Source: Bacilli bacterium | GTDB lineage: Bacteria; Bacillota_I; Bacilli_A; RF39; UBA660 | Length of the DNA stretch: 64,000 nt | Direction: 5' to 3' | NCBI GenBank assembly: GCA_017548925.1 | Contig: JAFYYX010000001.1 | Location: forward strand, 280,829-344,828 | In this document: piece by piece, positions 1-64,000 of the stretch | Numbering within the stretch: position 1 is the stretch's first letter | Layout: each line of letters starts with the position of its first letter | Position numbers and translations under genes: made by a program | The notes under the pieces: model-generated | The model's input: the letters and a program-made list of their open reading frames with translations, nothing else | Database searches by the model: none | Told to the model about the DNA's origin: nothing

Positions 1-2
1 CT

Positions 3-143
3 AGAGCAAAAGTTTCTAAAGTATTAGATAGAGTAAAGAAAGCTATAGGCTTAGACTATGAAAATGATCTTGAATTAATTAACAGTCAAGTCCAAAAATA
101 TGCCGAATTACATGAAGCTCAAGAACAAAAAAAAAAGAGATAG
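3..143 (+). CDS. trpS: C-terminal end of probable tryptophanyl-tRNA synthetase (partial)
   Basis: Only the last 46 codons are in the window; the gene enters from the left and ends in TAG at 141-143. The stretch RAKVSKVLDRVKKAIGL resembles the final helix of bacterial TrpRS (typically ...ANxxxxKVxxxMGL), followed here by a charged tail of about 30 residues ending in QKKKR. The catalytic part is not visible, so the name rests on this short tail alone; another helical C-terminus is possible. A bidirectional terminator follows immediately. Confidence 0.45.
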   Translation, partial: RAKVSKVLDRVKKAIGLDYENDLELINSQVQKYAELHEAQEQKKKR

Positions 144-144
144 A

Positions 145-178
145 CAAAAAAGAAGTTGCTGAATAGCAACTTCTTTTT
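145..178. terminator. Bidirectional Rho-independent terminator
   Basis: A perfect 10-bp stem (AGAAGTTGCT at 151-160 with AGCAACTTCT at 165-174, loop GAAT) is flanked by A-run on the left and T-run on the right. It therefore works for the rightward gene ending at 143 and the leftward gene ending at 177. Confidence 0.9.
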
Positions 179-1289
179 ACATGTTATTTAGAATATCATT
201 AAAATGTTCTTTATAATCAAATGCTGAGTTAATCTCACAACTTTTGGTATTTTCAAATATTTTCATTAATTGTTGCTTTCTTGTAATCCTATCCACGTCG
301 TAATAGTCAAGTAATTCTGTAAATAGCATTACAGTTGGTGCTAAACTTAGATGAAGAAAAGCATTAACATTTTCAAGCATGGAACATTTTTTAATTTGGA
401 ATTTATCATCTTTTGAAATAGATACTTTTAAAGAATTAGTAATATATTTATTATCAAGTGTTTTAAAAACACCTATTTGCTCAAAATCAATAGATTTTTG
501 ACCTTCCTTACCGATGCTAAATAACTCTTCAGAAGATAGATCACTCATATTAATAAAATCTTTAAATATAATTCCTTTTGATTTAAAAAAGTCAAGAAAG
601 TTTAGATAAGTGCCAACACGAATATTAAAATAGTTGCGAATATTAAAAGGAAGTATTTCACCACTGGAAGTTATATATGTTGTTTCTTCAGTTATTATAT
701 CCCATCCATTACTTGCAAATAACAAAGCAAAAGTCGTTTTACCACCTAAACTTGCATTGTTAATAAGAATATTTTTAATTCCTTTGTTAACTAATCCACC
801 ATGAACTGCAAATAATTCTCCATACATTAAATATGGTGTCAAAATTAATATATTTATCATAGTTAATACTTTGATATCATCTTTAATAATCATGAATGCT
901 CTTTTATAAGTTTTATCAAAAATATAAATGAAGTAATCATAACATTTCATTATATAAAAATTTTTAGCCAAATCGCATTTTGCTTTAGATGTAGTACGTG
1001 TTGCAACGTTAAATTCATCTAGTGCTTTGGTGGTTATTAAACTCTCATCTTTTAAAACAATCTCAGCTAGATTAAATATTTCATCATTATAAATAATATA
1101 ATTATTAATTATGTTTAAGTCGCTAGTACAATTAAACAAAGAATTAAAAGCTATAGAAAAATCTGTTAATTCCTTATTAAAAATTGAAGAAGTAGCATAT
1201 ATATTTGTTGTTAGTTTATTGCTTCTTAAAACATATTTAAAGTTATTACTAGATATTACATTTTCAATATTTTTAATTAAATCATTCAT
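177..1289 (-). CDS. HPr kinase-like (PEP-carboxykinase-fold) protein
   Basis: A 370-aa protein. Its middle carries a P-loop, ILINNASLGGKTTFALL (about residues 175-191), of the HPr-kinase/PEPCK-like type with GGKT replacing the usual GxxGxGKS, followed by ITEETTYI, which could supply the acidic metal ligands. Homologs of this class (often called HprK-related kinases) sit beside a nucleotidyltransferase in RiPP clusters; in the paeninodin lasso-peptide cluster the kinase homolog phosphorylates the precursor. Here it is 11 bp downstream of just such a nucleotidyltransferase gene, with its own GGAGG site before ATG at 1289. No precursor, cyclase or exporter is in view, so the substrate is unknown. 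It is too divergent to be the true HPr kinase of carbon control: the N-terminal HprK domain is not recognisable. Confidence 0.65.
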   Translation of the reverse strand: MNDLIKNIENVISSNNFKYVLRSNKLTTNIYATSSIFNKELTDFSIAFNSLFNCTSDLNIINNYIIYNDEIFNLAEIVLKDESLITTKALDEFNVATRTTSKAKCDLAKNFYIMKCYDYFIYIFDKTYKRAFMIIKDDIKVLTMINILILTPYLMYGELFAVHGGLVNKGIKNILINNASLGGKTTFALLFASNGWDIITEETTYITSSGEILPFNIRNYFNIRVGTYLNFLDFFKSKGIIFKDFINMSDLSSEELFSIGKEGQKSIDFEQIGVFKTLDNKYITNSLKVSISKDDKFQIKKCSMLENVNAFLHLSLAPTVMLFTELLDYYDVDRITRKQQLMKIFENTKSCEINSAFDYKEHFNDILNNM

Positions 1290-1300
1290 ATATAAACCTC

Positions 1301-2407
1301 CTACTTACTATCAATATGGTAAAGTTCTAAAACATTATAAGAGAAGAATCTATCTATAATGTTTTTAGAAGTAACATATTTAATACGTGTATTATATTGA
1401 TCAAAAATTGTGTTTATAATATTCTTAGAACTTATCCTATTTTCTATTTTTTTTAATAATTGAGTAATTTCTTTAGTTTCAAAATCATTAAAAAGTGATG
1501 ATATATTTATTAATGTGAAATATACAAAATCATAAGAATTTGTATAAGATATAGTTTTTTCAAGTTCAGTAAAGTTTATGTTCTTGTAGAATTTTTTAAT
1601 TAGATAGTAAATATCTAAAACTTTATATAAGTCAAACACTTTTCTTTTACTAACAATATCCAAAAGTGCCATATCTTTATAAAAATGTGCACAAAGCTCG
1701 ATTAAATTATAATACATGTTTGCAGAGTAAATGGAATCATTATCAATATCTATTTTAATTCTACTATCTAGTATAGTATTAATAATGTTTGTATCATAAT
1801 TTGGATCCCAATCAAGAGAAAAATTTACATCAACATCAATAGTTTTAATTGTTAAATTATTGGATACCTTAACAAATGGACAAGTTTCACCTTTTTTAAT
1901 AATACTCTCCTTTAATTCGTCTTCTGAAAAAGGTTCAATAGTATTAGTTTTATAATTATACTTTCCTTGTATAAATCCAATATTTTTCAAAATTTTAGTT
2001 ACCTTGTTAATTGAATCTTTGTTTACTAAGATATCAATATCATTTGATGCTCTAGATCCAGGTTCATATATTAATTGATTCAAAACAGAACCTTTTAAAA
2101 ATATATGTTTAATATGGTTTTTATCAAGAACACAGGAAATTTTCTTAATTTCATCAAGTTGTAGTTCACTTCTAATTTTTTGGCTTTGATTTACCATATA
2201 TGTAGAAAAAAATACAGGATAATCAAGAAGTCTAACATTTATTTTGCTAAATCTCTCATAAAATAAGCCTGCTATTCTATGGTATGAAACAAATCCTAAG
2301 ACTAAAGGCCAGTTTATACTACCAGATGTTACATATTCTTTAATTTTTAATTCATCAGGTTCATATTTAAATACTTCTAGGATTAATTCTTTTTCAATAT
2401 TATTCAT
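1301..2407 (-). CDS. Nucleotidyltransferase family protein (NTP_transf_5-like)
   Basis: A 368-aa protein of the uncharacterised nucleotidyltransferase family (PF14907 type). The diagnostic segment is HIFLKGSVLNQLIYEPGSR followed by ASNDIDILV, about residues 100-127: the KG...RxxxDIDILV pattern carries the two metal-binding aspartates of the polymerase-beta fold. TAAGGAGG lies just upstream of ATG at 2407. It is the first gene of a two-gene leftward operon with the HPr-kinase-like gene. This pairing is known from lasso-peptide and other peptide-modification loci, and also occurs as a stand-alone pair. The transferred group and acceptor cannot be deduced. Confidence 0.75.
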   Translation of the reverse strand: MNNIEKELILEVFKYEPDELKIKEYVTSGSINWPLVLGFVSYHRIAGLFYERFSKINVRLLDYPVFFSTYMVNQSQKIRSELQLDEIKKISCVLDKNHIKHIFLKGSVLNQLIYEPGSRASNDIDILVNKDSINKVTKILKNIGFIQGKYNYKTNTIEPFSEDELKESIIKKGETCPFVKVSNNLTIKTIDVDVNFSLDWDPNYDTNIINTILDSRIKIDIDNDSIYSANMYYNLIELCAHFYKDMALLDIVSKRKVFDLYKVLDIYYLIKKFYKNINFTELEKTISYTNSYDFVYFTLINISSLFNDFETKEITQLLKKIENRISSKNIINTIFDQYNTRIKYVTSKNIIDRFFSYNVLELYHIDSK

Positions 2408-2541
2408 AATTCCTCCTTAGTAATTTTGATATATTATAACATTTATTATAATTTAATAAAATAATTTAAAAATAATTTATGTAATGGGGGTAGCAAAATA
2501 AAATTAAATATTGTAGAATATTTTTAATAGATTTCGGGGTG

Positions 2542-3427
2542 ATGCGTTATAAATCATGCTGATATATCGAAGATTGGCTTAGGAACCTGGCTTTTAGGCG
2601 GGGATGTTAAGCCTGACCCTAATAATGATGACAAGAAAGATATAGCTGCTATTAAGTATGCTTTATCTAATGGAATTAATCATATTGATACATCTGAAAG
2701 CTATTCTGATGGAAAAAGTGAAGAACTTATTGGAATAGCCATTAAAGATTTTGATAGAAAAAAAATATTTATTGCAACAAAAGTTAGAGAATGGAATTTA
2801 GATTATAACAATATTATAAAATCTTGTCGTAATTCTTTAAAAAGATTAAATACTAACTATATTGATTTATATTATATTCATAAGCAGAATAAAGATGCAA
2901 ATATAGAAGAAATATGTAGAGCTTTAAATTTTTTGCTTGATAGTGGATTTATTAGGAATGTAGGTCTATCTAATGTTAGTATAAATACCATAATAAAATA
3001 CAATAAGTTCTTGCATAAAAAGGTATTTGCTGTTCAGAATCAGTATAATTTAATATGCAGAGAATCAGTCAAAAAAGGTATTATAGAATATTGTAAAAAT
3101 AATAATATAAAATTTATATGTTGGAGACCATTAATGCTTACATATCCTAGGTGTAAGAATCCATGGTACGAAAAAGGAAATTATCCAATAATTGATAAAA
3201 TATCAAGTAAATATGGCATTACGAATGTTCAATTAGCCGCTAAATGGTTAATTGATCAAGAAAATGTATACATTATTTTTAAGAGTAATAATTGTAAACA
3301 TATACAAGAAATATTAGATATGGAAAATTTAAAATTAGATAAAAAGGATTGGGATGAACTAGACAAAAATTTTCCAATCACGTTCGAAGTGGGGTGTTCA
3401 ACTAATGAATTCTTCGAAGTTGTATAA
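2542..3427 (+). pseudogene. Aldo/keto reductase with 5' frameshift
   Basis: From 2552 to the stop at 3427 one open frame encodes almost a full AKR: SKIGLGTWLLGG, then NHIDTSESYSDGKSEELIG (the D and Y of the catalytic tetrad), FIATKV (Lys), YIDLYYIHKQ (His), and the C-terminal NADPH-site region. That frame has no ATG, GTG or TTG before about 2930. A good ribosome site and ATG (2542; ATG CGT TAT AAA, MRYK, the usual AKR opening) lie in another frame that stops within 7 codons. The join fits loss of 8 bp between short AAAT repeats. So the gene looks recently frameshifted; a truncated product could start at 2933. A sequencing error is the alternative. The 3' end overlaps the HAD gene by 23 nt. 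Confidence 0.65.
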
Positions 3428-4082
3428 ATGTATATTGTTTGATTTAGACGGGGTATTGCTAGATACTGAAAAAATATATATGAATTTAATGACAAATTAT
3501 AACCGAAAAATTGGAATTTTTACTAATAATGATTTTTACATAAAAAATCTGTTAGGAAAAACTCAAACAGAAATTAATAAATATTATTGTAAACACTTTA
3601 AAAAATCATTTAATCAAACTACATATTGGGATGAGTTATTAAAATTAAGACATGAATTTATTGAGAATAATCAAATAACAATAAAACCAGGAGTAATGGA
3701 ATTAATTGAGTATCTTAAAACTAATAAATATACAATTGGAATTGTCACATCAAATTCTGCAGATTTAACAAAAACGCTATTAAACAATTCGGGAATTGAT
3801 ATTAACCTGTTTGATGTTATTGTATCAAGAGAATTTGTGCTAAAAACTAAACCATCACCTGAATTATATTTGAAAGCAATTAATATTCTTAATGTTAGAA
3901 AAACTGATGTTTTAGCCGTTGAAGATAGTAAGGTTGGAATTAAATCTGCAATAAAAGCAGGAATAAGCGTAGTTTATATTGAGGATATCGACGTTATTCC
4001 TGTTGGTATTAGAAAAAAATGTATTTCTTCATGTAAAAACATAAAAGATGTCATGAAAATTTTAAATGAAAAGAGGGATTAA
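3405..4082 (+). CDS. HAD-family phosphatase (beta-phosphoglucomutase-like)
   Basis: A 225-aa HAD subfamily IA hydrolase. Motif I is FDLDGVLLDTE (Asp nucleophile and acid/base Asp, about residues 12-22), motif II is TSNS in GIVTSNSADL, motif III the Lys in LKTKPSPELY, motif IV EDSKVGIKSAIKAG. A helical cap of about 60 residues lies between I and II. Substrate could be a sugar phosphate or phosphoglycolate; the sequence does not decide. It overlaps the end of the broken aldo/keto reductase and ends 2 bp before the TrpD-like gene, so the three form one operon. Confidence 0.85.
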   Translation: MNSSKLYKCILFDLDGVLLDTEKIYMNLMTNYNRKIGIFTNNDFYIKNLLGKTQTEINKYYCKHFKKSFNQTTYWDELLKLRHEFIENNQITIKPGVMELIEYLKTNKYTIGIVTSNSADLTKTLLNNSGIDINLFDVIVSREFVLKTKPSPELYLKAINILNVRKTDVLAVEDSKVGIKSAIKAGISVVYIEDIDVIPVGIRKKCISSCKNIKDVMKILNEKRD

Positions 4083-4084
4083 AA

Positions 4085-5221
4085 ATGGAAATTATTAAAC
4101 CACAAGAGGTAAAAGAACCTTTTGAGTCATTATATAAACTTAATATAGGATATTCACTAGATGAGTATGAGGCTGAAGAAGCATTATCAACAATACTTCA
4201 TGAAAAAGAGGAACAAAAAAGAATTAGTTTATTAACAATGCTTTTAAACGGAGTAATGATAAAGGGCCCAACTGTTAATGAAGTTAGTGGTTTATTAAAG
4301 GCAGCATTGGGTATGGATGACATTTTAAAGAAAAAGAAACCTAGACTAGATTTACCAAAAGGTGAAATATTAGTTGGTGTGTCATCAAGCGGAAAGAAAG
4401 GAATTAAAACTATAAACATAACTAGTACATCATGTTTTGTAGCTGCGGCATGTGGTGCAAATATCGCAAAAGCGTGTTCACACTCTACTTCCAGTAAAAC
4501 AGGATCATCAGATTTTCTAGATATTTGCGGGATTGATTTAAATATACCATTAGAAAAAAAGAATAAGATTTTAAATAAATATCATATATCCTTTTTTTCA
4601 ATCGAGGATACAACACCCAAATTTGCTAAGGTATATGGTGGAGTATTTTATGCACCTCATGCGATGAGTTTTGGATTAGCTGGACTAAGTTTTCCAGTAG
4701 AAATAGATTCACTTGCATATGGAGTCGCCCACCCAAATGTTAAGTTATCAGCAGAAGTATATAAAAAATTTAAAATTAGAAATGCATTAGTATATTCATG
4801 TACATATGATGGTATTCATTATTTAGATGAACTTCTTCCAAATGGATTTATAAACTTAACTAGAATAAAGAATTCCCATGTAGAAAAAACTATATCAGCA
4901 AATATAAGTGAAGCGTTATCTTTAGATAATTCATTTAATGTTGGTAGTATTAAAGAAAAGCAAGATAAAATTAATAATGTACTTGCTTCTTTAAAAATAT
5001 TAAAAGGTGAAGGCAATTTAGCTGAAATAGATACAATATGTGTAAATGCATCTATATTTATTCTTCTTGCTAATAAAGCTAAATCGCTAAAAGAAGGATA
5101 CATTATGGCTAAAGATGCACTACAGTCTGGTAAAGTATGGGATTTATTTTTAAATGTTGTTAAAGAATATGATGGGGACATTAAGCAATTAGAAGAAAAA
5201 ATGAATAATTATAGTGGATAA
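4085..5221 (+). CDS. Anthranilate phosphoribosyltransferase-like (TrpD/glycosyltransferase family 3) protein
   Basis: A 378-aa protein. An N-terminal helical segment (about 1-85) precedes a TrpD-like core: NITSTSCFVAAACGANIAK matches the TrpD NISTxxAxVAAAxGxxVAKHG block, and STSSKTGSSDFLDICGIDL matches RSVSSKSGSADVLEALG. The phosphate loop, GTGGDG in true TrpD, reads GVSSSGKKG here, and the HGN element is altered (ACSHS), so PRPP binding or the acceptor may differ. No other tryptophan genes lie near, and it follows a HAD phosphatase by 2 bp, suggesting a salvage or nucleotide role rather than tryptophan synthesis. Inference only. Confidence 0.65.
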   Translation: MEIIKPQEVKEPFESLYKLNIGYSLDEYEAEEALSTILHEKEEQKRISLLTMLLNGVMIKGPTVNEVSGLLKAALGMDDILKKKKPRLDLPKGEILVGVSSSGKKGIKTINITSTSCFVAAACGANIAKACSHSTSSKTGSSDFLDICGIDLNIPLEKKNKILNKYHISFFSIEDTTPKFAKVYGGVFYAPHAMSFGLAGLSFPVEIDSLAYGVAHPNVKLSAEVYKKFKIRNALVYSCTYDGIHYLDELLPNGFINLTRIKNSHVEKTISANISEALSLDNSFNVGSIKEKQDKINNVLASLKILKGEGNLAEIDTICVNASIFILLANKAKSLKEGYIMAKDALQSGKVWDLFLNVVKEYDGDIKQLEEKMNNYSG

Positions 5222-5283
5222 TAGATATTTATACTTGAAATAATTAAATATGTGTAATATTATTTGAATAGTATTGCACAAAT

Positions 5284-5357
5284 AGGGGATTAGTTAAATG
5301 GTATAATAATGGTCTCCAAAACCACTGTTACGAGTTCGATTCTTGTATCCCCTGCCA
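5284..5357 (+). tRNA. tRNA-Trp (CCA)
   Basis: The acceptor stem AGGGGAT/ATCCCCT is perfect, the discriminator is G and CCA is encoded. The anticodon loop CTCCAAA gives anticodon CCA, and the T loop is TTCGATT. A single tRNA-Trp with CCA and the use of TGA as stop throughout argue for the standard bacterial code. Confidence 0.93.
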
Positions 5358-5404
5358 TTAGTATTTACTGCTATAACTTTAATAGTTATTAGTTTTAAAT
5401 ATAT

Positions 5405-5440
5405 AAAAATATGATTGCTAGATGGCAATCATATTTTTTA
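5405..5440 (+). terminator. Terminator after tRNA-Trp
   Basis: ATATGATTGC and GCAATCATAT form a 10-bp stem with a short TAGATG loop and a trailing run of T. Confidence 0.85.
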
Positions 5441-5554
5441 TGTTAAAATTCTATTCTAATATATTTTGAAATCATTGAAATAATATTATATTTTTTTATA
5501 TTTGTAAAACATAATTACTTGAATTTATTACCTTCTTATGCTAAAATCTATGTA

Positions 5555-5762
5555 AATTTAAGCAATGAAGGAAAGAGAGAAACATATAAATCTAATTCTA
5601 AGAGAGTGAAGTTAGGTGAAAGTTCACAATTAGATAGTTTCAAAAATGGCTCTGGAGCTTAATCGTTTATTCGCGTTAAGAATATAAGTGTATGAATTAA
5701 ATTCATAAATTAAGGTGGTACCGCGGAATATATTTTCGTCCTTTAGTTTATGAATTTTTTTA
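5555..5762 (+). promoter_or_regulatory. T-box leader, probably methionine-specific, upstream of metG
   Basis: The T-box core AAGGTGGTACCGCGG is at 5712-5726. Upstream, AGAGAGTGAAGTTAGGTGAAA is the conserved part of stem I, and AAAAATGGCTCTGGAG (ATG at 5646-5648) sits where the specifier codon is expected, matching methionine. The intrinsic terminator (ATTCATAAA...TTTATGAAT plus T-run) ends at about 5762, 20 bp before metG. Uncharged tRNA-Met would favour the antiterminator and switch metG on. Confidence 0.9.
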
Positions 5763-5782
5763 TTTTATAAGGAGGAATAATT

Positions 5783-7321
5783 ATGGAAAACAAAAAGTTT
5801 TATATAACAACACCAATATATTATCCAAGTGCAAACTTTCATATTGGTCACTGTTATACAACAATAGTATGTGATGCTATTGCAAGATTTAAAAGATTAG
5901 CTGGTTATGATGTGTTTTACTTAACTGGTACAGATGAACATGGTCAAAAAATTCAAAAGAAAGCCGAAGAAGCAGGTGTAACACCAAAGGAATATGTTGA
6001 TGAAATAGTTGCTAATGCAAAAGATTTATGGAAATCTCTTGGTATATCATATGATAAGTTTATTAGAACCACTGATGAAGAACATGTTGAATGTGTACAA
6101 AAAATATTTAAACAACTATATGATCAAGGAGATATTTATAAAGGAGAATATAAAGGCTTATACTGCACACCTTGTGAATCCTTTTGGACTGAATCACAAC
6201 TTGTTGATGGTAAATGTCCTGATTGTGGTAGAGAAGTAAACGAAGTATCAGAAGAAGCATATTTCTTAAAACTATCTAACTACGCTGATAGATTAATTAA
6301 GTACTATGATGAACATCCTGACTTTATTGAACCACTTTCAAGAAAAAATGAAATGATTAACAACTTTATTAAACCAGGTCTTGAAGATTTATGCGTTTCT
6401 AGAACAAGTTTTGACTGGGGTATTCCCGTAACGTTTGATGATAAACATGTTGTTTATGTATGGCTTGATGCTTTATCAAACTATATCTCAGCGCTAGGTT
6501 ACAAATCAGATGATGAAACGTTATTTAATAAATACTGGCCTGCAGATGTACATGTAGTTGGTAAAGAAATAGTTAGATTTCACGTTATTATTTGGCCAAT
6601 CATGTTAATGGCTCTTGGAATAGAACTTCCTAAGAAAGTATTTGGTCATGGATGGCTAGTTATTAATGGTGGAAAGATTTCTAAAAGTTTAGGAAATTAT
6701 AAAGACCCAAGAGAATATATTGAATCTTATGGAGTCGATCCAATCAGATATTATGCCTTAAGGGAAGTACCATTTGGTAGTGATGGAGTATTTAGTGAAG
6801 AAGCACTAATTAATAGAACTAATGCTGATTTAGTTAATAACCTAGGAAACTTGGTTAATAGAACTATCAGTATGACAAAAAAATATTTTGAAGGAATGGT
6901 TAATAATCCAAGAGTAAACGAGGAAATTGATAATGATTTGATTGCTTCCACTGAAAGATTATTTGAAGCTGTTCCAGCAAAAGTTGATGAACTAAAAGTA
7001 GGAGAAGCTTTGCAAGAAATATTTGATGTTCTTAAAAAAGCAAATAAATATATTGATGACACAACTCCATGGATTTTAGCAAAAGATGAAACAAAACAAG
7101 ATAGATTAAGAACTGTTTTATATAATTTGCTTGAAACGATTAGAATTTGTTCTGTATATTTACAAGCATTTATTCCAGAAACAGCAGAAAAAATCTTTAG
7201 ACAACTTAATACAGACGATAAAGAATTTGAATCTGCAAAAATATTTGGTTTATTAAAAGATGGAACTGTATTAAATGAACCAGAACATTTATTTGATAGA
7301 ATAGAAATAAAAGAAGATTAA
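5783..7321 (+). CDS. metG: Methionyl-tRNA synthetase
   Basis: A 512-aa class I synthetase that charges tRNA-Met. The HIGH signature is intact (PSANFHIGHCYT, about residue 21), KMSKS appears as KISKS in GGKISKSLGNYKDP (about 298-311), and two Cys pairs in YCTPCESFW and GKCPDCGRE form the zinc knuckle. It lacks the C-terminal tRNA-binding (EMAP-like) domain found in longer MetRS. GGAGG lies before ATG 5783. A methionine T-box precedes it and the nucleoside phosphorylase gene follows at a 23-bp gap, probably cotranscribed. Confidence 0.97.
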   Translation: MENKKFYITTPIYYPSANFHIGHCYTTIVCDAIARFKRLAGYDVFYLTGTDEHGQKIQKKAEEAGVTPKEYVDEIVANAKDLWKSLGISYDKFIRTTDEEHVECVQKIFKQLYDQGDIYKGEYKGLYCTPCESFWTESQLVDGKCPDCGREVNEVSEEAYFLKLSNYADRLIKYYDEHPDFIEPLSRKNEMINNFIKPGLEDLCVSRTSFDWGIPVTFDDKHVVYVWLDALSNYISALGYKSDDETLFNKYWPADVHVVGKEIVRFHVIIWPIMLMALGIELPKKVFGHGWLVINGGKISKSLGNYKDPREYIESYGVDPIRYYALREVPFGSDGVFSEEALINRTNADLVNNLGNLVNRTISMTKKYFEGMVNNPRVNEEIDNDLIASTERLFEAVPAKVDELKVGEALQEIFDVLKKANKYIDDTTPWILAKDETKQDRLRTVLYNLLETIRICSVYLQAFIPETAEKIFRQLNTDDKEFESAKIFGLLKDGTVLNEPEHLFDRIEIKED

Positions 7322-7344
7322 TATTTATACCGGAGGTGATTATA

Positions 7345-8127
7345 ATGATATTAGAAGATTTTGATAAATGCAAAACATCAACATTTGATCCAGAAGAAGT
7401 CATAAATGTTATTCCTAATTTTCCTAAAATTGGAGTATCATGTTTTTCAAGTAAGCTTTTAGAAAAATTAGATGAAGTATTTAAAGGTGAAGTAATTGCA
7501 AGAATATCAAACGCTAATGGCTATTTTCCTATATATAAAATAAATTATAATGGAATAGATATGGCTTTATTTAATTCACCAGTTGGTGCATCAGCATGTG
7601 TTGTTGCACTTGAAGAAGTATTTGCAATGGGTTTAGAAAAATTAGTTATATATGGAACTTGTGGAGTTTTAGATAGCAATATATCAGATTTATCAATTAT
7701 TATTCCATCATCTGCAATTAGAGATGAAGGAACAAGTTATCATTATGCAAAGCCAACCGATGAAATAAGCGTTAATCAAAAATATAAAGAAGAATTTATA
7801 AAGTTGTTAGATGAACATAATTATTCATATACAGTAGGTAAAACTTGGACAACTGATGCTCCATATAGAGAAACTAGAGATAAAGTTTTAAAAAGAAAAA
7901 ACCAGGGTTGTATATGTGTTGAAATGGAATGTTCTGCAATTTTTGCATTAGCAAACTTTAGAGAAAAAGAAATTTTTCAATTCCTATATAGTGCAGATAA
8001 TTTAGATGCTGCTAAATGGGATCAAAGAAGTCTTGGAAATAGTGACAAGCTTGATGAAAAATCTAAAATAGGTTTATTAGCAATTGAATTTGCTAATGAA
8101 ATAGCTAAACAAAAAAATAGAAAATAA
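7345..8127 (+). CDS. Nucleoside phosphorylase (PNP/UDP family)
   Basis: A 260-aa enzyme that splits nucleosides with phosphate to base and pentose-1-phosphate. Family signs: SPVGASACVVALEEVFAMG, then YGTCGVL (phosphate loop region), WTTDAPYRET and VEMECSAIFALANF, where the Glu-Met-Glu motif contacts the ribose. Length is close to uridine phosphorylase-type members; base specificity is not certain. GGAGGTGAT fixes the start at ATG 7345 rather than the upstream GTG 7336. It probably shares the T-box-metG transcript, so it could be induced on methionine starvation. Confidence 0.85.
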   Translation: MILEDFDKCKTSTFDPEEVINVIPNFPKIGVSCFSSKLLEKLDEVFKGEVIARISNANGYFPIYKINYNGIDMALFNSPVGASACVVALEEVFAMGLEKLVIYGTCGVLDSNISDLSIIIPSSAIRDEGTSYHYAKPTDEISVNQKYKEEFIKLLDEHNYSYTVGKTWTTDAPYRETRDKVLKRKNQGCICVEMECSAIFALANFREKEIFQFLYSADNLDAAKWDQRSLGNSDKLDEKSKIGLLAIEFANEIAKQKNRK

Positions 8128-8184
8128 TAATATCATTAAATGATAATTACTTGAAAAAAGCACTTTTCGACAAAAATATAAAAT

Positions 8185-8223
8185 AGCAAAAACATCAGTA
8201 AACTTGATATTTTTGCTTTTTTT
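8185..8223 (+). terminator. Terminator after nucleoside phosphorylase gene
   Basis: AGCAAAAACATCA pairs with TGATATTTTTGCT (one mismatch) and is followed by a T-run. Confidence 0.85.
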
Positions 8224-8258
8224 ATGTATAATAAGCATGATTTTAAGGGGGAATAATC

Positions 8259-10055
8259 TTGAAAAAATATGAGTTAACAAAGCTTAAAGAAAAGGTTCTT
8301 AAACTTGAGAACCCTAGCGATATTGAGAAATTAATTCCACACATGAATGCTTATCAGTTTTTAAGGGAATGTTGTGTGGATTATGGTAACATGTATGCAA
8401 TAAACTACCTCGGTAGAAAATTTACGTACAATGAACTTTTAGAACAAATAGATACAATGACCAAAGGTTATGCTGAAATGGGTGTTAAACCTGGAGATAA
8501 TGTATGTATGGCAATGCTTACAACCCCTGAAGCTATTATAAGTATGTACGCAATCATTAATCTTGGTGCAACTGTATATATGGTTAATGCAACTCATGAA
8601 AAGCCTTCTATTCGTGAAGAACTTTTAGATGCTAAAGCAAATCTAATTCTTATAAATGATATTTTTTATGATAATGATGTTGCAAATTTTTGTAACGAAG
8701 CCGGAATTAAGAAAGTAATTACAGCATCCCTAGATGAATCAATCCCTGTAGGTTTTTATGGTGATATAGTTAAATTTAAGATAGTATATGCTATAAGAAA
8801 AATGGCTGGTGCATGCTTAAAAGATAAAAAAACAATTTCTTGGAAACAGTTTGCAAATATTTCTAAAGAATCTAGATTAAATATTGAACCTATATATGAT
8901 CGAAATGCTGCAGCCGTAATCACATCTACATCTGGTAGTACAGGAAAACCTAAAAGACCAGTTTTAACAAATGATAATTTAAATGCAATGTGTTTACAAA
9001 TGGGAATGACGTGTGACACTTTTGCACCTAATGATTCAATATTTTCAACACTACCAATATGGATAATATATTCATTATCAAATAGTGTACATGAACCACT
9101 ATGCTTAGGTGTTACATTAGATTTAGACCCATTATTCTCATCAAAAAAAGTAAGTAAAAGAATAAAACAATATAGATTTAATCACTGGAACACAATTCCT
9201 GCTTATATAGAAGATATGATTAAGGATAAAGGTATGAGACACTCTGATTGTTCTTGTTTAAAATCTATCACAACCGGTGGAGATTTTAGAACCCCAAAAC
9301 TTAAATTTATGGCTGAAAAAATATTACAACAAAATAACTCCTATATAGAAATTGGACAAGGTTATGGTGCAACTGAAGCATGTGGATGTTTTGGTTATTC
9401 GTACATTAATGGAATGCCCGCAGAAAGTGTTGGAAAACCATTAACAGGTAATAAATTTAAAATAGTAGATTTAAAAACAGGTGAAATATTAGGACCAAAT
9501 GAAAAAGGAGAAATATATCTATATTCACCATGTTTAATGAAAGAATACTATGGAGATAAAGATGCTACCGAAAAGGGTTTAATTAAAGATGATAATGGTA
9601 TTATATGGTATAAAACTAGAGATATCGGACATTATGATGAACAAGGTATTTTATATTTAGATGGTCGTTTAAGAAGAATAGAACTTACAAAAGATGCAAA
9701 TGGACTTCCAACCAAGGTATTCCCAGACAAAATCAAACAAGCACTATCTATGTTTCCAGGCATTAATCAGTGCGAAGTTATAATGATTCCCGATGAAAAA
9801 CGAATTACCAAACCAATAGCATATATTGTTTTAGATGAATCATTATTACATGATCAAACATTAAATGAAAGAATTAATAAATTCTTAGAACAAAACTTGA
9901 TAGAAAGTTATGCAATTCCGGCTGATTATGTAATAACAAATGAAATTCCAAGAAAACCTAGTTTAAAAAATGATATTGAGAAAATGAAAAATGATTATAT
10001 TCAATCAATGGAATCTCAACCAACAAGAAAAAGAACACCATTTAAAAGAAGATAA
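8259..10055 (+). CDS. AMP-dependent acyl-CoA/acid ligase family protein
   Basis: A 598-aa class I adenylate-forming enzyme. The AMP-binding P-loop is TSTSGSTGKPKRP (about residues 225-237), then GYGATEACGCFGY (motif for adenine binding) and WYKTRDIGHYDEQGILYLDGR (hinge Asp and Arg), with a C-terminal domain that ends IPRKPSLKNDIEK carrying the expected catalytic Lys near the end. The start is TTG 8259, placed 6 bp after AAGGGGGA; no ATG fits. It activates an unknown carboxylate; fatty acid or aryl acid are both possible. It stands alone between terminators, with an extended -10 (TATGTATAAT) upstream. Confidence 0.85.
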   Translation: MKKYELTKLKEKVLKLENPSDIEKLIPHMNAYQFLRECCVDYGNMYAINYLGRKFTYNELLEQIDTMTKGYAEMGVKPGDNVCMAMLTTPEAIISMYAIINLGATVYMVNATHEKPSIREELLDAKANLILINDIFYDNDVANFCNEAGIKKVITASLDESIPVGFYGDIVKFKIVYAIRKMAGACLKDKKTISWKQFANISKESRLNIEPIYDRNAAAVITSTSGSTGKPKRPVLTNDNLNAMCLQMGMTCDTFAPNDSIFSTLPIWIIYSLSNSVHEPLCLGVTLDLDPLFSSKKVSKRIKQYRFNHWNTIPAYIEDMIKDKGMRHSDCSCLKSITTGGDFRTPKLKFMAEKILQQNNSYIEIGQGYGATEACGCFGYSYINGMPAESVGKPLTGNKFKIVDLKTGEILGPNEKGEIYLYSPCLMKEYYGDKDATEKGLIKDDNGIIWYKTRDIGHYDEQGILYLDGRLRRIELTKDANGLPTKVFPDKIKQALSMFPGINQCEVIMIPDEKRITKPIAYIVLDESLLHDQTLNERINKFLEQNLIESYAIPADYVITNEIPRKPSLKNDIEKMKNDYIQSMESQPTRKRTPFKRR

Positions 10056-10083
10056 AAAGTTAGATGAAGAATCTAACTTTTTT
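10054..10083 (+). terminator. Terminator after acyl ligase gene
   Basis: AAAAAGTTAGAT pairs with ATCTAACTTTTTT around a GAAG loop; the stem overlaps the stop codon. Confidence 0.88.
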
Positions 10084-10140
10084 AATTTGTTTTAGTGTTA
10101 ATATATGGTATAATTTAATAAAAATAAGGGATGGTTGCTA

Positions 10141-11949
10141 GTGAATATAGTATGGCTACAAATATCAAGTCTAATTTATATGACTATATTATTAATCTTG
10201 TATTATTCCTCAAAAAGAATAGTTACTACCGAAACTAAAATCTTTAAAGGAATAATGCTTGCAAATGAAATAGGCTTACTTATAGATTTAAGCTGTTTTT
10301 ATACTGTCTCTCATGCTAAAACTATGCCTATACTTGCTGCTATTTCAACAAGATTATTGTTAGTATACTATTTAGTGTACGTATCATTATTTACAATATA
10401 TTTATTCTTTGTTGTTAGAACAAACTCTATGCAAAAAGAAAAAAGACATAAAATGATGAAAATGTTTTTAGCTTTTGTTGGTGTAGCAATCTTTATAGCA
10501 TGTATACTGCCAATGAAATATCATAATAGTGATGGTGCAATATATTCATATGGTATTTCAGTAGATTTTATGTACTATGTTTATTCATTAATAATTGTTA
10601 TGTGGGTAATATGTATTATATTAAACTTTAAAAGAATTATTAAAAAGAAATTATTACCAATTATAATTTTAGTTGTACTTGGTACAATCGTTGGTATTAT
10701 TCAAAAATCATATCCTGAATTATTATTAATGACGGCTGCAGATACTATCGTAACATTTATAATGTATTTTACAATTGAAAATCCTGATGTTAAATTAATT
10801 CAGGAATTAAATATTGCAAGAGATAGGGCCGATAAAGCAAATGATGCTAAAACTGAGTTCTTATCTAGTATGTCTCATGAAATTAGAACTCCGCTTAATG
10901 CAATAGATGGTTTTAGTCAGTTAATACTTGAAGAAGATAATATTAATACGATTAAAGATGAAGCTAAAGATATTATGGCTGCATCAAAAAACTTGCTAGA
11001 AATTGTTAATGGTATACTTGATATTTCTAAAATAGAAGCAAATAAACTTGAGATAGTTAATGTAGAGTATGAGCCAGCTAAAATATTTGATGAAGTTGGA
11101 AAACTTGCTAAATCAAGAATAGGTTCTAAACCTGTAATGTTTAAAGAACATATAGCTCCAGATTTACCAGATTATTTAGATGGTGATTACACAAGAGTTA
11201 AACAAATAACACTTAACTTATTAACAAATGCTGTTAAATATACTAAAGATGGTTATGTTGATTATTCTGTTAGATGTGTTAAACAGGATGACGTTTGTAG
11301 ATTAATCATAATGGTTAAAGATACTGGTATTGGTATAAAAACAGAAAACATTGATAAATTATTTAATAAATTTGAAAGATTTGATAAAGAAAACAATATT
11401 ACAATCGAAGGTACAGGACTTGGACTTGCAATTACTAAAAAGCTAGTTGATTTAATGGGTGGTAAAATAATTGCTGATTCAAGATATGGTGTAGGTTCCA
11501 TCTTTGCTGTTGTAATAGATCAAAAAATAGTTAATAAAGTAAAACAACACGAAGTAGTTGAAAAAGAAAATAGAACTACATTTGACTTTGCAAGAGTACT
11601 TGTTGTTGATGATAACAAAATAAACCTAAAAGTTGCATCAAAACTTCTTGATTTATATCATATCAAAGCTGATTTAGTTGAAAGTGGTTTTGAATGTATT
11701 GAAAAAATAAAGTCTGGAACTATCTATAATTTAATATTAATGGATGATATGATGCCACAAATGAGTGGTACGGAAACATTCAAAAAATTAAAAGAAATAG
11801 ACAATTTTAATGTTCCGGTTATTGCACTTACTGCTAATGCAATTTCAGGAATGAAAGAAAAATATTTAAATGAAGGATTTAATGATTATATTTCCAAACC
11901 AATTGACAAAAAAGAGTTAGAAAGAGTGTTAAATACATATTTAAATTAA
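10141..11949 (+). CDS. Hybrid sensor histidine kinase (membrane, HisKA-HATPase-REC)
   Basis: About 602 aa. The N-terminal 210 residues are a multi-pass membrane sensor with six or so hydrophobic segments and no periplasmic domain. Then come HisKA (SMSHEIRTPLNAI, phospho-His about residue 246), HATPase (LNLLTNAVKYT N-box, KDTGIGI, GTGLGLAITKKL) and a C-terminal receiver (VLVVDDNKIN, LILMDDMMP with phospho-Asp about 535, final Lys in YISKPID). GTG 10141 is preferred because the AAGGG site is about 10 bp upstream; TTG 10135 is too close. The next gene supplies an HPt domain, so a His-Asp-His-Asp relay is likely. Confidence 0.92.
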   Translation: MNIVWLQISSLIYMTILLILYYSSKRIVTTETKIFKGIMLANEIGLLIDLSCFYTVSHAKTMPILAAISTRLLLVYYLVYVSLFTIYLFFVVRTNSMQKEKRHKMMKMFLAFVGVAIFIACILPMKYHNSDGAIYSYGISVDFMYYVYSLIIVMWVICIILNFKRIIKKKLLPIIILVVLGTIVGIIQKSYPELLLMTAADTIVTFIMYFTIENPDVKLIQELNIARDRADKANDAKTEFLSSMSHEIRTPLNAIDGFSQLILEEDNINTIKDEAKDIMAASKNLLEIVNGILDISKIEANKLEIVNVEYEPAKIFDEVGKLAKSRIGSKPVMFKEHIAPDLPDYLDGDYTRVKQITLNLLTNAVKYTKDGYVDYSVRCVKQDDVCRLIIMVKDTGIGIKTENIDKLFNKFERFDKENNITIEGTGLGLAITKKLVDLMGGKIIADSRYGVGSIFAVVIDQKIVNKVKQHEVVEKENRTTFDFARVLVVDDNKINLKVASKLLDLYHIKADLVESGFECIEKIKSGTIYNLILMDDMMPQMSGTETFKKLKEIDNFNVPVIALTANAISGMKEKYLNEGFNDYISKPIDKKELERVLNTYLN

Positions 11950-12002
11950 CAAAATTTAAATATGATATGTTATACTTTTTATAGTAATAGTAGGTGAATA
12001 GT

Positions 12003-12815
12003 GTGAGAGATACTGAATTTTTAAAAAATAATGGAGTAAACTTAGATAGCGCTTTAGAACTATTAGGTGACTTATCATTTTATGATGAAACTCTAGAACA
12101 ATTTATTGAAGAAAATAAAACTAGGCTTGTAAATATTGCTAAATATAGACAAGAAGGTAACATGCCAGAATATGCTATATTAGTTCATTCATTAAAAAGT
12201 GATGCAAAATATTTAGGTTTTACTGATCTAGCAAATATAGCATTTGAACATGAAATGGCTAGTAAAGCGAATGATATTAATAAAGTAAATGAAAGATTTA
12301 ATGACTTTGTTAATATCTATAATAAATATGCTAAAGTAGCATTTGAATATTTACAAACTGAGAAAAAAGAAGTAGCCCCACAAGCTAGTACTCAAGCTAC
12401 AACTGTACCAGCACAAACTACTGATACTGAAAAGAAAATTATCGTTGCTGATGATTCTCCTATTATTAGTAGTATTGTTGAAAAATCATTTGATGGCAAA
12501 TATAAAGTACTTGTTGCATCTAATGGACAACAAGCAATAGATTATATAAAAGTAAATGATGCAAATAGCATTGTTGCTCTTTTACTAGATTTAAATATGC
12601 CAGAAGTTGATGGATTTGCTGTTTTAGATTATTTCCAAGCAAATGAATTATTTGATAAAATCCCTGTATGTATAATTACTGGTGATGTTGAAAAAGAAAG
12701 AATAGATAGAGCATTTACTTATGGCATTGTAGATGTTTTACCAAAACCATTTACAATGGATAGTGTAAGAAATGTCGTAGAAAAAGTTATTTATGCGAAT
12801 GAAAATAAAAATTAG
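12003..12815 (+). CDS. HPt-receiver phosphorelay protein
   Basis: About 270 aa. The N-terminal HPt domain carries VHSLKSDAKYLG (phospho-His about residue 62); an Ala/Thr/Pro/Gln-rich linker (about 122-142) leads to a receiver domain with VADDSPI, LLLDLNMPEVDGF (phospho-Asp) and the Lys in DVLPKPF. There is no DNA-binding or enzymatic output domain, so the output is by protein contact or the HPt is the last step. GTG 12003 follows AGGTGA by 5 bp. It lies 53 bp after the hybrid kinase and is its obvious partner. Confidence 0.88.
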   Translation: MRDTEFLKNNGVNLDSALELLGDLSFYDETLEQFIEENKTRLVNIAKYRQEGNMPEYAILVHSLKSDAKYLGFTDLANIAFEHEMASKANDINKVNERFNDFVNIYNKYAKVAFEYLQTEKKEVAPQASTQATTVPAQTTDTEKKIIVADDSPIISSIVEKSFDGKYKVLVASNGQQAIDYIKVNDANSIVALLLDLNMPEVDGFAVLDYFQANELFDKIPVCIITGDVEKERIDRAFTYGIVDVLPKPFTMDSVRNVVEKVIYANENKN

Positions 12816-12838
12816 GTTTTAACACCTAATTTTTTATT
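12811..12838 (+). terminator. Terminator after phosphorelay pair
   Basis: ATTAGGT/ACCTAAT stem with TTTAAC loop and a T-run. Confidence 0.85.
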
Positions 12839-12882
12839 TTATTTAAGTATATAATATGTTAAAGTATTCGTAGGTGATTATT

Positions 12883-13626
12883 ATGGATAAAAGAACTGTT
12901 ATTGTAACTGGTGGGTCAAGAGGAATAGGTGAAGCTATTTCAACAAGATTTGCTAAAGAAGGTTATAATGTTGTAATTAATTATGTAAGTAATGATGAAA
13001 GAGCAAGTAAACTAAAAAAAGATTTAGAAGAAAAATATAATGCTGATATATTACTTGTAAAAGCTGATGTATCAAATGAAGATGATGCAAAAAGATTAAT
13101 AGATGAAGCAGTAAATAAATTTGGAACTATTGACTGTTTAGTTAATAATGCGGGTATAGCAATAGATAAACCATTTTTAGATAAAACTAAAGATGATTTT
13201 ATGAAAACATTATCTACTAACTTAGTTGGACCATTTTTAACAAGTAAATTTGCATATAATTATTTAATTAATGCATCTAATGCTGCGATTGTAAATATAT
13301 CTTCTACTAATGGAATAGATACTTTATATCCAGAAAGTATAGATTATGATGCATCAAAAGCAGGTGTTATATCACTAACTAAAAATCTTGCTAATGTATA
13401 TGCACCAAATGTTAGAGTAAATTCTGTTGCACCTGGTTGGGTTGAAACAGAAATGAATAGTGAACTTGATAAAGATTTTATGAAAGAAGAAGAAGATAAA
13501 ATTCTTCTTGGTAGATTTGCTAAACCTGAAGAAATTGCTAAAGTAGTATACTTCTTATGTTCTTCCGAAGCATCCTATATTAATGGAGAAGTTATTATAG
13601 TAGATGGTGGAGCATATGGAAGTTAA
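12883..13626 (+). CDS. Short-chain dehydrogenase/reductase, FabG-like
   Basis: A 247-aa SDR. The cofactor loop is TGGSRGIGEA (residues 9-18), NNAG is in LVNNAGIAI, the catalytic Ser is in IVNISSTNG, and the YxxxK pair is in YDASKAG; VDGG near the C-terminus is typical of 3-oxoacyl-ACP reductases. No other fatty-acid synthesis genes are nearby, so a different ketone or alcohol substrate is possible. TAGGTGA fixes ATG 12883 over GTG 12874. Its last 11 bp overlap the next gene, implying translational coupling with the PLP enzyme. Confidence 0.88.
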   Translation: MDKRTVIVTGGSRGIGEAISTRFAKEGYNVVINYVSNDERASKLKKDLEEKYNADILLVKADVSNEDDAKRLIDEAVNKFGTIDCLVNNAGIAIDKPFLDKTKDDFMKTLSTNLVGPFLTSKFAYNYLINASNAAIVNISSTNGIDTLYPESIDYDASKAGVISLTKNLANVYAPNVRVNSVAPGWVETEMNSELDKDFMKEEEDKILLGRFAKPEEIAKVVYFLCSSEASYINGEVIIVDGGAYGS

Positions 13627-14842
13627 TAATTTAATAAAAAATGCTGAACTAGAAATAAAAGATATTTTTAATGATATAGATGATAGATCATATAAATTTA
13701 GTGAAAAAGTACTAAATGCTTTTCACAATAATAATGTAAGTGAATCATGTTTTAATTCAACTACAGGTTATGGATATGGTGACTTAGGTAGAGAAGTCAT
13801 TGAAACAGTATTTGCCGAAATATTTGGTGGAGAAAAAGCATTAGTTAGAAATCAGTTTATTTCTGGTTCTCATGCCTTAAATGTATGCTTCTTTGCACTT
13901 CTTAGACCTAATGATTTACTTTTATCCATATCAGGAACTCCATATGATACACTTCATGAAGTAATAGGTATAAAAGATAATCCTAGCAGTTTAAAATCAT
14001 TTGGAATTAAATACGATGAAATCGATTTAATTGATAATGATTTTGATTATAAAAAAATAGAAGAATATATTAAAAATAATAAAGTAAAAGTAGTTGAAAT
14101 TCAAAGAAGTAGAGGTTATTCAACAAGAGATAGTTTATCAATAGAAAAACTAGAAAAAGTTATTAACTTAATTAAATCAATTGATAAAGATGTAATAATT
14201 ATGGTTGATAATTGCTACTGTGAATTTGTTGAAGAAAAAACTCCAACTGAGGTTGGTGCTGATATTATGGTAGGTTCCCTAATAAAAAATCCTGGAGGAT
14301 TTATTGCACCAAATGGAGCTTATATTGTAGGTAAAGATGAATTAATAAAACTATGTGGTGAAAGATTAACTTTACCTGGTGAAGGAGTAGAAGTTGGTCC
14401 AACACTTGGAATAAATAAATCTATATTACAAGGAATATACTTAGCTCCATCGGTTGTTGCATCAAGTTTAAAAACTGCTGTATTAACATCAAAAGTACTA
14501 GAGGATTTAGGTTATGATGTTAATCCTAAATATAATGGTAATAGAGTAGATATTGTTCAAACAATAATATTTAATGATGAAGAAAAACTAATTAAATATA
14601 CTCAAGGTATTCAAATGGGTAGTGCAATTGATTCAAATGCACTTCCATATCCATCAGATATGCCTGGTTATGATGATAAGATTATTATGGCATCAGGTTC
14701 ATTTACTCAAGGTTCATCAATTGAAATATCTTGTGATGGACCACTAAGAAGTCCATATATAGCTTATCAGCAGGGATCTGTCACATATGATTATGGTAAA
14801 CTAGCTTTAAAAAAGGCTATTCAAAATATATTAGAAAAGTAG
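13616..14842 (+). CDS. Methionine gamma-lyase/aluminium-resistance family PLP enzyme
   Basis: A 408-aa fold-type I PLP enzyme of the family annotated as aluminium resistance or methionine gamma-lyase-like (PF06838). Landmarks: FNSTTGYGYGDLGRE near the N-terminus, NQFISGSHALNV, DNCYCEFVE (Asp for the pyridine nitrogen), and GSLIKNPGGFIAPNGAY with the Schiff-base Lys; length matches the family. The true reaction of these proteins is poorly defined. The start at ATG 13616 uses a GGTGGAG site inside the SDR gene. It is coupled to the SDR and followed 9 bp later by a GNAT. Confidence 0.85.
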   Translation: MEVNNLIKNAELEIKDIFNDIDDRSYKFSEKVLNAFHNNNVSESCFNSTTGYGYGDLGREVIETVFAEIFGGEKALVRNQFISGSHALNVCFFALLRPNDLLLSISGTPYDTLHEVIGIKDNPSSLKSFGIKYDEIDLIDNDFDYKKIEEYIKNNKVKVVEIQRSRGYSTRDSLSIEKLEKVINLIKSIDKDVIIMVDNCYCEFVEEKTPTEVGADIMVGSLIKNPGGFIAPNGAYIVGKDELIKLCGERLTLPGEGVEVGPTLGINKSILQGIYLAPSVVASSLKTAVLTSKVLEDLGYDVNPKYNGNRVDIVQTIIFNDEEKLIKYTQGIQMGSAIDSNALPYPSDMPGYDDKIIMASGSFTQGSSIEISCDGPLRSPYIAYQQGSVTYDYGKLALKKAIQNILEK

Positions 14843-14851
14843 GGGTTTTAT

Positions 14852-15418
14852 ATGAATCATTTAGGTACAGTTAGATTAGAAACTGAAAGATTAATACTAA
14901 GAAAATTTGAAGAAAAAGATATAGAAAGTTTTCACGAAAATTGGGGAATAGATGCAAAAACTCATGAACATGATTGGTACTATAAAATTAACACAATTGA
15001 AGATACTAAAAAAATTATTTATGAAATGCTAGAAAGATATAATATGTTTCCTCTTCATTCATATAAATGGGTAATAGAACTTAAAAGTAATCATGAAGTA
15101 ATCGGTAATATTGGTGTAAATATATTTGCTGAACAACATCAATTAGTTGAAATTGGTTATTCATTATCAAGTAAATATTTTAGACAAGGACTTATGACTG
15201 AAGCATTAACAAAAGTGGTTGATTTTCTTTTAAATGATGTTGGTGTAAGAATAATTGTTGCAAATGCAGATAGTGATAATATTGCAAGCATAAATCTATT
15301 AAAAAAAGTAGGATTTAATATGGATGCAACTTTACCTGAAAGAAAAGTAAGTAAGAAAAGTGGAAAAGTTGTTGATAGTTGCACTTTTTCTATTATAAAC
15401 AAAAACTTTAAAGGATAA
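14852..15418 (+). CDS. GNAT acetyltransferase (RimJ/RimL-like)
   Basis: A 188-aa member of the Acetyltransf_3 group. The opening TVRLETERLILRKFEEKDIE is typical, and SSKYFRQGLMTEALTKVVDF is the acetyl-CoA pyrophosphate-binding region (Q/RxxGxG/A variant). DNIASINLLKKVGF is the usual C-terminal Asn-helix. Substrate could be a protein N-terminus or a small amine. It ends the operon with the SDR and PLP enzyme. Confidence 0.87.
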   Translation: MNHLGTVRLETERLILRKFEEKDIESFHENWGIDAKTHEHDWYYKINTIEDTKKIIYEMLERYNMFPLHSYKWVIELKSNHEVIGNIGVNIFAEQHQLVEIGYSLSSKYFRQGLMTEALTKVVDFLLNDVGVRIIVANADSDNIASINLLKKVGFNMDATLPERKVSKKSGKVVDSCTFSIINKNFKG

Positions 15419-15494
15419 TTATAAAAGATAGTCAAGTAGGCTTAACTACTTGATTTTTCTTTGTATTTTTGATATTCTATTTAAGTCAAGAAAT

Positions 15495-15571
15495 GGCGGT
15501 ATTGGTGAAGTGGTTAACACGCTAGATTGTGGCTCTAGTATGCGTGGGTTCGATTCCCACATCCCGCCCCA
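15495..15571 (+). tRNA. tRNA-His (GTG)
   Basis: The anticodon loop gives GTG. An extra G at 15495 (G-1) faces discriminator C73, the histidine identity pair, and CCA is encoded. The acceptor has one mismatch (T5 with C68). It is the last chromosomal feature before the mobile element; whether it served as insertion site is unproven. Confidence 0.93.
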
Positions 15572-15625
15572 TTTTGAAATCTCGTCGAACTAAGCTATTT
15601 TGGTTCGACTGTAGATACATGTATA

Positions 15626-15652
15626 AAGTTTTTCGAAAGAAAAACTTTTTTT
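15626..15652 (+). terminator. Terminator downstream of tRNA-His
   Basis: AAGTTTTTC and GAAAAACTT close a GAAA tetraloop and are followed by a T-run. A separate perfect 7-bp inverted repeat, GTCGAAC (15584-15590) with GTTCGAC (15603-15609), lies between the tRNA and this terminator; its role is unknown. Confidence 0.88.
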
Positions 15653-15678
15653 GTGTTTAAGAAAAGGAGATGGTTAAA

Positions 15679-15948
15679 ATGATAAACATAATTGAAAAAA
15701 AGTTAGAGATTGATGAAGGAGCTAAAAAAAGGTTTGAATTCATTGGTGATTTTACTGGATATAAGCCCAAGTATATTAATGGAAGTATAAGGAATATTGA
15801 TAGGACTAATATAAGTTATATTGAGCCTCATAGGATTATATTTAAAGATATTACGTTCTTATACTTTAATTATACTAATGAAGTTTATGTAGAAAATTTA
15901 GAAAAGAAGATTAGGATAAACGAAATAGAATCCTATCTAAATGCCTAA
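15679..15948 (+). CDS. Unknown 89-aa protein at left edge of element
   Basis: Not recognised. The protein is charged and without membrane segment or Cys; it opens MINIIEKKLEIDEGAKKRFE and ends IRINEIESYLNA. AAGGAG sits 9 bp before ATG 15679, favoured over ATG 15670. It lies between the tRNA-His terminator and the promoter of the recombination genes, so it may be the first gene of the element or a chromosomal gene next to it. More AGG and ATA codons than in neighbours hint at foreign origin. Confidence 0.6.
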   Translation: MINIIEKKLEIDEGAKKRFEFIGDFTGYKPKYINGSIRNIDRTNISYIEPHRIIFKDITFLYFNYTNEVYVENLEKKIRINEIESYLNA

Positions 15949-15952
15949 ACTA

Positions 15953-15980
15953 TTGACTTTTAAAATAAAAGTGATATTAT
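15953..15980 (+). promoter_or_regulatory. Promoter for the recombination genes
   Basis: TTGACT (15953-15958) and TATTAT (15975-15980) are separated by 16 bp. It is the only good promoter before the leader ORF and serine recombinase. Confidence 0.6.
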
Positions 15981-16024
15981 AAATAACCAATGAAAGAGGT
16001 AACTCTAGAAATGGAGGTACATCT

Positions 16025-16153
16025 ATGATTAAAAACAAACAAAAAATATTTATTTATAATATCGATTATTTAGAGGAGTCAGTAGTACATAGACTTTTAA
16101 GTACTGCTGTCTCCTCTTTTTTTGTAAATCGAAAGGAAATATTAAATGAATAA
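16025..16153 (+). CDS. Leader peptide ORF (42 aa) overlapping an attenuator
   Basis: ATG 16025 lies 9 bp after ATGGAGGT and opens a Lys-rich peptide, MIKNKQKIFIYN..., ending in TAA at 16151-16153. Its stop overlaps the next start (ATGAATAA), so the two are translationally coupled. The terminator-like hairpin at 16073-16123 is wholly inside this ORF, so a translating ribosome would sit over it. The layout resembles leader-peptide attenuation in Gram-positive transposons; the inducing signal is unknown. Confidence 0.55.
   Translation: MIKNKQKIFIYNIDYLEESVVHRLLSTAVSSFFVNRKEILNE
16073..16123 (+). promoter_or_regulatory. Transcription attenuator hairpin
   Basis: GAGGAGTCAGTAGTAC (16073-16088) pairs with GTACTGCTGTCTCCTC (16102-16117) with only one mismatch and one G-U, and is followed by TTTTTTT. 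It is as strong as the terminators at gene ends in this window, yet it lies upstream of the element's genes and inside a translated leader. Confidence 0.75.
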
Positions 16154-16335
16154 GATTAGATTAGATGAAACAATAAATGAGATTTTATATCTAAAACATA
16201 TAAAAAATATTATAGACAGATTATATAAAGAAAAAAGTTTATTAACAGAAGAAGAACACAAGATAATTATTAACGAATGTGATAAAAGAATCCTTAAATG
16301 TGAAAGTGATTATGTAAATAAAAAGGAGGAATACA

Positions 16336-18364
<2,029 letters not shown>

Positions 18365-18373
18365 CCCGCAGAT

Positions 18374-18446
18374 GATTGTATGCTCGCGTACAATCTTCTT
18401 AGAGGGTTAAATAGTTTGGCATCCCAATCTGGGAGCTCATACTATT
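18374..18446 (+). other. Candidate origin of transfer (oriT) upstream of relaxase
   Basis: Two inverted repeats fill the 102-bp gap before the relaxase gene: GATTGTA/TACAATC (18374-18395, loop TGCTCGCG) and AATAGT/ACTATT (18410-18446), the latter enclosing CCC/GGG. MobV relaxases usually nick a hairpin immediately upstream of their own gene. No known nick consensus is recognisable, so this is a positional and structural call. A regulatory role on mob transcription is the alternative. Confidence 0.4.
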
Positions 18447-18466
18447 CTTTTAAAAGGAGATAATAT

Positions 18467-19888
18467 ATGGAAACTTTAGCCTATTCATTTCATCTTGGTA
18501 ATGACGGAAATAAGTCTAGAAAAGCAAAAGCAAAAAGTAAAAATAATTTAAGTGGCACTACTTCTTTTGCAAATAATGCTATTCAAAATTCTCAACAATT
18601 ATCAAAAGTAAGTAATCATGATTTTAGAAAATATGATGGAGATACAGAATATATTTATGGACTTAGAGGAACTAATGATGTTGTATCGGATGTTAAAGAA
18701 TTATATCTAGATATGTTTGAAGAATCTAGAATAGAATATAACTCAAAACAATCAAGAGCTAGTAGAATGATTAATGATTATTTTAAACATGTATCAGATG
18801 ATGAACAAAAAGATTTAGCTTGTGAAATTATAATTGAACTTGGAAATAAAGATTTTTGGGATACAAAGAATCTAGATTATAAACAGAAAATGGTCAATGT
18901 ATTTAATCAACAATTAAAGGATTTAGAACATAAAGTTCCAGACTTTAAAATATGCTCTGCTGTTGTACATTTAGATGAAGGATCACCTCATATGCATGTT
19001 GTAGGAGTTCCAATTAAATATAACAATACTAGAGGAATGAATATTCAAGTGGGTAAGTCTGCAGTCTTTACAAAAGAAAAACTTGAAAAATTACAAGACT
19101 ATATGAGAGAAAAATGTATTAATGCTTATAATGAGGTTTATGGATTAAATGATGAACACAAAGCTGAATTAAAAGAAAAACAAAAAGGTCGAGCATTTAA
19201 TATACACGTTAAAGATATGGCAAACTATAATGAAATAATGAATCAATTAGAAGTGAATAAAAAAAGTATTAAAGAATCAGATGAGTTAGTTGATAAAATT
19301 GATAAAACATCTAAAGAATTAGATGAGATATTCTATGAAATTGAACCAGATGAATTTAATAATTATAAATTAACAGAAAAGCAAATAGTTAGATTTATTG
19401 AATTAAATGATGAAGTTCAAAGAATGGAAGAAGTATTTTTAAGACTAAAAGAAATATATCAAAATATTAATAAAGTAAAAGGTAATGTAGAATATTTAAA
19501 TAAACGAAATAATGAGTTAATTAAGAAAAATGATGAACTAGCTGATATGAATCAAAGATACGAAAGAAAAATAAAAAATTATGAAGGCTCAGAAGAATTA
19601 TTAAAAACATATATCCATACAAAAGATAAAGAACATTTAGAATTAGTTACTTATCTTTGTAAACATGCTAATAGTCAAGACTACACTACTTCTAGATTCT
19701 ATAAACAATTATCTGACGATTTATATCAAAAAGGATTTATCAAAGATAAAGAACATAGTGTTATATTTAATCCTCCTAAAATTATTAATAGATCTGAAAT
19801 AAATAAAGCTATTAATTCTATTAATAAAGAAATGGAAGAAGCTGCAGAAGAATTCTATAAGACAAAATCTGACAATTATAGTATATAA
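18467..19888 (+). CDS. MobV-family relaxase (plasmid recombination/mobilization protein)
   Basis: A 473-aa protein. The signature histidine motif is VVHLDEGSPHMHVVGVP (about residues 166-182), the HxDE...PHxH form of Mob_Pre (MobV) relaxases. The N-terminus (METLAYSFHLGNDGNKS) differs from the usual plasmid Mob opening. The rest, from about 250, is a long coiled coil (EVQRMEEVFLRLKEIYQ, LNKRNNELIKKNDELADMN) for dimerization. It would nick oriT and lead the strand into a recipient using a helper's transfer machine. AAAAGGAGA precedes ATG 18467. Confidence 0.88.
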   Translation: METLAYSFHLGNDGNKSRKAKAKSKNNLSGTTSFANNAIQNSQQLSKVSNHDFRKYDGDTEYIYGLRGTNDVVSDVKELYLDMFEESRIEYNSKQSRASRMINDYFKHVSDDEQKDLACEIIIELGNKDFWDTKNLDYKQKMVNVFNQQLKDLEHKVPDFKICSAVVHLDEGSPHMHVVGVPIKYNNTRGMNIQVGKSAVFTKEKLEKLQDYMREKCINAYNEVYGLNDEHKAELKEKQKGRAFNIHVKDMANYNEIMNQLEVNKKSIKESDELVDKIDKTSKELDEIFYEIEPDEFNNYKLTEKQIVRFIELNDEVQRMEEVFLRLKEIYQNINKVKGNVEYLNKRNNELIKKNDELADMNQRYERKIKNYEGSEELLKTYIHTKDKEHLELVTYLCKHANSQDYTTSRFYKQLSDDLYQKGFIKDKEHSVIFNPPKIINRSEINKAINSINKEMEEAAEEFYKTKSDNYSI

Positions 19889-19941
19889 TATATTATATAA
19901 AGCAATTGTATCTTGTGTTTGTTTTGGATTGGAGGAATACT

Positions 19942-20526
19942 GTGTTACAAGTAAGTAGGAATAATAATTTAAAAATCCCAAAAGAGATAGAAATAACTAC
20001 TAAGAGTGCAAATAATGTAGAAGATATTATTGAAACAAAAAAAGTAATTGCAATAGCTGAAGGTAGAAAATTTAATTCCAAAAAGGAAAAAGAAAAAGCT
20101 GAGGTGGAAGATAACGAAATAAAAATAATAGATAAACTCCCATTTAATGCAAATGATCTAGTTGTAATTACCGTAGTGAAGAAATTATGTGCTTATGTAA
20201 TTACTATAACCGAAAAATCTCCTAAGAAATTTCGAGGAGTTTTTGTTAATAGAATGCAGAATTATTGCTTAGATACGATAGAATATTTATTAAAGGCAAA
20301 TTTTATTAGAATTGATTCTGCTTTAAATAAAGAAAAAAGAGAGAGTTATCAAAGAGAAGCTATTGTTAAACTGAAATTATTGGGTTATGTTTCTATGGTT
20401 GCAGAATCATCAGGTTGTATTTTAACAAGGCAATATAAACAAATTTCAATGCAACTTGCTGAAGCCATTAATCTAATCACGAGTTGGAAGAAAAGTGATG
20501 ATGAGAGATGGAAAAATAAAAATTAG
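19942..20526 (+). CDS. avd: DGR accessory variability determinant (Avd-like four-helix bundle)
   Basis: About 194 aa. Residues from about 75 on match the Avd/S23-like four-helix fold: VVKKLCAYVITITEKSPKKF, then RMQNYCLDTIEYLLKANFIR, then QREAIVKLKLLGYVSMVAE and YKQISMQLAEAINLITSW. Avd forms a basic barrel that binds the reverse transcriptase and the template RNA and is needed for mutagenic retrohoming. The N-terminal 75 residues, Lys/Glu-rich and probably disordered, are an extension over typical Avd proteins (about 120-130 aa). GTG 19942 follows TTGGAGGA by 5 bp. It directly precedes the TR, the standard DGR order. Confidence 0.87.
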   Translation: MLQVSRNNNLKIPKEIEITTKSANNVEDIIETKKVIAIAEGRKFNSKKEKEKAEVEDNEIKIIDKLPFNANDLVVITVVKKLCAYVITITEKSPKKFRGVFVNRMQNYCLDTIEYLLKANFIRIDSALNKEKRESYQREAIVKLKLLGYVSMVAESSGCILTRQYKQISMQLAEAINLITSWKKSDDERWKNKN

Positions 20527-20539
20527 GATTTTAGGTTGA

Positions 20540-20890
20540 AAGGCCTTTAATTAAGGAGAAAATTTGTATTTGTGTCGTTGCGTTTTTTAGAGCCACTCTC
20601 TTGACTCGCGTGCGCGTTGTTAATAACAATGGTAATGATAACAACAACAATGTCAACAATCGTAATAATGGGGCTCGTCCAGATTCACTTTTGAAGGAAT
20701 TAGTTATAATTCAAAAAACAGATCAGAGAAATATATTTTAAGTAAAATATATCAGTATTGTAAGGTGAAGGAATTTTCTTCTTTTCCAATCGCTAACAGA
20801 TTAAATCTTAGTGCGATAGAAAAATAAAAGAACACTCACACAACCAACGGGTTTTAACTCTTTGCGCGTTATAAGGGGTGTTCATTTTAT
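20540..20890 (+). ncRNA. DGR template RNA region (TR plus 3' spacer)
   Basis: The 379-bp gap between avd and the RT gene has no coding signal. It holds the TR (20608-20685) followed by about 200 bp of spacer. In studied DGRs, RNA spanning the avd end, TR and the spacer is the substrate for cDNA synthesis. The 3' spacer has a conserved-looking arm pair, GAACACTC (20829-20836) with GGGTGTTC (20876-20883), enclosing CAACGGGTTTTAAC. The exact RNA ends cannot be read from sequence. Confidence 0.65.
20608..20685 (+). repeat. DGR template repeat (TR)
   Basis: This 78-bp segment aligns without gaps to 22227-22304 (offset 1619). Of its 27 adenines, 14 differ in the VR; of its 51 other bases, none differ. 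Read in the VR's frame, the TR encodes V-R-V-V then Asn-rich codons (12 AAY codons), R and finally N-N-G-A-R-P. AAY codons are the design signature of DGR templates because A-substitution gives many residues without stop codons. The 3' end GGGGCTCGTCCAG is identical in both copies and would be the initiation-of-mutagenic-homology end. Confidence 0.97.
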
Positions 20891-20905
20891 TTGGAGGTAA
20901 ATATT

Positions 20906-21970
20906 ATGAATTTGAGTGAAATATTTTCATTTGAAAATCTATATAGTGCATATAAACATTGTAGAAATTCAAAGCAACATAAAGGGGAGGTTATAAGATT
21001 TGAATCAAATCTTTCCGTTAATATAAGCAATTTAAGCAAGGAATTAATAAATAAAACTTATAAACTTGGTAAGTATAAAAAGTTCTATATCTACGAACCA
21101 AAAGAGAGATTGATTGAAGCCCTACCCTTTAAAGATAGGGTAATGGTTAGATGCTTTTGTGACATTGTTTTAAGAGACAAGATTGAAGTGAAGTTAATAT
21201 ATGATAATTGTGCATGTAGAAAAAATAAAGGGACTACTTTTGCAATTAATCGATTACATATATTTTTAAGAAATGAGTATATGAAGAGTAAAGATAATAA
21301 TATATATTTCTTAAAGTGTGATATTTGTAAATATTTTCCAAGTATAAACCATGATATTTTGATAAGTATGCTACAAAAGATTGACTTTTCCGATGATGAA
21401 ATGTGGATTATGAAAAAACTCATTAAAGAACAACCTGATAATGCAACTAAAGGGCTTCCTTTAGGTAACCAAACAAGTCAATGGTTTGCACTTTTATACC
21501 TAAATGGAGTTGATCATTTTATTAAAGAACAATTAAAAATAAAACATTATGTGAGATATATGGATGATATGATTTTAATACATAAAGATAAAGAATATTT
21601 GTCATTGTGTAAGAAAAAAATAGAAGAATATTGTAACAATATATTAGACCTAGAATTAAACGATAAAACTCAGATAGGGATGACTAAAAATGGTATTGAT
21701 TTTTTGGGATACAGGCATATTATAAATAGTAATGGTAAAATAATAGTAAAATTAAGGCATTCTTCAAAACAACGAATGAAAAAACATCTTAAGACTTTAT
21801 ATAAAATATATAATAATGGACTTGTAGATGATGAATATGTCTATCAAAGAAAAAATGCCTTCTATAATCATATAGAGTGGACTGCTGAAAGTAAAAGATT
21901 AAAAGATGAGGTTTTCCCCTTTGAAGATGATAAAAGCTTTAAATTTGTCCAAAAATATGTTAAAGAATAG
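20906..21970 (+). CDS. DGR reverse transcriptase
   Basis: A 354-aa group-II-intron-related RT of the DGR clade, without maturase or endonuclease domain. Motifs: KCDICKYFPSINHDIL (catalytic Asp), GLPLGNQTSQWFALLYLN (motif 4, where DGR enzymes have SQ in place of the usual SP), YVRYMDDMIL (YMDD active site), and FLGYRH (motif 7). It copies the TR RNA with error at adenines, and the cDNA replaces the VR. GGAGGT fixes ATG 20906. The order avd-TR-RT and the downstream VR gene complete the cassette. Confidence 0.97.
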   Translation: MNLSEIFSFENLYSAYKHCRNSKQHKGEVIRFESNLSVNISNLSKELINKTYKLGKYKKFYIYEPKERLIEALPFKDRVMVRCFCDIVLRDKIEVKLIYDNCACRKNKGTTFAINRLHIFLRNEYMKSKDNNIYFLKCDICKYFPSINHDILISMLQKIDFSDDEMWIMKKLIKEQPDNATKGLPLGNQTSQWFALLYLNGVDHFIKEQLKIKHYVRYMDDMILIHKDKEYLSLCKKKIEEYCNNILDLELNDKTQIGMTKNGIDFLGYRHIINSNGKIIVKLRHSSKQRMKKHLKTLYKIYNNGLVDDEYVYQRKNAFYNHIEWTAESKRLKDEVFPFEDDKSFKFVQKYVKE

Positions 21971-22003
21971 GAATTTATGTTATGATATATATGGTGATTA
22001 TAA

Positions 22004-24160
22004 ATGGATAATATGACTTTATTAACATATGAGCAAATCTTTGGAGATGAGCAATTAGATATAATTAAAAAATATGGAACTAAATGTGCTGTTACGGACT
22101 TTTCTATTCTTTTAGGGAACGCATATTCTAATGATACTTACACTAACGTTGGAGAAGAAACTGAAGATAAAAAGGAAAGAACAGGATGGTGGTGGACAAA
22201 AACTTCTTATCCGGGATATAGTTCAGGCGTGCGCGTTGTTAGTGACAGTGGTTTTGATGACGACTACAGTGTCAGCATTCGTGATGATGGGGCTCGTCCA
22301 GCTTTACCTTACTCATCAATCAAATTAATCGCCTCGAACGAAGTGAGAGGCAAGTTTGATATTAAGGAAGTTGAATATGGAGAATATCCGCAAACAATCG
22401 TTGATGAAACCCTTTCAAAGAAATTAGAAAAGTGTTATAACGAGGATGTTCCATTTGAAATAGATCTAGTAAGAACGGGAAAAGTATATACTACAGATTC
22501 AGTTAACTATGATGAATATGATACTAATTTTGAACCAGTAGAATATGAAGAGTTTGCATACAAAGGTAAAAAATATATTCGAGTTGTTGCCGGTTTTAAT
22601 GGAAATGGTGAAACACTATCTGATGGTAGAGTAATAGAAGACGGTAAACCATATTGGATTTCTGTTGAACCAATAAAATGGTTAGTAGACGAAAAAGCAA
22701 ATGTAGCACTATCAAAAAAGATCCTTTTTTCTGGAGTTCAATTCCAAAATGATACGGAGTATGATGGAGACTTCGATAAAACTGATATAAAGAAATTTAT
22801 GGACGGATATTTTTCAAAAGAAATATGTAGAGCAACTGCACCTCGTATGTTGTTAGATGAAGACGAGTTGTCATCTTATGTACAAGCAGACACAGAATGG
22901 AATCAAGAATCAGAAGAAAGGAAATCAAGATTACAAAGATTAAATCCTGATACTACTAGTCCTCAAGATAGACGAAGAATGACTGATACAGAGATTATTC
23001 ATTCATGGATAGAAGCAGGACAATCAGTATTACTTAGAGGCCCAAGTGGTATTGGTAAAACTGAAAGGATTAAAGCTTTATATCCAAATTTAATATATAT
23101 AAAATTAACGAATAATATGTTTCCAGAAAAAGTTGTGGGTTCCATGAATCTTCAAACTGGGCAAAATATTCCACCTGATTTTGCTAAGCAAGCTTTACTT
23201 GCTTGTGCAACTAATGAGGAAAGAAGATTAATTAGCGAGAATGTCCAAAACCTTTATGATTTAGCTGACGAAATATATGAAAGATCTAAAAACAGCAATG
23301 AAAAGATAGTTATAATGCTAGATGAATTATTAAACGTTAAACCAGCTGTTCAATCATTAGTCTATACTCTAGTTTTAAATAGATTAGTTGAAGCTGGAAA
23401 AGGATTAAAGCTTCCTGCTAATACTGTTATAGTTGCAACGGGTAACCAAAGGAAGTATTCAAGCGTAGCTGAAGATTTAGCAGAACCACTTGAAAAAAGA
23501 TTTGATCACATTTTAGATATGCAACCAAAAGTTGGTGAATGGATAAATGAATATGCAATACCAAATAAAATTCATCCATCAGTAATTGGATATATACTAT
23601 CTAAATATATTCAAAGTGGAAAAAGTGAACATATTTCTGACATGGGTTATTTTTATGAGGAACCTGAAGTGGGAGAAAAGAGATTAGACCAAAATGGTTG
23701 TAAAGGAAGAACTAATGACCCCCGTGGTTGGACATCAATTTCAAATACTCTTTATGCTTTTGAAGAAGATTTAAGAAAAGGTAAATTTATTGGAAAAGAT
23801 GTAGAGCACATGTTAGAGGTATCTATCAATTCTAAACTTCGCGAGGAATGGGCTAGAGAGTTCTTTGATTTTTATAATATACCTACAATGTCAGTTGATG
23901 AAGTTGTTACAGATTCGTTTTCACAAGCTGATTTACCAAGAGACATTAATGAAAGATTTGCTTGTGTAACATCATTATTGCTTGCTGATGAAAATCAAGT
24001 CGGAAAATGTAGAGATTTTATTAGAAAATATTGTGATCCAGAATATTTACAATTATATGATATTTGTTGGGCAGGTAATGATGAAAGAAAAATAATGAGA
24101 ATAACAGAACTTCAAGAAATGACAATGATTAATGAAGAAAGTGCAGGTAAGAGACTATGA
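22004..24160 (+). CDS. DGR-diversified DUF6273/FGE-like domain fused to MoxR-type AAA+ ATPase
   Basis: A 718-aa protein. Residues about 28-110 carry GWWWTKTSYPGYSSG, the VR, and DGARPALPYSS, the end typical of DUF6273/FGE-like (C-type-lectin-fold) domains. Residues 120-290 resemble the usual first half of that domain (VEYGEYPQT, PYWISVEPIKWLVDE, ALSKKILFSGVQF), so the halves appear in swapped order. A charged linker leads to an AAA+ module: Walker A GPSGIGKTE (about 347-355), Walker B IVIMLDELLN, sensor-1 IVATGNQ, and an arginine in PLEKRFDHI, as in MoxR/dynein-related ATPases. No signal peptide or membrane segment, so cytoplasmic. It heads a three-gene operon, with a 4-bp overlap to the next gene. 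Likely a sensor-ATPase with hypervariable ligand face. Confidence 0.85.
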   Translation: MDNMTLLTYEQIFGDEQLDIIKKYGTKCAVTDFSILLGNAYSNDTYTNVGEETEDKKERTGWWWTKTSYPGYSSGVRVVSDSGFDDDYSVSIRDDGARPALPYSSIKLIASNEVRGKFDIKEVEYGEYPQTIVDETLSKKLEKCYNEDVPFEIDLVRTGKVYTTDSVNYDEYDTNFEPVEYEEFAYKGKKYIRVVAGFNGNGETLSDGRVIEDGKPYWISVEPIKWLVDEKANVALSKKILFSGVQFQNDTEYDGDFDKTDIKKFMDGYFSKEICRATAPRMLLDEDELSSYVQADTEWNQESEERKSRLQRLNPDTTSPQDRRRMTDTEIIHSWIEAGQSVLLRGPSGIGKTERIKALYPNLIYIKLTNNMFPEKVVGSMNLQTGQNIPPDFAKQALLACATNEERRLISENVQNLYDLADEIYERSKNSNEKIVIMLDELLNVKPAVQSLVYTLVLNRLVEAGKGLKLPANTVIVATGNQRKYSSVAEDLAEPLEKRFDHILDMQPKVGEWINEYAIPNKIHPSVIGYILSKYIQSGKSEHISDMGYFYEEPEVGEKRLDQNGCKGRTNDPRGWTSISNTLYAFEEDLRKGKFIGKDVEHMLEVSINSKLREEWAREFFDFYNIPTMSVDEVVTDSFSQADLPRDINERFACVTSLLLADENQVGKCRDFIRKYCDPEYLQLYDICWAGNDERKIMRITELQEMTMINEESAGKRL
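22227..22304 (+). repeat. DGR variable repeat (VR) inside the ATPase gene
   Basis: It encodes about residues 75-101 of the ATPase protein. Relative to the TR every Asn codon has changed: to Ser (4), Asp (5), Phe, Tyr and Ile (1 each). The nucleotide changes are 9 A to G, 4 A to T and 1 A to C, the last at 22302 near the repeat end. Outside these bases the copies are identical, showing recent retrohoming or strong constraint. The VR lies in the middle of the N-terminal domain, not at the C-terminus as in most DGR targets. Confidence 0.97.
22331..22351 (+). other. Hairpin just downstream of the VR
   Basis: GCCTC (22331-22335) pairs with GAGGC (22347-22351), 26 bp after the VR end. Several DGRs have a short hairpin or cruciform right after the initiation site that aids target recognition. 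The stem here is only 5 bp with an 11-nt loop, so it is a candidate only. Confidence 0.35.
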
Positions 24161-24546
24161 ATAAAGAGTTAATTGAATTACAAAGAGGTAGTAAAGCTAC
24201 TTGCGTTGTGGTAAAGAATAGTGATTTAAACAAACTTGGAAATGCTGTGCATATGGATTCAAGAATAAATGATTCATGGTTGTTTGGTGCTAAAATGGGT
24301 AATCCAATAATTAAAGAAAAGGTAGATATTGTTTCAAAAAATGGTGAAATAGGGTATTTTGTTATTACTAATTTTGATTCTTTATCAGTTGATGAACAAA
24401 ATAAATATGTTCCAATAATTAAAGATAGAGAACTTCTTGGTTATACATTACCAGATAATATAATAATAGTATTATCTATAGAAAATAAAGAATCATTAAA
24501 AAATATTTCTTCAGAAATTTATCATTTTTGTGTAGTATCAATTTAG
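24157..24546 (+). CDS. Unknown 129-aa protein of the ATPase/VWA operon
   Basis: Not recognised. A small globular-looking protein opening MNKELIELQRGSKATCVVVK, without membrane segment. ATG 24157 overlaps the ATPase stop (ATGA), and the VWA gene starts 10 bp after its stop, so all three are made together. GYFVITNFDSLSVDEQNKY followed by PDNIIIVLSIEN resembles the Walker-B and sensor-1 strands of an AAA core without a P-loop, so it could be a degenerate AAA-like or adaptor subunit; this is weak. Confidence 0.7.
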   Translation: MNKELIELQRGSKATCVVVKNSDLNKLGNAVHMDSRINDSWLFGAKMGNPIIKEKVDIVSKNGEIGYFVITNFDSLSVDEQNKYVPIIKDRELLGYTLPDNIIIVLSIENKESLKNISSEIYHFCVVSI

Positions 24547-24556
24547 GTGATTGTTT

Positions 24557-26026
24557 ATGGATGCAATGACAAAATTACTTTACGAAACTAAACGATTAAT
24601 GATGTTAAGATATCCAAGATTTGCAAGTGAGATAGCATCAGCAAATATTTCCTATAGAACGGATTTAAAATGTCATACTGCGGCAACTGATGGAAAAAAT
24701 ATTTTCTTTGATCCAGAATACTTAGCAGGTTTAAGCGAGGCAGATAGATTATTTCTTATTGCACATGAATTAATGCATATTAAATTTGCTCATGCATTTA
24801 GACTTGAAGATAAAAATGGTGAAAAACGTGATATGGATACATGGAATATAGCAACCGATGCTATAATAAACGCTAATCTTGAAAGAGACGGATTTATTAT
24901 TAAAGAGGGATATGTTAACAGACCTGAAGCTTTGAATTATTCTGCAGAAGAGTTTTATCAATTACTTTTAGAAGAAAAAAAATCTAAAGAACAAGAACAA
25001 CAAAGTAATAGTGATCAAGGCAGTCAAGATAAAAATAGAAGTGAAGATTCACAAGAACAAACTGAGAGTCAAAATAGTAATGGCGAAACTCAACAAGATC
25101 AATCAAACGCTCAAGATGGTGAATCATCAAACGATAAGAATGATGGTGAAGGTCAACAAATCGGTGATGACCATAGTTTATGGGAAGAAGCTTTTGAAAA
25201 AAGAAAAAATGGTGATAAATCTAATGATAATTCTAATAGTTCTCAAAGCGATGATATATCAGCAAATGATGATTTAGAATCTCATAGTTTTGACGAGAAA
25301 GAAGAGTTTGAGAAGAATTATGAGGAAAGAAGAACAAGAGCTAAGGAAAATTTAGAAAGATTAAAGAAAGAGATGTTAACTGATTCAAATTTCTCTGATA
25401 AAACTAATTTAGGTTCAGTTGGTGAAAGCGTTGAAGAATTTGATTGGAGACTTTTATTAAGAAGAGAAGTTGAAAAGACTGAAACAATATGGTCGCAAAG
25501 AAGATCAATAGCAGAAAATAATTACGCTTATCGATTAGAAGAAAACGATATTGATGATGAAGCTGAAACAGAAGTTATGATAGATGTTTCTGGTTCGGTT
25601 GATTTGGATTTGGTTAAAGCATTTTTAAGAATGATAAAGCCAATATTAAAAGAATCAAAATTAAAAGTTGGATGTTTCAATGAAAAGTTTTGGGGTATGA
25701 AGGAAATTAAAAGTGTGAATGACATTGATAATTTTGAAATACCTAGTGGAGCAAGAGGGCACTCTGCATGGACAGAAGACTGGGATTTAGCTGTTAGATC
25801 TTTTACTAAGAAAAGAGAAATAAATAAAATTGTTTTTACGGATGGTGAACCTTGTCCTGGAACTATGCCTAAAGATGATTTAAAAAATGAAAATGTTATT
25901 TGGCTTGTATATGGTAATAGATATTTTAAACCATGCTGTGGTACTGTAATTCAAATTACTTCAAAGCAACTTGAAAGACTATATGATTGTAAAGTTGATG
26001 AAGATGCAAGTAGGAAGATTAGATAA
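24557..26026 (+). CDS. Metallopeptidase-like plus VWA domain protein (DUF2201 type)
   Basis: About 489 aa. The N-terminal domain has LIAHELMHIKFAHAF, an HExxH zinc-peptidase-like motif at about residues 75-80 (DUF2201 N-terminal type). Residues 140-275 are a low-complexity Gln/Ser/Asp/Glu/Asn linker, then a coiled coil. The C-terminal part is VWA-like: TEVMIDVSGSVD is the MIDAS DxSxS motif and IVFTDGEPC its second metal-site element. Such proteins are the classic partners of MoxR ATPases, which remodel them. It probably acts as the effector or substrate receptor of the diversified ATPase. AGGTGA fixes ATG 24557. Confidence 0.87.
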   Translation: MDAMTKLLYETKRLMMLRYPRFASEIASANISYRTDLKCHTAATDGKNIFFDPEYLAGLSEADRLFLIAHELMHIKFAHAFRLEDKNGEKRDMDTWNIATDAIINANLERDGFIIKEGYVNRPEALNYSAEEFYQLLLEEKKSKEQEQQSNSDQGSQDKNRSEDSQEQTESQNSNGETQQDQSNAQDGESSNDKNDGEGQQIGDDHSLWEEAFEKRKNGDKSNDNSNSSQSDDISANDDLESHSFDEKEEFEKNYEERRTRAKENLERLKKEMLTDSNFSDKTNLGSVGESVEEFDWRLLLRREVEKTETIWSQRRSIAENNYAYRLEENDIDDEAETEVMIDVSGSVDLDLVKAFLRMIKPILKESKLKVGCFNEKFWGMKEIKSVNDIDNFEIPSGARGHSAWTEDWDLAVRSFTKKREINKIVFTDGEPCPGTMPKDDLKNENVIWLVYGNRYFKPCCGTVIQITSKQLERLYDCKVDEDASRKIR

Positions 26027-26111
26027 ATATAAAATGTGATAAATGAAATATTAATATTTGGTATATATAATTATAAAGTTGGAAAATCTATACTAAGGTG
26101 AAATATATAAG

Positions 26112-26249
26112 TTGATAATTTATAGATTTTTGTAGTATAATGTTTATAGAAAAATTTTATACTTGTGAAACAAGGTGGAAAGTTTAAAAGTATCTAAATA
26201 AACGCCCCAGATTTGATAATAAAACGAACTATATTAATAGTTCGTTTTT
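26112..26249 (+). ncRNA. Candidate small RNA at right edge of element
   Basis: The 255-bp gap after the VWA gene holds a promoter (TTGATA 26112, TATAAT 26136-26141, 18-bp spacing), a stretch of about 75 bp without ORF, and a perfect terminator hairpin at 26221-26249. The predicted transcript of about 105 nt includes CTTGTGAAACAAG and ATACTT...AAGTAT arms. No known RNA family is recognised. An inverted repeat AAAATCTATA/TATAGATTTT (26083-26130) overlaps the promoter and could be an operator. The right end of the element lies in this region. Confidence 0.4.
26221..26249 (+). terminator. Terminator before GNAT gene
   Basis: AAAACGAACTAT pairs perfectly with ATAGTTCGTTTT around ATTA. It is followed 18 bp later by TATAAT, the -10 element of the GNAT gene's promoter. 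Confidence 0.85.
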
Positions 26250-26281
26250 GTATGTTATAATGTAAGTAGGGTGATATAAAG

Positions 26282-26875
26282 ATGGAAAAGTTTTACCTAG
26301 AAGAACCAACAATGAAAAGAAAACAAGAAGCATATTTATACATTTGTGAACATATTAAGAGTGGTTCTAATATTAATGGCTCTGGTAGTTTAGATAAATA
26401 CATAGATAATTATGAAGGATGGCTAAAAAAACTAGAGCATGATAAAACTAGAATACCAGATGAATATAAAGTACCATCATTAACATATTTTTTAATTAGA
26501 GAAAATGATGATAAAATTATCGGAATGATTAATATAAGACTTACTTTAAATGAATTTTTAAGCAAATATGGTGGACATATTGGTTATGGTATTAGGCCAT
26601 CAGAAAGAGGAAAAGGTTATAATAAAATCAATTTATATTTAGGCCTTCAAGTATGTGATAAACATGGCATAGATGTTGTATTTATGGATGCTGATTTAGA
26701 TAATCCTGCATCATGGAAAACAATGGAAGCTCTAGGTGGAGTAAGAGTAAGACAGTATTTTGAAGAAATAGATCAAACTGAAACTGTTGATTATAATATT
26801 AATGTAAAGGAATCATTAGAAAAATATAAAGATATATATGAACCTTATATAAGTGAAGAAAGGATTAGAAGGTGA
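26282..26875 (+). CDS. GNAT acetyltransferase
   Basis: A 197-aa acetyltransferase. The acetyl-CoA-binding segment is GYGIRPSERGKGYNKINL (R/QxxGxG form), followed by VVFMDADLDNPASWKTMEALGG, the usual Asn-containing helix. IGMINIRLTLNEFL is the strand before the substrate site. Substrate unknown; similar proteins are annotated as putative antibiotic or amine acetylases. It is the first chromosomal gene right of the element and probably heads an operon with the zinc-ribbon and SDR genes (overlapping or adjacent starts). Confidence 0.85.
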   Translation: MEKFYLEEPTMKRKQEAYLYICEHIKSGSNINGSGSLDKYIDNYEGWLKKLEHDKTRIPDEYKVPSLTYFLIRENDDKIIGMINIRLTLNEFLSKYGGHIGYGIRPSERGKGYNKINLYLGLQVCDKHGIDVVFMDADLDNPASWKTMEALGGVRVRQYFEEIDQTETVDYNINVKESLEKYKDIYEPYISEERIRR

Positions 26876-26880
26876 GTAAT

Positions 26881-27288
26881 ATGAGTGGTGGATTTATGAT
26901 ATTTTTTATAGTTGGAATAGCTTTATTTATATTTATTTTTACATATGTAATGATGATAATGTTTAGTCCAAAAGCTAGATCAAAAATTATAGCAAGACAA
27001 GTTAAATCTTTAAGAGGAGCAACAGATATGTCTAAAGATGACATTGAAGAAATGTTAACTAACTTATCTGGTGCTTCAATAAATTCTAAAAAAAGAATTT
27101 TAGATGAAAATGAAGATACACTTAAAGATATTAAGGACGCTGAAGCAAGAATAAATAAAGATGCTATTAAAGAAACTGCTGGAGCAGTTAAAGAAGGTTT
27201 ATTTGGTTCAACAGTTTATTGTAAACACTGTGGTAAACAAATCGATAAAGATAGTAAATACTGTAAGCATTGTGGTGGAGAACTATAA
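26881..27288 (+). CDS. Membrane-anchored zinc-ribbon protein
   Basis: About 135 aa. One N-terminal transmembrane helix (IFFIVGIALFIFIFTYVMMI), a helical charged middle, and a C-terminal double-CxxC zinc ribbon (YCKHCGKQ...YCKHCGGEL). AAGGTGAG fixes ATG 26881 over GTG 26872. Its stop TAA shares a base with the next ATG. Function unknown; such proteins are common and often regulate or scaffold membrane processes. Confidence 0.75.
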   Translation: MSGGFMIFFIVGIALFIFIFTYVMMIMFSPKARSKIIARQVKSLRGATDMSKDDIEEMLTNLSGASINSKKRILDENEDTLKDIKDAEARINKDAIKETAGAVKEGLFGSTVYCKHCGKQIDKDSKYCKHCGGEL

Positions 27289-28040
27289 TGAAAACACTTA
27301 TTACTGGTGCATCATCTGGAATTGGAAAAGATTTTGCAAAGATTCTCTCTGATAAATATGATGAATTAATTCTTGTGGCACGAGATACTAAAAAATTAGA
27401 AACTGTAAAAAAAGAATTGGAAGGCACTTCTAATTCTAAAATTGTAATTGTTTCTATGGATTTAAGTGATTATAAAAATTGCATTAAACTATACGATACA
27501 TATAAAGATATTGATTTACTTATAAATGATGCTGGTTTTGGTGATTGTGGTTATTTTGAAAAGACAGATTTAGAAAAAGATATAAATATGATTAATACTA
27601 ATATAACTGCACTTCATACCCTTACAAAACTTTATTTAAAAGATATGATAAAAACTAATAAAGGTCAAATACTAAATGTTGCATCAATCGCTACATTTGT
27701 ACCAGGACCTTTAATGGCAACATATTATTCAACCAAAGCTTATGTATTAAAATTAAGTGAATCTATCAAAGAAGAGTTAAAACATAAAAATACAAATGTA
27801 AAAATATCCGTTTTATGTCCTGGGCCGGTAAAAACTAATTTTGAAAAAACAGCAAATGTTGAATTTCAAATAAGTAAAGCTGATAGTTACAAAGTAGCTA
27901 GTTATACTATTAAACATTTAAATAAATTTTATATATGTCCTGGACTTGGTGTTAAATTTACTAGAGTTTTATCCAAAATAATACCTAGTAGTTTAATTGC
28001 CAAATTTATATATAAAGCACAAAAAAGAAGAATAGGTTAA
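27288..28040 (+). CDS. Short-chain dehydrogenase (DltE-like subgroup)
   Basis: A 250-aa SDR. TGASSGIGKDFA is the cofactor loop, NDAGFGDCG replaces NNAG, the catalytic Ser is in NVASIATF and YxxxK in YYSTKAYVLKLSES. The C-terminal region with hydrophobic helices (SKIIPSSLIAKFIYKAQ) is typical of the DltE/YqjQ-like group acting at or near the membrane. Substrate unknown. Starts on the stop of the zinc-ribbon gene with GGTGGAG 7 bp upstream. Confidence 0.87.
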   Translation: MKTLITGASSGIGKDFAKILSDKYDELILVARDTKKLETVKKELEGTSNSKIVIVSMDLSDYKNCIKLYDTYKDIDLLINDAGFGDCGYFEKTDLEKDINMINTNITALHTLTKLYLKDMIKTNKGQILNVASIATFVPGPLMATYYSTKAYVLKLSESIKEELKHKNTNVKISVLCPGPVKTNFEKTANVEFQISKADSYKVASYTIKHLNKFYICPGLGVKFTRVLSKIIPSSLIAKFIYKAQKRRIG

Positions 28041-28053
28041 TTCTTCTTTTTTT
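28021..28053 (+). terminator. Terminator after SDR gene
   Basis: AAAAGAAGAAT/ATTCTTCTTTT stem with AGGTTA loop and T-run; overlaps the stop codon. Confidence 0.85.
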
Positions 28054-28108
28054 ATTGCTTTATTTAAAAATAAATAATAAAATTAAATTAGAAAGGAAGT
28101 ATGTGGAT

Positions 28109-28768
28109 ATGAGAAAATATATCGCAGAATTTATTGGAACTTTAATTCTTGTTTTATTCGGTACAGGTATTGCAGCATTTTCTGGTGGAGATTTAGTTGC
28201 AACAGCACTAGCATTTGGACTTGCAATAATTGCAACAGCTTATGTAATCGGAAACATTTCAGGATGCCATGTTAACCCTGCAGTTTCACTAGCAATGTTC
28301 TTAAAAGGTGAAATTGATTTATTTGAACTTATCGGATATATCATTAGTCAAGTTCTTGGTGCTTTAGCTGGTAGTGGCATTTTATATGCTATTTTAGCAG
28401 CTACAAACTTATCTACTAATGCACTTGGTGCAAACGGATATGGAGCATTATCTGCAACAAATATTTCATTGTGGGGGGCAATCATTACTGAAATAGTTTT
28501 AACAGCTGTATTTGTTTATACTATTTTAGGAGTTACAAGTGATAGTAAAAAATCAAGTGTAGCTGGTATTGTAATTGGTTTAACACTTACTTTTGTTCAT
28601 TTACTAGGTATCAATTTAACTGGTACATCAGTAAACCCTGCAAGAAGTTTAGCTCCTGCATTAATACTTGGTGGTAAAGCATTATCTCAAGTTTGGGTAT
28701 TTATTGTTGCACCAATGATCGGAGCTGTTGTAGCTTCATTCGTTTATAATTTTATAAATAAGAATTAA
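28109..28768 (+). CDS. aqpZ: Aquaporin Z-like MIP channel
   Basis: A 219-aa six-helix channel. Both NPA boxes are present: GCHVNPAVSLAMFL and GTSVNPARSLAPAL, the second with the selectivity-filter Arg. The short loops and the absence of the extra glycerol-facilitator loop favour a water channel. The start is ATG 28109, 9 bp after GAAAGGAAG; GTG 28103 is an alternative. Standalone gene between terminators. Confidence 0.9.
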   Translation: MRKYIAEFIGTLILVLFGTGIAAFSGGDLVATALAFGLAIIATAYVIGNISGCHVNPAVSLAMFLKGEIDLFELIGYIISQVLGALAGSGILYAILAATNLSTNALGANGYGALSATNISLWGAIITEIVLTAVFVYTILGVTSDSKKSSVAGIVIGLTLTFVHLLGINLTGTSVNPARSLAPALILGGKALSQVWVFIVAPMIGAVVASFVYNFINKN

Positions 28769-28771
28769 TTT

Positions 28772-28856
28772 AGAAAAAGTAGTTTTAGTATTGCTACTTT
28801 TTCTTTTTTTATTAAAAGTTCCAAAAAAAGAATAGATAACATCTATTCTTTTTTCT
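28772..28856 (+). terminator. Two tandem terminators after aqpZ
   Basis: AGAAAAAGTAG/CTACTTTTTCT (28772-28803) with T-run, then AAAAAAGAATAGAT/ATCTATTCTTTTTT (28824-28855). The second also has a symmetrical A/T flank. Confidence 0.85.
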
Positions 28857-28906
28857 TTATTTATTAGAGTAAAGATATTATAATTAAATTATAAAGAGGT
28901 ATGGAT

Positions 28907-30430
28907 ATGATTAAAGATAACAGTATTTTAATTGGAAAGAATGAAAAGGTTGAATCATGTTTACTACTTAATCTTGCAAATCGACATGGTTTAATTACTG
29001 GTGCATCTGGTACTGGTAAAACTATTACTTCAAAAGTAATGGCAGAAAGTTTCTCTGATGCAGGAGTTCCTGTATTCATGGCTGATGTTAAAGGTGATTT
29101 ATCTGGAACTGCTGAAAAAGGAGAATACAATGAAAACATTGAAAAAAGAGTTAAAAATTTAAATCTTAAAGATTTTGATGTTAAAGAATTTCCTGTAAGA
29201 TTTTGGGATGTATATAAAACAAATGGTCATCCAATTAGGTTTAGAGTTTCTGATGTAGGACCAAATGTTTTATCAATTATGCTTGGTTTGTCTGAAGCTC
29301 AAGAAGGTGTTTTAAATATAACATTTAAAATTGCTGAAGATGAGGGATTAGATTTAGATAAACTAGAAGATTTAAAATCAGCACTTAATTATGTTGGTGA
29401 AAATAGATCTAAATATACACTTGAATATGGTAATATTACAACACAAAGTGTAGGAGTTATTTTAAGAAGTTTAAGTGTTTTAGAAAATCAAGGAATTGAT
29501 AATTTCTTTGGTGAACCTGAACTTGATATTAAAGATTTTATGGCTGTTGATGCTAGTGGTAAAGGTATTATTAATATCTTAGATGCAGTAGAGCTTTATA
29601 AAAATCCAGATTTATATGCTGCAGTAATGCTTTGTTTACTAACTAAACTATATGATAGTATGCCAGAAGTTGGAGATGTAGAAAAACCTAAAATTGTCTT
29701 CTTCTTTGATGAATCATATTTCTTATTTAGAGAAATGCCTTCATATAGACTAAAACAAGTTGAGAAAATTGTTAGATTAATTAGATCTAAAGGAATAGGT
29801 TTATACTTTATTTCTCACTATACAACTGATATTCCTGCAACAGTACTTGATCAACTTGGAAACAGAGTACAACATAACTTAAAAGCATATACTCCAGCTG
29901 ATCAAAAAAATGTTAAAGCTGCTGCAGATGCATTTAGAACAAATCCTAAATTTAATACATATGATACAATCTTAGAACTTGGAACTGGCGAAGCTTTAGT
30001 GTCATTTCAAAATGAAAAAGGTGAACCAAGTGTTGTTGAAAGAGTATATATTCTTCCACCTCAAAGTAAAATAGGTGTTATTGATTCATCAACTAGAAAT
30101 AGAATTATAAATAATAGTCCTATTTGTGGAAAATATGATGAAGAAGCTAATGATGAATCAGCACATGAAAAGATAACTCAAATCCAAGCTGACAAAAAAG
30201 CTGAATCTGAAGCTATTCTTGCTGAAAAAGAAGCTGCTAAAAAAGCTAAAGAAGAAGAAAAAGCAGAAAAAGAAAGAATAAAAGCTGAAGAAAAAGCTAA
30301 AAAAGAAGCTGAAAGAAAGAAAAAGAACTCTGAAGCCTATAAGATGGGACAAAAAGTTAAAAATAGAACATCTAGTTTTTTATTAACTAAACTATTAAAT
30401 TCAATTTGGAAAAGTATATTTAAAAAATAA
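28907..30430 (+). CDS. HerA-like ATPase (DUF853 family)
   Basis: About 507 aa, cytoplasmic. Walker A is ITGASGTGKTITSKVMAES (about residues 31-49), then ADVKGDLSG, a DUF853 hallmark, Walker B IVFFFDESYFLF, and an arginine-bearing RLIRSKGIGLYFISHYTTDI. The C-terminal 80 residues are a Lys/Glu/Ala coiled coil (EEEKAEKERIKAEEKAKKE) and a basic end. Members are annotated as helicase HerA-like C-terminal domain proteins; activity is not established. AAAGAGG fixes ATG 28907 over 28901. Standalone gene. Confidence 0.87.
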   Translation: MIKDNSILIGKNEKVESCLLLNLANRHGLITGASGTGKTITSKVMAESFSDAGVPVFMADVKGDLSGTAEKGEYNENIEKRVKNLNLKDFDVKEFPVRFWDVYKTNGHPIRFRVSDVGPNVLSIMLGLSEAQEGVLNITFKIAEDEGLDLDKLEDLKSALNYVGENRSKYTLEYGNITTQSVGVILRSLSVLENQGIDNFFGEPELDIKDFMAVDASGKGIINILDAVELYKNPDLYAAVMLCLLTKLYDSMPEVGDVEKPKIVFFFDESYFLFREMPSYRLKQVEKIVRLIRSKGIGLYFISHYTTDIPATVLDQLGNRVQHNLKAYTPADQKNVKAAADAFRTNPKFNTYDTILELGTGEALVSFQNEKGEPSVVERVYILPPQSKIGVIDSSTRNRIINNSPICGKYDEEANDESAHEKITQIQADKKAESEAILAEKEAAKKAKEEEKAEKERIKAEEKAKKEAERKKKNSEAYKMGQKVKNRTSSFLLTKLLNSIWKSIFKK

Positions 30431-30456
30431 TGTGTACCAACACATTATTTTTTTCT
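30424..30456 (+). terminator. Terminator after HerA-like gene
   Basis: AAATAATGTG/CACATTATTT around TACCAA, with T-run. Confidence 0.85.
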
Positions 30457-30505
30457 TTTAATACTTAAATATGATATAATAAGTATAGTAATGGGAGTTG
30501 ATTAA

Positions 30506-30940
30506 ATGGAAGCTATTAAACACAGTAAAATTATTATTGTTTTACTAATTCTTTATATTGGAATCTCTATTCTTGTTGTTACTCTTGATAATTCTAATAG
30601 AAAAAATAAAAAAAGTAGTACATCATCTACAACTGAAAAAAATGATGAAGAAATAAATAATTTTATTTCTAAAGTTGAATCAATAAATGAAGATGTGATT
30701 GTTTATATAAATGATAATAATATTTTATATAACACATGTATTAAATTATCTGATGTTATGGGAACTGATTATACAGGTAGTGCATATGTTTCACAAAATG
30801 GAGAAAATATTAATATTTGGTATTCAGATGGAACTTACGCAGTAAACAATATTGAAACTAATCAAAATGAAATAACTAAAGATGATGTAGAGGATAGTTA
30901 TAATACAGAATACTATAATAATTGTGGTTTAAGTGAGTAA
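30506..30940 (+). CDS. Unknown membrane-anchored protein, 144 aa
   Basis: Not recognised. A single N-terminal membrane helix (KIIIVLLILYIGISILVVTL), a Ser/Thr/Lys/Asn linker (about 32-50), then a small extracellular domain with two Cys (INTCIKLSD-like region and NNCGLSE at the end) that could form a disulfide. GGGAGTTG precedes ATG 30506. Flanked by terminators, so expressed alone. Confidence 0.7.
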   Translation: MEAIKHSKIIIVLLILYIGISILVVTLDNSNRKNKKSSTSSTTEKNDEEINNFISKVESINEDVIVYINDNNILYNTCIKLSDVMGTDYTGSAYVSQNGENINIWYSDGTYAVNNIETNQNEITKDDVEDSYNTEYYNNCGLSE

Positions 30941-30950
30941 ATGTAAGCTT

Positions 30951-30998
30951 TAGTTGCGTAATTTCCAATACAACTTGGTAGTGCGCAACTAATTTTTA
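30951..30998 (+). terminator. Hairpin terminator
   Basis: TAGTTGCG (30951-30958) and CGCAACTA (30984-30991) enclose a 25-nt loop containing TACCAAGTTGTA-like self-pairing, followed by ATTTTTATT. Weak T-run, so a moderate call. Confidence 0.55.
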
Positions 30999-31030
30999 TT
31001 ATATACTTAAGGCATGAAAGGAAGAAAAAT

Positions 31031-31663
31031 ATGACCTTAGGAGAAAGATTAACTGAACTAAGAAAAAAGAAAAACTTATCTCAAGAAGAGGTAGCTGAAA
31101 AACTTAATGTTACAAGACAAACTGTATCAAAATGGGAACTTGATCAAAGTACACCTGATTTTGATAAAATAATACCAATTTGTAAGCTATATAATATTAC
31201 AAGTGAGGAACTTCTAACAGGAAGAAAAAAAGATGTTAATAATGATAATATAGAATATAGTTTAATGACTGATGAAGAAATAAAGAAAAAAACTGCAATA
31301 GCAATATCAACAAGTGTTGGATTATTTATATTATCAGTTATTTGGATTATTATTGGTTCATCAATTAAATTCATTTCAGATGAAGTACTAGTTGGTATTT
31401 TCTTACTAATAGCTGGAGTAGGAGTTGTTAACATTATATATAGGTTATCAGTTTTACCTGATAAATCTGGTAAGCAAGAGAAAAAAGAAAGAAGAAAAAG
31501 AATTCATAAATATGATGATGCTATAGCAGTATTATTTGTAATAATTTATTTATTAGTAAGTTTTATTACAGGTGCATGGAATATAACATGGATATTATGG
31601 ATTGTATATGCGCTTGTTTGTGAAATAGTACATATTGTACTTGATAAAAATGAGGAGGAATAA
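31031..31663 (+). CDS. XRE-family regulator with membrane domain
   Basis: A 210-aa protein. The N-terminal 65 residues are an HTH_3 domain (LSQEEVAEKLNVTRQTVSKWE). Then a linker and four hydrophobic segments in two hairpins (about 88-140 and 160-200). Membrane-tethered XRE proteins of this type usually sense the envelope and control neighbouring genes. It is 3 bp upstream of a DUF4097 gene, a recurrent pairing in Firmicutes, so it probably regulates that operon. Confidence 0.88.
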   Translation: MTLGERLTELRKKKNLSQEEVAEKLNVTRQTVSKWELDQSTPDFDKIIPICKLYNITSEELLTGRKKDVNNDNIEYSLMTDEEIKKKTAIAISTSVGLFILSVIWIIIGSSIKFISDEVLVGIFLLIAGVGVVNIIYRLSVLPDKSGKQEKKERRKRIHKYDDAIAVLFVIIYLLVSFITGAWNITWILWIVYALVCEIVHIVLDKNEEE

Positions 31664-31666
31664 TAT

Positions 31667-32425
31667 ATGATTAAAGCAATAAAAATTACTTTATTAGTAC
31701 TTGTTTGTTTATGTTTAGTAGGCTTTATGATTGCATTTATAAAATCTGGATTCGATTTTTCAAAAATGAAAGCCGAACTTGTATACGATGAAAAATATGA
31801 AGCTGATGGTATTAAAACAATATTAGTTGATACAAAATCATCAGATATTAACATTTATGAATCTGATGATGAAGAAATTAAGATTAAAATTTATTCTGAT
31901 AAAAAAGATAAAATAAATGTTAATAAAACTGATAATGAAATATCAATTGTAAACAAACAAACATCACAAATGTGTTTCGGATTTTGCTTTGGTAATAGAA
32001 AAATTGATATTTATGTTCCAAAAACATATGAAGGAAAATTCGAAATCAAAACAACAAGCGGTGACATTAAATCTGATTTAGAAACTTCAAATGATTACAA
32101 AATTAAAGTAACAAGTGGAGATATAAAGATTGATAGAGTTAATTCATTAAGTGGATCAGCTACATCTGGTGATATTGAAATTAAAGAGATAAGTTCTTCA
32201 ATTAACTTTAAAACAACATCTGGTGATATTGAAATTGATATGTTTGATGTAAAAGCAAATTCATCAATTAAGGTAACAAGTGGAGATGTTGAAATTAATC
32301 AATTAACAGGTGCATATGTTGATGCATCTGCTAAATCTGGAGATATTAAAGTTAAAAACAATGATCGCCATGCAGATTATGAATTGATTATCAAAACTAC
32401 ATCTGGTGATATAGAAGTAAATTAA
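31667..32425 (+). CDS. DUF4097 beta-repeat membrane-anchored protein
   Basis: A 252-aa protein with an N-terminal transmembrane helix (TLLVLVCLCLVGFMIAFI) and a beta-solenoid built of repeats with the core TSGDI (at least six copies: TTSGDIKSDL, VTSGDIKIDR, ATSGDIEIKE, TTSGDIEIDM, VTSGDVEINQ, TTSGDIEVN). This is the DUF4097 (toast_rack-like) pattern. One cluster MCFGFCFG breaks the strand regularity. GAGGAGG precedes ATG 31667. Coexpressed with the XRE-membrane regulator. Function in envelope stress is inferred. Confidence 0.88.
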   Translation: MIKAIKITLLVLVCLCLVGFMIAFIKSGFDFSKMKAELVYDEKYEADGIKTILVDTKSSDINIYESDDEEIKIKIYSDKKDKINVNKTDNEISIVNKQTSQMCFGFCFGNRKIDIYVPKTYEGKFEIKTTSGDIKSDLETSNDYKIKVTSGDIKIDRVNSLSGSATSGDIEIKEISSSINFKTTSGDIEIDMFDVKANSSIKVTSGDVEINQLTGAYVDASAKSGDIKVKNNDRHADYELIIKTTSGDIEVN

Positions 32426-32454
32426 AACAAGTTAATAATATAACTTGTTTTTTT
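32425..32454 (+). terminator. Terminator after DUF4097 gene
   Basis: AAACAAGTTA/TAACTTGTTT around ATAA, with T-run. Confidence 0.85.
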
Positions 32455-32501
32455 CATATTATTTTTTATTAGAAATATATATTAATAATAATCTTATTTT
32501 A

Positions 32502-32530
32502 TTGACATGTTGCTTTAAATGTAAGATAAT
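32502..32530 (+). promoter_or_regulatory. Sigma-A-type promoter
   Basis: TTGACA (32502-32507) and GATAAT (32525-32530) with 17-bp spacing, 36 bp before the start codon of the membrane protein gene. Confidence 0.8.
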
Positions 32531-32566
32531 TAATTTATATAAAAAAAGTTTAGGAGGAGTATTGAA

Positions 32567-33070
32567 ATGGCTGAAACTAAAAAAGGTGCAAAAGAAATCA
32601 AAATAGGAAAAGGAAGATTCTTCGCAATCATTTTTGCAGTATTTACATTCGTTGTAATGTTTGCAAATTGGTTCAAATATGAAATCTTAAGTGAAAGCTT
32701 CGGATATTCAATTTTCCATTCAGATATGTTTGATCTAAATACTTGTTTAGGACTTGCTAAAGTATTTGCTATCATTGCTTTAGTAGTTGGTCTTCTATAC
32801 ATTGTAGCTTTAGTAATTGATTTCAAAAAATTCATTCCTGGTTTAAAGAAATTTAAATTTGGATTTGATAGATTATTTGCACTTGTATACTATGGATTCT
32901 ATGGTTTAGCATTACTATTCAATTTAATTGGATGTATTGCAACTGATGGTGTAGTTCCAACTGTTAGAATTATTTTCTTATTCATCTTAGTAGTAGGAAT
33001 TATTCTTCATTTTGCTATTCCAGCAATTCATAAATTTGTAGCTAAAAACGTTACTTTAACAATTGAATAA
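32567..33070 (+). CDS. Unknown four-helix membrane protein
   Basis: Not recognised. 167 aa with a basic N-terminus (AETKKGAKEIKIGKGRF) and four transmembrane segments (about 18-37, 56-83, 100-125, 133-155). AGGAGGAG site and a consensus promoter suggest good expression. Codon use is enriched in C-ending Phe/Ile codons relative to neighbours, which also suggests high expression. Standalone gene. Confidence 0.72.
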   Translation: MAETKKGAKEIKIGKGRFFAIIFAVFTFVVMFANWFKYEILSESFGYSIFHSDMFDLNTCLGLAKVFAIIALVVGLLYIVALVIDFKKFIPGLKKFKFGFDRLFALVYYGFYGLALLFNLIGCIATDGVVPTVRIIFLFILVVGIILHFAIPAIHKFVAKNVTLTIE

Positions 33071-33079
33071 TTTATAAAA

Positions 33080-33107
33080 AGCAAGAGTGTTAAACTCTTG
33101 TTTTTTT
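33080..33107 (+). terminator. Terminator
   Basis: CAAGAGT/ACTCTTG around GTTAA, with a 7-T run. Confidence 0.85.
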
Positions 33108-33184
33108 ATGTCAAATTTTAGTTAATGTATATTATTTAAAATAACAATTTTGTTATACTTATTAAGTGTAGAGGATGAATAAAA

Positions 33185-35326
33185 ATGAATGAAGAATTAA
33201 TTAAAAAAGTAAGTATGCTTTTATCTGTTAAAGAAAGCCAAGTAAAAGCTGTTATTAATCTTTTAAGTGAAGGAGCAACAATTCCATTTATTGCTCGTTA
33301 TCGAAAAGAAGTAACTGGAAATTTAAATGAAGATGAGATAAGAACTATAAATGAAACTTATGAGTATCAAGAAAACTTAAAAGATAGAAAAGAAACAGTT
33401 ATAAACTTGATTGATGAAAAGAAAATGCTAACTCCTGATATAAAGGAAGCTATTTTAGCATGCACAAAATTAAGTGAAGTAGATAATATATATGAACCAT
33501 TTAAAGAAGAAAGAAAAACTAAAGGTACTGAAGCAATTAAACTAGGTTTAGAACCTCTTGCAAAAGAGATTATGAAATTTCCGAATATATCTAGAGAAGA
33601 AATTGCTAAACCATATTTAAACGATAAAGTAAAAACAGTAGATGATGCAATTGAAAATGCTGGTTACATAATTGCAGATATGATTAATGCAAACGTTAAG
33701 TATAGAGATTACATTACAGAAAACACAAGAAGATTTGGTTTTGTTGAATCTAAAAAGAAAAAATCAAGTGTTGATGAAAATAAACTTTACGAAATATATT
33801 ATGATTTTAAAGAAAAGATATCAAAGATTAAAAGTTATCAAGTTCTAGCTATAAACAGGGCAACAAAAGAAAAGATAATTACATACTCAATATCTAATGA
33901 TGATAATAGAATGATAGATTATCTAAAAAATAAAATTATAAAAGATAAAGAATTTCCACTTCGAAAAGATGTAGAACTATTTATTGAAGATGCATATAAA
34001 AGATTAATGTTTCCATCTATTGAAAGAAATATAAAGAATGAATTATTTGATAAAGCTAGTGAAGATGGAATTAAGGAGTTTGGAACTAATCTAGAAAATT
34101 TATTATTAACTCCACCAATTAAGGAAGCTGTAGTTCTTGGTTTTGACCCAGCATTTAGAACTGGGTGTAAACTTGCTGTTGTATCACAAACAGGTGAATG
34201 TTTAAAAATTGATGTTATATATCCACATGAACCTAAAAACGATAAAGAAGGATCTGAGAAAAAACTTTTAGAGCTAATTAAAAACTATAACGTAAACATT
34301 ATTGCAATCGGTAATGGTACTGCATCAAGAGAAAGTGAAAGTTTTGTTGCAGATTTAATTCATAAAAATAATTTAGATGTTAAATTTGTTATTGTTAGTG
34401 AAGCTGGAGCATCAGTTTATTCTGCATCTCCTCTTGCAAAAAAAGAATTTCCTGATTTTTCTGTTGAACAAAGAAGTGCAGTATCTATTGCAAGAAGGCT
34501 GCAAGATGCATTATCTGAACTTGTTAAAATAGATCCGAAGTCTATTGGCATTGGTTTATATCAACATGATTTAAAACCAAAAGAATTGGATGAAGAACTT
34601 GATTTCGTTGTAAGTAAGATAGTAAATAAAGTAGGAGTAAATATTAATAACGCATCTGAAAGTTTACTATCACATGTATCAGGACTAGATAAAAAATCTA
34701 TTAAAGGTATACTTGATTATAGAAAAGAAAAAGGTAAAATAAATGAAAGAAAAGAATTAGAAAAAATTAAAGGGATAAGTTCTCATACTTTTGAACAGTG
34801 TGCAGGGTTCTTAAGAATAATTGAAGGAACTAATCCACTTGATAAAACTAACATCCATCCAGAAGATTATGAACTTGTTACTAATATAATAAAAGATGTA
34901 GATTTTGATTTATCATTAATTGGTAAAGAAGAGGGAAAAAGTATTCTTGATAAAATTAATGATAATGAAATAATAAATAAATATAATATTTCTAAAGATA
35001 AATTAGATATGATTAAAGATAACTTAATTAATGGAATAATTGATCCAAGAAATGAAATTAAAAAAGTAAAACTTAAAAGTGATATTTTAACTATTGATGA
35101 TTTAGAAGAGGGAATGGAACTTGAAGGAACGGTTAGAAACGTACTTCCATTTGGTGCTTTTATAGATATAGGATTACATGATGATGCTTTGGTTCATATA
35201 TCAAAAATGAGTAAAGAGTTTGTATCTCATCCAAGTGAAATATTAAAAGTAGGAGATATAATAACTGTATATGTATCTGATATAGATAAAGAAAAACAAA
35301 GAGTAGGATTAAGTTTAATAAAATAG
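33185..35326 (+). CDS. tex: Tex family RNA-binding transcription accessory protein
   Basis: A 713-aa protein with the full Tex architecture: N-terminal helical region (ATIPFIARYRKEVTGNLNED, a near-invariant Tex block), YqgF-like RNase H-fold domain (VVLGFDPAFRTGCKLAVV, about 316-333), helix-hairpin-helix domain (ASESLLSHVSGLDKKSIKGI, about 490-560), and a C-terminal S1 domain (GMELEGTVRNVLPFGAFIDI). It binds RNA and affects transcription and translation in an undefined way. Its own promoter region is at 33130-33175. Confidence 0.95.
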   Translation: MNEELIKKVSMLLSVKESQVKAVINLLSEGATIPFIARYRKEVTGNLNEDEIRTINETYEYQENLKDRKETVINLIDEKKMLTPDIKEAILACTKLSEVDNIYEPFKEERKTKGTEAIKLGLEPLAKEIMKFPNISREEIAKPYLNDKVKTVDDAIENAGYIIADMINANVKYRDYITENTRRFGFVESKKKKSSVDENKLYEIYYDFKEKISKIKSYQVLAINRATKEKIITYSISNDDNRMIDYLKNKIIKDKEFPLRKDVELFIEDAYKRLMFPSIERNIKNELFDKASEDGIKEFGTNLENLLLTPPIKEAVVLGFDPAFRTGCKLAVVSQTGECLKIDVIYPHEPKNDKEGSEKKLLELIKNYNVNIIAIGNGTASRESESFVADLIHKNNLDVKFVIVSEAGASVYSASPLAKKEFPDFSVEQRSAVSIARRLQDALSELVKIDPKSIGIGLYQHDLKPKELDEELDFVVSKIVNKVGVNINNASESLLSHVSGLDKKSIKGILDYRKEKGKINERKELEKIKGISSHTFEQCAGFLRIIEGTNPLDKTNIHPEDYELVTNIIKDVDFDLSLIGKEEGKSILDKINDNEIINKYNISKDKLDMIKDNLINGIIDPRNEIKKVKLKSDILTIDDLEEGMELEGTVRNVLPFGAFIDIGLHDDALVHISKMSKEFVSHPSEILKVGDIITVYVSDIDKEKQRVGLSLIK

Positions 35327-35409
35327 ACTTAATTTTTCTTTACAAGAATTATCAAAAATTATATAATTTATGTATATAGAATACTAAGGTTAATGAGTTC
35401 GGGGGATGT

Positions 35410-36387
35410 ATGTCAAAATACGATAAAGCAGAATATGATTATGTTAAAAGGTTAATTGGAGAAGGTATTTTTAAGGATGACTTCCAACAAAATTGTCGTC
35501 TTGATGGTGCAAACCTTCACCAGGTTTTATGTGGTTTTAGACAAGATGGTCATCGTATTTTTGAAACCGAATTTCAAGGACGCCCTTATTACGCTACAAA
35601 AGCAAAATATATGCAAATTAACGGCATTTCTGACAAAATTATATGCGATGCCGATTCATTAAAAATTCTTGTTTGTGCTGATACACATTTTGGTTCTATT
35701 AAAGATAATAAACATATACTATTTAATGTATATAATTTTTGTGTAGCTAATAACATTCATCACATCATTATCGTTGGAGATATCGTTGAAGGTAACGACT
35801 ACTATATTCCTCATAAAACAGATGATCAATTACAATACTCATTATCTCCTGAAAACCAGCTAAAATATTTAAGTGAATGTATCCCATATGATAGTGGCAT
35901 TACAATTCATTTCCTTGCTGCTAATCATGATTTATTTTCATCAACAGGTTTTGCAAATGATGTTATGTTCAAATTTATTAATGAATATAATAGAAAAGAT
36001 ATATCAATTGTTGGCTATGATTTTGGAGAATTACTAATTAATGATAGTTCAATATATTTAAATCACCATGCTCTTGATGGGATAAATAGGGTTAATTTAT
36101 CATATTCATCTAATCTTGTTTTAAGTGGACACTCACATATGGCGGAAATAAACATCCTATATAATGAACCAATGGTTATTGAAAAGAAAATAGTATCTCT
36201 TAGTAATATTAAACATGGTGAAGAATCATCAAATAACTATACTGGATTTACAGTTTTAGAAATAACATTTAACAAAGGTGATTTTGATAAATTTTATCTT
36301 AAGGATTATAAGTATGAAAGCCCATCTGAACCTCCAATATGTTATGGAGAAGGAATGCGTATATTAACACGTCGCTTAACTAAATAG
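35410..36387 (+). CDS. Metallophosphoesterase (calcineurin-like)
   Basis: A 325-aa protein. The N-terminal 80 residues (basic, helical; includes RLDGANLHQVLCGFRQDG) have no clear match and may recognise nucleic acid. The dimetal core is in order: ILVCADTHFG (DxH), IIVGDIVEGND (GDxxxG-like), AANHDLF (NHD), and LSGHSHMAE (GHxH). Such proteins act as nucleases or phosphodiesterases; substrate unknown. ATG 35410 follows GGGGGA by 4-5 bp. Confidence 0.82.
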   Translation: MSKYDKAEYDYVKRLIGEGIFKDDFQQNCRLDGANLHQVLCGFRQDGHRIFETEFQGRPYYATKAKYMQINGISDKIICDADSLKILVCADTHFGSIKDNKHILFNVYNFCVANNIHHIIIVGDIVEGNDYYIPHKTDDQLQYSLSPENQLKYLSECIPYDSGITIHFLAANHDLFSSTGFANDVMFKFINEYNRKDISIVGYDFGELLINDSSIYLNHHALDGINRVNLSYSSNLVLSGHSHMAEINILYNEPMVIEKKIVSLSNIKHGEESSNNYTGFTVLEITFNKGDFDKFYLKDYKYESPSEPPICYGEGMRILTRRLTK

Positions 36388-36404
36388 TTAGCGATGTTTT
36401 ATTT
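36373..36404 (+). terminator. Probable terminator overlapping stop codon
   Basis: CGCTTAACT/AGTTAGCG around AAAT, followed by a broken T-run (ATGTTTTATTTT). Confidence 0.6.
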
Positions 36405-36442
36405 TGCTAAAATATGTTATCATATATACTAGTGAGGTAGTT

Positions 36443-37693
36443 ATGAAAAAGGTAATTATAGTTATGGCATCTTTATTAATAGTATCTAGTGCATTAGGTG
36501 CATATTTTATTTTCTTTAATAAAGATAAAAATATTAAAAAAGAAAAAGATAAGATTGTTTATACTGATATATTAGAAGATACTAATATAAAAGTACTAAA
36601 AGATTTAAATGTTGAATTTGGAAAAATAAATTATTTAAAAGATTTTATATCAATTGATAATGCTGAATTTAAAGATGAAGAAATTAAGTATGAAGATTTA
36701 GGTGAAGTACAAATTAAATTTAATTATACTTTAAATGGTATTAAAAACTATCGCATCGCTACTTTTAATATAGTTGATACGACTGCACCTCTTGCAACAG
36801 TACCGGCAACAAAATATATTTTGCTTGGTTCTGATTTAGGTTTTTTAGAAGATTTTTGGTGTGGTGATAACCATGATAAAATTCCTGATAAAACTATTGA
36901 AGGATACTTTGATTTATCACAATATGGTTCGTATAATGTTACATTTGTTGCTAAAGACATTTCAGGTAACGAAACAAGGAAACCATTTACATTAAAAGTT
37001 GTAAGTAGTATTCCTAAATCTAATGGTTCTTCATCATCAGGATCTATTAATTATTTAGATTATAATTATTTATATAATGAGTATAAAACAGATAATACTA
37101 AAGTTGGAATTGATGTATCAAGATGGCAAGGAGATATTGATTTTGAAGCCTTAAGCAAAGCTAATGTAGAATTTATTATGATTAGACTTGGCGGTCAAGA
37201 TGGTATTGATGGGGAGTATTATATTGATTCTAAGTTTGAAAGAAATATGGAAAACGCTAAAAAATATGGTTTTGATGTAGGTGTATATTTTTATAGTTAT
37301 GCATACACAAATGAAGAAGCTATTAAGCAAGCTAAATATGTAATAGAAAATTTAAAAGATTATAAACTAAAATTACCAATTGTATTCGACTGGGAATGCT
37401 GGAATAAATTTAACAAATTTAAAGTAAGTTTTTATGATGTAACACAAGTTCAAAATACTTTCTTAAATTATGTTGAAAGTAAAGGCTATAAATCAGCAAG
37501 ATACGGTAGTAAAAATTATTTAACCAACGTATGGCAAGATTCTAACCATTTAACATGGCTTGCACACTATATCAGTAAAACTACATATGAAGGAGACTAC
37601 TTCATGTGGCAAAGATGTGATACTGGTAAAGTATCAGGAATAAATGGTGCAGTTGATGTAGATATATTATATTTAGATAAATATGATTTATAA
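36443..37693 (+). CDS. GH25 lysozyme with N-terminal anchor and Ig-like domain
   Basis: A 416-aa secreted or anchored muramidase. Residues 1-26 are a membrane helix (IIVMASLLIVSSALGAYFIFF). Residues 40-185 hold two immunoglobulin-like segments; the second has the DUF5011-type pattern DTTAPLATVPATKYI...YNVTFVAKDISGNE. A Ser/Gly linker leads to the catalytic GH25 domain: VGIDVSRWQGDIDF, FIMIRLGGQDG and the acidic catalytic centre LPIVFDWECW. It cleaves peptidoglycan beta-1,4 bonds. Followed 26 bp later by a membrane protein gene. Confidence 0.92.
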   Translation: MKKVIIVMASLLIVSSALGAYFIFFNKDKNIKKEKDKIVYTDILEDTNIKVLKDLNVEFGKINYLKDFISIDNAEFKDEEIKYEDLGEVQIKFNYTLNGIKNYRIATFNIVDTTAPLATVPATKYILLGSDLGFLEDFWCGDNHDKIPDKTIEGYFDLSQYGSYNVTFVAKDISGNETRKPFTLKVVSSIPKSNGSSSSGSINYLDYNYLYNEYKTDNTKVGIDVSRWQGDIDFEALSKANVEFIMIRLGGQDGIDGEYYIDSKFERNMENAKKYGFDVGVYFYSYAYTNEEAIKQAKYVIENLKDYKLKLPIVFDWECWNKFNKFKVSFYDVTQVQNTFLNYVESKGYKSARYGSKNYLTNVWQDSNHLTWLAHYISKTTYEGDYFMWQRCDTGKVSGINGAVDVDILYLDKYDL

Positions 37694-37719
37694 TGCATAT
37701 ATTTAAGTAGGTGATACTT

Positions 37720-38241
37720 GTGAAAATAATATTACTATTTTTAATATATTCAGTGTGCGGTACACTTCTACATTTTACTTTTAAACTATCCAAAAATAAT
37801 ATTGTAGTTGGAATATTTTCTGCTATTAATGAATCAGTATGGGAACATATAAAGATATTATTAACACCAATATTTATAATTAGTTTTATAACTTTTGTAA
37901 TTAATAGTAATTATAATTTCTTTATTCTATTAATTGAACTAGTAGGTGCAATAAGTTTAATCATTTTGTTTTACGAAATTAAAACTGCAATCTTTAAAAA
38001 TAAATATGGAATCATAAACATAATATCTTTTTATATAACTTGTTTATTGATTTCTTTTCTTCATTTTGCTTTACAAGATGTAGAAGTATCTAAAATAGGT
38101 AATGGATTATCATTTATAGTTGTAATAATAATATTTGCAATGTATCTAACATTTAGTATTTTTCCACTTAAACATAGTTATTTTAAAGATCCAATAACTG
38201 GCACATATGGTATAAATGAATATGTAAATAAAAGTGTATAG
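37720..38241 (+). CDS. DUF6512-like membrane protein
   Basis: A 173-aa protein with five hydrophobic segments. The block GIFSAINESVWEHIKILLTP is the family hallmark, with conserved Asn-Glu-Ser-x-Trp-Glu-His in a membrane-proximal position. Function unknown. AGGTGAT favours GTG 37720 over GTG 37711. Probably cotranscribed with the GH25 gene. Confidence 0.78.
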   Translation: MKIILLFLIYSVCGTLLHFTFKLSKNNIVVGIFSAINESVWEHIKILLTPIFIISFITFVINSNYNFFILLIELVGAISLIILFYEIKTAIFKNKYGIINIISFYITCLLISFLHFALQDVEVSKIGNGLSFIVVIIIFAMYLTFSIFPLKHSYFKDPITGTYGINEYVNKSV

Positions 38242-38256
38242 TTATACACTTTTTTA
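38229..38256 (+). terminator. Terminator
   Basis: AAAGTGTATA/TATACACTTT with short GT loop and T-run, overlapping the stop codon. Confidence 0.85.
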
Positions 38257-38308
38257 CATGCCATAAAATTAATTTGATATACTATAGATAATAGGAAGTG
38301 ATTGATAT

Positions 38309-39082
38309 ATGAATCAAAATGCAAATAATGATTTATCAAAACCAATTGACTTTAACATGGCTGAATTAGCTAAAGAAACTAAAAAAATTGATGATTATAA
38401 TAAAGCTCATCATCCAGAAAAAGTTTTTAGTGATAAGCCAAGTGAATTACCTGTAATAAACATTGGAGAACAAGAAAGAAACCAAATAGATTTAAAACAT
38501 ATTTATGATTTAATTGATAAAAGTACTAACAAAAATAATGGTATTAAAAAAAGTAAAAGGATAAAACCAAAAGATGTTGCTGTTGCAGTTACAATTGCAT
38601 TAAGTTTAACATCAATTTGTTCAGCATTTGGTTTATTTATTGAAGATCGTATTAAAACTAACCTAAAAGAAAGAGAATTTGAAGCCGCTGTTGAATATAT
38701 AAATGATAATTATATGTCTCAAATATTCTTTAATTCAGGATTTAATGTAGTACCAGATGAAAAAGGTAATCCAGTTTATAGTTTTGATCGAACAAATTAT
38801 ATAAAAGCTGTTAATGGTTTAATGGAACTTGGATTTACTAGTGACGAAGCTGAATTAACAATTGGTAAAATACTGAAAGAAGACCAAAGAATTTATCCTG
38901 AAGATATGACCCCTGCTGAATATTACGGAAGTAAATTAGAAATCGAAAAACCAGATGTAAGAGATGAGTTTGATAAAGCTATTAATAACGAGAAACTATA
39001 TAAAGAGCAGCATGAACAAGATGTTATTGATAAAGTAAAACAAATTAAGGAAGAAGGTCCACGTAATAATGCAAGAAGTTAA
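38309..39082 (+). CDS. Unknown protein with single membrane segment, 257 aa
   Basis: Not recognised. A charged cytoplasmic-looking N-terminal 90 residues, a basic stretch (KKSKRIKPKDVAVAV) leading into one hydrophobic segment (about 92-113), then a 140-residue helical, acidic domain. Its last 14 bp overlap the next small gene, so the two are coupled. AGGAAGTGATTG precedes ATG 38309. Confidence 0.72.
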   Translation: MNQNANNDLSKPIDFNMAELAKETKKIDDYNKAHHPEKVFSDKPSELPVINIGEQERNQIDLKHIYDLIDKSTNKNNGIKKSKRIKPKDVAVAVTIALSLTSICSAFGLFIEDRIKTNLKEREFEAAVEYINDNYMSQIFFNSGFNVVPDEKGNPVYSFDRTNYIKAVNGLMELGFTSDEAELTIGKILKEDQRIYPEDMTPAEYYGSKLEIEKPDVRDEFDKAINNEKLYKEQHEQDVIDKVKQIKEEGPRNNARS

Positions 39083-39284
39083 TGTATCTTATTATGAAAT
39101 AGATGGTAAAGATTATTTAATTGCAAAAAAACTTGATTATGAAGGATCAACTTATGTACTTCTTGTAAATGAAAAAGATTATAATGACTCATTAGTACAA
39201 AAAGAAGAAAACGATAATTTATTACCAGTTGAAAATGTTGAATTACTTTATAAAGTATTATGTTTAATGAAAGATAATAAATAA
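39069..39284 (+). CDS. Small unknown protein, 71 aa
   Basis: A 71-aa acidic protein whose first half (YYEIDGKDYLIAKKLDYEGS TYVLLVN in pattern) looks like the short DUF1292-type beta domain seen in Firmicutes. No metal or catalytic motif. Starts inside the preceding gene (14-bp overlap) and ends 9 bp before the pilin-like gene. Confidence 0.65.
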   Translation: MQEVNVSYYEIDGKDYLIAKKLDYEGSTYVLLVNEKDYNDSLVQKEENDNLLPVENVELLYKVLCLMKDNK

Positions 39285-39293
39285 GGTGATTAT

Positions 39294-39668
39294 ATGAATA
39301 AAAAAGGGTTTACGCTAACGGAATTATTACTTGTTATTTTACTTGTAGGTGTATTATCTATAATTGCATCAACTGCAGTTTTTAGACATATTACTTCTAC
39401 AAGAAAAGACGCATCATTAAGAAACGCAGTTGCTTATGTTGCTGCTGTTAATGATTATAATTTCATTAGCGAAGGGGAAGATGTTATTACATCAGGTGAT
39501 GTTAGTACTATAACGCCAAAGTTGAAAGATTCTTTTGAAGGTACCAAACCTATAAGTGGTACAATTACAGTTGATAGTTCAACTAAAAAAGTTACTGCAG
39601 CTAGTTTTGTTTTTAAATACTATTCAGTATCATATAATGGAACAAATTATACAGTAACAAAAAATTAA
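39294..39668 (+). CDS. Type IV pilin-like protein
   Basis: A 124-aa protein with a textbook prepilin start: KKGFTLTELLLVILLVGVL, cleaved by prepilin peptidase after Gly-5, Glu+5 present, followed by the hydrophobic assembly helix. The globular C-terminal domain is short and Thr/Ser-rich. No prepilin peptidase, ATPase or platform gene is near, so it depends on a machinery elsewhere (competence- or secretion-like). Ends in a bidirectional terminator facing rnjA. Confidence 0.88.
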   Translation: MNKKGFTLTELLLVILLVGVLSIIASTAVFRHITSTRKDASLRNAVAYVAAVNDYNFISEGEDVITSGDVSTITPKLKDSFEGTKPISGTITVDSSTKKVTAASFVFKYYSVSYNGTNYTVTKN

Positions 39669-39699
39669 AAAACAACTATTTTTTATAGTTGTTTTTTTA
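39665..39699. terminator. Bidirectional terminator between pilin gene and rnjA
   Basis: AAACAACTA (39670-39678) and TAGTTGTTT (39686-39694) with A-run and T-run on the two sides; genes converge here. Confidence 0.85.
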
Positions 39700-41370
39700 T
39701 GCTTGTTTAACTTCCATAATTACAGGAAGGATAATAGGTCTTCTTCCAGTTAATTCATTTATAAAAGGATGAAGTTCTAAAATAATTTGATTTTTTAAAT
39801 CTGTATATGTATATGTATTATTTGCTAAAAAGTCTTTAACAATATCATTAATTTTATTTTCAATTTGTTGTATTAATGCTTGATTTTCATTAACCATAAC
39901 AAATCCTCTTGTTGTAACGTTAGGTTTGATTAATAGAGTTCTTGTAAGTGGATTAATATTTAAAATGGTAACTAAAATACCATCGCGGCTCATAAGTTTT
40001 CGATCTTTAATTACAACAGAACCAATCTCACCAATTCTAGAACCATCAACATAAACATCTCCAGCTTGAACATGACCGTTTTTTCTAGCACCATCACTAG
40101 TAAGCTCGATGACATCACCATTTTGACATACAAATGTGTTTTCTTTTGGTATACCGCAGTCAGCTGCAATATTGGTATGTTCAGTTAGCATTCTATATTC
40201 ACCATGTATTGGCATAAAATACTCTGGTTTAATTAATCTAAGCATCCATTTAAGTTCATCAGCTTTAGCATGACCAGAAGTATGAACGTTTGATAGTTCT
40301 GAATTAGTAAATACTTTAACACCTTTTAAATAAAGTTTATTAATAACTCTATTAATGCTTGCAGCATTACCAGGAATAGGACTTGATGAAAAGACTACTA
40401 AATCATCTGGCATAAGTTGTACTTGTTTATGAATACCATTTGCTATTCTTGATAAAGCAGCAAGTGGCTCTCCTTGTGTACCAGTACATAAAATACATAT
40501 TTCGTTTTTCTTTAAATCTTTTGCTTTATTTGCGTCAATAAACATAGATCTATCAGTAATTAAACCATTATTAAGAGCTATTTCTATAGCATTTTCCATA
40601 CTTCTACCGTAAGTAATTATCTTACGATTATTTAATTTACATGTTTCAACTATATGTTTAACACGATATATGTTAGATGCAAAAGTTGCAATTATAACAC
40701 GTCCATAATGTCTTGAAATAACATCATTTAAAGTATCATCAACAATACTTTCTGAATTTGAAAACCCTGGAACTAAAGCGTTTGTTGAATCAGCAAGTAA
40801 AATTTTAACACCTTTTTTACCAAGTTCGGCCATTTTATGTAAATCAGCCATAGGTCCAATTGGAGTTAAATCAAATTTAAAGTCTCCAGTGTGAAATACA
40901 ATACCATTTGGTGTATGAACAGCAATAGCAAAACTTTCAGGAATTGAGTGTGTTGTTGCAACAAACTCAACAAAGAAATGTTTTGTTTTAATTGTTGTAT
41001 CAACTTCTATAGTTTCAAAGTTTTCATAAGTAATATTTCTATCAACTAACTTTTTATTAATTAATTCTTTTGCAATAGGAGATGCATATATTTTAGGTAT
41101 TTTTATCGCTTGAAGTAAAAATGGAATACCACCAATATGATCTTCATGGCCATGGGTAATAATTAAAGCTTTAATTTTACTTTCATTTTGTTTTAAATAT
41201 GTTAAATCTTGTATAACATAATCAACACCTAAAAGTTCATCTTCAGGAAACATAACACCAGCATCAATAATGATGATTTCATCATCATGATGAACAACAT
41301 ACATGTTTTTTCCTACTTCTCCTAAACCACCTAAAGCAATTACAGACGTAGTTTGTCCATTATTTATCAT
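39697..41370 (-). CDS. rnjA: Ribonuclease J
   Basis: A 557-aa metallo-beta-lactamase/beta-CASP ribonuclease. The metal site is ITHGHEDHIGGIPF, with further ligands in HTGDFKFD and the beta-CASP motifs in LCTGTQGEP and HTSGHAKADEL. C-terminal domain ends near NELTGRRPIILPVIMEV, as in RNase J1. It does 5'-3' exo- and endonucleolytic RNA turnover. Its start region contains a 20-bp gap of A/T before ATG 41370 with GAAAGAAG site. Standalone, leftward. Confidence 0.95.
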   Translation of the reverse strand: MINNGQTTSVIALGGLGEVGKNMYVVHHDDEIIIIDAGVMFPEDELLGVDYVIQDLTYLKQNESKIKALIITHGHEDHIGGIPFLLQAIKIPKIYASPIAKELINKKLVDRNITYENFETIEVDTTIKTKHFFVEFVATTHSIPESFAIAVHTPNGIVFHTGDFKFDLTPIGPMADLHKMAELGKKGVKILLADSTNALVPGFSNSESIVDDTLNDVISRHYGRVIIATFASNIYRVKHIVETCKLNNRKIITYGRSMENAIEIALNNGLITDRSMFIDANKAKDLKKNEICILCTGTQGEPLAALSRIANGIHKQVQLMPDDLVVFSSSPIPGNAASINRVINKLYLKGVKVFTNSELSNVHTSGHAKADELKWMLRLIKPEYFMPIHGEYRMLTEHTNIAADCGIPKENTFVCQNGDVIELTSDGARKNGHVQAGDVYVDGSRIGEIGSVVIKDRKLMSRDGILVTILNINPLTRTLLIKPNVTTRGFVMVNENQALIQQIENKINDIVKDFLANNTYTYTDLKNQIILELHPFINELTGRRPIILPVIMEVKQA

Positions 41371-41522
41371 AAAATCTCTTCTTTCTTAAAATAATACAAG
41401 TTCTTTTAACTGCTAATAATATATCATAAAATTGTTATTTTGTCTAGTTTATGAGTGTTTTATAAATAAAATAACATTATTATATGTTATAATTATTATG
41501 TTGTAATAAGGGAGGTTTACAT

Positions 41523-42521
41523 ATGGGATTTTTTAGTAAACTTAAAAATATAATTAGTAAAAATAAAGAAGAAGAAACAAAAAATACTATAGAAGCAGAA
41601 GAAATAAAAAAATATGATGAAGGATTAGAAAAAACAAGAAAAGAATTTGTTTCTAAGTTATCACTTCTTGGTATTAAATTTAATAAAGTATCTGAAGAAT
41701 ATTTTGAGGAACTTGAAGAATTATTAATTAATGCTGATTTAGGTGTTAATACAGTTCTTAACTTTATGGATAGACTTAGAAAAAGAGTAAGTCAAGAAAA
41801 AATAACTGATACTAAATTTTTAAATGAAGTAATTGTAGATGAGTTATTTGTAGTTTATGTTAATGGGGAAAACTTATCAGATAAAATTAAAATTAACGAA
41901 AATGGACCAACAGTTATATTAATGGTTGGAGTTAATGGAGTAGGTAAAACTACAACTATTGCTAAACTTGCTTATAAATATCAAAATGAAGGTAAAAAAG
42001 TAATGATGATTGGTGCCGATACCTTTAGAGCTGGAGCTGTTACTCAGCTTAATGAATGGGCAGATAGACTTGGATGTTTATTCTTAGGATCTGATGAAAA
42101 AGATCCAGCATCAGTTGTTTTTGATGGACTTGTTAAAGCTAAAGAAGAAAATGTTGACATCGTATTTATTGATACAGCAGGTAGACTTCAAAACAAAGTT
42201 AACCTAATGAATGAACTTGAAAAAATAAATAAAGTTATTGGTCAACATGTAGAAGGTGCCCCTCAAGAAACTCTTTTAGTTATTGATGCATCAACTGGAC
42301 AAAATGGTATTTCTCAAGCTAAAGCATTTAAAGAAATTACTAATATAACAGGAATAGTTTTAACTAAACTAGATGGTACTGCTAAAGGAGGTATTGTTCT
42401 TGCAATTAAAGAAGAAGTTAATATACCTGTTAAGTTTGTGGGTTTAGGAGAAAAAATGGAAGACTTACAAACATTTGATATTGAAAACTATATCTATGGT
42501 TTATTTAAGGATATGATGTAA
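41523..42521 (+). CDS. ftsY: Signal recognition particle receptor FtsY
   Basis: A 332-aa SRP GTPase. Short charged N-terminal A region (1-35), NG domain with P-loop GVNGVGKTTTIAKLA (about 136-150), ADTFRAGAVTQLNEWA (G2-like insertion box), DTAGR, TKLDGTAKGG and FVGLGEKMEDL. It brings ribosome-SRP complexes to the membrane. GGGAGGT site; the YlxM gene follows 1 bp after the stop. Confidence 0.97.
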   Translation: MGFFSKLKNIISKNKEEETKNTIEAEEIKKYDEGLEKTRKEFVSKLSLLGIKFNKVSEEYFEELEELLINADLGVNTVLNFMDRLRKRVSQEKITDTKFLNEVIVDELFVVYVNGENLSDKIKINENGPTVILMVGVNGVGKTTTIAKLAYKYQNEGKKVMMIGADTFRAGAVTQLNEWADRLGCLFLGSDEKDPASVVFDGLVKAKEENVDIVFIDTAGRLQNKVNLMNELEKINKVIGQHVEGAPQETLLVIDASTGQNGISQAKAFKEITNITGIVLTKLDGTAKGGIVLAIKEEVNIPVKFVGLGEKMEDLQTFDIENYIYGLFKDMM

Positions 42522-42522
42522 G

Positions 42523-42822
42523 ATGAAAGATTTTGTATATTATAATGAACTTTTTGAAATATATAGTAGTTTATTAACTGAAAAAGAAAAAGAAACATTT
42601 AAAGATTACTACTGTGAAGATTTGTCATTATCAGAAATAGCTGATAATAAAAATATAAGTAGAGCAGCTGTTCAAAAAACGGTTAGTAATGTAATAGATA
42701 AACTAAATTACTATGAAAATATTTTAAAGATTAATAAAAATAATAAAACATTAAAAGAATGTTTAGATTTAAATGATATAAGTTCAATAAAAAATAAAAT
42801 AAATGATATATTAGATAAGTAG
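42523..42822 (+). CDS. ylxM: YlxM-family helix-turn-helix protein
   Basis: A 99-aa protein between ftsY and ffh, the standard place for ylxM. LTEKEKETFKDYYCEDLSLSEIADNKNISRAAVQKTVSNV is a sigma-70-region-4-like HTH. The family is thought to modulate the SRP pathway. It starts 1 bp after ftsY and overlaps nothing downstream. Confidence 0.9.
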   Translation: MKDFVYYNELFEIYSSLLTEKEKETFKDYYCEDLSLSEIADNKNISRAAVQKTVSNVIDKLNYYENILKINKNNKTLKECLDLNDISSIKNKINDILDK

Positions 42823-42833
42823 GTGTTATTACT

Positions 42834-43739
42834 TTGACAGCTGAAAAACTTCTAATAATATTATTAATAATTTTAGGTCTAATGCTTTTAATTCAAGGAA
42901 TAATTTTTTATAAAAGACATTTAAATATAAAAGCTTATGATACATATTTACCTAAGTTTGATAATGAGATTGTAGAAAAGTATTACTATAAAATTTATGA
43001 CGTTATTACAGTAAACTATAAAACAAGTAAAGGAAGAAATAGACAAATTTTATATAAAAAGTTAATTGTTTTATGCTTAATTTTGTTTGGTTTATTTTTC
43101 TTCATATATGGATCTACAGATTTTACATTTTGTAAGTATTTAGCATTTATTTCAATTATATGTTGTTTTGTATTTGCTATACTTATATATGCCTTTCCAT
43201 CAACTATATTTAGAGAAGTTATTCCTAAGATAGTTAAATTTGTAAATGACTCATTTGTATACTATGATAATGCTGGAATTTTATTTAATGAATATAATAG
43301 TGCTTATTCTAAAAATTATAATTCATATACAAGTAGTGATTTAGTAAAAGGAACTATTAAAAACTGTGATATCAAGATGTCTGAAGTTCATACATTTAAT
43401 GTTTATAAAGATGAAAATGATCAAGTAAGATATGAAACAGTATTTCACGGAGTAGTTGCAATAATAGATTTAAAAAATATTAGAAATAAAGAGATTAATA
43501 ATAATGAATCTAAAACAAATGATGTGGTTATCTTAAATAACGGCTTAAATGGTGAATATAGCGTTAAAATATTAAATAATAATTTATACGCTAAATTTGA
43601 AATAGGAAGCTTATTTGATTTAGGTTATACAAATACAATTGAAGAATCACTACATCTAGCAAGAAATTTATATAATATTGATTATATGTTAAATATTATT
43701 GAAAGTAACATAGATGATATTATAACTAGACAATTATAA
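42834..43739 (+). CDS. DUF3137 membrane protein
   Basis: A 301-aa protein with one N-terminal hydrophobic helix, two more at about 82-125, and a cytoplasmic domain of the DUF3137 type (SSDLVKGTIKNCDIKMSEVHTF, VFHGVVAIIDL). The start is TTG 42834, 8 bp after TAGGTG; no ATG fits. It sits between ylxM and ffh, where most Firmicutes have nothing, and a terminator at its end separates it from ffh. Function unknown. Confidence 0.75.
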   Translation: MTAEKLLIILLIILGLMLLIQGIIFYKRHLNIKAYDTYLPKFDNEIVEKYYYKIYDVITVNYKTSKGRNRQILYKKLIVLCLILFGLFFFIYGSTDFTFCKYLAFISIICCFVFAILIYAFPSTIFREVIPKIVKFVNDSFVYYDNAGILFNEYNSAYSKNYNSYTSSDLVKGTIKNCDIKMSEVHTFNVYKDENDQVRYETVFHGVVAIIDLKNIRNKEINNNESKTNDVVILNNGLNGEYSVKILNNNLYAKFEIGSLFDLGYTNTIEESLHLARNLYNIDYMLNIIESNIDDIITRQL

Positions 43740-43763
43740 AGATAGATTAATCTATCTTTTTTT
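43738..43763 (+). terminator. Terminator between DUF3137 gene and ffh
   Basis: AAAGATAGA/TCTATCTTT with T-run; TTATAATAATA follows, probably the -10 of an ffh promoter. Confidence 0.8.
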
Positions 43764-43794
43764 GTTATAATAATAACTTGTAAGGGTGATAACA

Positions 43795-45108
43795 ATGTTC
43801 GAATTTATGGGAGATAGAATTTCTAAAGCTATTAAAAATATTCGTGGCATGGGTAGAATAACAGAAGAAAATATTTCTGATGCTATGAGAGAAATTAGAG
43901 TAGCTCTTCTAGAAGCCGATGTTAACTATCAAGTAGTAAAAGAATTTATAAATAATGTTAAAGAAAAATTATTAGGTGAAGAAGTTGCAAAATCACTTAA
44001 ACCTGATGAATTATTTATTAAAGTATTAAAAGATGAATTAGTAACTTTACTTGGTGGAGATTATAAACCACTAGAAGTAACTAAAAAACCAACTATATTA
44101 TTACTTGCTGGATTACAAGGTTCAGGTAAAACAACTACTGCTGGTAAACTTGCAAATTTAGTTAGAAAAAAACATGCTAAAAAACCATTATTAGTAGCTT
44201 GCGATATTTATAGACCAGCTGCTATTGAACAACTTCAAACAATTGGTAAACAGCTTGGAATAGAAGTATATACTGAGGGTAAAAAAGATCCTGTTGAAAT
44301 AACTAAAAATGCACTTGAATATGCAAAATCAAATGGTTTTGATTACATTATTATAGATACTGCTGGTCGTCTGCAAATAGATGAAAAATTAATGGACGAA
44401 CTTAAAAACATTATTGAAGTATCAAAACCTGATGAAGTAATACTAGTAATTGATGCTATGATGGGTCAAGATGCAATAAATGTAATTAATGGATTTAATG
44501 ATGCTCTTCACTTAACTGGTGCAATATTAACCAAGTTAGATGGTGATACAAAAGGTGGAGTTGCTCTATCAGTTAGACATTTAACTAATGTACCAATTAA
44601 GTTTGTTGGTGATTCTGAAAAACTTGATGGTTTATCAGAATTCTATCCAGAAAGAATGGCAGAACGTATTTTAGATATGGGCGATATTTTATCTATTGCC
44701 GAAAAAGTTGAAAGTGTAATTGATGAAGACGAAGCTAAATACTCTGCTAAAAGAATGCAATCTGGTAAATTTGATTTAGAAGATTTTCTTGGAACTATGA
44801 AACAAATTAAAAAATTAGGTCCACTAGAAAAAATCTTAAAAATGCTTCCGCAAGCAAGAAGTATGGGTTTAAGTAATGTATCAATTAATCCAAAAGATAT
44901 GGCTCATATTGAAGCAATTATTACATCAATGACACCACAAGAAAGAAGACATCCTGAAATATTAAAAGCATCAAGAAAACAAAGAATAGCTAAAGGTTCT
45001 GGAAGAAGTGTTGAAGAAGTAAATAGACTTTTAAATCAATTTGAACAAATGAAAACAATGATGAAACAAATGAGTAGTGGCAAAATGCCAAATATGCCAT
45101 TTAAATAA
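43795..45108 (+). CDS. ffh: Signal recognition particle protein Ffh
   Basis: A 437-aa SRP54 GTPase. N domain, then G domain with GLQGSGKTTTAGKLA, CDIYRPAAIEQL, DTAGR, TKLDGDTKGG and FVGDSEKLDGL, and a Met-rich M domain (RMQSGKFDLEDFLGTMKQIK, then NQFEQMKTMMKQMSSGKMPN). It binds signal sequences on nascent chains and 4.5S/SRP RNA; the RNA gene is not in this window. GGGTGAT fixes ATG 43795. Confidence 0.97.
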   Translation: MFEFMGDRISKAIKNIRGMGRITEENISDAMREIRVALLEADVNYQVVKEFINNVKEKLLGEEVAKSLKPDELFIKVLKDELVTLLGGDYKPLEVTKKPTILLLAGLQGSGKTTTAGKLANLVRKKHAKKPLLVACDIYRPAAIEQLQTIGKQLGIEVYTEGKKDPVEITKNALEYAKSNGFDYIIIDTAGRLQIDEKLMDELKNIIEVSKPDEVILVIDAMMGQDAINVINGFNDALHLTGAILTKLDGDTKGGVALSVRHLTNVPIKFVGDSEKLDGLSEFYPERMAERILDMGDILSIAEKVESVIDEDEAKYSAKRMQSGKFDLEDFLGTMKQIKKLGPLEKILKMLPQARSMGLSNVSINPKDMAHIEAIITSMTPQERRHPEILKASRKQRIAKGSGRSVEEVNRLLNQFEQMKTMMKQMSSGKMPNMPFK

Positions 45109-45137
45109 AAAGAAAAGAAACATCTTTTCTTTTTTTG
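45108..45137 (+). terminator. Terminator after ffh
   Basis: AAAAGAAAAGA/TCTTTTCTTTT around AACA, with T-run. Confidence 0.82.
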
Positions 45138-45192
45138 TGCCCAAACATAATATATATCTAGTCATATAGATAATGTAGAAAGGATAATTATT

Positions 45193-45498
45193 ATGTTTCA
45201 AGATATAAACCAAACTGCAGAAAACTTTAATTTTGAAAAAACTGAATTTAAAAAAGAATCATATATGAATAACCAAGGTATGGGATGCTGCGAACAAGAA
45301 TGTCCTAATATATGTGAAGCTCCAAGAGAAAAAGTGTGTCACAGATATTTTTGCTATAATGTCCCACATATTATACCTTGTAATACTAGGATTATTAATC
45401 ATCATATATATAAGCATTCATATATTCCACAATACACATGTTGTGAAGAAAATGAATGTTGTAATGTATTTGAAAAATATCCAAATAACTTCTTTTAA
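45193..45498 (+). CDS. CotD-like Cys/His-rich protein
   Basis: A 101-aa protein opening MFQDINQTAENFNFEK. It has 13 Cys in CC, CxxxC and CxxxxC spacing and a central block PCNTRIINHHIYKHSYIPQYT that resembles the inner spore-coat protein CotD (HxxN-HHxYxH). If correct it suggests the organism makes spores or descends from spore formers. No other sporulation gene is in view, so a metal-binding cell-surface role is the alternative. AGAAAGGA site, own promoter, own terminator. Confidence 0.6.
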   Translation: MFQDINQTAENFNFEKTEFKKESYMNNQGMGCCEQECPNICEAPREKVCHRYFCYNVPHIIPCNTRIINHHIYKHSYIPQYTCCEENECCNVFEKYPNNFF

Positions 45499-45513
45499 GA
45501 AGTTATTTTTTTA
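45483..45513 (+). terminator. Terminator overlapping the CotD-like stop
   Basis: AAATAACTTCT/AGAAGTTATTT perfect stem with T-run. Confidence 0.87.
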
Positions 45514-45548
45514 TTGTATAATATATATATAAGAATCGTGAGGCATTT

Positions 45549-45782
45549 ATGAAAGCAGAAGAAACTTTTACAATTGATTATAAATATAAAAAAGCTCTAG
45601 AATATTTAGAAGAACACGATACTATTAGAGTTAATTTATTTGGAATAGATATAACTAACTTTAAAAATATATCCGATAATACACTAAAGCAGCAAGTAAT
45701 AGATATTGTAGAAATACTACAAAGTATGAAAAAAGAAAACATTTCTCGAAGAAGAAAGGATATTAATTATGGCAATAAGTAA
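45549..45782 (+). CDS. Unknown 77-aa protein
   Basis: Not recognised. Small charged helical protein (MKAEETFTIDYKYKKALEYL...ISRRRKDINYGNK). ATG 45549 follows GAGGC. Its last 14 bp overlap the DUF2779 gene, implying coexpression and perhaps a joint role. Confidence 0.6.
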   Translation: MKAEETFTIDYKYKKALEYLEEHDTIRVNLFGIDITNFKNISDNTLKQQVIDIVEILQSMKKENISRRRKDINYGNK

Positions 45783-47637
45783 AACTGATTTTATTAATTA
45801 TTCTAGATGTCCAAGATATGCTTTTTTTGATAAAGTTAAAAAAGAAAAACTAGATGCAGACATATCAATTGATGAATATAAAAAACAGGAAAATCAAGAA
45901 TACATTGAAGAAATGCTTGGATCTATGTATGAAGTAGATGAAGAAGGTAATGAAACAGATTTAATAGATGTACCTAATAGACAGCTTGAAGCTATGATGG
46001 ATTATTATAAAGAAGTTGAACTTGAAGCTGGCAGACTCACTAACATTTATTTTGGTGGTAAAACTACATTTTCTGAATCAACTTATAATCAAGAGTGTTT
46101 TGACTTTAACCATAATGGCATTAAATATTTATGTTATGTTGATGTTTATAATGAAAATGATGACGGAATAAATATTATCGAAGTTAAAGCAACAACTACT
46201 AATATGTATAATAAATTAGGTTTTAAAAATAAAGATAAAGAATTTGTTAGTATCTTTGAAAAAGAAGGACCTATTTATAGATTAAAAGAAGATGTCATGG
46301 ATTTATATAGTATTCCTGATTTTGATGTTGATAAGTATCAAAAACAAGTAGAAAAACTATATGATAGATTTGGAACTGGTAAATATGTATATGATTTAGC
46401 CGTTCAAAGATTTATGATTGAAGGAGAATATAAATCATCCGGTAATGAAGAAAAACTAAATAATATTCATTATTATTTGGCAGTTTTAAATGCTGACTAT
46501 ATATTTGATGGTACTTATGAAAAAGGTAAAGCCATATATAATCAAGATGAAGACGGTAATGAAATAATAAATTTCTTTGACTTTACTAATTTAACTAAAG
46601 CAATGCAACCTAAAATAGAAGAGGATGCAAAAAAAATAGAACGTATATTATTTGATTTAAAAGATCAAAAATGTGATTTAGGTAAATGGTGTGGATATAA
46701 AAAACCAGGAGGTTGTAAATACTTTAATGCTATATGTGGAAAAGATATTCCTCATAAAAATAGTAGTTTAAACTATATATCTAATGGACAAGGTTTTCAA
46801 ACTCCTGAGGGAAGAATTAAAGGACTTGATTTAATTAATCATGGATATTTAGGTATGCTTGATGTACCAGCAGAGTGGATAACAAGAAAAACACATATGA
46901 TACAAAGAGAATGCTTAGAATTTAATAAAATATATATTAATAAAGAAAAACTTAAAAAAGGTTTGGATCAAATTAAATATCCAATATATCATTTGGATTT
47001 TGAAACATTCCCATGTCCAATGCCAAGATTTAAGGGTGAGTGGCCATATATTCAATCTCCATTTGAATTTTCTTTACATATTGAAAGTGAACCGGGAGTT
47101 TGTGATAAAATTAAAGATAATTATGTTTTTCTAGCTAAAACACATGACGATGAAAGAGAAGAGTTAGTTAAAGCTTTAATAGAACATATTGATGGAAATA
47201 AAGGAACTTTATTTGCTCAAAATGTTCCATTTGAAATGGGAAGAATAAAAGAACTTGCTAAGATATTTCCAAAATATAAAGATGAACTAATGAAAATACA
47301 TGATAGGGGATTTGATCTACTTTGGCTTGTAAATACATCAAGTAAGATGTATGAAGCACTAGGTTTTAATGAAGAAGAATCTAAGATATTTAATTACTAC
47401 AATAAAGATTTATCAGGATCATTTTCTATAAAGAAAACTCTACCAGTATTTTCAGATTTATCATATAAAGATTTAACTGTAAAAAATGGTACTGAAGCTA
47501 TTGTTGAATATGCCAACTATGATAAGATGAGTAAAGAAGAATACAATATCAAGTATCAAGCCTTAATAGATTATTGTCAGCAAGATACATGGGCAATGGT
47601 AGTAATTCTTGATGAATTACGTAAACTTGTCAAATAA
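45769..47637 (+). CDS. DUF2779 protein: Cas4-like nuclease fold fused to exonuclease-like domain
   Basis: A 622-aa protein. The N-terminal part opens with FINYSRCPRYAFFDK, has a PD-(D/E)xK core (KYLCYVDVY...INIIEVKATTT), and later three Cys in DLGKWCGYKKPGGCKYFNAICG: with Cys-13 this gives the four-Cys iron-sulfur arrangement known from Cas4/AddB-type nucleases. The C-terminal part is DUF2779: YHLDFETFPCPMPRFKGEWPY and ALIDYCQQDTWAM, a DnaQ-like DEDD exonuclease pattern. Both nuclease cores look intact. Role unknown; DNA repair or defence are candidates. It is probably coexpressed with the 77-aa gene. Confidence 0.8.
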   Translation: MAISKTDFINYSRCPRYAFFDKVKKEKLDADISIDEYKKQENQEYIEEMLGSMYEVDEEGNETDLIDVPNRQLEAMMDYYKEVELEAGRLTNIYFGGKTTFSESTYNQECFDFNHNGIKYLCYVDVYNENDDGINIIEVKATTTNMYNKLGFKNKDKEFVSIFEKEGPIYRLKEDVMDLYSIPDFDVDKYQKQVEKLYDRFGTGKYVYDLAVQRFMIEGEYKSSGNEEKLNNIHYYLAVLNADYIFDGTYEKGKAIYNQDEDGNEIINFFDFTNLTKAMQPKIEEDAKKIERILFDLKDQKCDLGKWCGYKKPGGCKYFNAICGKDIPHKNSSLNYISNGQGFQTPEGRIKGLDLINHGYLGMLDVPAEWITRKTHMIQRECLEFNKIYINKEKLKKGLDQIKYPIYHLDFETFPCPMPRFKGEWPYIQSPFEFSLHIESEPGVCDKIKDNYVFLAKTHDDEREELVKALIEHIDGNKGTLFAQNVPFEMGRIKELAKIFPKYKDELMKIHDRGFDLLWLVNTSSKMYEALGFNEEESKIFNYYNKDLSGSFSIKKTLPVFSDLSYKDLTVKNGTEAIVEYANYDKMSKEEYNIKYQALIDYCQQDTWAMVVILDELRKLVK

Positions 47638-47647
47638 TTGTATAAAT

Positions 47648-47678
47648 TTGACATATCGCTTGTATAGTTTACATAATA
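47648..47678 (+). promoter_or_regulatory. rpoZ promoter
   Basis: TTGACA (47648-47653) and CATAAT (17-18 bp downstream, ending about 47677), 35 bp before the rpoZ start. Confidence 0.7.
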
Positions 47679-47712
47679 TTTAGTATAGTATTATTGTAAG
47701 GACGTGATTGAT

Positions 47713-47919
47713 ATGTTATACCCATCAATTGATAAATTACTAAATGTGGTTGACTCAAAATATATGCTAGTTCATATTGCTTCTATAAGAAGTAAACAAA
47801 TGCATGATACTAATCATTATCAAATGAATGAAAATGATTATGTTAATAAAAAAGAATTAGGTCGTGCACTTGAAGAAGTAGACAAAGGGTTAATTAAAGT
47901 AGTAAAAAAGGAAAACTAG
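47713..47919 (+). CDS. rpoZ: RNA polymerase omega subunit
   Basis: A 68-aa protein. MLYPSIDKLLNVVDSKYMLV matches the strongly conserved Firmicute omega opening (LYPSIDxLLxxVDSKYxLV), then ASIRSKQMHD and the C-terminal KELGRALEEVDKGLIKV. ATG 47713 is favoured over GTG 47704 by the alignment and AAGGACGTGA. Usually rpoZ follows gmk; here it stands alone between its own promoter and terminator. Confidence 0.93.
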   Translation: MLYPSIDKLLNVVDSKYMLVHIASIRSKQMHDTNHYQMNENDYVNKKELGRALEEVDKGLIKVVKKEN

Positions 47920-47930
47920 TATAAAAGTAA

Positions 47931-47955
47931 AAAAAGACTTGAAAAAGTCTTTTTA
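47931..47955 (+). terminator. Terminator after rpoZ
   Basis: AAAAAGACTT/AAGTCTTTTT-type stem with GAAA loop. Confidence 0.82.
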
Positions 47956-47981
47956 ACATGTTATATTATTTTTGTCCTTTT

Positions 47982-48058
47982 GGGGAATTAGCTCAGCTGG
48001 CTAGAGCACCTGCCCTGCACGCAGGGGGTCAAGGGTTCGAATCCCTTATTCTCCACCA
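47982..48058 (+). tRNA. tRNA-Ala (TGC) with C at position 33
   Basis: Acceptor GGGGAAT pairs with ATTCTCC and includes the G3-U70 wobble that marks alanine tRNA. CCA is encoded. The anticodon stem CCTGC/GCAGG encloses CCTGCAC, giving anticodon TGC but C instead of the near-universal U at position 33. D and T arms are normal. Confidence 0.92.
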
Positions 48059-48067
48059 TTTGAATTT

Positions 48068-48093
48068 AACTAACTATTCGTAGTTAGTTTTTT
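48068..48093 (+). terminator. Terminator after tRNA-Ala
   Basis: AACTAACT/AGTTAGTT with ATTCGT loop, then T-run. Confidence 0.85.
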
Positions 48094-48107
48094 ATTTATC
48101 CAAAAAC

Positions 48108-48136
48108 TTGACATTTGTTCGATAATATGTTATATT
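48108..48136 (+). promoter_or_regulatory. Promoter of first tandem paralog, with possible repressor half-site
   Basis: TTGACA (48108-48113), 17-bp spacer, TATATT (48131-48136). The sequence AAAAACTTGACATTTGTTCG (48102-48121) and the next five bases are repeated exactly before the second paralog at 48646-48665. ATTTGTTCG is a half-match to the Gram-positive LexA box; the other half is TTGAC rather than CGAAC. Confidence 0.7.
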
Positions 48137-48163
48137 TATATGCAGTTAAGGGGGAAATTTAAT

Positions 48164-48616
48164 ATGGCATTAAAAAAATATGATATTCCTATTTTTGCAA
48201 CTGGTTTAGTATTTGCTGGTGCAGCTATAAATGCTTTTTATAACATTAATGAATACTATAACACAGTTGAAAAAATCGAATTAAGAAAAGGTGGCCATCG
48301 CTATAACATTGTTATTTGTTATGATGGAGAAGTAATTAATGGTTATGATGAACAAGCCAAAGAAATAAACGAAAATGTTAAATATTATGTAAGATACCAA
48401 GATGATAAGAGTTTAGTCATTTATGTATATACAAATGATCTTCCAAAAAATAAATATAATGGTTATATAGAATCTAAAGTATTTGTAAATGATAATAAAA
48501 TATTCTTTGATGAATACTCAATTAATTCAGATGACTACGATAATTATATTGTAGCTCTTGAAAACGATTTAACAAGTGGTACACAACGTGTAAGATATAA
48601 TCAAAAAGAGAACTAG
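48164..48616 (+). CDS. Unknown membrane-anchored protein, tandem paralog 1
   Basis: A 150-aa protein, not recognised. A short basic N-terminus and one membrane helix (IPIFATGLVFAGAAINAFY), then a small domain with two Cys-poor beta-like halves. The C-terminal 45 residues (YIESKVFVNDNKIFFDEYSI...SGTQRVRYNQKEN) are shared with the next gene. AAGGGGGAAA lies before ATG 48164. The stop is embedded in a palindromic terminator GAGAACTAGTTCTC. Confidence 0.75.
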   Translation: MALKKYDIPIFATGLVFAGAAINAFYNINEYYNTVEKIELRKGGHRYNIVICYDGEVINGYDEQAKEINENVKYYVRYQDDKSLVIYVYTNDLPKNKYNGYIESKVFVNDNKIFFDEYSINSDDYDNYIVALENDLTSGTQRVRYNQKEN

Positions 48617-48627
48617 TTCTCTTTTTT
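48603..48627 (+). terminator. Terminator spanning the stop of paralog 1
   Basis: AAAAGAGAACT/AGTTCTCTTTT, no unpaired loop in the DNA palindrome; T-run follows. Confidence 0.85.
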
Positions 48628-48651
48628 AGTTAACAATAAAAGAACAAAAAC

Positions 48652-48680
48652 TTGACATTTGTTCGATAATGTGGTATACT
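48652..48680 (+). promoter_or_regulatory. Promoter of second tandem paralog
   Basis: TTGACA (48652-48657), 17-bp spacer, TATACT (48675-48680), almost identical to the first copy including the TTTGTTCGATAAT spacer. Confidence 0.75.
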
Positions 48681-48707
48681 TATATATAGTTAGAGGGGGA
48701 ATTTAAT

Positions 48708-49175
48708 ATGTCAGATTTAGGAGAAAAATTATCTAAGGTTACCTTAGGATTTGTTGCAACAGGTATTGTTTTAACTGCTGCAGTAACAGGCCATGGTAAA
48801 ACACACAAAAATAGACATACAGAAGATAAAAATAATGAAAGAAAATATGAATGTGATATTGTTTCTGTTCTTGGAGGAGAATTATCTCATGATAAAGAAC
48901 AATTAACAAAAGAGTCTTGTAAAGATTTAAAATATAATGTTGCATTCAAAGATGATCAAGATTTAGTGGTTTATGTATATTCAGAAAATAAATCAGAAAG
49001 AGAATTATTTGCTGATTATATTGAATCTAAAATCTATGTTACAGATGAAGGTAAAGTATTATTTGATGAAAGGTCAATTAGTGAAGCAGATTATAATAAT
49101 TATATTGCTGAACTTGAACTTGATCATACAAATGGTACACAACGTGTAAGAAATAATTATAAAAAGGAGAACTAG
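48708..49175 (+). CDS. Unknown membrane-anchored protein, tandem paralog 2
   Basis: A 155-aa paralog of the preceding gene. N-terminal hydrophobic segment (VTLGFVATGIVLTAAVTG), then a His/Lys/Glu-rich stretch, then the shared domain: VVYVYSENKSERELFADYIESK, FDERSISEADYNNYIAELE and GTQRVRNNYKKEN. The N-terminal halves have diverged far more than the C-terminal domain, the promoter and the terminator. GAGGGGGAA site before ATG 48708. Confidence 0.75.
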   Translation: MSDLGEKLSKVTLGFVATGIVLTAAVTGHGKTHKNRHTEDKNNERKYECDIVSVLGGELSHDKEQLTKESCKDLKYNVAFKDDQDLVVYVYSENKSERELFADYIESKIYVTDEGKVLFDERSISEADYNNYIAELELDHTNGTQRVRNNYKKEN

Positions 49176-49189
49176 TTCTCCTTTTTTTA
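49161..49189. terminator. Bidirectional terminator between paralog 2 and yolD
   Basis: AAAAAGGAGAACT/AGTTCTCCTTTTT perfect palindrome with A/T flanks on both sides, overlapping both stop codons. Confidence 0.85.
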
Positions 49190-49510
49190 TTCATATTTTA
49201 TATTTAATATATCACTAAATTTATAGGGCTTTTTATCAACAAATACTAATTTATTAATAGAATCAAGTTTTGTAATTATACCTGTTACAAAACTATTTTT
49301 ATATGTACCAAAAATAGTTAATGTAACCATTGAACTACTATTATAAGCTTCAACTATTAAGTTTTCTAATTCCATAATTTGATCTTCAGAAAACTCAGGT
49401 TTAACATTCTTAGTATTTTTATTAATATAAGTGTTTATTTCATCTTCTGAAATAACAGAATGAAATGCTGCCCATTTCATCATTCCACGATCTTCACTAT
49501 TATTACTCAT
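49187..49510 (-). CDS. YolD-like protein
   Basis: A 107-aa YolD family protein; NSEDRGMMKWAAFHS is the family's N-terminal signature and the C-terminal part forms a small beta domain (VTLTIFGTYKN, GIITKLDSINKLVFV). ATG 49510 has GGAGG 5 bp upstream; ATG 49531 lacks one. It overlaps the polymerase gene end by 8 bp. YolD proteins are the standard partners of UvrX/YqjW-type polymerases, probably modulating them during the SOS response. Confidence 0.9.
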   Translation of the reverse strand: MSNNSEDRGMMKWAAFHSVISEDEINTYINKNTKNVKPEFSEDQIMELENLIVEAYNSSSMVTLTIFGTYKNSFVTGIITKLDSINKLVFVDKKPYKFSDILNIKYE

Positions 49511-50750
49511 GATGTCCTCCAATTTTTTCATTTCTTTCCATTATTGTTGAATCTTCTAAAAGCGCTGATGCTTTTACTAAACTATTTTTTCCAAATTTGG
49601 CTTTAACCATATCAACAGAATGATTTAGTTTTTCATCTCTTTGTTCTTTTTCAAAATCTTTAAATAAATTAAGTTGAATAGAATTATTTTGAGATAATTT
49701 ACCAAGTGAAATCATAATTTTTCTTATTGCTGAACCATCATAATATTCTTCAATCATTTGGTTACATACTTTAATTATTTCTTTTGGATCTCTAGTTGGA
49801 GCATCAAGCTTCATTGAGTGATAAAAACCACCAGTAACATATTTATTATAACCAAGTCCAAATCCAATTAATTGACAATCATAATTAGATGCTCTAAGTC
49901 TTGCACATACAACTTCTACCATTTCCTCAACTAATATTCCAATATTAGCTTTATAGTAATCTTTATGAAGCATCTGACTATGTGAAAAAGATTTTTCCTT
50001 TGGTGGAACTCTTAAATCAGATATAACTGATTCATCAAGCCCATTACAACTTCTCCAAAGTTGAACTCCCATAATACCAAATCTTTTTCTTAAGTCTTCT
50101 TTATCATGTTTTGCAACATCACCAACAGAAAACATTCCTAAAGTATTTAACTTTTTCTCCATAGCAGGTCCAATACCCCACATATCAGATAAAGGATTAA
50201 TCTTCCATAATTTTTTTGGAACATCATCCATAGTCCATCTAGCAATACCGTTTTTATACAACTTAGCTTCAGTATCCATAGCTATTTTAGCAAGAAGCAT
50301 ATTAGGCCCTATACCACAGTTTGCAGTAAGTCCAGTTTTTTCTTCTACAGTTTTAAGTATTTCTTCAGCTAGCTCTACATCTGTTTTACCATAATATTTT
50401 AAATAACTTGTTACATCTAAAAAACACTCATCAATAGAGTAAATGTGTAAATCTCTAGCATCAACAAAATCAAGATAAATACTAACAACTTCCATACTCA
50501 TTTCAGAGTATAGTTTCATTCTTGGATCAACTATCATATATTTAATATCTTTAGGTATTTCATATAGTCTTCCTCTTGATTTAATACCTTGTTTTTTTAA
50601 ACATGGTGTTATAGCAAGAGTAAGTGCACCTTGTCCTTGAGTAGTTGATGCAACAACTAAAGGTGTAGTAAATGGATCTAAACCACGGTCAATACATTCA
50701 CATGATGCAAAGAAACTTTTAAGGTCTATGCACATAAATGTTCTATCCAT
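49503..50750 (-). CDS. Y-family DNA polymerase (UvrX/YqjW-like)
   Basis: A 415-aa translesion polymerase. Active-site acids are in FMCIDLKSFFASCE and IYSIDECFLDVT; GIGPNMLLAKIA and WGIGPAMEKKLNTLG form the HhH-bearing thumb. IQLNLFKDF near the C-terminus is a textbook beta-clamp-binding motif (QLxLF). The gene uses ATG 50750 and is paired with yolD. No convincing LexA box is visible at 50751-50860, so SOS control, usual for this family, is not shown here. Confidence 0.93.
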   Translation of the reverse strand: MDRTFMCIDLKSFFASCECIDRGLDPFTTPLVVASTTQGQGALTLAITPCLKKQGIKSRGRLYEIPKDIKYMIVDPRMKLYSEMSMEVVSIYLDFVDARDLHIYSIDECFLDVTSYLKYYGKTDVELAEEILKTVEEKTGLTANCGIGPNMLLAKIAMDTEAKLYKNGIARWTMDDVPKKLWKINPLSDMWGIGPAMEKKLNTLGMFSVGDVAKHDKEDLRKRFGIMGVQLWRSCNGLDESVISDLRVPPKEKSFSHSQMLHKDYYKANIGILVEEMVEVVCARLRASNYDCQLIGFGLGYNKYVTGGFYHSMKLDAPTRDPKEIIKVCNQMIEEYYDGSAIRKIMISLGKLSQNNSIQLNLFKDFEKEQRDEKLNHSVDMVKAKFGKNSLVKASALLEDSTIMERNEKIGGHHE

Positions 50751-50831
50751 TATCTATCACCCTCTAACTAATAATATTATAATATATTATTAATAAATTA
50801 TGGTAAAATACTTATGTATTTGGTGATATAT

Positions 50832-51485
50832 ATGATGATGAAAAAAATGGATATAATTTATGAAGATAAATATTTATTAGTAGTTAATAAACCTACTAAA
50901 CTTTTATGTATTGCAACATCAAAAGAAATAGAAAATACTTTATATCATGAAGCATCTTTATATGTTAAAAAGAAACATAAATCAAATAAAATATTTATCG
51001 TTCATAGACTTGATAAAGATACATCTGGAGTAGTAGTTTTTGCTAAAGATGAAAAAACTAAAAAACTACTTCAAGACAACTGGGATAAATATGCAGTTAA
51101 TAGAGAATATATAGCTTTAGTTAAAGGTCATATTAAACCAGAAAAAAATACTTTAAAAAATAAATTAGTAGAAACTAAAACAAATATGGTTTATGTAGAT
51201 GATAAATCTAAATTAGGTAAGCATGCTGTAACTAAATATGAAGTTATTAATTATAAAGGAAATGATTCTTTAATCAAAATAAATATTTTAACAGGAAGAA
51301 AAAATCAAATCAGAGTACAACTAGATTATATTGGATATCCAATAATTGGTGATACTAAATATGGAAAGAATAAATCTTTTTATAATAGATTAATGCTTCA
51401 TGCAAATAAACTTGAATTAATTCATCCTGTAACAAGTGAAAAACTAGAACTTATTGCAAGAAATCCAAAAGAATTTAATAAGTAA
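50832..51485 (+). CDS. RluA-family pseudouridine synthase
   Basis: About 217 aa. The catalytic block is IVHRLDKDTSGVVVFAKDE (HRLDxxTSG with the nucleophilic Asp), preceded by IIYEDKYLLVVNKP and followed by RKNQIRVQLDYIGYPIIGD. No S4 domain is present, as in RluA/RluC-short forms; rRNA or tRNA target unknown. Several in-frame ATGs (50814, 50832, 50835, 50847) compete; GGTGAT supports 50832 or 50835. Confidence 0.9.
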   Translation: MMMKKMDIIYEDKYLLVVNKPTKLLCIATSKEIENTLYHEASLYVKKKHKSNKIFIVHRLDKDTSGVVVFAKDEKTKKLLQDNWDKYAVNREYIALVKGHIKPEKNTLKNKLVETKTNMVYVDDKSKLGKHAVTKYEVINYKGNDSLIKINILTGRKNQIRVQLDYIGYPIIGDTKYGKNKSFYNRLMLHANKLELIHPVTSEKLELIARNPKEFNK

Positions 51486-51496
51486 TTATTGTTTTC

Positions 51497-51511
51497 CTAC
51501 CAATTTGGTAG
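51497..51511. promoter_or_regulatory. Palindrome upstream of sufS, candidate Rrf2/IscR-type operator
   Basis: CTACCAA-T-TTGGTAG is a perfect 7-bp inverted repeat about 115 bp before sufS, within the likely promoter. It lacks a T-run, so it is not a good terminator. Rrf2-family regulators of cysteine and Fe-S genes bind palindromes of similar size; the match is by form, not by a known consensus. Confidence 0.4.
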
Positions 51512-51625
51512 TAAAATACTTTATGTAAAATTTATTAGGTTAAATGCTCTTTCAAAAGAACACTTTACTGAATATATTAAATTAGGATAATTATTAAAAA
51601 AATTATAAGTTTGGAGGTGATAGTT

Positions 51626-52822
51626 ATGAATAGAAATGATTTTCCAATGTTAAATCAAGATATTATATATTTTGATAATGGTGCTACAACTTTTAAACCA
51701 CAAAACGTTATAAATAGTGTAATTGATTATTATGAAAATTATTCTGCTAATGCTCATAGAGGAGATTATGACATATCTTATAAAGTTGATTTAAAATATG
51801 AAGATGTAAGAGAAAAAGTAAGAAACTTTATTAATGCAAAAGAAAAAGAAGAAATTATTTTTACATCAGGAACTACTATGTCACTTAATTTAGTAGCAAC
51901 TAGTTTCTTTGCCAAATATTTAGAACCTGGTGATGAAATATTAATTGCTAAAACAGAACATGCATCTAATGTACTTCCTTGGTTTGATTTAGCAAATAAA
52001 ATAGGTGTAATAATTAAATATATTGATCTTGATAAAGATTATCATGTAACTATTGATAATGTACTTAATGCAATTACTCCAAAAACAAAACTTATATCAC
52101 TTGCATATATAACTAATGTAATAGGTGATATAAGACCAATTAAAGAAATAACAAAACTTGCACACGAAAGAAATGTTTTTGTATGTGTTGATGCTGCTCA
52201 AGCAGTCGCTCATACAAAAATTGATGTTCAAGATTTAGATGTAGATTTTTTAGGATTTTCTGCACATAAAATGTACGGACCTACTGGTGTAGGAGTTTTA
52301 TATGGTAAAAAAGAATTATTAGATCAAGCTGATGCTTACATGCTTGGTGGTGGAATGAATGAATCATTTGATTCAGAAAAAGAAATCTTGCTTAAATCGC
52401 TTCCATATAAATTTGAAGCTGGTACTCAAAATATAGCAGGAGTTATAGGACTTGGTGCTGCTATTGATTATATAAATAAAATAGGAATTGATAATATCAA
52501 TTCTTATGAAAATAATTTAAGAAAATATCTAATAGAAAAATTAGAAAAGATTAATTATATTGATATTATTAATTATGAAGCTGATAGTGCAATTGTATCA
52601 TTTAATGTTGTTGATATTTTCTCACAAGATATAGCTTACTATTTAAATAAATATAATGTATGTGTTAGAGCAGGTAACCACTGTGCTAAGTTAGTTAAAA
52701 ATGTAACTGGAGTTACAAACTCAGTTAGAATTAGTTTAGCATTCTATAACACAGAAGAAGAAATAGATGAAGTAGTAGATTTATTAAGTGACTATGAAAA
52801 AATTAGAAATGAGATGATTTAA
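51626..52822 (+). CDS. sufS: Cysteine desulfurase SufS
   Basis: A 398-aa PLP enzyme that moves sulfur from cysteine to SufU. YFDNGATTFKP opens the fold, TEHASNVLPW, DAAQAVAHTKID, then the Schiff-base Lys in FSAHKMYGPTGVG, and the active Cys in RAGNHCAKLV, placed in the short loop of group II (SufS) enzymes. TTGGAGGTGA fixes ATG 51626. The sufU gene follows 2 bp after; sufB, sufC and sufD are not next to it. Confidence 0.95.
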   Translation: MNRNDFPMLNQDIIYFDNGATTFKPQNVINSVIDYYENYSANAHRGDYDISYKVDLKYEDVREKVRNFINAKEKEEIIFTSGTTMSLNLVATSFFAKYLEPGDEILIAKTEHASNVLPWFDLANKIGVIIKYIDLDKDYHVTIDNVLNAITPKTKLISLAYITNVIGDIRPIKEITKLAHERNVFVCVDAAQAVAHTKIDVQDLDVDFLGFSAHKMYGPTGVGVLYGKKELLDQADAYMLGGGMNESFDSEKEILLKSLPYKFEAGTQNIAGVIGLGAAIDYINKIGIDNINSYENNLRKYLIEKLEKINYIDIINYEADSAIVSFNVVDIFSQDIAYYLNKYNVCVRAGNHCAKLVKNVTGVTNSVRISLAFYNTEEEIDEVVDLLSDYEKIRNEMI

Positions 52823-52824
52823 TT

Positions 52825-53250
52825 ATGGATGAAGAACTAAAAAAAGAAATCATCTTAGAAAATTATTCTAATCCTTCTAACTATGGAAAAGTAGAAGATT
52901 CTTCATATGATAAATACAATACTAATAATGATTCATGTGTTGATAACTTAAACTTTTATATAAAGATAGAAGATAATGTTATTAAAGATTTAAAGTTTGA
53001 AGGTGAAGCATGTGCTATAAGTAAATCATCATCTTCAATAGCAACAGATAATATAATTGGTAAAACAATTGAAGAAGCAATAGAGTATATATCTGAATTT
53101 GAAAATATGATAGATCAAAAACCATATAAGGAAGAAGTACTTCATGATGCATGCTGCTTCTGTGATATTTATAAACAAAATAACCGAAGAAACTGTGCAT
53201 ATCTTCCTTATAGAGGATTAAAGAAATATCTTGAAAATTACCATAAATAA
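52825..53250 (+). CDS. sufU: SufU-type Fe-S assembly protein
   Basis: A 141-aa U-type protein. The three ligand Cys are in NNDSCVDN, GEACAISKSSSS and RRNCAYLPYRGLKK, with the RxxCxxLPY spacing of SufU. It accepts sulfur from SufS. An insertion between the second and third Cys as in Bacillus SufU is present, with extra Cys in DACCFCDIYKQN, which is unusual. Coexpressed with sufS. Confidence 0.9.
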   Translation: MDEELKKEIILENYSNPSNYGKVEDSSYDKYNTNNDSCVDNLNFYIKIEDNVIKDLKFEGEACAISKSSSSIATDNIIGKTIEEAIEYISEFENMIDQKPYKEEVLHDACCFCDIYKQNNRRNCAYLPYRGLKKYLENYHK

Positions 53251-53267
53251 TGGTATATTTTAACTTG

Positions 53268-53475
53268 TAAAGCGATTTTTACATGAGATAAGTAATATAA
53301 ATAAATATTTTATAGAGATCTAATGGTTGGTGGAAATTAGAAAATATAATTTATATGAATCTACTCATATAGTGGATTTAATCAATCCCGGTTAATAGCC
53401 GTTATTAAAATTAAGTTAATTAAAGGATGGTACCGTGCATTATATGCACTCCTTAGGTACCATCCTTTTTTGCTT
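53268..53475 (+). promoter_or_regulatory. T-box leader, serine-specific by specifier TCT
   Basis: The T-box core lies in AAAGGATGGTACCGTGCA (53423-53440). GGTTGGTGGAAATTAG and AGAGATCTAATG are stem I elements, and GAATCTACTC puts a TCT (Ser) codon at 53360-53362. The terminator pairs AAGGATGGTACC with GGTACCATCCTT and ends in a T-run at 53472. The first gene downstream is the HD-domain gene, then serS, so both would respond to uncharged tRNA-Ser. Confidence 0.92.
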
Positions 53476-53494
53476 AAATAGGAGGGTTTTAAAA

Positions 53495-54022
53495 ATGAAT
53501 AATTTAAGAAATAAGTTTAAGGATGACTATCAAACATTAAAAGATTTACCTGATTATGAAAGAGCAGAAGTAATTGCTGAAGAAATGTTTAAAGGAGTAA
53601 AAGATAAAGAAGGTAGACCTTATATTGAACATTTACATTTTGTAAGTGAAGCTCAACCTACAGAAAGTGGAAAAATAGTTGGTTTACTTCATGATTTAAT
53701 TGAAGATACTGATACTACACTTTTGGAACTTCAAGAAGTAGGATTTAGTGATAAAATTTTATATTCTTTAATACTACTTACAAAAGTAAAGGGTACACCA
53801 TACTCGGAATATATTGATAAAATTTTAGCAAGTGGTGATGAAATAGCTTTAAGAGTTAAAGAAGCAGACATGAGAAATAATATGGACCCAGAAAGAATAG
53901 CAAGATTAGCTCCAGAGTATCAAGAAAAGTTTAACTTAAAATATCCACCACAATATGAAAAAATTAAAAATAAGATAGGAGAAATAGAAAATGATAGACA
54001 TAAAGTTAATACGAGAAAATAA
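53495..54022 (+). CDS. HD-domain phosphohydrolase (SpoT-hydrolase-like)
   Basis: A 175-aa protein. VGLLHDLIEDTDTTLLELQEVGF carries the HD-xxED motif of RelA/SpoT-type and related hydrolases; an upstream His in YIEHLHFVSEA and a downstream RVKEADMRNNMD (D with N, as in MESH1/SpoT) complete the metal site. No synthetase or regulatory domain, so it could be a small alarmone hydrolase or a nucleotide phosphohydrolase. It sits between a serine T-box and serS, overlapping serS by 32 bp. TAGGAGGG fixes ATG 53495. Confidence 0.8.
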   Translation: MNNLRNKFKDDYQTLKDLPDYERAEVIAEEMFKGVKDKEGRPYIEHLHFVSEAQPTESGKIVGLLHDLIEDTDTTLLELQEVGFSDKILYSLILLTKVKGTPYSEYIDKILASGDEIALRVKEADMRNNMDPERIARLAPEYQEKFNLKYPPQYEKIKNKIGEIENDRHKVNTRK

Positions 54023-55280
54023 AGATTTAGTTAAAGAAAACATTAAAAAGAAATTTCAAGATGAAAAACTTCCTTTAGTAGATGAAGTATATGATTTAGA
54101 TATTAAAGCAAGAGAACTTCAAACTGAAGGAGATAATTTAAAAGCTGAAAAAAACAGATTAAGTAAAGAAATTGGTATTTTAATGAAGGATGGCAATACT
54201 GCTGGTGCAGATGAAGCAAAAGAAAAAATTGCTGAAATGACTAACAGAATTAATGAAATAGATAATGAGTTACCAACTATTCAAGAAGATATTAAAGTAA
54301 GAATGTATAAAATACCTCAAATTATTGATGATACTGTACCACTAGGTAAAGATGATTCAGATAATGTTGAAGTTGAAAGATTTGGAGAACCAAAAGTACC
54401 AAACTATGAAATACCATATCATGCAGATATTATTAATAATTTAAACGGACTAGATAAAGAATCTGCTGGTAGAACATCAGGTGAAGGTTTTTATTTTCTA
54501 CTAGGTGATATAGCAAGACTACATGAAGCAATGATAGCTTATGGTCGTGACTATATGATTGATAAAGGATTTACTTATGCAATTCCACCATTTATGATCA
54601 GAAGTGATGTTGTTAATGGTGTTATGAGTTTTGCTGAAATGGAAGCTATGATGTATAAAATTGAAAATGAAGATTTATATTTAATTGGTACATCAGAACA
54701 CTCTATGATTGGTAGATTTAAAGGTCAAATGTTAAAAGATACAGATTTACCAGTTAATTTAACAGGATATTCTCCTTGTTTTAGAAAAGAAGGTGGAGCT
54801 CATGGCCTTGAAGAAAGAGGATTATATAGAGTACATCAATTTGAAAAACAAGAAATGATTGTTATTTGTAAACCTGAAGAAGCGATGGATTGGTATAACA
54901 AAATGTGGAAATATACTGTTGAAATATTTAGAAACATGGATATTCCAGTAAGACAGTTAGAATGCTGTAGTGGAGATTTAGCAGATTTAAAAGTTAAATC
55001 TTGCGATATTGAAGCATGGAGTCCAAGACAAAAGATTTATTTTGAAATTGGATCATGCTCAACACTAGGTGATGCTCAAGCTAGACGTCTAGGTATTAGA
55101 GTAAAAGGAGAAGATGGTACATACTATCCACATACTTTAAATAATACAGTTGTTGCATCTCCAAGAGGTTTAATTGCTTTAATTGAAAACAATTATAATG
55201 AAGATGGAAGCATAAATATTCCAAAAGTATTACAGCCTTATATGGGTGGAAAAGAAAAAATCGTTCCAGCTAATAAATAA
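53991..55280 (+). CDS. serS: Seryl-tRNA synthetase
   Basis: A 429-aa class II enzyme. The N-terminal coiled coil (about 25-100; KAEKNRLSKEIGILMKDG) binds the tRNA-Ser long arm. Motif 1 is in the FYFLLGDIARLHEAM region, motif 2 is FRKEGGAHGLEERGLYRVHQF, motif 3 NTVVASPRGLIALIENN (GLxA/R variant). GGAGAAATAGAAA precedes ATG 53991, inside the HD gene. Controlled by the T-box at 53268-53475. Confidence 0.97.
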   Translation: MIDIKLIRENKDLVKENIKKKFQDEKLPLVDEVYDLDIKARELQTEGDNLKAEKNRLSKEIGILMKDGNTAGADEAKEKIAEMTNRINEIDNELPTIQEDIKVRMYKIPQIIDDTVPLGKDDSDNVEVERFGEPKVPNYEIPYHADIINNLNGLDKESAGRTSGEGFYFLLGDIARLHEAMIAYGRDYMIDKGFTYAIPPFMIRSDVVNGVMSFAEMEAMMYKIENEDLYLIGTSEHSMIGRFKGQMLKDTDLPVNLTGYSPCFRKEGGAHGLEERGLYRVHQFEKQEMIVICKPEEAMDWYNKMWKYTVEIFRNMDIPVRQLECCSGDLADLKVKSCDIEAWSPRQKIYFEIGSCSTLGDAQARRLGIRVKGEDGTYYPHTLNNTVVASPRGLIALIENNYNEDGSINIPKVLQPYMGGKEKIVPANK

Positions 55281-55309
55281 AGTGTTATTTTATATAACAC
55301 TTTTTTTAT
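55279..55309 (+). terminator. Terminator after serS
   Basis: AAAGTGTTAT/ATAACACTTT with T-run. Confidence 0.87.
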
Positions 55310-55365
55310 TTACTAAAAAAATATAAGTGTTATAATTTCATTGTATATAGTATGGAGCATTATTT

Positions 55366-56670
55366 ATGAAAAGTAGACGTAGTAGTAAGAAAATGATTTT
55401 AAAACTTACAATTATTACTTTCATTATAACTATTCTTGCAGGAGTAGCTTTTTATGGTGCTTATATGTATTATGATAAAGTTTATTTAGAAAAAACATCT
55501 AAAATAAAAATTACTCTTAACGGTGATAAAAATATTGAACTTGAACTTAATCAGGAATATGAAGAATTTGGTGCAACAGCTAAGTTTAGAGATAAAGATA
55601 TTACAAAGAGTATAAAAATATCAGGTGAAGTAGATAATAAAAAAGTAGGTAGTTATAAAATTAGTTATACTGCAAGTACGAAAAATAAATCTAAAAAAGT
55701 TGAAAGAACTATAACTGTTGTTGATAAAACTGCTCCTGTAATTAAATTAAAGGGTAATAATCCACTAAGCATGTATCAAAATGAAGAATATAAAGAACCA
55801 GGATTTACTGCAACAGATAATTATGATGGTGATATAACAAGTAGTGTTACATCAACAAATAATATTGATAAAACTAAACTTGGAACTTATGAAGTAGTTT
55901 ATAAAGTAGAAGATTCATCAGGAAATACAGCTGAAGAAAAAAGAACAGTAAAAGTTGTAACAGCATTTAAAACTTTACCAAGTTTAAATGCTAAAGCAAC
56001 TAAAATAGCAGTATTAAACTATCATTTCTTTTATGATGCTAGTAAAAAAGAATATAGTGGTGATGGAAACTTTACAAGTGTTCAAACTTTTGAAGAACAA
56101 CTTAAATATTTAAAAGATAACAATTATAAAACTTTAACAATGGAAGAATTTAGAGCATGGATGTATGGTGAAAGAGATTTACCTGCAAGAAGTGTTTTAA
56201 TTACTGTTGATGATGGAGGAAGAGGAACAGGTAGACAAAATGGTAATAAATTAATACCTCTTTTAGAAAAATATGATGCTCATGCAACATTGTTCTTAAT
56301 ATCTGGTTGGTGGAATAAAAGTAACTATACTTCATCACACTTAGATATTGAATCTCATACACATGATATGCATACAGGAAACTACTGTAAAGGTGTATCA
56401 AGAGGAGCTCAAATGCTATGTTTAAGTGATGAAGAAGTACTAGCTGATTTAAAAAAATCAATTGAAACTGTTGGAAGTAATACTGCATTTTGTTATCCAC
56501 TTTATGTTCATAATGATCATACTATGGAATTAGTTAAACAAGCTGGATTTAAACTAGCATTTATTGGTGGAGCATCTAAAGCAACTAGATCAACTAATAA
56601 ATATAAAATACCAAGATATCACATGTATAAAACAACAAGTCTAGTTGAATTTAATCATATGATTGCATAA
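55366..56670 (+). CDS. Membrane-anchored polysaccharide deacetylase with Ig-like domains
   Basis: A 434-aa envelope protein. A basic start and membrane helix (LTIITFIITILAGVAFYGAYM, about 11-31) are followed by two DUF5011-type Ig-like repeats (KNIELELNQEYEEFGATAK and PLSMYQNEEYKEPGFTATD), then a NodB deacetylase domain: LITVDDGGRG (catalytic Asp pair), IESHTHDMH (metal His), and FCYPLYVHND. Acts on peptidoglycan or a surface polysaccharide outside the membrane. Shares Ig-like modules with the GH25 protein at 36443-37693. Confidence 0.9.
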   Translation: MKSRRSSKKMILKLTIITFIITILAGVAFYGAYMYYDKVYLEKTSKIKITLNGDKNIELELNQEYEEFGATAKFRDKDITKSIKISGEVDNKKVGSYKISYTASTKNKSKKVERTITVVDKTAPVIKLKGNNPLSMYQNEEYKEPGFTATDNYDGDITSSVTSTNNIDKTKLGTYEVVYKVEDSSGNTAEEKRTVKVVTAFKTLPSLNAKATKIAVLNYHFFYDASKKEYSGDGNFTSVQTFEEQLKYLKDNNYKTLTMEEFRAWMYGERDLPARSVLITVDDGGRGTGRQNGNKLIPLLEKYDAHATLFLISGWWNKSNYTSSHLDIESHTHDMHTGNYCKGVSRGAQMLCLSDEEVLADLKKSIETVGSNTAFCYPLYVHNDHTMELVKQAGFKLAFIGGASKATRSTNKYKIPRYHMYKTTSLVEFNHMIA

Positions 56671-56787
56671 AAATGTAAATATTAGTAAATAAACATATAA
56701 TTTTTTTACATAATTTTATTGCAATAAAGAAATAGTTATTATATAATTTTATATAGAATAGGAAAGAAAGTTCGGAGGAATTTATTT

Positions 56788-57621
56788 ATGAAAAAAGGAT
56801 TTTTAAAATTATCTGTATTATTTGTTGCATTATTTGTAGGTATTATTGGAGCTAAAGCTGATATATTTTTCCCATCAGAAGAGCAATGTACAATTGAAAC
56901 AACAACTGATGAACATCCAAATGGATCATGTAATTTAAGACTTATGATTACAGATTCATCAACTATTAGTAAAGGATATACATTCGATGTAACAGTTAAA
57001 AACCCATCTAATATAGTTAATAATGAAGTAACTATTAATCCACAATCAGATTGGACTATTACTACAGAAGTAACTTCATTAAAATTTGATATTACAAGCG
57101 GAGTAACACTTACATTTAAATATAATGGTGATGCTGATTTAACTGCAGCTAATTCTGGTTTAGTATTTGCAACAGGTACTTACAAAAAAGATGATGCTTA
57201 TGCTGAAAACTGTGGATTCGGTTATGGTAATGTAGTAAAAGCTTGTGAAGTTAGAGAAGCACAAGATGGTACTAAATATTACTTTGGTAAAGATGGAGAA
57301 CAAACAACTGAAGATCAATACTATAAAGATTGTTTCTCATGTAAATATGATGCAGAATCAGGTAAATACTATGGTTTAGATGGTAAAGAAACTGATGAAG
57401 CAACTTATAACAAAGAATGTAAAAATATTTGTAGAAAAGAAAATGGAAAATATTATTGTAAAGACGGAAATGAATGTACTAAAGAAGATTATGATAATGA
57501 ATGTCCAGAAAATACAAAAACAGGAGCTTTCTTACCAGTAGCTGGTATTATTGCAGGTGTTGCATTAATCGGTGTATCAACAATAATGGTTAGAAGACAA
57601 ACTAAACTAAGAAGATTATAA
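56788..57621 (+). CDS. Secreted surface protein with Cys-rich repeats and NTKTG sorting-like tail
   Basis: A 277-aa protein. Signal peptide LKLSVLFVALFVGIIGAKA (cleavage after AKA), a beta-rich domain (about 30-150), then three degenerate 28-residue repeats with Cys and the pattern YYxxDGxxTxxxxYxxxC (about 151-240), and a C-terminal NTKTGAFLPVAGIIAGVALI helix followed by RRQTKLRR. The NTKTG-hydrophobic-Arg arrangement has the shape of a sortase signal but not LPxTG. A long 117-bp upstream gap contains its promoter; TTCGGAGGAA precedes ATG 56788. Confidence 0.8.
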   Translation: MKKGFLKLSVLFVALFVGIIGAKADIFFPSEEQCTIETTTDEHPNGSCNLRLMITDSSTISKGYTFDVTVKNPSNIVNNEVTINPQSDWTITTEVTSLKFDITSGVTLTFKYNGDADLTAANSGLVFATGTYKKDDAYAENCGFGYGNVVKACEVREAQDGTKYYFGKDGEQTTEDQYYKDCFSCKYDAESGKYYGLDGKETDEATYNKECKNICRKENGKYYCKDGNECTKEDYDNECPENTKTGAFLPVAGIIAGVALIGVSTIMVRRQTKLRRL

Positions 57622-57630
57622 TAAATAAAT

Positions 57631-57662
57631 AAAAGAATAAGTATAAACTTATTCTTTTTTTT
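57631..57662 (+). terminator. Terminator
   Basis: AAAAGAATAAG/CTTATTCTTTT around TATAAA, with T-run. Confidence 0.85.
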
Positions 57663-57700
57663 ATGTTATACTAATTAAGTCTTAAAAAGAGGTGGAAAAT

Positions 57701-59107
57701 ATGAATTTGCCAAATATAAATGAAGCTCGTAAAAGAACTGATAAAAAAACAGAATATATTTATTTAAATGAAGAATATGATAAATCTGCATTTAAAGGTA
57801 AAAAGTATTTTATTAGAACTTATGGATGCCAAATGAACGTTCATGATAGTGAAGAAATAGCAGGTCACTTAGAATCAATTGGTTATAAATCAGTAGATTC
57901 TATTGAAGAAGCTGACTTAGTTATATTAAATACATGTGCAATTAGAGAAAATGCACATGATAAACTATATGGTTTTTTAGGTAGATGTAAACATGTTAAA
58001 ACATCAACTAATCCTAATTTGATAATAGCTATATGTGGATGTATGGCTCAAGAAGAAAATGTTATTAATGAACTTAAAACTAAACATCCATATGTTGATT
58101 TGGTTTTTGGAACACATAATATATGTGATTTAGAAAAATTGCTTAATAATAAAACTGAAAAACAAAATATTGAAGTATTCTCTTGTGAAGGTAATGTATA
58201 TGAAAATGTACCTTATAAAAGAGATTCTAAATTTAAAGCATGGGTTAATATTCAGTATGGATGTGATAAATTTTGTACTTACTGCATTGTTCCATATACA
58301 AGAGGAAAACAAAGAAGTAGAAAATCTATAGATATTCTAAAAGAATGCGAAGATCTGGTTAAAAATGGTTATTTAGAAATAACTCTTTTAGGTCAAAATG
58401 TTAATGCTTATGGAAAAGACTTAGATGGTGAAATATCATTTGCTGAACTACTTAAAAAAGTATCTGATACTGGTATTAAAAGATTAAGATTTGTTACATC
58501 TCATCCATGGGATTTTACAGACGAAATGATAGATGTAATTGCAAGTAATGACAATATTATGCCTTATATTCATCTACCACTACAATCTGGATCTGATAGG
58601 ATTTTAAAGCTTATGGGTAGAAGATATACTAAGGAAGAATATATAACTTTATTTAATAAAATTAAAAACAAAGTAAAAGGATGTAGTATTACTACAGATA
58701 TTATTGTTGGTTTTCCAAATGAATCTGATGAAGATTTTAATGAAACACTAGATGTTGTTAATACTTGTAAGTATGATAGTGCTTTTACATTTATTTATTC
58801 ACCAAGAGAAGGTACTCCTGCAGCTAAAATAGACGATAAAGTGCCTATGGAAGTAAAAGAAAAAAGACTTCATGAACTTAATGAATTAATTAACAAATAT
58901 TCTTTAGAAAATAATAAAAAATTATTAGATAAAGAAGTTGAAGTTCTAGTTGAAGGTATTAATGAAAAAGACAGTACTAAACTATATGGTTATACTGACA
59001 CCATGAAACTAGTAAATTTTGAAGGAACTAAAGATTTAATTGGTACACTAGTTAATGTAACTATTACTGATGCTAAAAGCTTTAGTTTAGATGGTAAATT
59101 AAAATAA
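57701..59107 (+). CDS. miaB: tRNA-2-methylthio-N6-dimethylallyladenosine synthase
   Basis: A 468-aa methylthiotransferase. N-terminal UPF0004 domain with three Cys (TYGCQMNVHDSE, LNTCAIRENAH, ICGCMAQ), the radical-SAM cluster motif in IQYGCDKFCTYCIVPYTRG (CxxxCxxC), then a C-terminal TRAM domain (VEVLVEGINEKDSTKLYGYT). It modifies A37 of tRNAs that read UNN codons. AAAGAGGTGG fixes ATG 57701. The next gene follows 17 bp later. Confidence 0.96.
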   Translation: MNLPNINEARKRTDKKTEYIYLNEEYDKSAFKGKKYFIRTYGCQMNVHDSEEIAGHLESIGYKSVDSIEEADLVILNTCAIRENAHDKLYGFLGRCKHVKTSTNPNLIIAICGCMAQEENVINELKTKHPYVDLVFGTHNICDLEKLLNNKTEKQNIEVFSCEGNVYENVPYKRDSKFKAWVNIQYGCDKFCTYCIVPYTRGKQRSRKSIDILKECEDLVKNGYLEITLLGQNVNAYGKDLDGEISFAELLKKVSDTGIKRLRFVTSHPWDFTDEMIDVIASNDNIMPYIHLPLQSGSDRILKLMGRRYTKEEYITLFNKIKNKVKGCSITTDIIVGFPNESDEDFNETLDVVNTCKYDSAFTFIYSPREGTPAAKIDDKVPMEVKEKRLHELNELINKYSLENNKKLLDKEVEVLVEGINEKDSTKLYGYTDTMKLVNFEGTKDLIGTLVNVTITDAKSFSLDGKLK

Positions 59108-59124
59108 AATTGGAAGTGATATAA

Positions 59125-59775
59125 ATGATTAACTTACTTTTTATTCTTGGAAATTTAAGAGAACTAAGTGATGAAGATAAAAATAAATTAAATGAATTAC
59201 TATTAAATAAAAAAGAAGATTTTAATAATGATCCAACAAAAACAATAATAAGTGCTATAGATGAAATTATTAAAGCTAAAGATGCAAAAATAATGGAAGA
59301 AAAAGAAATTACCGATCCAAGAGTAATTGAAGTTCTTGATAAAAGAAAAGCATCTCATGATTTATTTTTAAATTACGAATATATTAATTGGATTTGTGAC
59401 ATGATTAAAATCTATAATATTACACTTGATATTCAATTTGCTAATCTTGAAGAAAGAATAAGTTTAATAGATAATTGGTATTTTAAAAAAGTGGATTTAT
59501 TTTTTGACGGTTTATATGATTATGCCGTAAGAAAATTAAGCGATGGAGTAGATTATTTTTATGAAGATGACCGAGTAGTTTATTTATATGTTTCTTACAA
59601 TAATAATGTATATAAAGTAGCTACACATCCAAACTCTGAGTTAGGAACAACATGTTGTTTAGTAAATAATATTACTGATGAAGACGTAATTAATTTTGAA
59701 GATGTAAAAGAATATTTTACAAAGTTAGATAAAGAAGAAAATCCTACAAGAAAAAGAAATAAAGAAGATGAATAA
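59125..59775 (+). CDS. Unknown 216-aa protein downstream of miaB
   Basis: Not recognised. Charged, mostly helical; the middle (YEYINWICDMIKIYNITLDIQ) may be a short hydrophobic core helix, and TTCCLVN is its only Cys pair. In other Firmicutes miaB is followed by a YlbF-type gene; this protein is twice that length and not obviously related. Coexpressed with miaB; GAAGTGAT site. Confidence 0.65.
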   Translation: MINLLFILGNLRELSDEDKNKLNELLLNKKEDFNNDPTKTIISAIDEIIKAKDAKIMEEKEITDPRVIEVLDKRKASHDLFLNYEYINWICDMIKIYNITLDIQFANLEERISLIDNWYFKKVDLFFDGLYDYAVRKLSDGVDYFYEDDRVVYLYVSYNNNVYKVATHPNSELGTTCCLVNNITDEDVINFEDVKEYFTKLDKEENPTRKRNKEDE

Positions 59776-59776
59776 A

Positions 59777-59806
59777 AAATAGAGTTTAAAAAACTCTATT
59801 TTTTTC
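59777..59806. terminator. Bidirectional terminator
   Basis: AAATAGAGTTT/AAACTCTATTT with A-run and T-run; the flanking genes converge. Confidence 0.85.
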
Positions 59807-60401
59807 TTTTTAAATATAAAGTAATTAAAGCAAGTATACCGGCAAGAACTATTACTAATATTTCATATGATTTATTTAATCGATCTAAATATACATCTAA
59901 TTTTTTCTTAGTTTTCTTTTTAGTAGGTTTAACTTCTTCTTTATAGTCTCCCCATATATTTAACTTATTTTCTTTAGCTATTACTTCAAATTTATTAAGT
60001 TCACTTGTATATTTATAGTCTCCATATAAATATGCTATCTTAGCATAACCTTCTTTAACTAATTCTTTTTGAACCAATATATCATCAGCCCATACCCATG
60101 CTAAGATTCTTTCATATTTATCTTCACTATCAGAATTTTTATCATATTCTAAATATATCTTTTTAGCATTAGTTAATATATTACAAGAAAATTCTTTGGC
60201 TTCTAAAGAGTAGGCTTCATTGGTATCAATTTCTGGAGCATCAACAGCTAAAAATCTAACCTTTTTTTCTTCTTTATTTATTATTATACTAACTGTATCT
60301 CCATCAATACATTTACTTAATTTTACTTCTTCTTTTTTAGCATATACATTAAGTGTAATAATAAATAAAGAAATAATAAATATATATAATATCTTTTTCA
60401 T
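59796..60401 (-). CDS. Membrane-anchored thermonuclease-family protein
   Basis: A 201-aa SNase-like protein. N-terminal signal or anchor (ILYIFIISLFIITLNVYA), then CIDGDTVSI (metal Asp), KVRFLAVDAPEIDTNE (first catalytic Arg), SLEAKEFS (Glu) and YERILAWVWADD (second Arg), all in the staphylococcal nuclease order. A basic linker and C-terminal transmembrane helix (ILVIVLAGILALITLYL) with KRKK anchor follow. It degrades external DNA or RNA at the cell surface. Confidence 0.88.
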   Translation of the reverse strand: MKKILYIFIISLFIITLNVYAKKEEVKLSKCIDGDTVSIIINKEEKKVRFLAVDAPEIDTNEAYSLEAKEFSCNILTNAKKIYLEYDKNSDSEDKYERILAWVWADDILVQKELVKEGYAKIAYLYGDYKYTSELNKFEVIAKENKLNIWGDYKEEVKPTKKKTKKKLDVYLDRLNKSYEILVIVLAGILALITLYLKRKK

Positions 60402-60475
60402 AAATTATCAAATTCTTTCTTAAGTATTATAACATATATGATATAATACATGCATATTAAGAAGGTGTAATTATA

Positions 60476-60880
60476 ATGTTTAATCCAGAACAAAGTAAAG
60501 AGTTAAAAATTTTATCAGGATTATTAATTGGTAGTTTTGTATTATTTTTAATAGGTGTAGCTATTGCTATATATTTTATATTTTTAATGCCTATGAATAA
60601 AGAAAAGACCACTGCAACAATTACTAAAATAGAAAATAGTTCAACTACAGTAGTATATACTGCAGAAGGAAGAACTTATGAAAAAAGGTTTAATGCATAT
60701 AGTTCTAATTATTATGTTGGCAAAAAAATAAAAATATACTATAATAAGCAGAAACCTTTTGATTCGCATATATCAAGTTTAAGATTTTTATCTTTAATAG
60801 CTCCTGGTATAGGAATTATATTTATGGGTGTTGTAGGAATACTATGTATGGTATTTTATAAGAAAAATATAAATATGTAA
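60476..60880 (+). CDS. DUF3592-like membrane protein
   Basis: A 134-aa protein with two transmembrane helices (about 15-38 and 105-128) around a small beta domain (TTATITKIENSSTTVVYTAEG, then KIKIYYNKQKP), the layout of DUF3592. Function unknown. AAGGTGTAA precedes ATG 60476. First of three small genes in a row. Confidence 0.78.
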   Translation: MFNPEQSKELKILSGLLIGSFVLFLIGVAIAIYFIFLMPMNKEKTTATITKIENSSTTVVYTAEGRTYEKRFNAYSSNYYVGKKIKIYYNKQKPFDSHISSLRFLSLIAPGIGIIFMGVVGILCMVFYKKNINM

Positions 60881-60906
60881 TATTTTAAATTAACGGGGGG
60901 TTAATT

Positions 60907-61131
60907 ATGAATAATAATGAATTATATAAAATTGCTGAACTTATAACAGATAAAACTACTAATTTATGTGATAGGTTAGTTGATAAAGTATGTGAAGTTC
61001 ATGAAGCAAATAGAGAAAGAGTAGCAAAAGTTGTTGCTTTTGTACTTGTTAAAACTATACTTAAAAACTATATGTTTAACATGCAAATGTATGAAATTAA
61101 ACATGGTGAAGAAGATTTAGGTCAAAGGTGA
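60907..61131 (+). CDS. Unknown 74-aa protein
   Basis: Not recognised. Helical, without membrane segment; TTNLCDRLVDKVCEVHEANRER has two Cys, and VAFVLVKTILKN is a hydrophobic helix. ACGGGGGG precedes ATG 60907. It ends 4 bp before the next gene. Confidence 0.6.
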   Translation: MNNNELYKIAELITDKTTNLCDRLVDKVCEVHEANRERVAKVVAFVLVKTILKNYMFNMQMYEIKHGEEDLGQR

Positions 61132-61135
61132 GATA

Positions 61136-61534
61136 ATGGAAAATAATATGAGAAATAAAATTAATGAAGCGTTAAAGATTGCCAATGAAGAACATTTTGA
61201 ATCAAAACATAATCTTACTGATCAAAAAGTTATTAAAAGATTAAATATATTAAAGCCAAAATTTGAAGAACAATTAAAAAAGGAAATCACAAATGATGAG
61301 TTTATTAATATGCTTGATTGGTGTATGAATTTTGATAAGATGCAAATATGGTTACTTAGAAATTCATTTAATCATATTGAAACTACTGAAGAAGAAAATC
61401 TTGCTAAATTTTTTGAGCTTACTACAGATGAAAGAATATTAGTTATTTATTCTTGCGTAACAAACTCTAATGAGAAAAATCTTGAAGATGTCAGAGCATC
61501 ATTTCAAAGAAGGATCAAAAAAGATGAACAATAA
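61136..61534 (+). CDS. Unknown 132-aa protein
   Basis: Not recognised. Charged helical protein; no motif or membrane segment. AAGGTGAG precedes ATG 61136 with ATG 61145 as an alternative. It is probably coexpressed with the 74-aa gene and closed by a bidirectional terminator. Confidence 0.6.
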   Translation: MENNMRNKINEALKIANEEHFESKHNLTDQKVIKRLNILKPKFEEQLKKEITNDEFINMLDWCMNFDKMQIWLLRNSFNHIETTEEENLAKFFELTTDERILVIYSCVTNSNEKNLEDVRASFQRRIKKDEQ

Positions 61535-61548
61535 GTTCATCTTTTTTA
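61517..61548. terminator. Bidirectional terminator
   Basis: AAAGATGAAC/GTTCATCTTT around AATA, A-run and T-run either side; genes converge. Confidence 0.85.
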
Positions 61549-62148
61549 ATTTCTTTTTCTTTGATTTTTATATTCATGTACGTACCATTTAATAAATTCA
61601 TCTGTTGCATTAGTTCTGTCATCAGGTCTAGTTCTTCTTTCATCATCAGTCATCTCAGCTAAAGTTTTTGTGCAGTTATTAGGAACAAAAACATACCATA
61701 AATTAGACCAAGCACGCTTACGACTTTGTCCCTTTAATTCATATGTTAAAGATCCATTGCATCTTCCAAAAAATTGATAATATTCTTTTCCATCATAGAA
61801 TGTTAAACAATCTAGAAAATAACAACTTCTGTCATATTCGTTTTTCATTACATCTAGTAGTTTACTAACATCAGTACTAATACCACTTCTTTTTACAAAA
61901 GCACCAGGATATCCAGGGTTATTTGGATATCCATTTATATAAAATCCTGAATCAGCAACAAATACCGGTGTACCTAATATATCATATGCATCTTTTGCTT
62001 TAGCTTTAGATATTACTTTTATATTATTAATATCTGGTTCATTTAAATCGAATGTAGCATATTCAATATTAATACCATGTCTTTCAAATTTTTCTTTAAC
62101 TGATACATATTTACCATAATTACCAGTTACATATGTTAAGTTTTCCAT
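61546..62148 (-). CDS. HAM1/RdgB-like nucleoside triphosphate pyrophosphatase
   Basis: A 200-aa protein. YVTGNYGKYVSVKEKFE matches the TGNxxK opening, FVADSGFYINGYPNNPGYPG the catalytic Asp block (EDSGL/LxGxPGxY in the eukaryotic/archaeal-type branch), and TDDERRTRPDDRTNAT the C-terminal Arg-rich region. It would hydrolyse ITP/XTP-type damaged nucleotides; the divergent sequence leaves the substrate open. AAAGGAGA favours ATG 62148 over 62157. Confidence 0.78.
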   Translation of the reverse strand: MENLTYVTGNYGKYVSVKEKFERHGINIEYATFDLNEPDINNIKVISKAKAKDAYDILGTPVFVADSGFYINGYPNNPGYPGAFVKRSGISTDVSKLLDVMKNEYDRSCYFLDCLTFYDGKEYYQFFGRCNGSLTYELKGQSRKRAWSNLWYVFVPNNCTKTLAEMTDDERRTRPDDRTNATDEFIKWYVHEYKNQRKRN

Positions 62149-62203
62149 ACTAAACATCTCCTTTGTTAAATACATAATAACAAAAGTAGAGGAAATATAT
62201 ATG

Positions 62204-62683
62204 TCAGTTATATATTTCTTCTAATATTTTTATACTTTTAATTCTATTAATATAAAAGTGTCTTATTTCTTCTTTATATTCACAGTAAGCTGCAACTCCC
62301 CATTCACTTCCAAGAACTATTAAATCATATGGATGAATAGTTCTTTTAGAAATATTTTTTCTATCTTTAGAGTAGTATTCTATAAAGCATTTTTTCTTTT
62401 CTTTAATAGCTTTATTTATAAGATTATAAAATTCTTTATTATTAATATTTATTTTATTTGGAGTAATAAATCTTTTAGGTACATTAATATTTTGATTTAA
62501 AACATATCCGCCATATGGGCCTTTAATAGTATCTATATATATACCTGCTTTTTCCATTTCATCTTTATAAACTCTGATCATTCTTGGAGATACTTCTAGT
62601 TTATCTGATAACTCTTTAATAGAGTATTTTCTACCAGAACTTAAATATTCAATCATTAAAAGAACATTACTTATTTTAGACAT
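62204..62683 (-). CDS. Short HTH-WYL transcriptional regulator
   Basis: A 159-aa protein. The N-terminal HTH_11-type helix-turn-helix (SIKELSDKLEVSPRMIRVYKDEM, about 21-43) is followed by a partial WYL domain: KCFIEYYSKDRKNISKRTIHPYDLIV, SEWGVAAYCEYKEEIRHFYINRI. Full WYL regulators are about 300 aa, so this is a reduced version that lacks the central and C-terminal extension. Ligand-responsive repressor or activator; targets unknown. GGAGGTATT precedes ATG. Confidence 0.82.
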   Translation of the reverse strand: MSKISNVLLMIEYLSSGRKYSIKELSDKLEVSPRMIRVYKDEMEKAGIYIDTIKGPYGGYVLNQNINVPKRFITPNKININNKEFYNLINKAIKEKKKCFIEYYSKDRKNISKRTIHPYDLIVLGSEWGVAAYCEYKEEIRHFYINRIKSIKILEEIYN

Positions 62684-62730
62684 ATAATACCTCCAAATTA
62701 TTTAAAGTTTATTATAGCATACATAACAAT

Positions 62731-62758
62731 AAAAAAACTAACTATTTGATAGTTAGTT
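62731..62758 (-). terminator. Terminator of tRNA-Met (minus strand)
   Basis: On the minus strand AACTAACTAT pairs with ATAGTTAGTT around CAA and is followed by T-run. Confidence 0.8.
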
Positions 62759-62768
62759 AATAACAATA

Positions 62769-62845
62769 TGGTAGCGACGGTGTGATTCGAACACACGACC
62801 TGCCGGGTATGAACCGGATGCTCTAGCCAGCTGAGCTACATCGCC
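62769..62845 (-). tRNA. tRNA-Met (CAT), elongator type
   Basis: Minus strand. The anticodon loop TTCATAC gives CAT. Acceptor GGCGATG pairs with CGTCGCT (first pair G-U), so it is not initiator tRNA, which has a mismatch at 1-72 and three G-C pairs above the anticodon. A tRNA-Ile with lysidine at C34 has the same gene anticodon, but overall sequence is closer to elongator Met. CCA is encoded. Confidence 0.88.
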
Positions 62846-62964
62846 ATGTCAATTGACAATTAGAATTATAACAAAAAATATACAAAAGTACAACATTTTT
62901 TAATTTAATATTCTTGATATATTTCCTAAATTAAAGTAAAATTAAAAAAGCGAGGTAGTAAATT

Positions 62965-63690
62965 ATGAATAAAGATCAAAAAATATTAGTTTTAATAATT
63001 GTATTATTAGTTATAGTAGCTGGAGCTTTTGGAGTTTATGCTTATAAACATAAAGGCGAAAAGAAATGTAAAACTGAAGAAACAGATGCAGTTAAATTTA
63101 AAAGAGAATATGAAGAATATAATGATAAAAAATATGATAATGGTAAAGAATATTTTACTGTTAATCTAACTAACAAAAATTTATTTAAATATATTTCTGA
63201 AGAAGATGCAGTTAAATTTTTAAATGAAGGTACAGGAGTTATCTATTTTGGTTTCCCACAATGCCCTTGGTGTAGAAGTTTAGTTCCATATCTTGAAGAA
63301 ATTGGTGAACAATATGGAGTTGACAAAATCTATTATTTAAATATTAGAGAAATTAGAGATAGTTACAAAGTAGAAAATAAAAAAGCAGTTATTGATACTA
63401 AAGGTACTGACTCATATTATGAATTATTAAAAGCTTTAGATAAATATTTAACTAAATTCTATATAACTGATGAAAAAGGTAACAAATATGATACAGGAGT
63501 TAAAAGATTATATGCTCCAACTACAGTTGTAGTTAAAAAAGGAAAAATTGTTGGATTTAATGAAGGAACAGTTGATTCACAAGAAAAATTTGTGGCTTTA
63601 ACAGAAACTGAAATTAAAGAGTTAAAAGATATTTTATCAACAATGTTTTCTCAAGTATCAACAACAGTTTGTACTGATACAGGATGTTAA
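62965..63690 (+). CDS. Membrane-anchored thioredoxin-like protein (CPWC)
   Basis: A 241-aa protein. One N-terminal membrane helix (ILVLIIVLLVIVAGAFGVYA), a linker, then a thioredoxin-fold domain with the active site IYFGFPQCPWCRSLVPYLEE (CPWC) and cis-Pro in LYAPTTVVVKKGKIV. The C-terminus carries another Cys pair (TTVCTDTGC) that may exchange disulfides. It acts outside the membrane as oxidoreductase or reductase. Own promoter and terminator. Confidence 0.87.
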   Translation: MNKDQKILVLIIVLLVIVAGAFGVYAYKHKGEKKCKTEETDAVKFKREYEEYNDKKYDNGKEYFTVNLTNKNLFKYISEEDAVKFLNEGTGVIYFGFPQCPWCRSLVPYLEEIGEQYGVDKIYYLNIREIRDSYKVENKKAVIDTKGTDSYYELLKALDKYLTKFYITDEKGNKYDTGVKRLYAPTTVVVKKGKIVGFNEGTVDSQEKFVALTETEIKELKDILSTMFSQVSTTVCTDTGC

Positions 63691-63692
63691 TT

Positions 63693-63720
63693 AAAAATAC
63701 AAGCTCACTTGTATTTTTTT
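63693..63720 (+). terminator. Terminator after thioredoxin-like gene
   Basis: AAAAATACAAG/CTTGTATTTTT around CTCA. Confidence 0.85.
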
Positions 63721-63776
63721 CTTGTTTAGATATATATAATTCGTTATAATAAATAATTAAGGAAGGTGATGCAATT

Positions 63777-64000
63777 ATGAAGCTAGTAACTTTATTACCA
63801 GCAGATAAATATGTAGTTATAAATAAAACTATTTTATCTGATCAAGATCGCATCACTATTAATACTTTATATGCTCCAATAATTGGTGCATCAGCTGTAG
63901 GTTTATTTTTTTCACTTTGGAATGATTTAGATCAATCTATGATTGCATCAACTGAGCATTCTCATCATCATTTAATGACTATTTTAAAAATGAGTTTAGA
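63777..64000 (+). CDS. dnaB: Replication initiation and membrane attachment protein DnaB (partial)
   Basis: Only the first 74 codons are in the window. The opening LLPADKYVVINKTILSDQDR, then INTLYAPIIGASAVGL and STEHSHHHLMTILKMSL align with the N-terminal domain of Bacillus-type DnaB (LPVDPYVV...LYQPLIGP...HHHLMGILQMSL). It helps load the replicative helicase. Usually followed by dnaI. GGAAGGTGAT precedes ATG 63777. Confidence 0.88.
   Translation, partial: MKLVTLLPADKYVVINKTILSDQDRITINTLYAPIIGASAVGLFFSLWNDLDQSMIASTEHSHHHLMTILKMSL

Follow-up and report, generated by a model that had tools for sequence, protein, structure and literature searches.

The question raised by this locus is whether a pair of repeats that differ at adenines belongs to a working diversity-generating retroelement (DGR) and, if so, what that retroelement diversifies. 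We conclude that the window, i.e. the whole stretch of 64,000 nucleotides that was analysed, very probably holds a complete and recently active DGR which lies on a 10.6-kb element at a tRNA-His gene and diversifies the N-terminal domain of a MoxR-type ATPase, for which we infer a sensor role. The genes are arranged in the order recombinase, MobV relaxase, Avd, TR, spacer, reverse transcriptase (RT), target, 129-aa protein and DUF2201_N/vWA protein, and all features given below lie on the plus strand. The system is of a known kind but its arrangement departs from textbook DGRs in several ways.

We compared the TR (20608-20685), whose neighbouring 3' bases pair with the spacer, to the VR (22227-22304, approximately codons 75-101 of the target) base by base. 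The two align over 78 bp without gaps and with 14 mismatches: 9 A to G, 4 A to T and 1 A to C. All of them fall on adenines of the TR (14 of 27, compared to 0 of the 51 other bases), as is required of a DGR, and all 12 Asn codons of the TR are changed in the VR. Under random placement the chance of finding 14 out of 14 mismatches at A is ~(27/78)^14 = ~4e-7. The realignment reproduced the coordinates, the mismatch counts and the alteration of every Asn codon as given in the preliminary description. A 141-bp probe from the TR region matched only the TR and the single VR in the 1.07-Mb assembly.

The preliminary description had attributed all 14 differences to adenine mutagenesis, which holds for 13 of them. 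The last mismatch (TR A20683, VR C22302) lies in an end motif that reads CCAGAT in the copy upstream of the RT and CCAGCT in the target copy at every clade locus in which the motif was found. Because this A to C difference is fixed across the relatives it is not a product of mutagenesis, and it reads as an IMH*/IMH-type difference. The bases just 5' of the motif change jointly in TR and VR (e.g. GGAGCCCGTCCAG in L087) and we therefore place the boundary of replacement at CCAGAT/CCAGCT. The window thus shows IMH/IMH* 3' ends together with a hairpin after the VR, a further mark of DGRs. Differences at other bases in more genomes would have spoken against adenine mutagenesis, so we looked for them: across 31 TR-VR pairs of the clade 317 of 771 adenines were changed, compared to 13 of 1485 other bases, and the adenine bias holds.

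Avd and a DGR-type RT flank the TR as had been described, Avd upstream and the RT downstream. For Avd (19942-20526) the listed open reading frame begins at 19906; we placed the start at the GTG at 19942, based on the relatives (62-77% identical) and a GGAG site. The protein carries an N-terminal extension of ~75 aa. Its match to PHROG 3206 ('Avd protein of DGR', E 3.7e-17) identifies it as the accessory protein, and its matches in Pfam and NCBIfam stay under the curated cut-off. The RT (20906-21970, 354 aa) has an intact frame and intact catalytic motifs, namely GLPLGNQTSQ with the SQ motif and YMDD. Its best solved relative is 8ub7 and its set (5e-40), labelled 'Reverse transcriptase' in the structure listing, which we take to be the BPP-1 DGR RT; a group II maturase follows at 1e-10. 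The neighbours of the RT on the tree carry TR-VR pairs, and together with the match to 8ub7 this places it in the DGR clade. Between TR and RT we found a structured spacer RNA (20681-20895) with a consensus of 48 pairs, 20 of them with compensatory changes; one inner 2-bp helix was scored one column off, which lowered the score. PADLOC reported only RT families and weak matches of the target, the best being DolB.

To judge whether the DGR has been active recently we used two near-identical copies from the scan of species genomes, L073 (RGIG6846, sheep rumen) and L074 (RGIG5875, sheep jejunum), with ~98% identity to the window over the element. The copies diverge by ~0.5% in most genes and spacers and by 1 base in the TR, whereas the VR differs from that of the window at 21 of 78 bases in L073 and at 20 of 78 in L074. 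The one TR difference is informative: position 20611 carries a T in the window but a C in both L073 and L074, and within each of the three copies VR base 22230 equals TR base 20611. Such a shared non-A marker is as expected for a transfer of information between the repeats, presumably from TR to VR. The VR is thus not identical in related copies, and this natural variation argues for an active DGR, as had been proposed, in so far as activity can be read from sequence.

Between the VRs of L073 (9322-9399) and L074 (6663-6740) there are 5 differences, every one at a TR adenine. Most mutated sites are common to both, and L074 retains the TR adenine at each of the 5 separating sites. This nested pattern is unexpected if every homing event replaces the whole VR from the TR; it may have arisen by patchy repair or partial conversion, or it may reflect assembly mixtures. 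A second divergent stretch among the three copies is the acidic, Q/S/N-rich linker of low complexity in the DUF2201/vWA gene (~24990-25310 of the window); the gene as a whole shows ~90 mismatches and one indel of 45 nt.

The target (22004-24160, 718 aa) consists of a VR-bearing DUF6273-like domain (residues ~1-278) followed by a MoxR-type AAA_5 ATPase with Walker motifs (342-500). We detected no strongly hydrophobic stretch and it is therefore probably a cytoplasmic protein. With the VR at codons 75-101 of 718, it lacks the C-terminal VR that is typical of DGRs, though not defining, and the same is true for the clade: at loci with an intact start codon the anchor at the VR end lies at residue ~89-98 of ~640-740-aa proteins. 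In the more distant DGRs of the same scan the VR is mostly ≤ ~30 aa from the C-terminus. Roux and colleagues found the C-terminal position to be near-universal and gave as the reason that the homing signals are intergenic (PMC8144416).

This exception appears to stem from a circular permutation of the DUF6273-like domain. Target residues 59-101 match the end and residues 193-282 the beginning of DUF6273-like targets in standard order. When the halves of the profile were swapped we obtained a single alignment with a score of 75 compared to 55 (RT control <1%). The DUF6273 match of the window reaches 20.1 bits at a cut-off of 23.5, and searching Pfam with permuted sequences did not raise the score, so the case for the permutation is made by the profile comparison, the motifs and the sister targets. 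Two of the latter, L109 (26.8 bits) and L111 (30.3 bits), have an N-terminal DUF6273 match over the cut-off and carry first-half motifs such as MWQNS..RGFLNG further on; the C-terminal part of L109 consists of BspA-type repeats and not of AAA. The VR domain is probably a circularly permuted DUF6273/C-lectin-like domain. The AlphaFold model is confident (pLDDT 90.9); Foldseek of this model against PDB and BFVD gave no confident and no order-dependent match. A plasmid search returned two weak AAA matches only, and a literature search for DGRs with circular permutation only a jumbo-phage overview.

The hairpin after the VR lies inside the codons of the target. This stem-loop (22331-22351, GCCTC-GAACGAAGTGA-GAGGC) is located 26 bp 3' of the VR and has a 5-bp stem and a conserved 11-nt loop. 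In relatives the stem reads GCCTC/GAGGC, CCCAC/GTGGG, TCTAC/GTAGA or TCCCC/GGGGA, and some of these paired changes alter amino acids on both sides. We counted 15 double-change cells; covariation as high was observed in none of 500 shuffles. BPP-1 requires a hairpin after the VR, and the hairpins of related phage DGRs lie 4-34 bp downstream of it with stems of 7-10 bp and GRNA loops (PMC3240598). The hairpin of the window differs from this type in its place in codons, its 5-bp stem and its conserved 11-nt loop. As a whole clade breaks the C-terminal rule with a covarying hairpin in codons, the explanation by intergenic homing signals becomes testable.

A further characteristic of the clade is the occurrence of stop codons in the TR. 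In-frame TAA, TGA or TAG was found in the mutable stretch of the TR in 11 of 31 pairs, at three codon positions. The stop is retained in 6 of the 11 VRs (L080, L087, L089, L095, L096 and L118), and the other 5 (L094, L099, L100, L107 and L119) have Trp, Cys or Arg at its position. Four sister loci also have TRs with stops, the TR of the window has none in frame, and among the more distant DGRs the count is 0 of 19 TRs, not counting natural end stops and one misframed row. The distribution of TR stops over the RT tree requires at least 6 changes. Recoding (e.g. TGA as Trp) was rejected: TAA and TAG occur too and the target of the window ends in TGA. DGR codons have been viewed as chosen to avoid truncation (PMC12875486), and the TRs with stop codons speak against this view. 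Since the permutation put the VR near the N-terminus, a stop in the VR would silence the whole ATPase fusion. Mutagenic homing could then double as a reversible on/off switch in this DGR lineage, a reading we put forward tentatively and with somewhat less than even confidence; translation may instead restart after the stop.

The DGR of the window is part of an element of 10,638 bp. Its left attachment site is the 3' end (CGCCCCA, 15565-15571) of a tRNA-His gene (15496-15571), and the same CGCCCCA repeat forms the right junction at 26203-26209. Between them we found a large serine recombinase (16454-18364, Resolvase and Recombinase domains) and, by domain match, a MobV-type relaxase (Mob_Pre, 18467-19888). 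L073 also has the element at tRNA-His, in a genome with flanks unlike those of the window, the L074 contig consists of nothing but the element and has CGCCCCATT at each end, and in G003, of the same genus, the tRNA-His is followed directly by terminator-like sequence, i.e. an empty site. Integrase, relaxase, attachment repeats, other hosts and an empty site are all present, and the element is integrative and probably mobilizable. In most relatives the Mob and recombinase genes do not adjoin the DGR, so mobility is a property of the window's copy. The host is a gut Bacilli bacterium with a small genome (1.07-Mb assembly). Together with the AAA+/metallopeptidase-vWA pair on the mobile element, the DGR is a candidate for a compact sensing system of such bacteria that diversifies itself and can be transferred.

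Two genes follow the target on the element. The start of the first (24157-24546) overlaps the target stop; it encodes a 129-aa protein that is kept in relatives and has no family match in profile searches. The second (24551-26026) encodes a DUF2201_N metallopeptidase-like protein (HELMH) with a C-terminal vWA-like part, judged from its DVSGS motif, so that a MoxR-type AAA+ protein and a vWA protein adjoin. The proposed mechanism is as follows. RT and Avd would copy the TR RNA together with the structured spacer, erring opposite adenines, and the cDNA would take the place of the VR, with the constant 3' end (IMH) and the stem-loop 26 bp beyond it as guides. The VR encodes a variable patch of the permuted domain on the cytoplasmic ATPase. 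This domain may sense varying ligands, most plausibly proteins of invaders, and the AAA+ ring might pass the binding signal on to two partners, the 129-aa protein and the metallopeptidase-vWA protein, in the manner suggested for MoxR-vWA conflict systems. By analogy, a diversified cytoplasmic sensor that feeds a MoxR-vWA machine is thus the likely function.

We compared this arrangement to known systems. BPP-1-type DGRs share the Avd-TR-spacer-RT order, the adenine-specific differences, the IMH-type end, the post-VR hairpin and the structured spacer (PMC3240598, PMC12875486); the window departs from them in placing the VR close to the N-terminus of an ATPase fusion and in the extended Avd. Published proposals (PMC7159879, PMC10907252) interpret MoxR-vWA systems that carry a DGR-diversified domain as conflict systems. 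In their ternary (VMAP) form, as in the window, a single locus encodes a MoxR-type AAA+ protein, a DGR-diversified domain and a vWA protein. However, the variable domain is here fused to the front of the AAA+ protein and not to the vWA protein, no VMAP component was seen in the locus, where the third gene is that of the 129-aa protein, and the host is not a multicellular bacterium. A MoxR ATPase paired with a vWA protein that has an N-terminal metallopeptidase domain was described in jumbo phages, where no DGR or variable domain is described (PMC7824862); the AAA part of the target matches the jumbo-phage ATPases at 22%. The window combines this pair with a DGR-diversified MoxR-vWA module. DGR targets of CPR bacteria likewise join a C-lectin-type VR domain to an AAA ATPase, but by the description given their C-lectin part is C-terminal and their RTs fall into another clade (PMC10907252). 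A literature search for DUF2201 with MoxR found nothing.

There are several possible alternatives to an active DGR that diversifies a sensor. The two similar copies could be coding repeats that arose by ordinary duplication or that exchange sequence by gene conversion, an explanation that the preliminary description had already set aside and to which we give practically no credence: the adenine restriction across 31 pairs and a near-constant TR beside a changing VR refute it, and the repeats are linked to RT and Avd. It is also very improbable that the DGR is a relic with old VR differences and an RT that no longer works. Such decay does occur, as in G062, where a relative has retained the target next to a broken RT, but in the window the RT frame and motifs are intact, the VR differs at 20-21 of 78 positions between copies ~99.5% identical in most genes, and the TR marker is matched in the VR.

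More weight is due to a working DGR whose target is no defence sensor, with a housekeeping or surface-related module in which the variable domain picks clients. In the family the module often occurs without a DGR, and for the MoxR and metallopeptidase-vWA pair of jumbo phages a role in virion assembly has been proposed (PMC7824862). A changing opponent would better account for the continual diversification of a cytoplasmic protein that is encoded on a mobile element, although this argument is indirect, and related conflict-system proposals are published (PMC7159879, PMC10907252). We thus consider the non-defence role unlikely, though by no means negligible, and favour the sensor.

The relatives that share this RT type fall into a single group on the tree (36 rows, SH-aLRT 98), and the order Avd-TR-RT-target-(small protein)-DUF2201/vWA is kept in most loci with enough flank; several loci (L083, L085, L088 and L090) have two targets per TR. 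In G062 the RT remnant (L159) has several stop codons and lies beside the kept target in L059 and a DUF2201 gene; here the DGR appears to be lost and the module retained. G170 encodes a 960-aa relative (L053, 10763-13645) in which two VR-type domains in tandem precede an AAA part 93% identical to that of the window; a close DGR RT is absent from this genome. The N-domain also occurs alone or in tandem gene arrays in many genomes of the family (L071, 8126-11774 (G107), L067, L066 and others), without AAA and without a neighbouring DGR. Finally, an IMG/VR contig of 40 kb filed as viral (L163) shows the Avd-RT-target-DUF2201 layout; it could represent the surroundings of a prophage or be a bacterial contig that was filed in error.

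What the first reader, a model, noticed from the sequence alone, without database searches (positions are those of the whole stretch)
20608..20685. TR designed as a run of AAY codons
Read in the VR frame, the TR has 12 Asn codons (AAC/AAT) in 18 positions and no codon that becomes a stop by A changes at the first two positions. Each AAY codon reaches 15 amino acids, so 12 sites give a theoretical repertoire of about 15 to the 12th. Current VR has Ser, Asp, Phe, Tyr and Ile there, with Ser and Asp dominating.
Basis: seen in the sequence. Interest (0 to 1): 0.55.

Follow-up and report, generated by a model that had tools for sequence, protein, structure and literature searches.

The report
Mobile gene-diversifier with asparagine-codon template
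A gut bacterium carries, on a small mobile element, a known kind of gene-diversifying machine whose template is built mostly of asparagine codons, so that it can rewrite the front part of an ATPase without creating stop codons; several sister elements break that rule.

Summary
The stretch is the template repeat (TR) of a diversity-generating retroelement (DGR). TR 20608-20681 and VR 22227-22300 differ at 13 sites, all TR adenines. In the VR frame 12 of 16 consecutive codons (not 18) are AAC/AAT, and no codon can become a stop. Two sheep-gut genomes carry the same element (99% identical over 9.1 kb, 92-93% over its last 1.2 kb). Their TR differs at one non-A base, which the VR mirrors, while the VR differs at 20-21 of 74 sites. 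So the VR is rewritten from the TR.

The AAY logic is already in print. The setting is less ordinary. The VR lies near the N-terminus of a MoxR/McrB-like AAA+ ATPase, followed by a conserved 129-aa protein and a vWA protein with HExxH. These sit with Avd and RT on a serine-recombinase/Mob element at the 3' end of tRNA-His. I infer a diversified sensor driving an ATPase-vWA switch, perhaps defence; this is untested.

Boldest lead, from relatives: 10 of 17 distinct TRs in this clade hold in-frame stop codons (0 of 59 other DGR pairs), and 5 of 11 VRs made from them are nonsense. The window TR is one of two of 17 without any stop-capable codon.

The parts
15496..15571 (+). tRNA-His (GTG); its 3' end is the attachment site
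   Evidence: ARAGORN, Rfam tRNA
15565..15571 (+). attL core CGCCCCA
   Evidence: same 7-mer at both ends; a 10,692-bp sheep MAG contig starts and ends exactly here
16454..18364 (+). large serine recombinase
   Evidence: Pfam Resolvase 5e-33 + Recombinase 2e-14; PHROG integrase 3e-99
18467..19888 (+). MobV-type relaxase
   Evidence: Pfam Mob_Pre 4e-15, above cut-off; NCBIfam MobV 43 bits, below its cut-off of 100
19942..20526 (+). Avd accessory protein (GTG start after GGAGG; open frame from 19906)
   Evidence: PHROG Avd 4e-17, NCBIfam DivGenRetAVD 1e-7 and Pfam bAvd 2e-5, both below their cut-offs; start by eye
20608..20685 (+). template repeat (TR); 20608-20681 matches the VR at every non-A base, GATT at 20682-20685 against GCTT in the VR
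20622..20669 (+). 16-codon core with 12 AAY codons
20906..21970 (+). DGR reverse transcriptase (ATG after GGAGG; open frame from 20891); GNQTSQ and YMDD motifs
   Evidence: PHROG RT 1e-106, RVT_1 2e-18, motifs
22004..24160 (+). target gene: N-terminal DUF6273-like variable domain + AAA_5 (MoxR/McrB-like) ATPase, 718 aa
22227..22300 (+). variable repeat (VR), target residues 75-99
22331..22351 (+). hairpin downstream of VR: stem 22331-22335 / 22347-22351, loop GAACGAAGTGA
   Evidence: covariation in 10 sequences
24157..24546 (+). 129-aa protein of unknown family, conserved between target and vWA gene
   Evidence: relatives in most trio loci; no hit in Pfam, NCBIfam, PHROGs, PADLOC
24551..26026 (+). 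DUF2201_N putative metallopeptidase + vWA-like domain (HELMH, DVSGS)
   Evidence: Pfam DUF2201_N 8e-24; HExxH in 43 of 44 and DxSxS in 44 of 44 related ORFs
26203..26209 (+). attR core CGCCCCA, right end of the element

Best explanation
The stretch is the template repeat of an Avd-type diversity-generating retroelement carried by a ~10.6-kb mobilizable element in tRNA-His. Shown from sequence: the TR is copied into the VR with changes at adenines only; the TR is nearly all AAY in the VR frame, so each site can reach 15 residues and no stop; three copies of the element have different VRs over a nearly constant TR. By homology: RT and Avd make the error-prone cDNA and a hairpin 3' of the VR marks the target. 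Inferred: the variable patch is the ligand-binding face of a DUF6273-like (C-type-lectin-like) domain at the N-terminus of a MoxR/McrB-like AAA+ ATPase; ligand binding alters the ATPase, which remodels the downstream vWA/HExxH partner (NorQ-NorD style), as an evolvable sensor-effector switch, most plausibly against invading elements or phages.
For: DGR: TR/VR A-only differences; Avd and RT profiles, RT motifs. Rewriting: window vs L032 20 of 74 VR sites differ against 42 in the rest of 16004-24899, TR differs at 1 site; window vs L033 21 against 54; the one TR difference (20611) is a non-A base and is mirrored at VR 22230. One TR serving two VRs in L036, L037, L039, L042. Hairpin: 98% of cells paired, 3 of 5 pairs with changes on both sides, 0 of 500 shuffles reach the covariation score. 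Element: att cores, tRNA-His, empty-type site in a same-genus genome G094, exact att-to-att contig. Target: AAA_5, Foldseek best match NorQ of a NorQD complex E 1.9e-5 and McrB 4.1e-5, VIA Z 9.6 (McrB, rmsd 3.6, 158 aligned) and 9.3 (NorQ, rmsd 3.5, 122 aligned); vWA/HExxH partner conserved.
Against: No expression, cDNA or read-level data. The lectin fold is only hinted at: DUF6273 E 6e-4, below cut-off, in 5 of 22 members at E<=1; the N-terminal model alone has pLDDT 69 and no PDB match (best Foldseek E 0.18, best VIA Z 3.2). PADLOC has only a weak hit for the target (DolB 1.8e-6) and none for the vWA or 129-aa proteins. A defence role is inference. No VMAP protein or known effector domain beside the trio was found in the element.
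Confidence: 0.9

Rival explanations
1. The element is a fossil: a once-active DGR whose VR now drifts or is inherited unchanged.
For: Only three close copies are known and all are assembled genomes; decayed relatives exist (L197/L223 has an RT with 9 stops and a non-A TR/VR change; L078's RT has 1 stop).
Against: RT, Avd and target are open; TR/VR agree at every non-A base in all three copies; VRs of the three copies differ while flanks are 99% identical; a non-A change is shared by TR and VR.
Confidence: 0.07
2. The Ser/Asp-rich VR reflects selection on the sensor, not enzyme bias.
For: In 22 clade pairs (184 AAY codons) Asp 58 vs 41.7 and Ser 22 vs 14.0 expected from base frequencies; Cys 7 vs 42.0 in all 81 pairs; one-hit codons 124 vs 104. 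In the window VR 11 of 12 AAY codons have exactly one hit.
Against: A->G dominates and yields Ser and Asp directly. In the 59 other DGR pairs Tyr, not Asp, leads (127 of 553), and a reconstituted BPP-1 DGR already shows context bias in cDNA (Tyr, Ser, Asp for AAC; Gly, Asp for AAU; PMC12875486, passages). Pairs are related, so tests are descriptive.
Confidence: 0.35
3. The diversified ATPase serves something other than defence, e.g. regulation, maintenance of the element, or recognition of a host or diet molecule.
For: No defence-library support beyond a weak ATPase hit; the trio exists in many loci without a detected RT.
Against: DGR-diversified lectin domains tied to MoxR/vWA or AAA ATPases are interpreted as conflict systems elsewhere (PMC7159879 and PMC10907252, passages).
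Confidence: 0.4

Closest known systems
BPP-1 DGR (Bordetella phage; PMC3240598, PMC12875486, passages)
   Same: Order avd-TR-RT, A-specific TR-to-VR transfer, AAY-rich TR, TR/VR 3' mismatch, hairpin 3' of VR
   Different: Target is a phage tail protein with the VR near its C-terminus (partly recalled); its hairpin has a 7-10 bp stem with a 4-nt GRNA loop, here 5 bp with an 11-nt GAACGNAGNGA loop; here on a mobilizable element, target an ATPase
Phage tentaclin and Faecalibacterium prophage DGR targets with DUF6273 (PMC10743442, PMC11792537, passages)
   Same: VR in a DUF6273-like domain, AAC/AAT TR giving 15 residues; tentaclins also have the DUF6273 domain N-terminal
   Different: Phage receptor-binding or decoration proteins, no ATPase, no vWA partner
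MoxR-vWA ternary conflict systems with DGR (PMC7159879, PMC10907252, passages)
   Same: DGR-diversified lectin-type domain coupled to a MoxR-like ATPase and a vWA protein
   Different: There the lectin domain is usually fused to the vWA protein or a separate target next to the ATPase, with a VMAP or effector protein; here it is fused to the ATPase, N-terminally, and no VMAP was found
CLec-AAA ATPase DGR targets of CPR bacteria (mentioned in PMC10907252; primary paper not seen)
   Same: Variable lectin-type domain and AAA ATPase in one protein
   Different: [quoted passage not shown] here the VR precedes the ATPase
NorQ-NorD / CbbQ MoxR ATPase-vWA pairs
   Same: ATPase fold match and an adjacent vWA partner gene
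   Different: No variable domain; partner here also carries an HExxH motif

Membership tests
Diversity-generating retroelement | TR/VR pair differing only at TR adenines | tested here: met
   13 of 13 core mismatches at A
Diversity-generating retroelement | dedicated RT next to the TR | tested here: met
   phrog_1423 1e-106, GNQTSQ and YMDD; that GxxxSQ marks DGR RTs is recalled
Diversity-generating retroelement | accessory Avd protein | tested here: met
   PHROG Avd 4e-17; NCBIfam and Pfam Avd models hit below their cut-offs
Diversity-generating retroelement | fixed TR/VR difference at the 3' end (IMH*/IMH) and hairpin 3' of VR | tested here: met
   GATT vs GCTT; covarying hairpin
Diversity-generating retroelement | VR diversity in nature | tested here: met
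   three copies, three VRs; assembled genomes only, no reads
C-type-lectin variable domain | CLec fold of the VR domain | tested here: inconclusive
   DUF6273 E 6e-4 below cut-off, 5 of 22 members; model of residues 1-290 weak and without PDB match
MoxR-clade AAA+ | AAA_5-type P-loop ATPase with vWA partner gene | tested here: met
MoxR-clade AAA+ | clade-specific insert in helix 2 | not tested
   McrB matches as well as NorQ, so the sub-clade is open
VMAP ternary conflict system | third conserved protein VMAP | tested here: inconclusive
   the only third protein is a 129-aa ORF without a family hit; no VMAP model was searched by name
Integrative mobilizable element | integrase, relaxase, defined att ends, empty site | tested here: met
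   G094 lacks the element and also two flanking genes, so its site is near-empty, not exact
Integrative mobilizable element | transfer between cells | not testable with these tools
   99% identical block in three genomes suggests it; not shown

The most novel reading that the evidence does not exclude
In the RT clade of this element the template is not always stop-proof: its TR evolves in-frame stop codons at two main sites (and one further site), so each retrohoming event either switches the target ATPase off or, by mutating the stop, inserts residues including Trp, which AAY codons cannot give. The DGR would then be a random on/off switch plus diversifier, with the window element as the stop-free, always-on form.
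Probability: 0.3. Interest if true: 0.75.

Novelty: new variant of a known kind. Interest (0 to 1): 0.45.

Why it matters
The AAY template itself is textbook DGR design. The locus matters because it puts a diversified recognition domain directly on an ATPase of the MoxR/McrB type, in tiny-genome gut Bacilli and on a mobile element, whereas the DGR-MoxR systems I could read about put it on the vWA protein or a separate target and describe multicellular bacteria. The relatives' stop-bearing templates contradict the general statement that DGR codon choice prevents nonsense (PMC10907252), and make a simple test possible: do populations of these bacteria contain a large, regenerated fraction of null targets?

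Tried and rejected
N-terminal domain as a solved fold: sequence and structure searches found none; the alone-folded model is weak, so this is not evidence of a new fold. More copies of this exact TR/VR in IMG/VR: 0 matches. A second target in the own genome: none. Fossil element: rejected as main reading (see rivals). Recoding of stops as an explanation of TR stops: all three stop codons occur (TAA in 7, TAG in 1, TGA in 2 of the 10 TRs), so no single reassignment explains them; I did not test suppressor tRNAs. Decay as an explanation of TR stops: possible; L223's RT is decayed and L078's has one stop, and two other VRs (L036 at 2704, L075) are broken by frameshifts without any TR stop, so assembly error or decay may contribute; but RTs are open in L049, L054, L188, L192 and L217 and their targets are open apart from the single VR stop. 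The 59-pair comparison set is 50 viral-contig pairs and 9 pairs from genome loci, with frames chosen by AAY count, not by ORF; 9 loci were dropped from it as ordinary repeats, and pairs without a clear frame were dropped too. A false start: one search crashed before output and was rerun; one search stopped with an error after its main tables. Residue statistics treat related sequences as independent.

Full report
What was checked. Over the 74-nt core every one of 13 mismatches lies at a TR adenine (9 A->G, 4 A->T). In the frame of the target ORF (22004-24160) the mutable stretch is 16 codons, 12 of them AAC or AAT; the other frames have none, 100,000 shuffles reach at most 9, and nothing outside the TR in the window exceeds 8. 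No codon can turn into a stop.

The machine. Upstream lies an Avd homologue (PHROG 4e-17; below cut-off in NCBIfam and Pfam), downstream the RT (PHROG 1e-106; GNQTSQ and YMDD), then the target. The TR ends ...CCAGATT and the VR ...CCAGCTT, a difference that recurs in relatives, like IMH*/IMH of BPP-1. Just 3' of the VR is a hairpin: in 10 distinct relatives 98% of pair cells are paired, 3 of 5 pairs change on both sides, and 0 of 500 shuffles reach the covariation score; the loop GAACGNAGNGA is conserved. Four other sequences of a more distant sub-clade (L056, L059, L060, L081) have a different hairpin and were left out. BPP-1 needs such a hairpin (PMC3240598, passages).

It works in nature. 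Two sheep-gut MAGs (L032, jejunum; L033, rumen) carry the same block: 99.1% and 99.0% identity over 9,079 aligned bases, then 93.2% and 92.4% over about 1.2 kb. Window vs L032: 20 differences in the 74-nt VR, 42 in the rest of 16004-24899, 1 in the TR. Window vs L033: 21, 54 and 1. The single TR difference (20611, T/C) is not an A, and the VR shows the same change at 22230, which is what copying from TR to VR predicts.

Residue spectrum. In 22 clade TR/VR pairs with 184 AAY codons the VR residues are D58 N32 S22 Y21 and nine others; in 59 other DGR pairs (553 codons) Y127 S77 N77 D67 G57 and others. A codon has exactly one hit more often than independence predicts (clade 124 vs 104; others 323 vs 289), and Cys is rare (7 vs 42 in all 81 pairs). 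In the window all but one AAY codon has exactly one hit. So the repertoire is large but not uniform: about 8 effective residues per site. Pairs are related, so these are descriptive figures.

The carrier. tRNA-His (15496-15571) ends in CGCCCCA, repeated at 26203-26209. In G094, of the same genus, tRNA-His is followed by DNA matching window 27284 onward, without the element and without two small flanking genes. In the L033 genome (G194) the element also sits at tRNA-His, with other flanks. The L032 contig (10,692 bp) starts and ends exactly at the core, with a 9-base terminal overlap: either an excised circle or an assembly break at the repeats. With a serine recombinase and a Mob_Pre relaxase this is a mobilizable element. 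The RT clade is local: 10 of 384 other genomes sampled in the order, all of the same family, and 0 of 391 others sampled in the phylum at E<=1e-100; 4 of 4 same-genus genomes examined lack it.

The target. The ATPase part (325-500) matches NorQ, McrB and CbbQ. The N-terminal part hits DUF6273 weakly; DUF6273-like variable domains are reported as lectin-like in phages (PMC10743442, passages), but my own structure test is inconclusive. A 129-aa protein and a DUF2201_N/vWA protein follow in the window, and relatives of both follow or flank the target in many loci; HExxH is present in 43 of 44 vWA ORFs of at least 350 aa and DxSxS in 44 of 44. Many of these loci show no RT or Avd match, some because the contig ends. 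My mechanism - variable sensor, ATPase, vWA/HExxH effector - is inference by analogy with MoxR-vWA pairs.

The exception in relatives. Reading 17 distinct clade TRs over the same 16 codons: 10 hold an in-frame stop (5 at codon 2, 4 at codon 8, 1 at codon 13). Eleven VRs come from these: 5 still have a stop (L049, L054, L188, L217, L192), 5 have sense codons (Trp, Trp, Ser, Cys, Tyr), and one (L223, decayed RT) reads Arg with a non-A change. In the five null targets the rest of the frame is open for 572-670 codons beyond the VR. None of 59 other DGR pairs has a TR or VR stop (Fisher 2e-8 against pairs, 3e-7 against 43 TR clusters). Stop sites 2 and 8 are places where other clade TRs carry aromatic codons (TAT at 2; TGG or TAC at 8). 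The window TR (12 AAY) and L229 (11 AAY) are the only 2 of 17 with no stop-capable codon. I found no report of natural TR stop codons: full-text searches 'diversity-generating retroelement' + 'template repeat' + 'stop codon' (6 papers) and + 'nonsense' (4 papers); I saw passages of five of these papers, not whole texts, and most subscription papers are not held.

Papers. Passages only were seen of PMC7159879, PMC10907252, PMC12875486, PMC3240598, PMC3521204, PMC4372165, PMC10743442 and PMC11792537; PMC8144416 was searched by terms (ATPase, AAA, MoxR, DUF6273, stop codon, conflict) with no occurrence. Searches for DGR with 'integrative and mobilizable' gave 0 papers and with 'AAA ATPase' + 'lectin' 1.

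Noticed in passing
L049, L054, L188, L192, L217 (VR stops); L004, L035, L053, L078, L089, L223 (TR stops only): In-frame stop codons templated in the TR of relatives; five targets are null by one VR stop in an otherwise open frame.
   Followed up: yes
L032 6224-6301 and L033 6224-6301: L032's 11 VR mutations are a strict subset of L033's 16, same bases, no conflicts; among the 66 VR pairs with like TRs compared, no other shows this nested pattern (other pairs are identical, or conflict). Stepwise mutation without a fresh TR copy, partial repair, or assembly mixing could explain it.
   Followed up: partly
window 24900-26209 against L032/L033: Identity drops from 99% to 92-93% inside the vWA gene, as if its 3' part had been exchanged with another allele.
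   Followed up: no
L032 contig JAFWMN010000016.1 (10,692 bp): Contig is exactly the element from att core to att core with a 9-base overlap, perhaps a circular form.
   Followed up: partly
all 81 TR/VR pairs: AAY codons have exactly one hit more often than independence predicts, and Cys is six-fold under-represented.
   Followed up: partly
window 24157-24546: 129-aa protein of no known family, conserved with the ATPase-vWA pair in most trio loci.
   Followed up: no
L036 2704, L075 6209: VRs broken by a frameshift rather than a stop: indel by the DGR, or assembly error.
   Followed up: no
window 26282-27288: GNAT and zinc-ribbon genes right of the element are missing in G094, although the tRNA-His side and the SDR gene are shared.
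   Followed up: no
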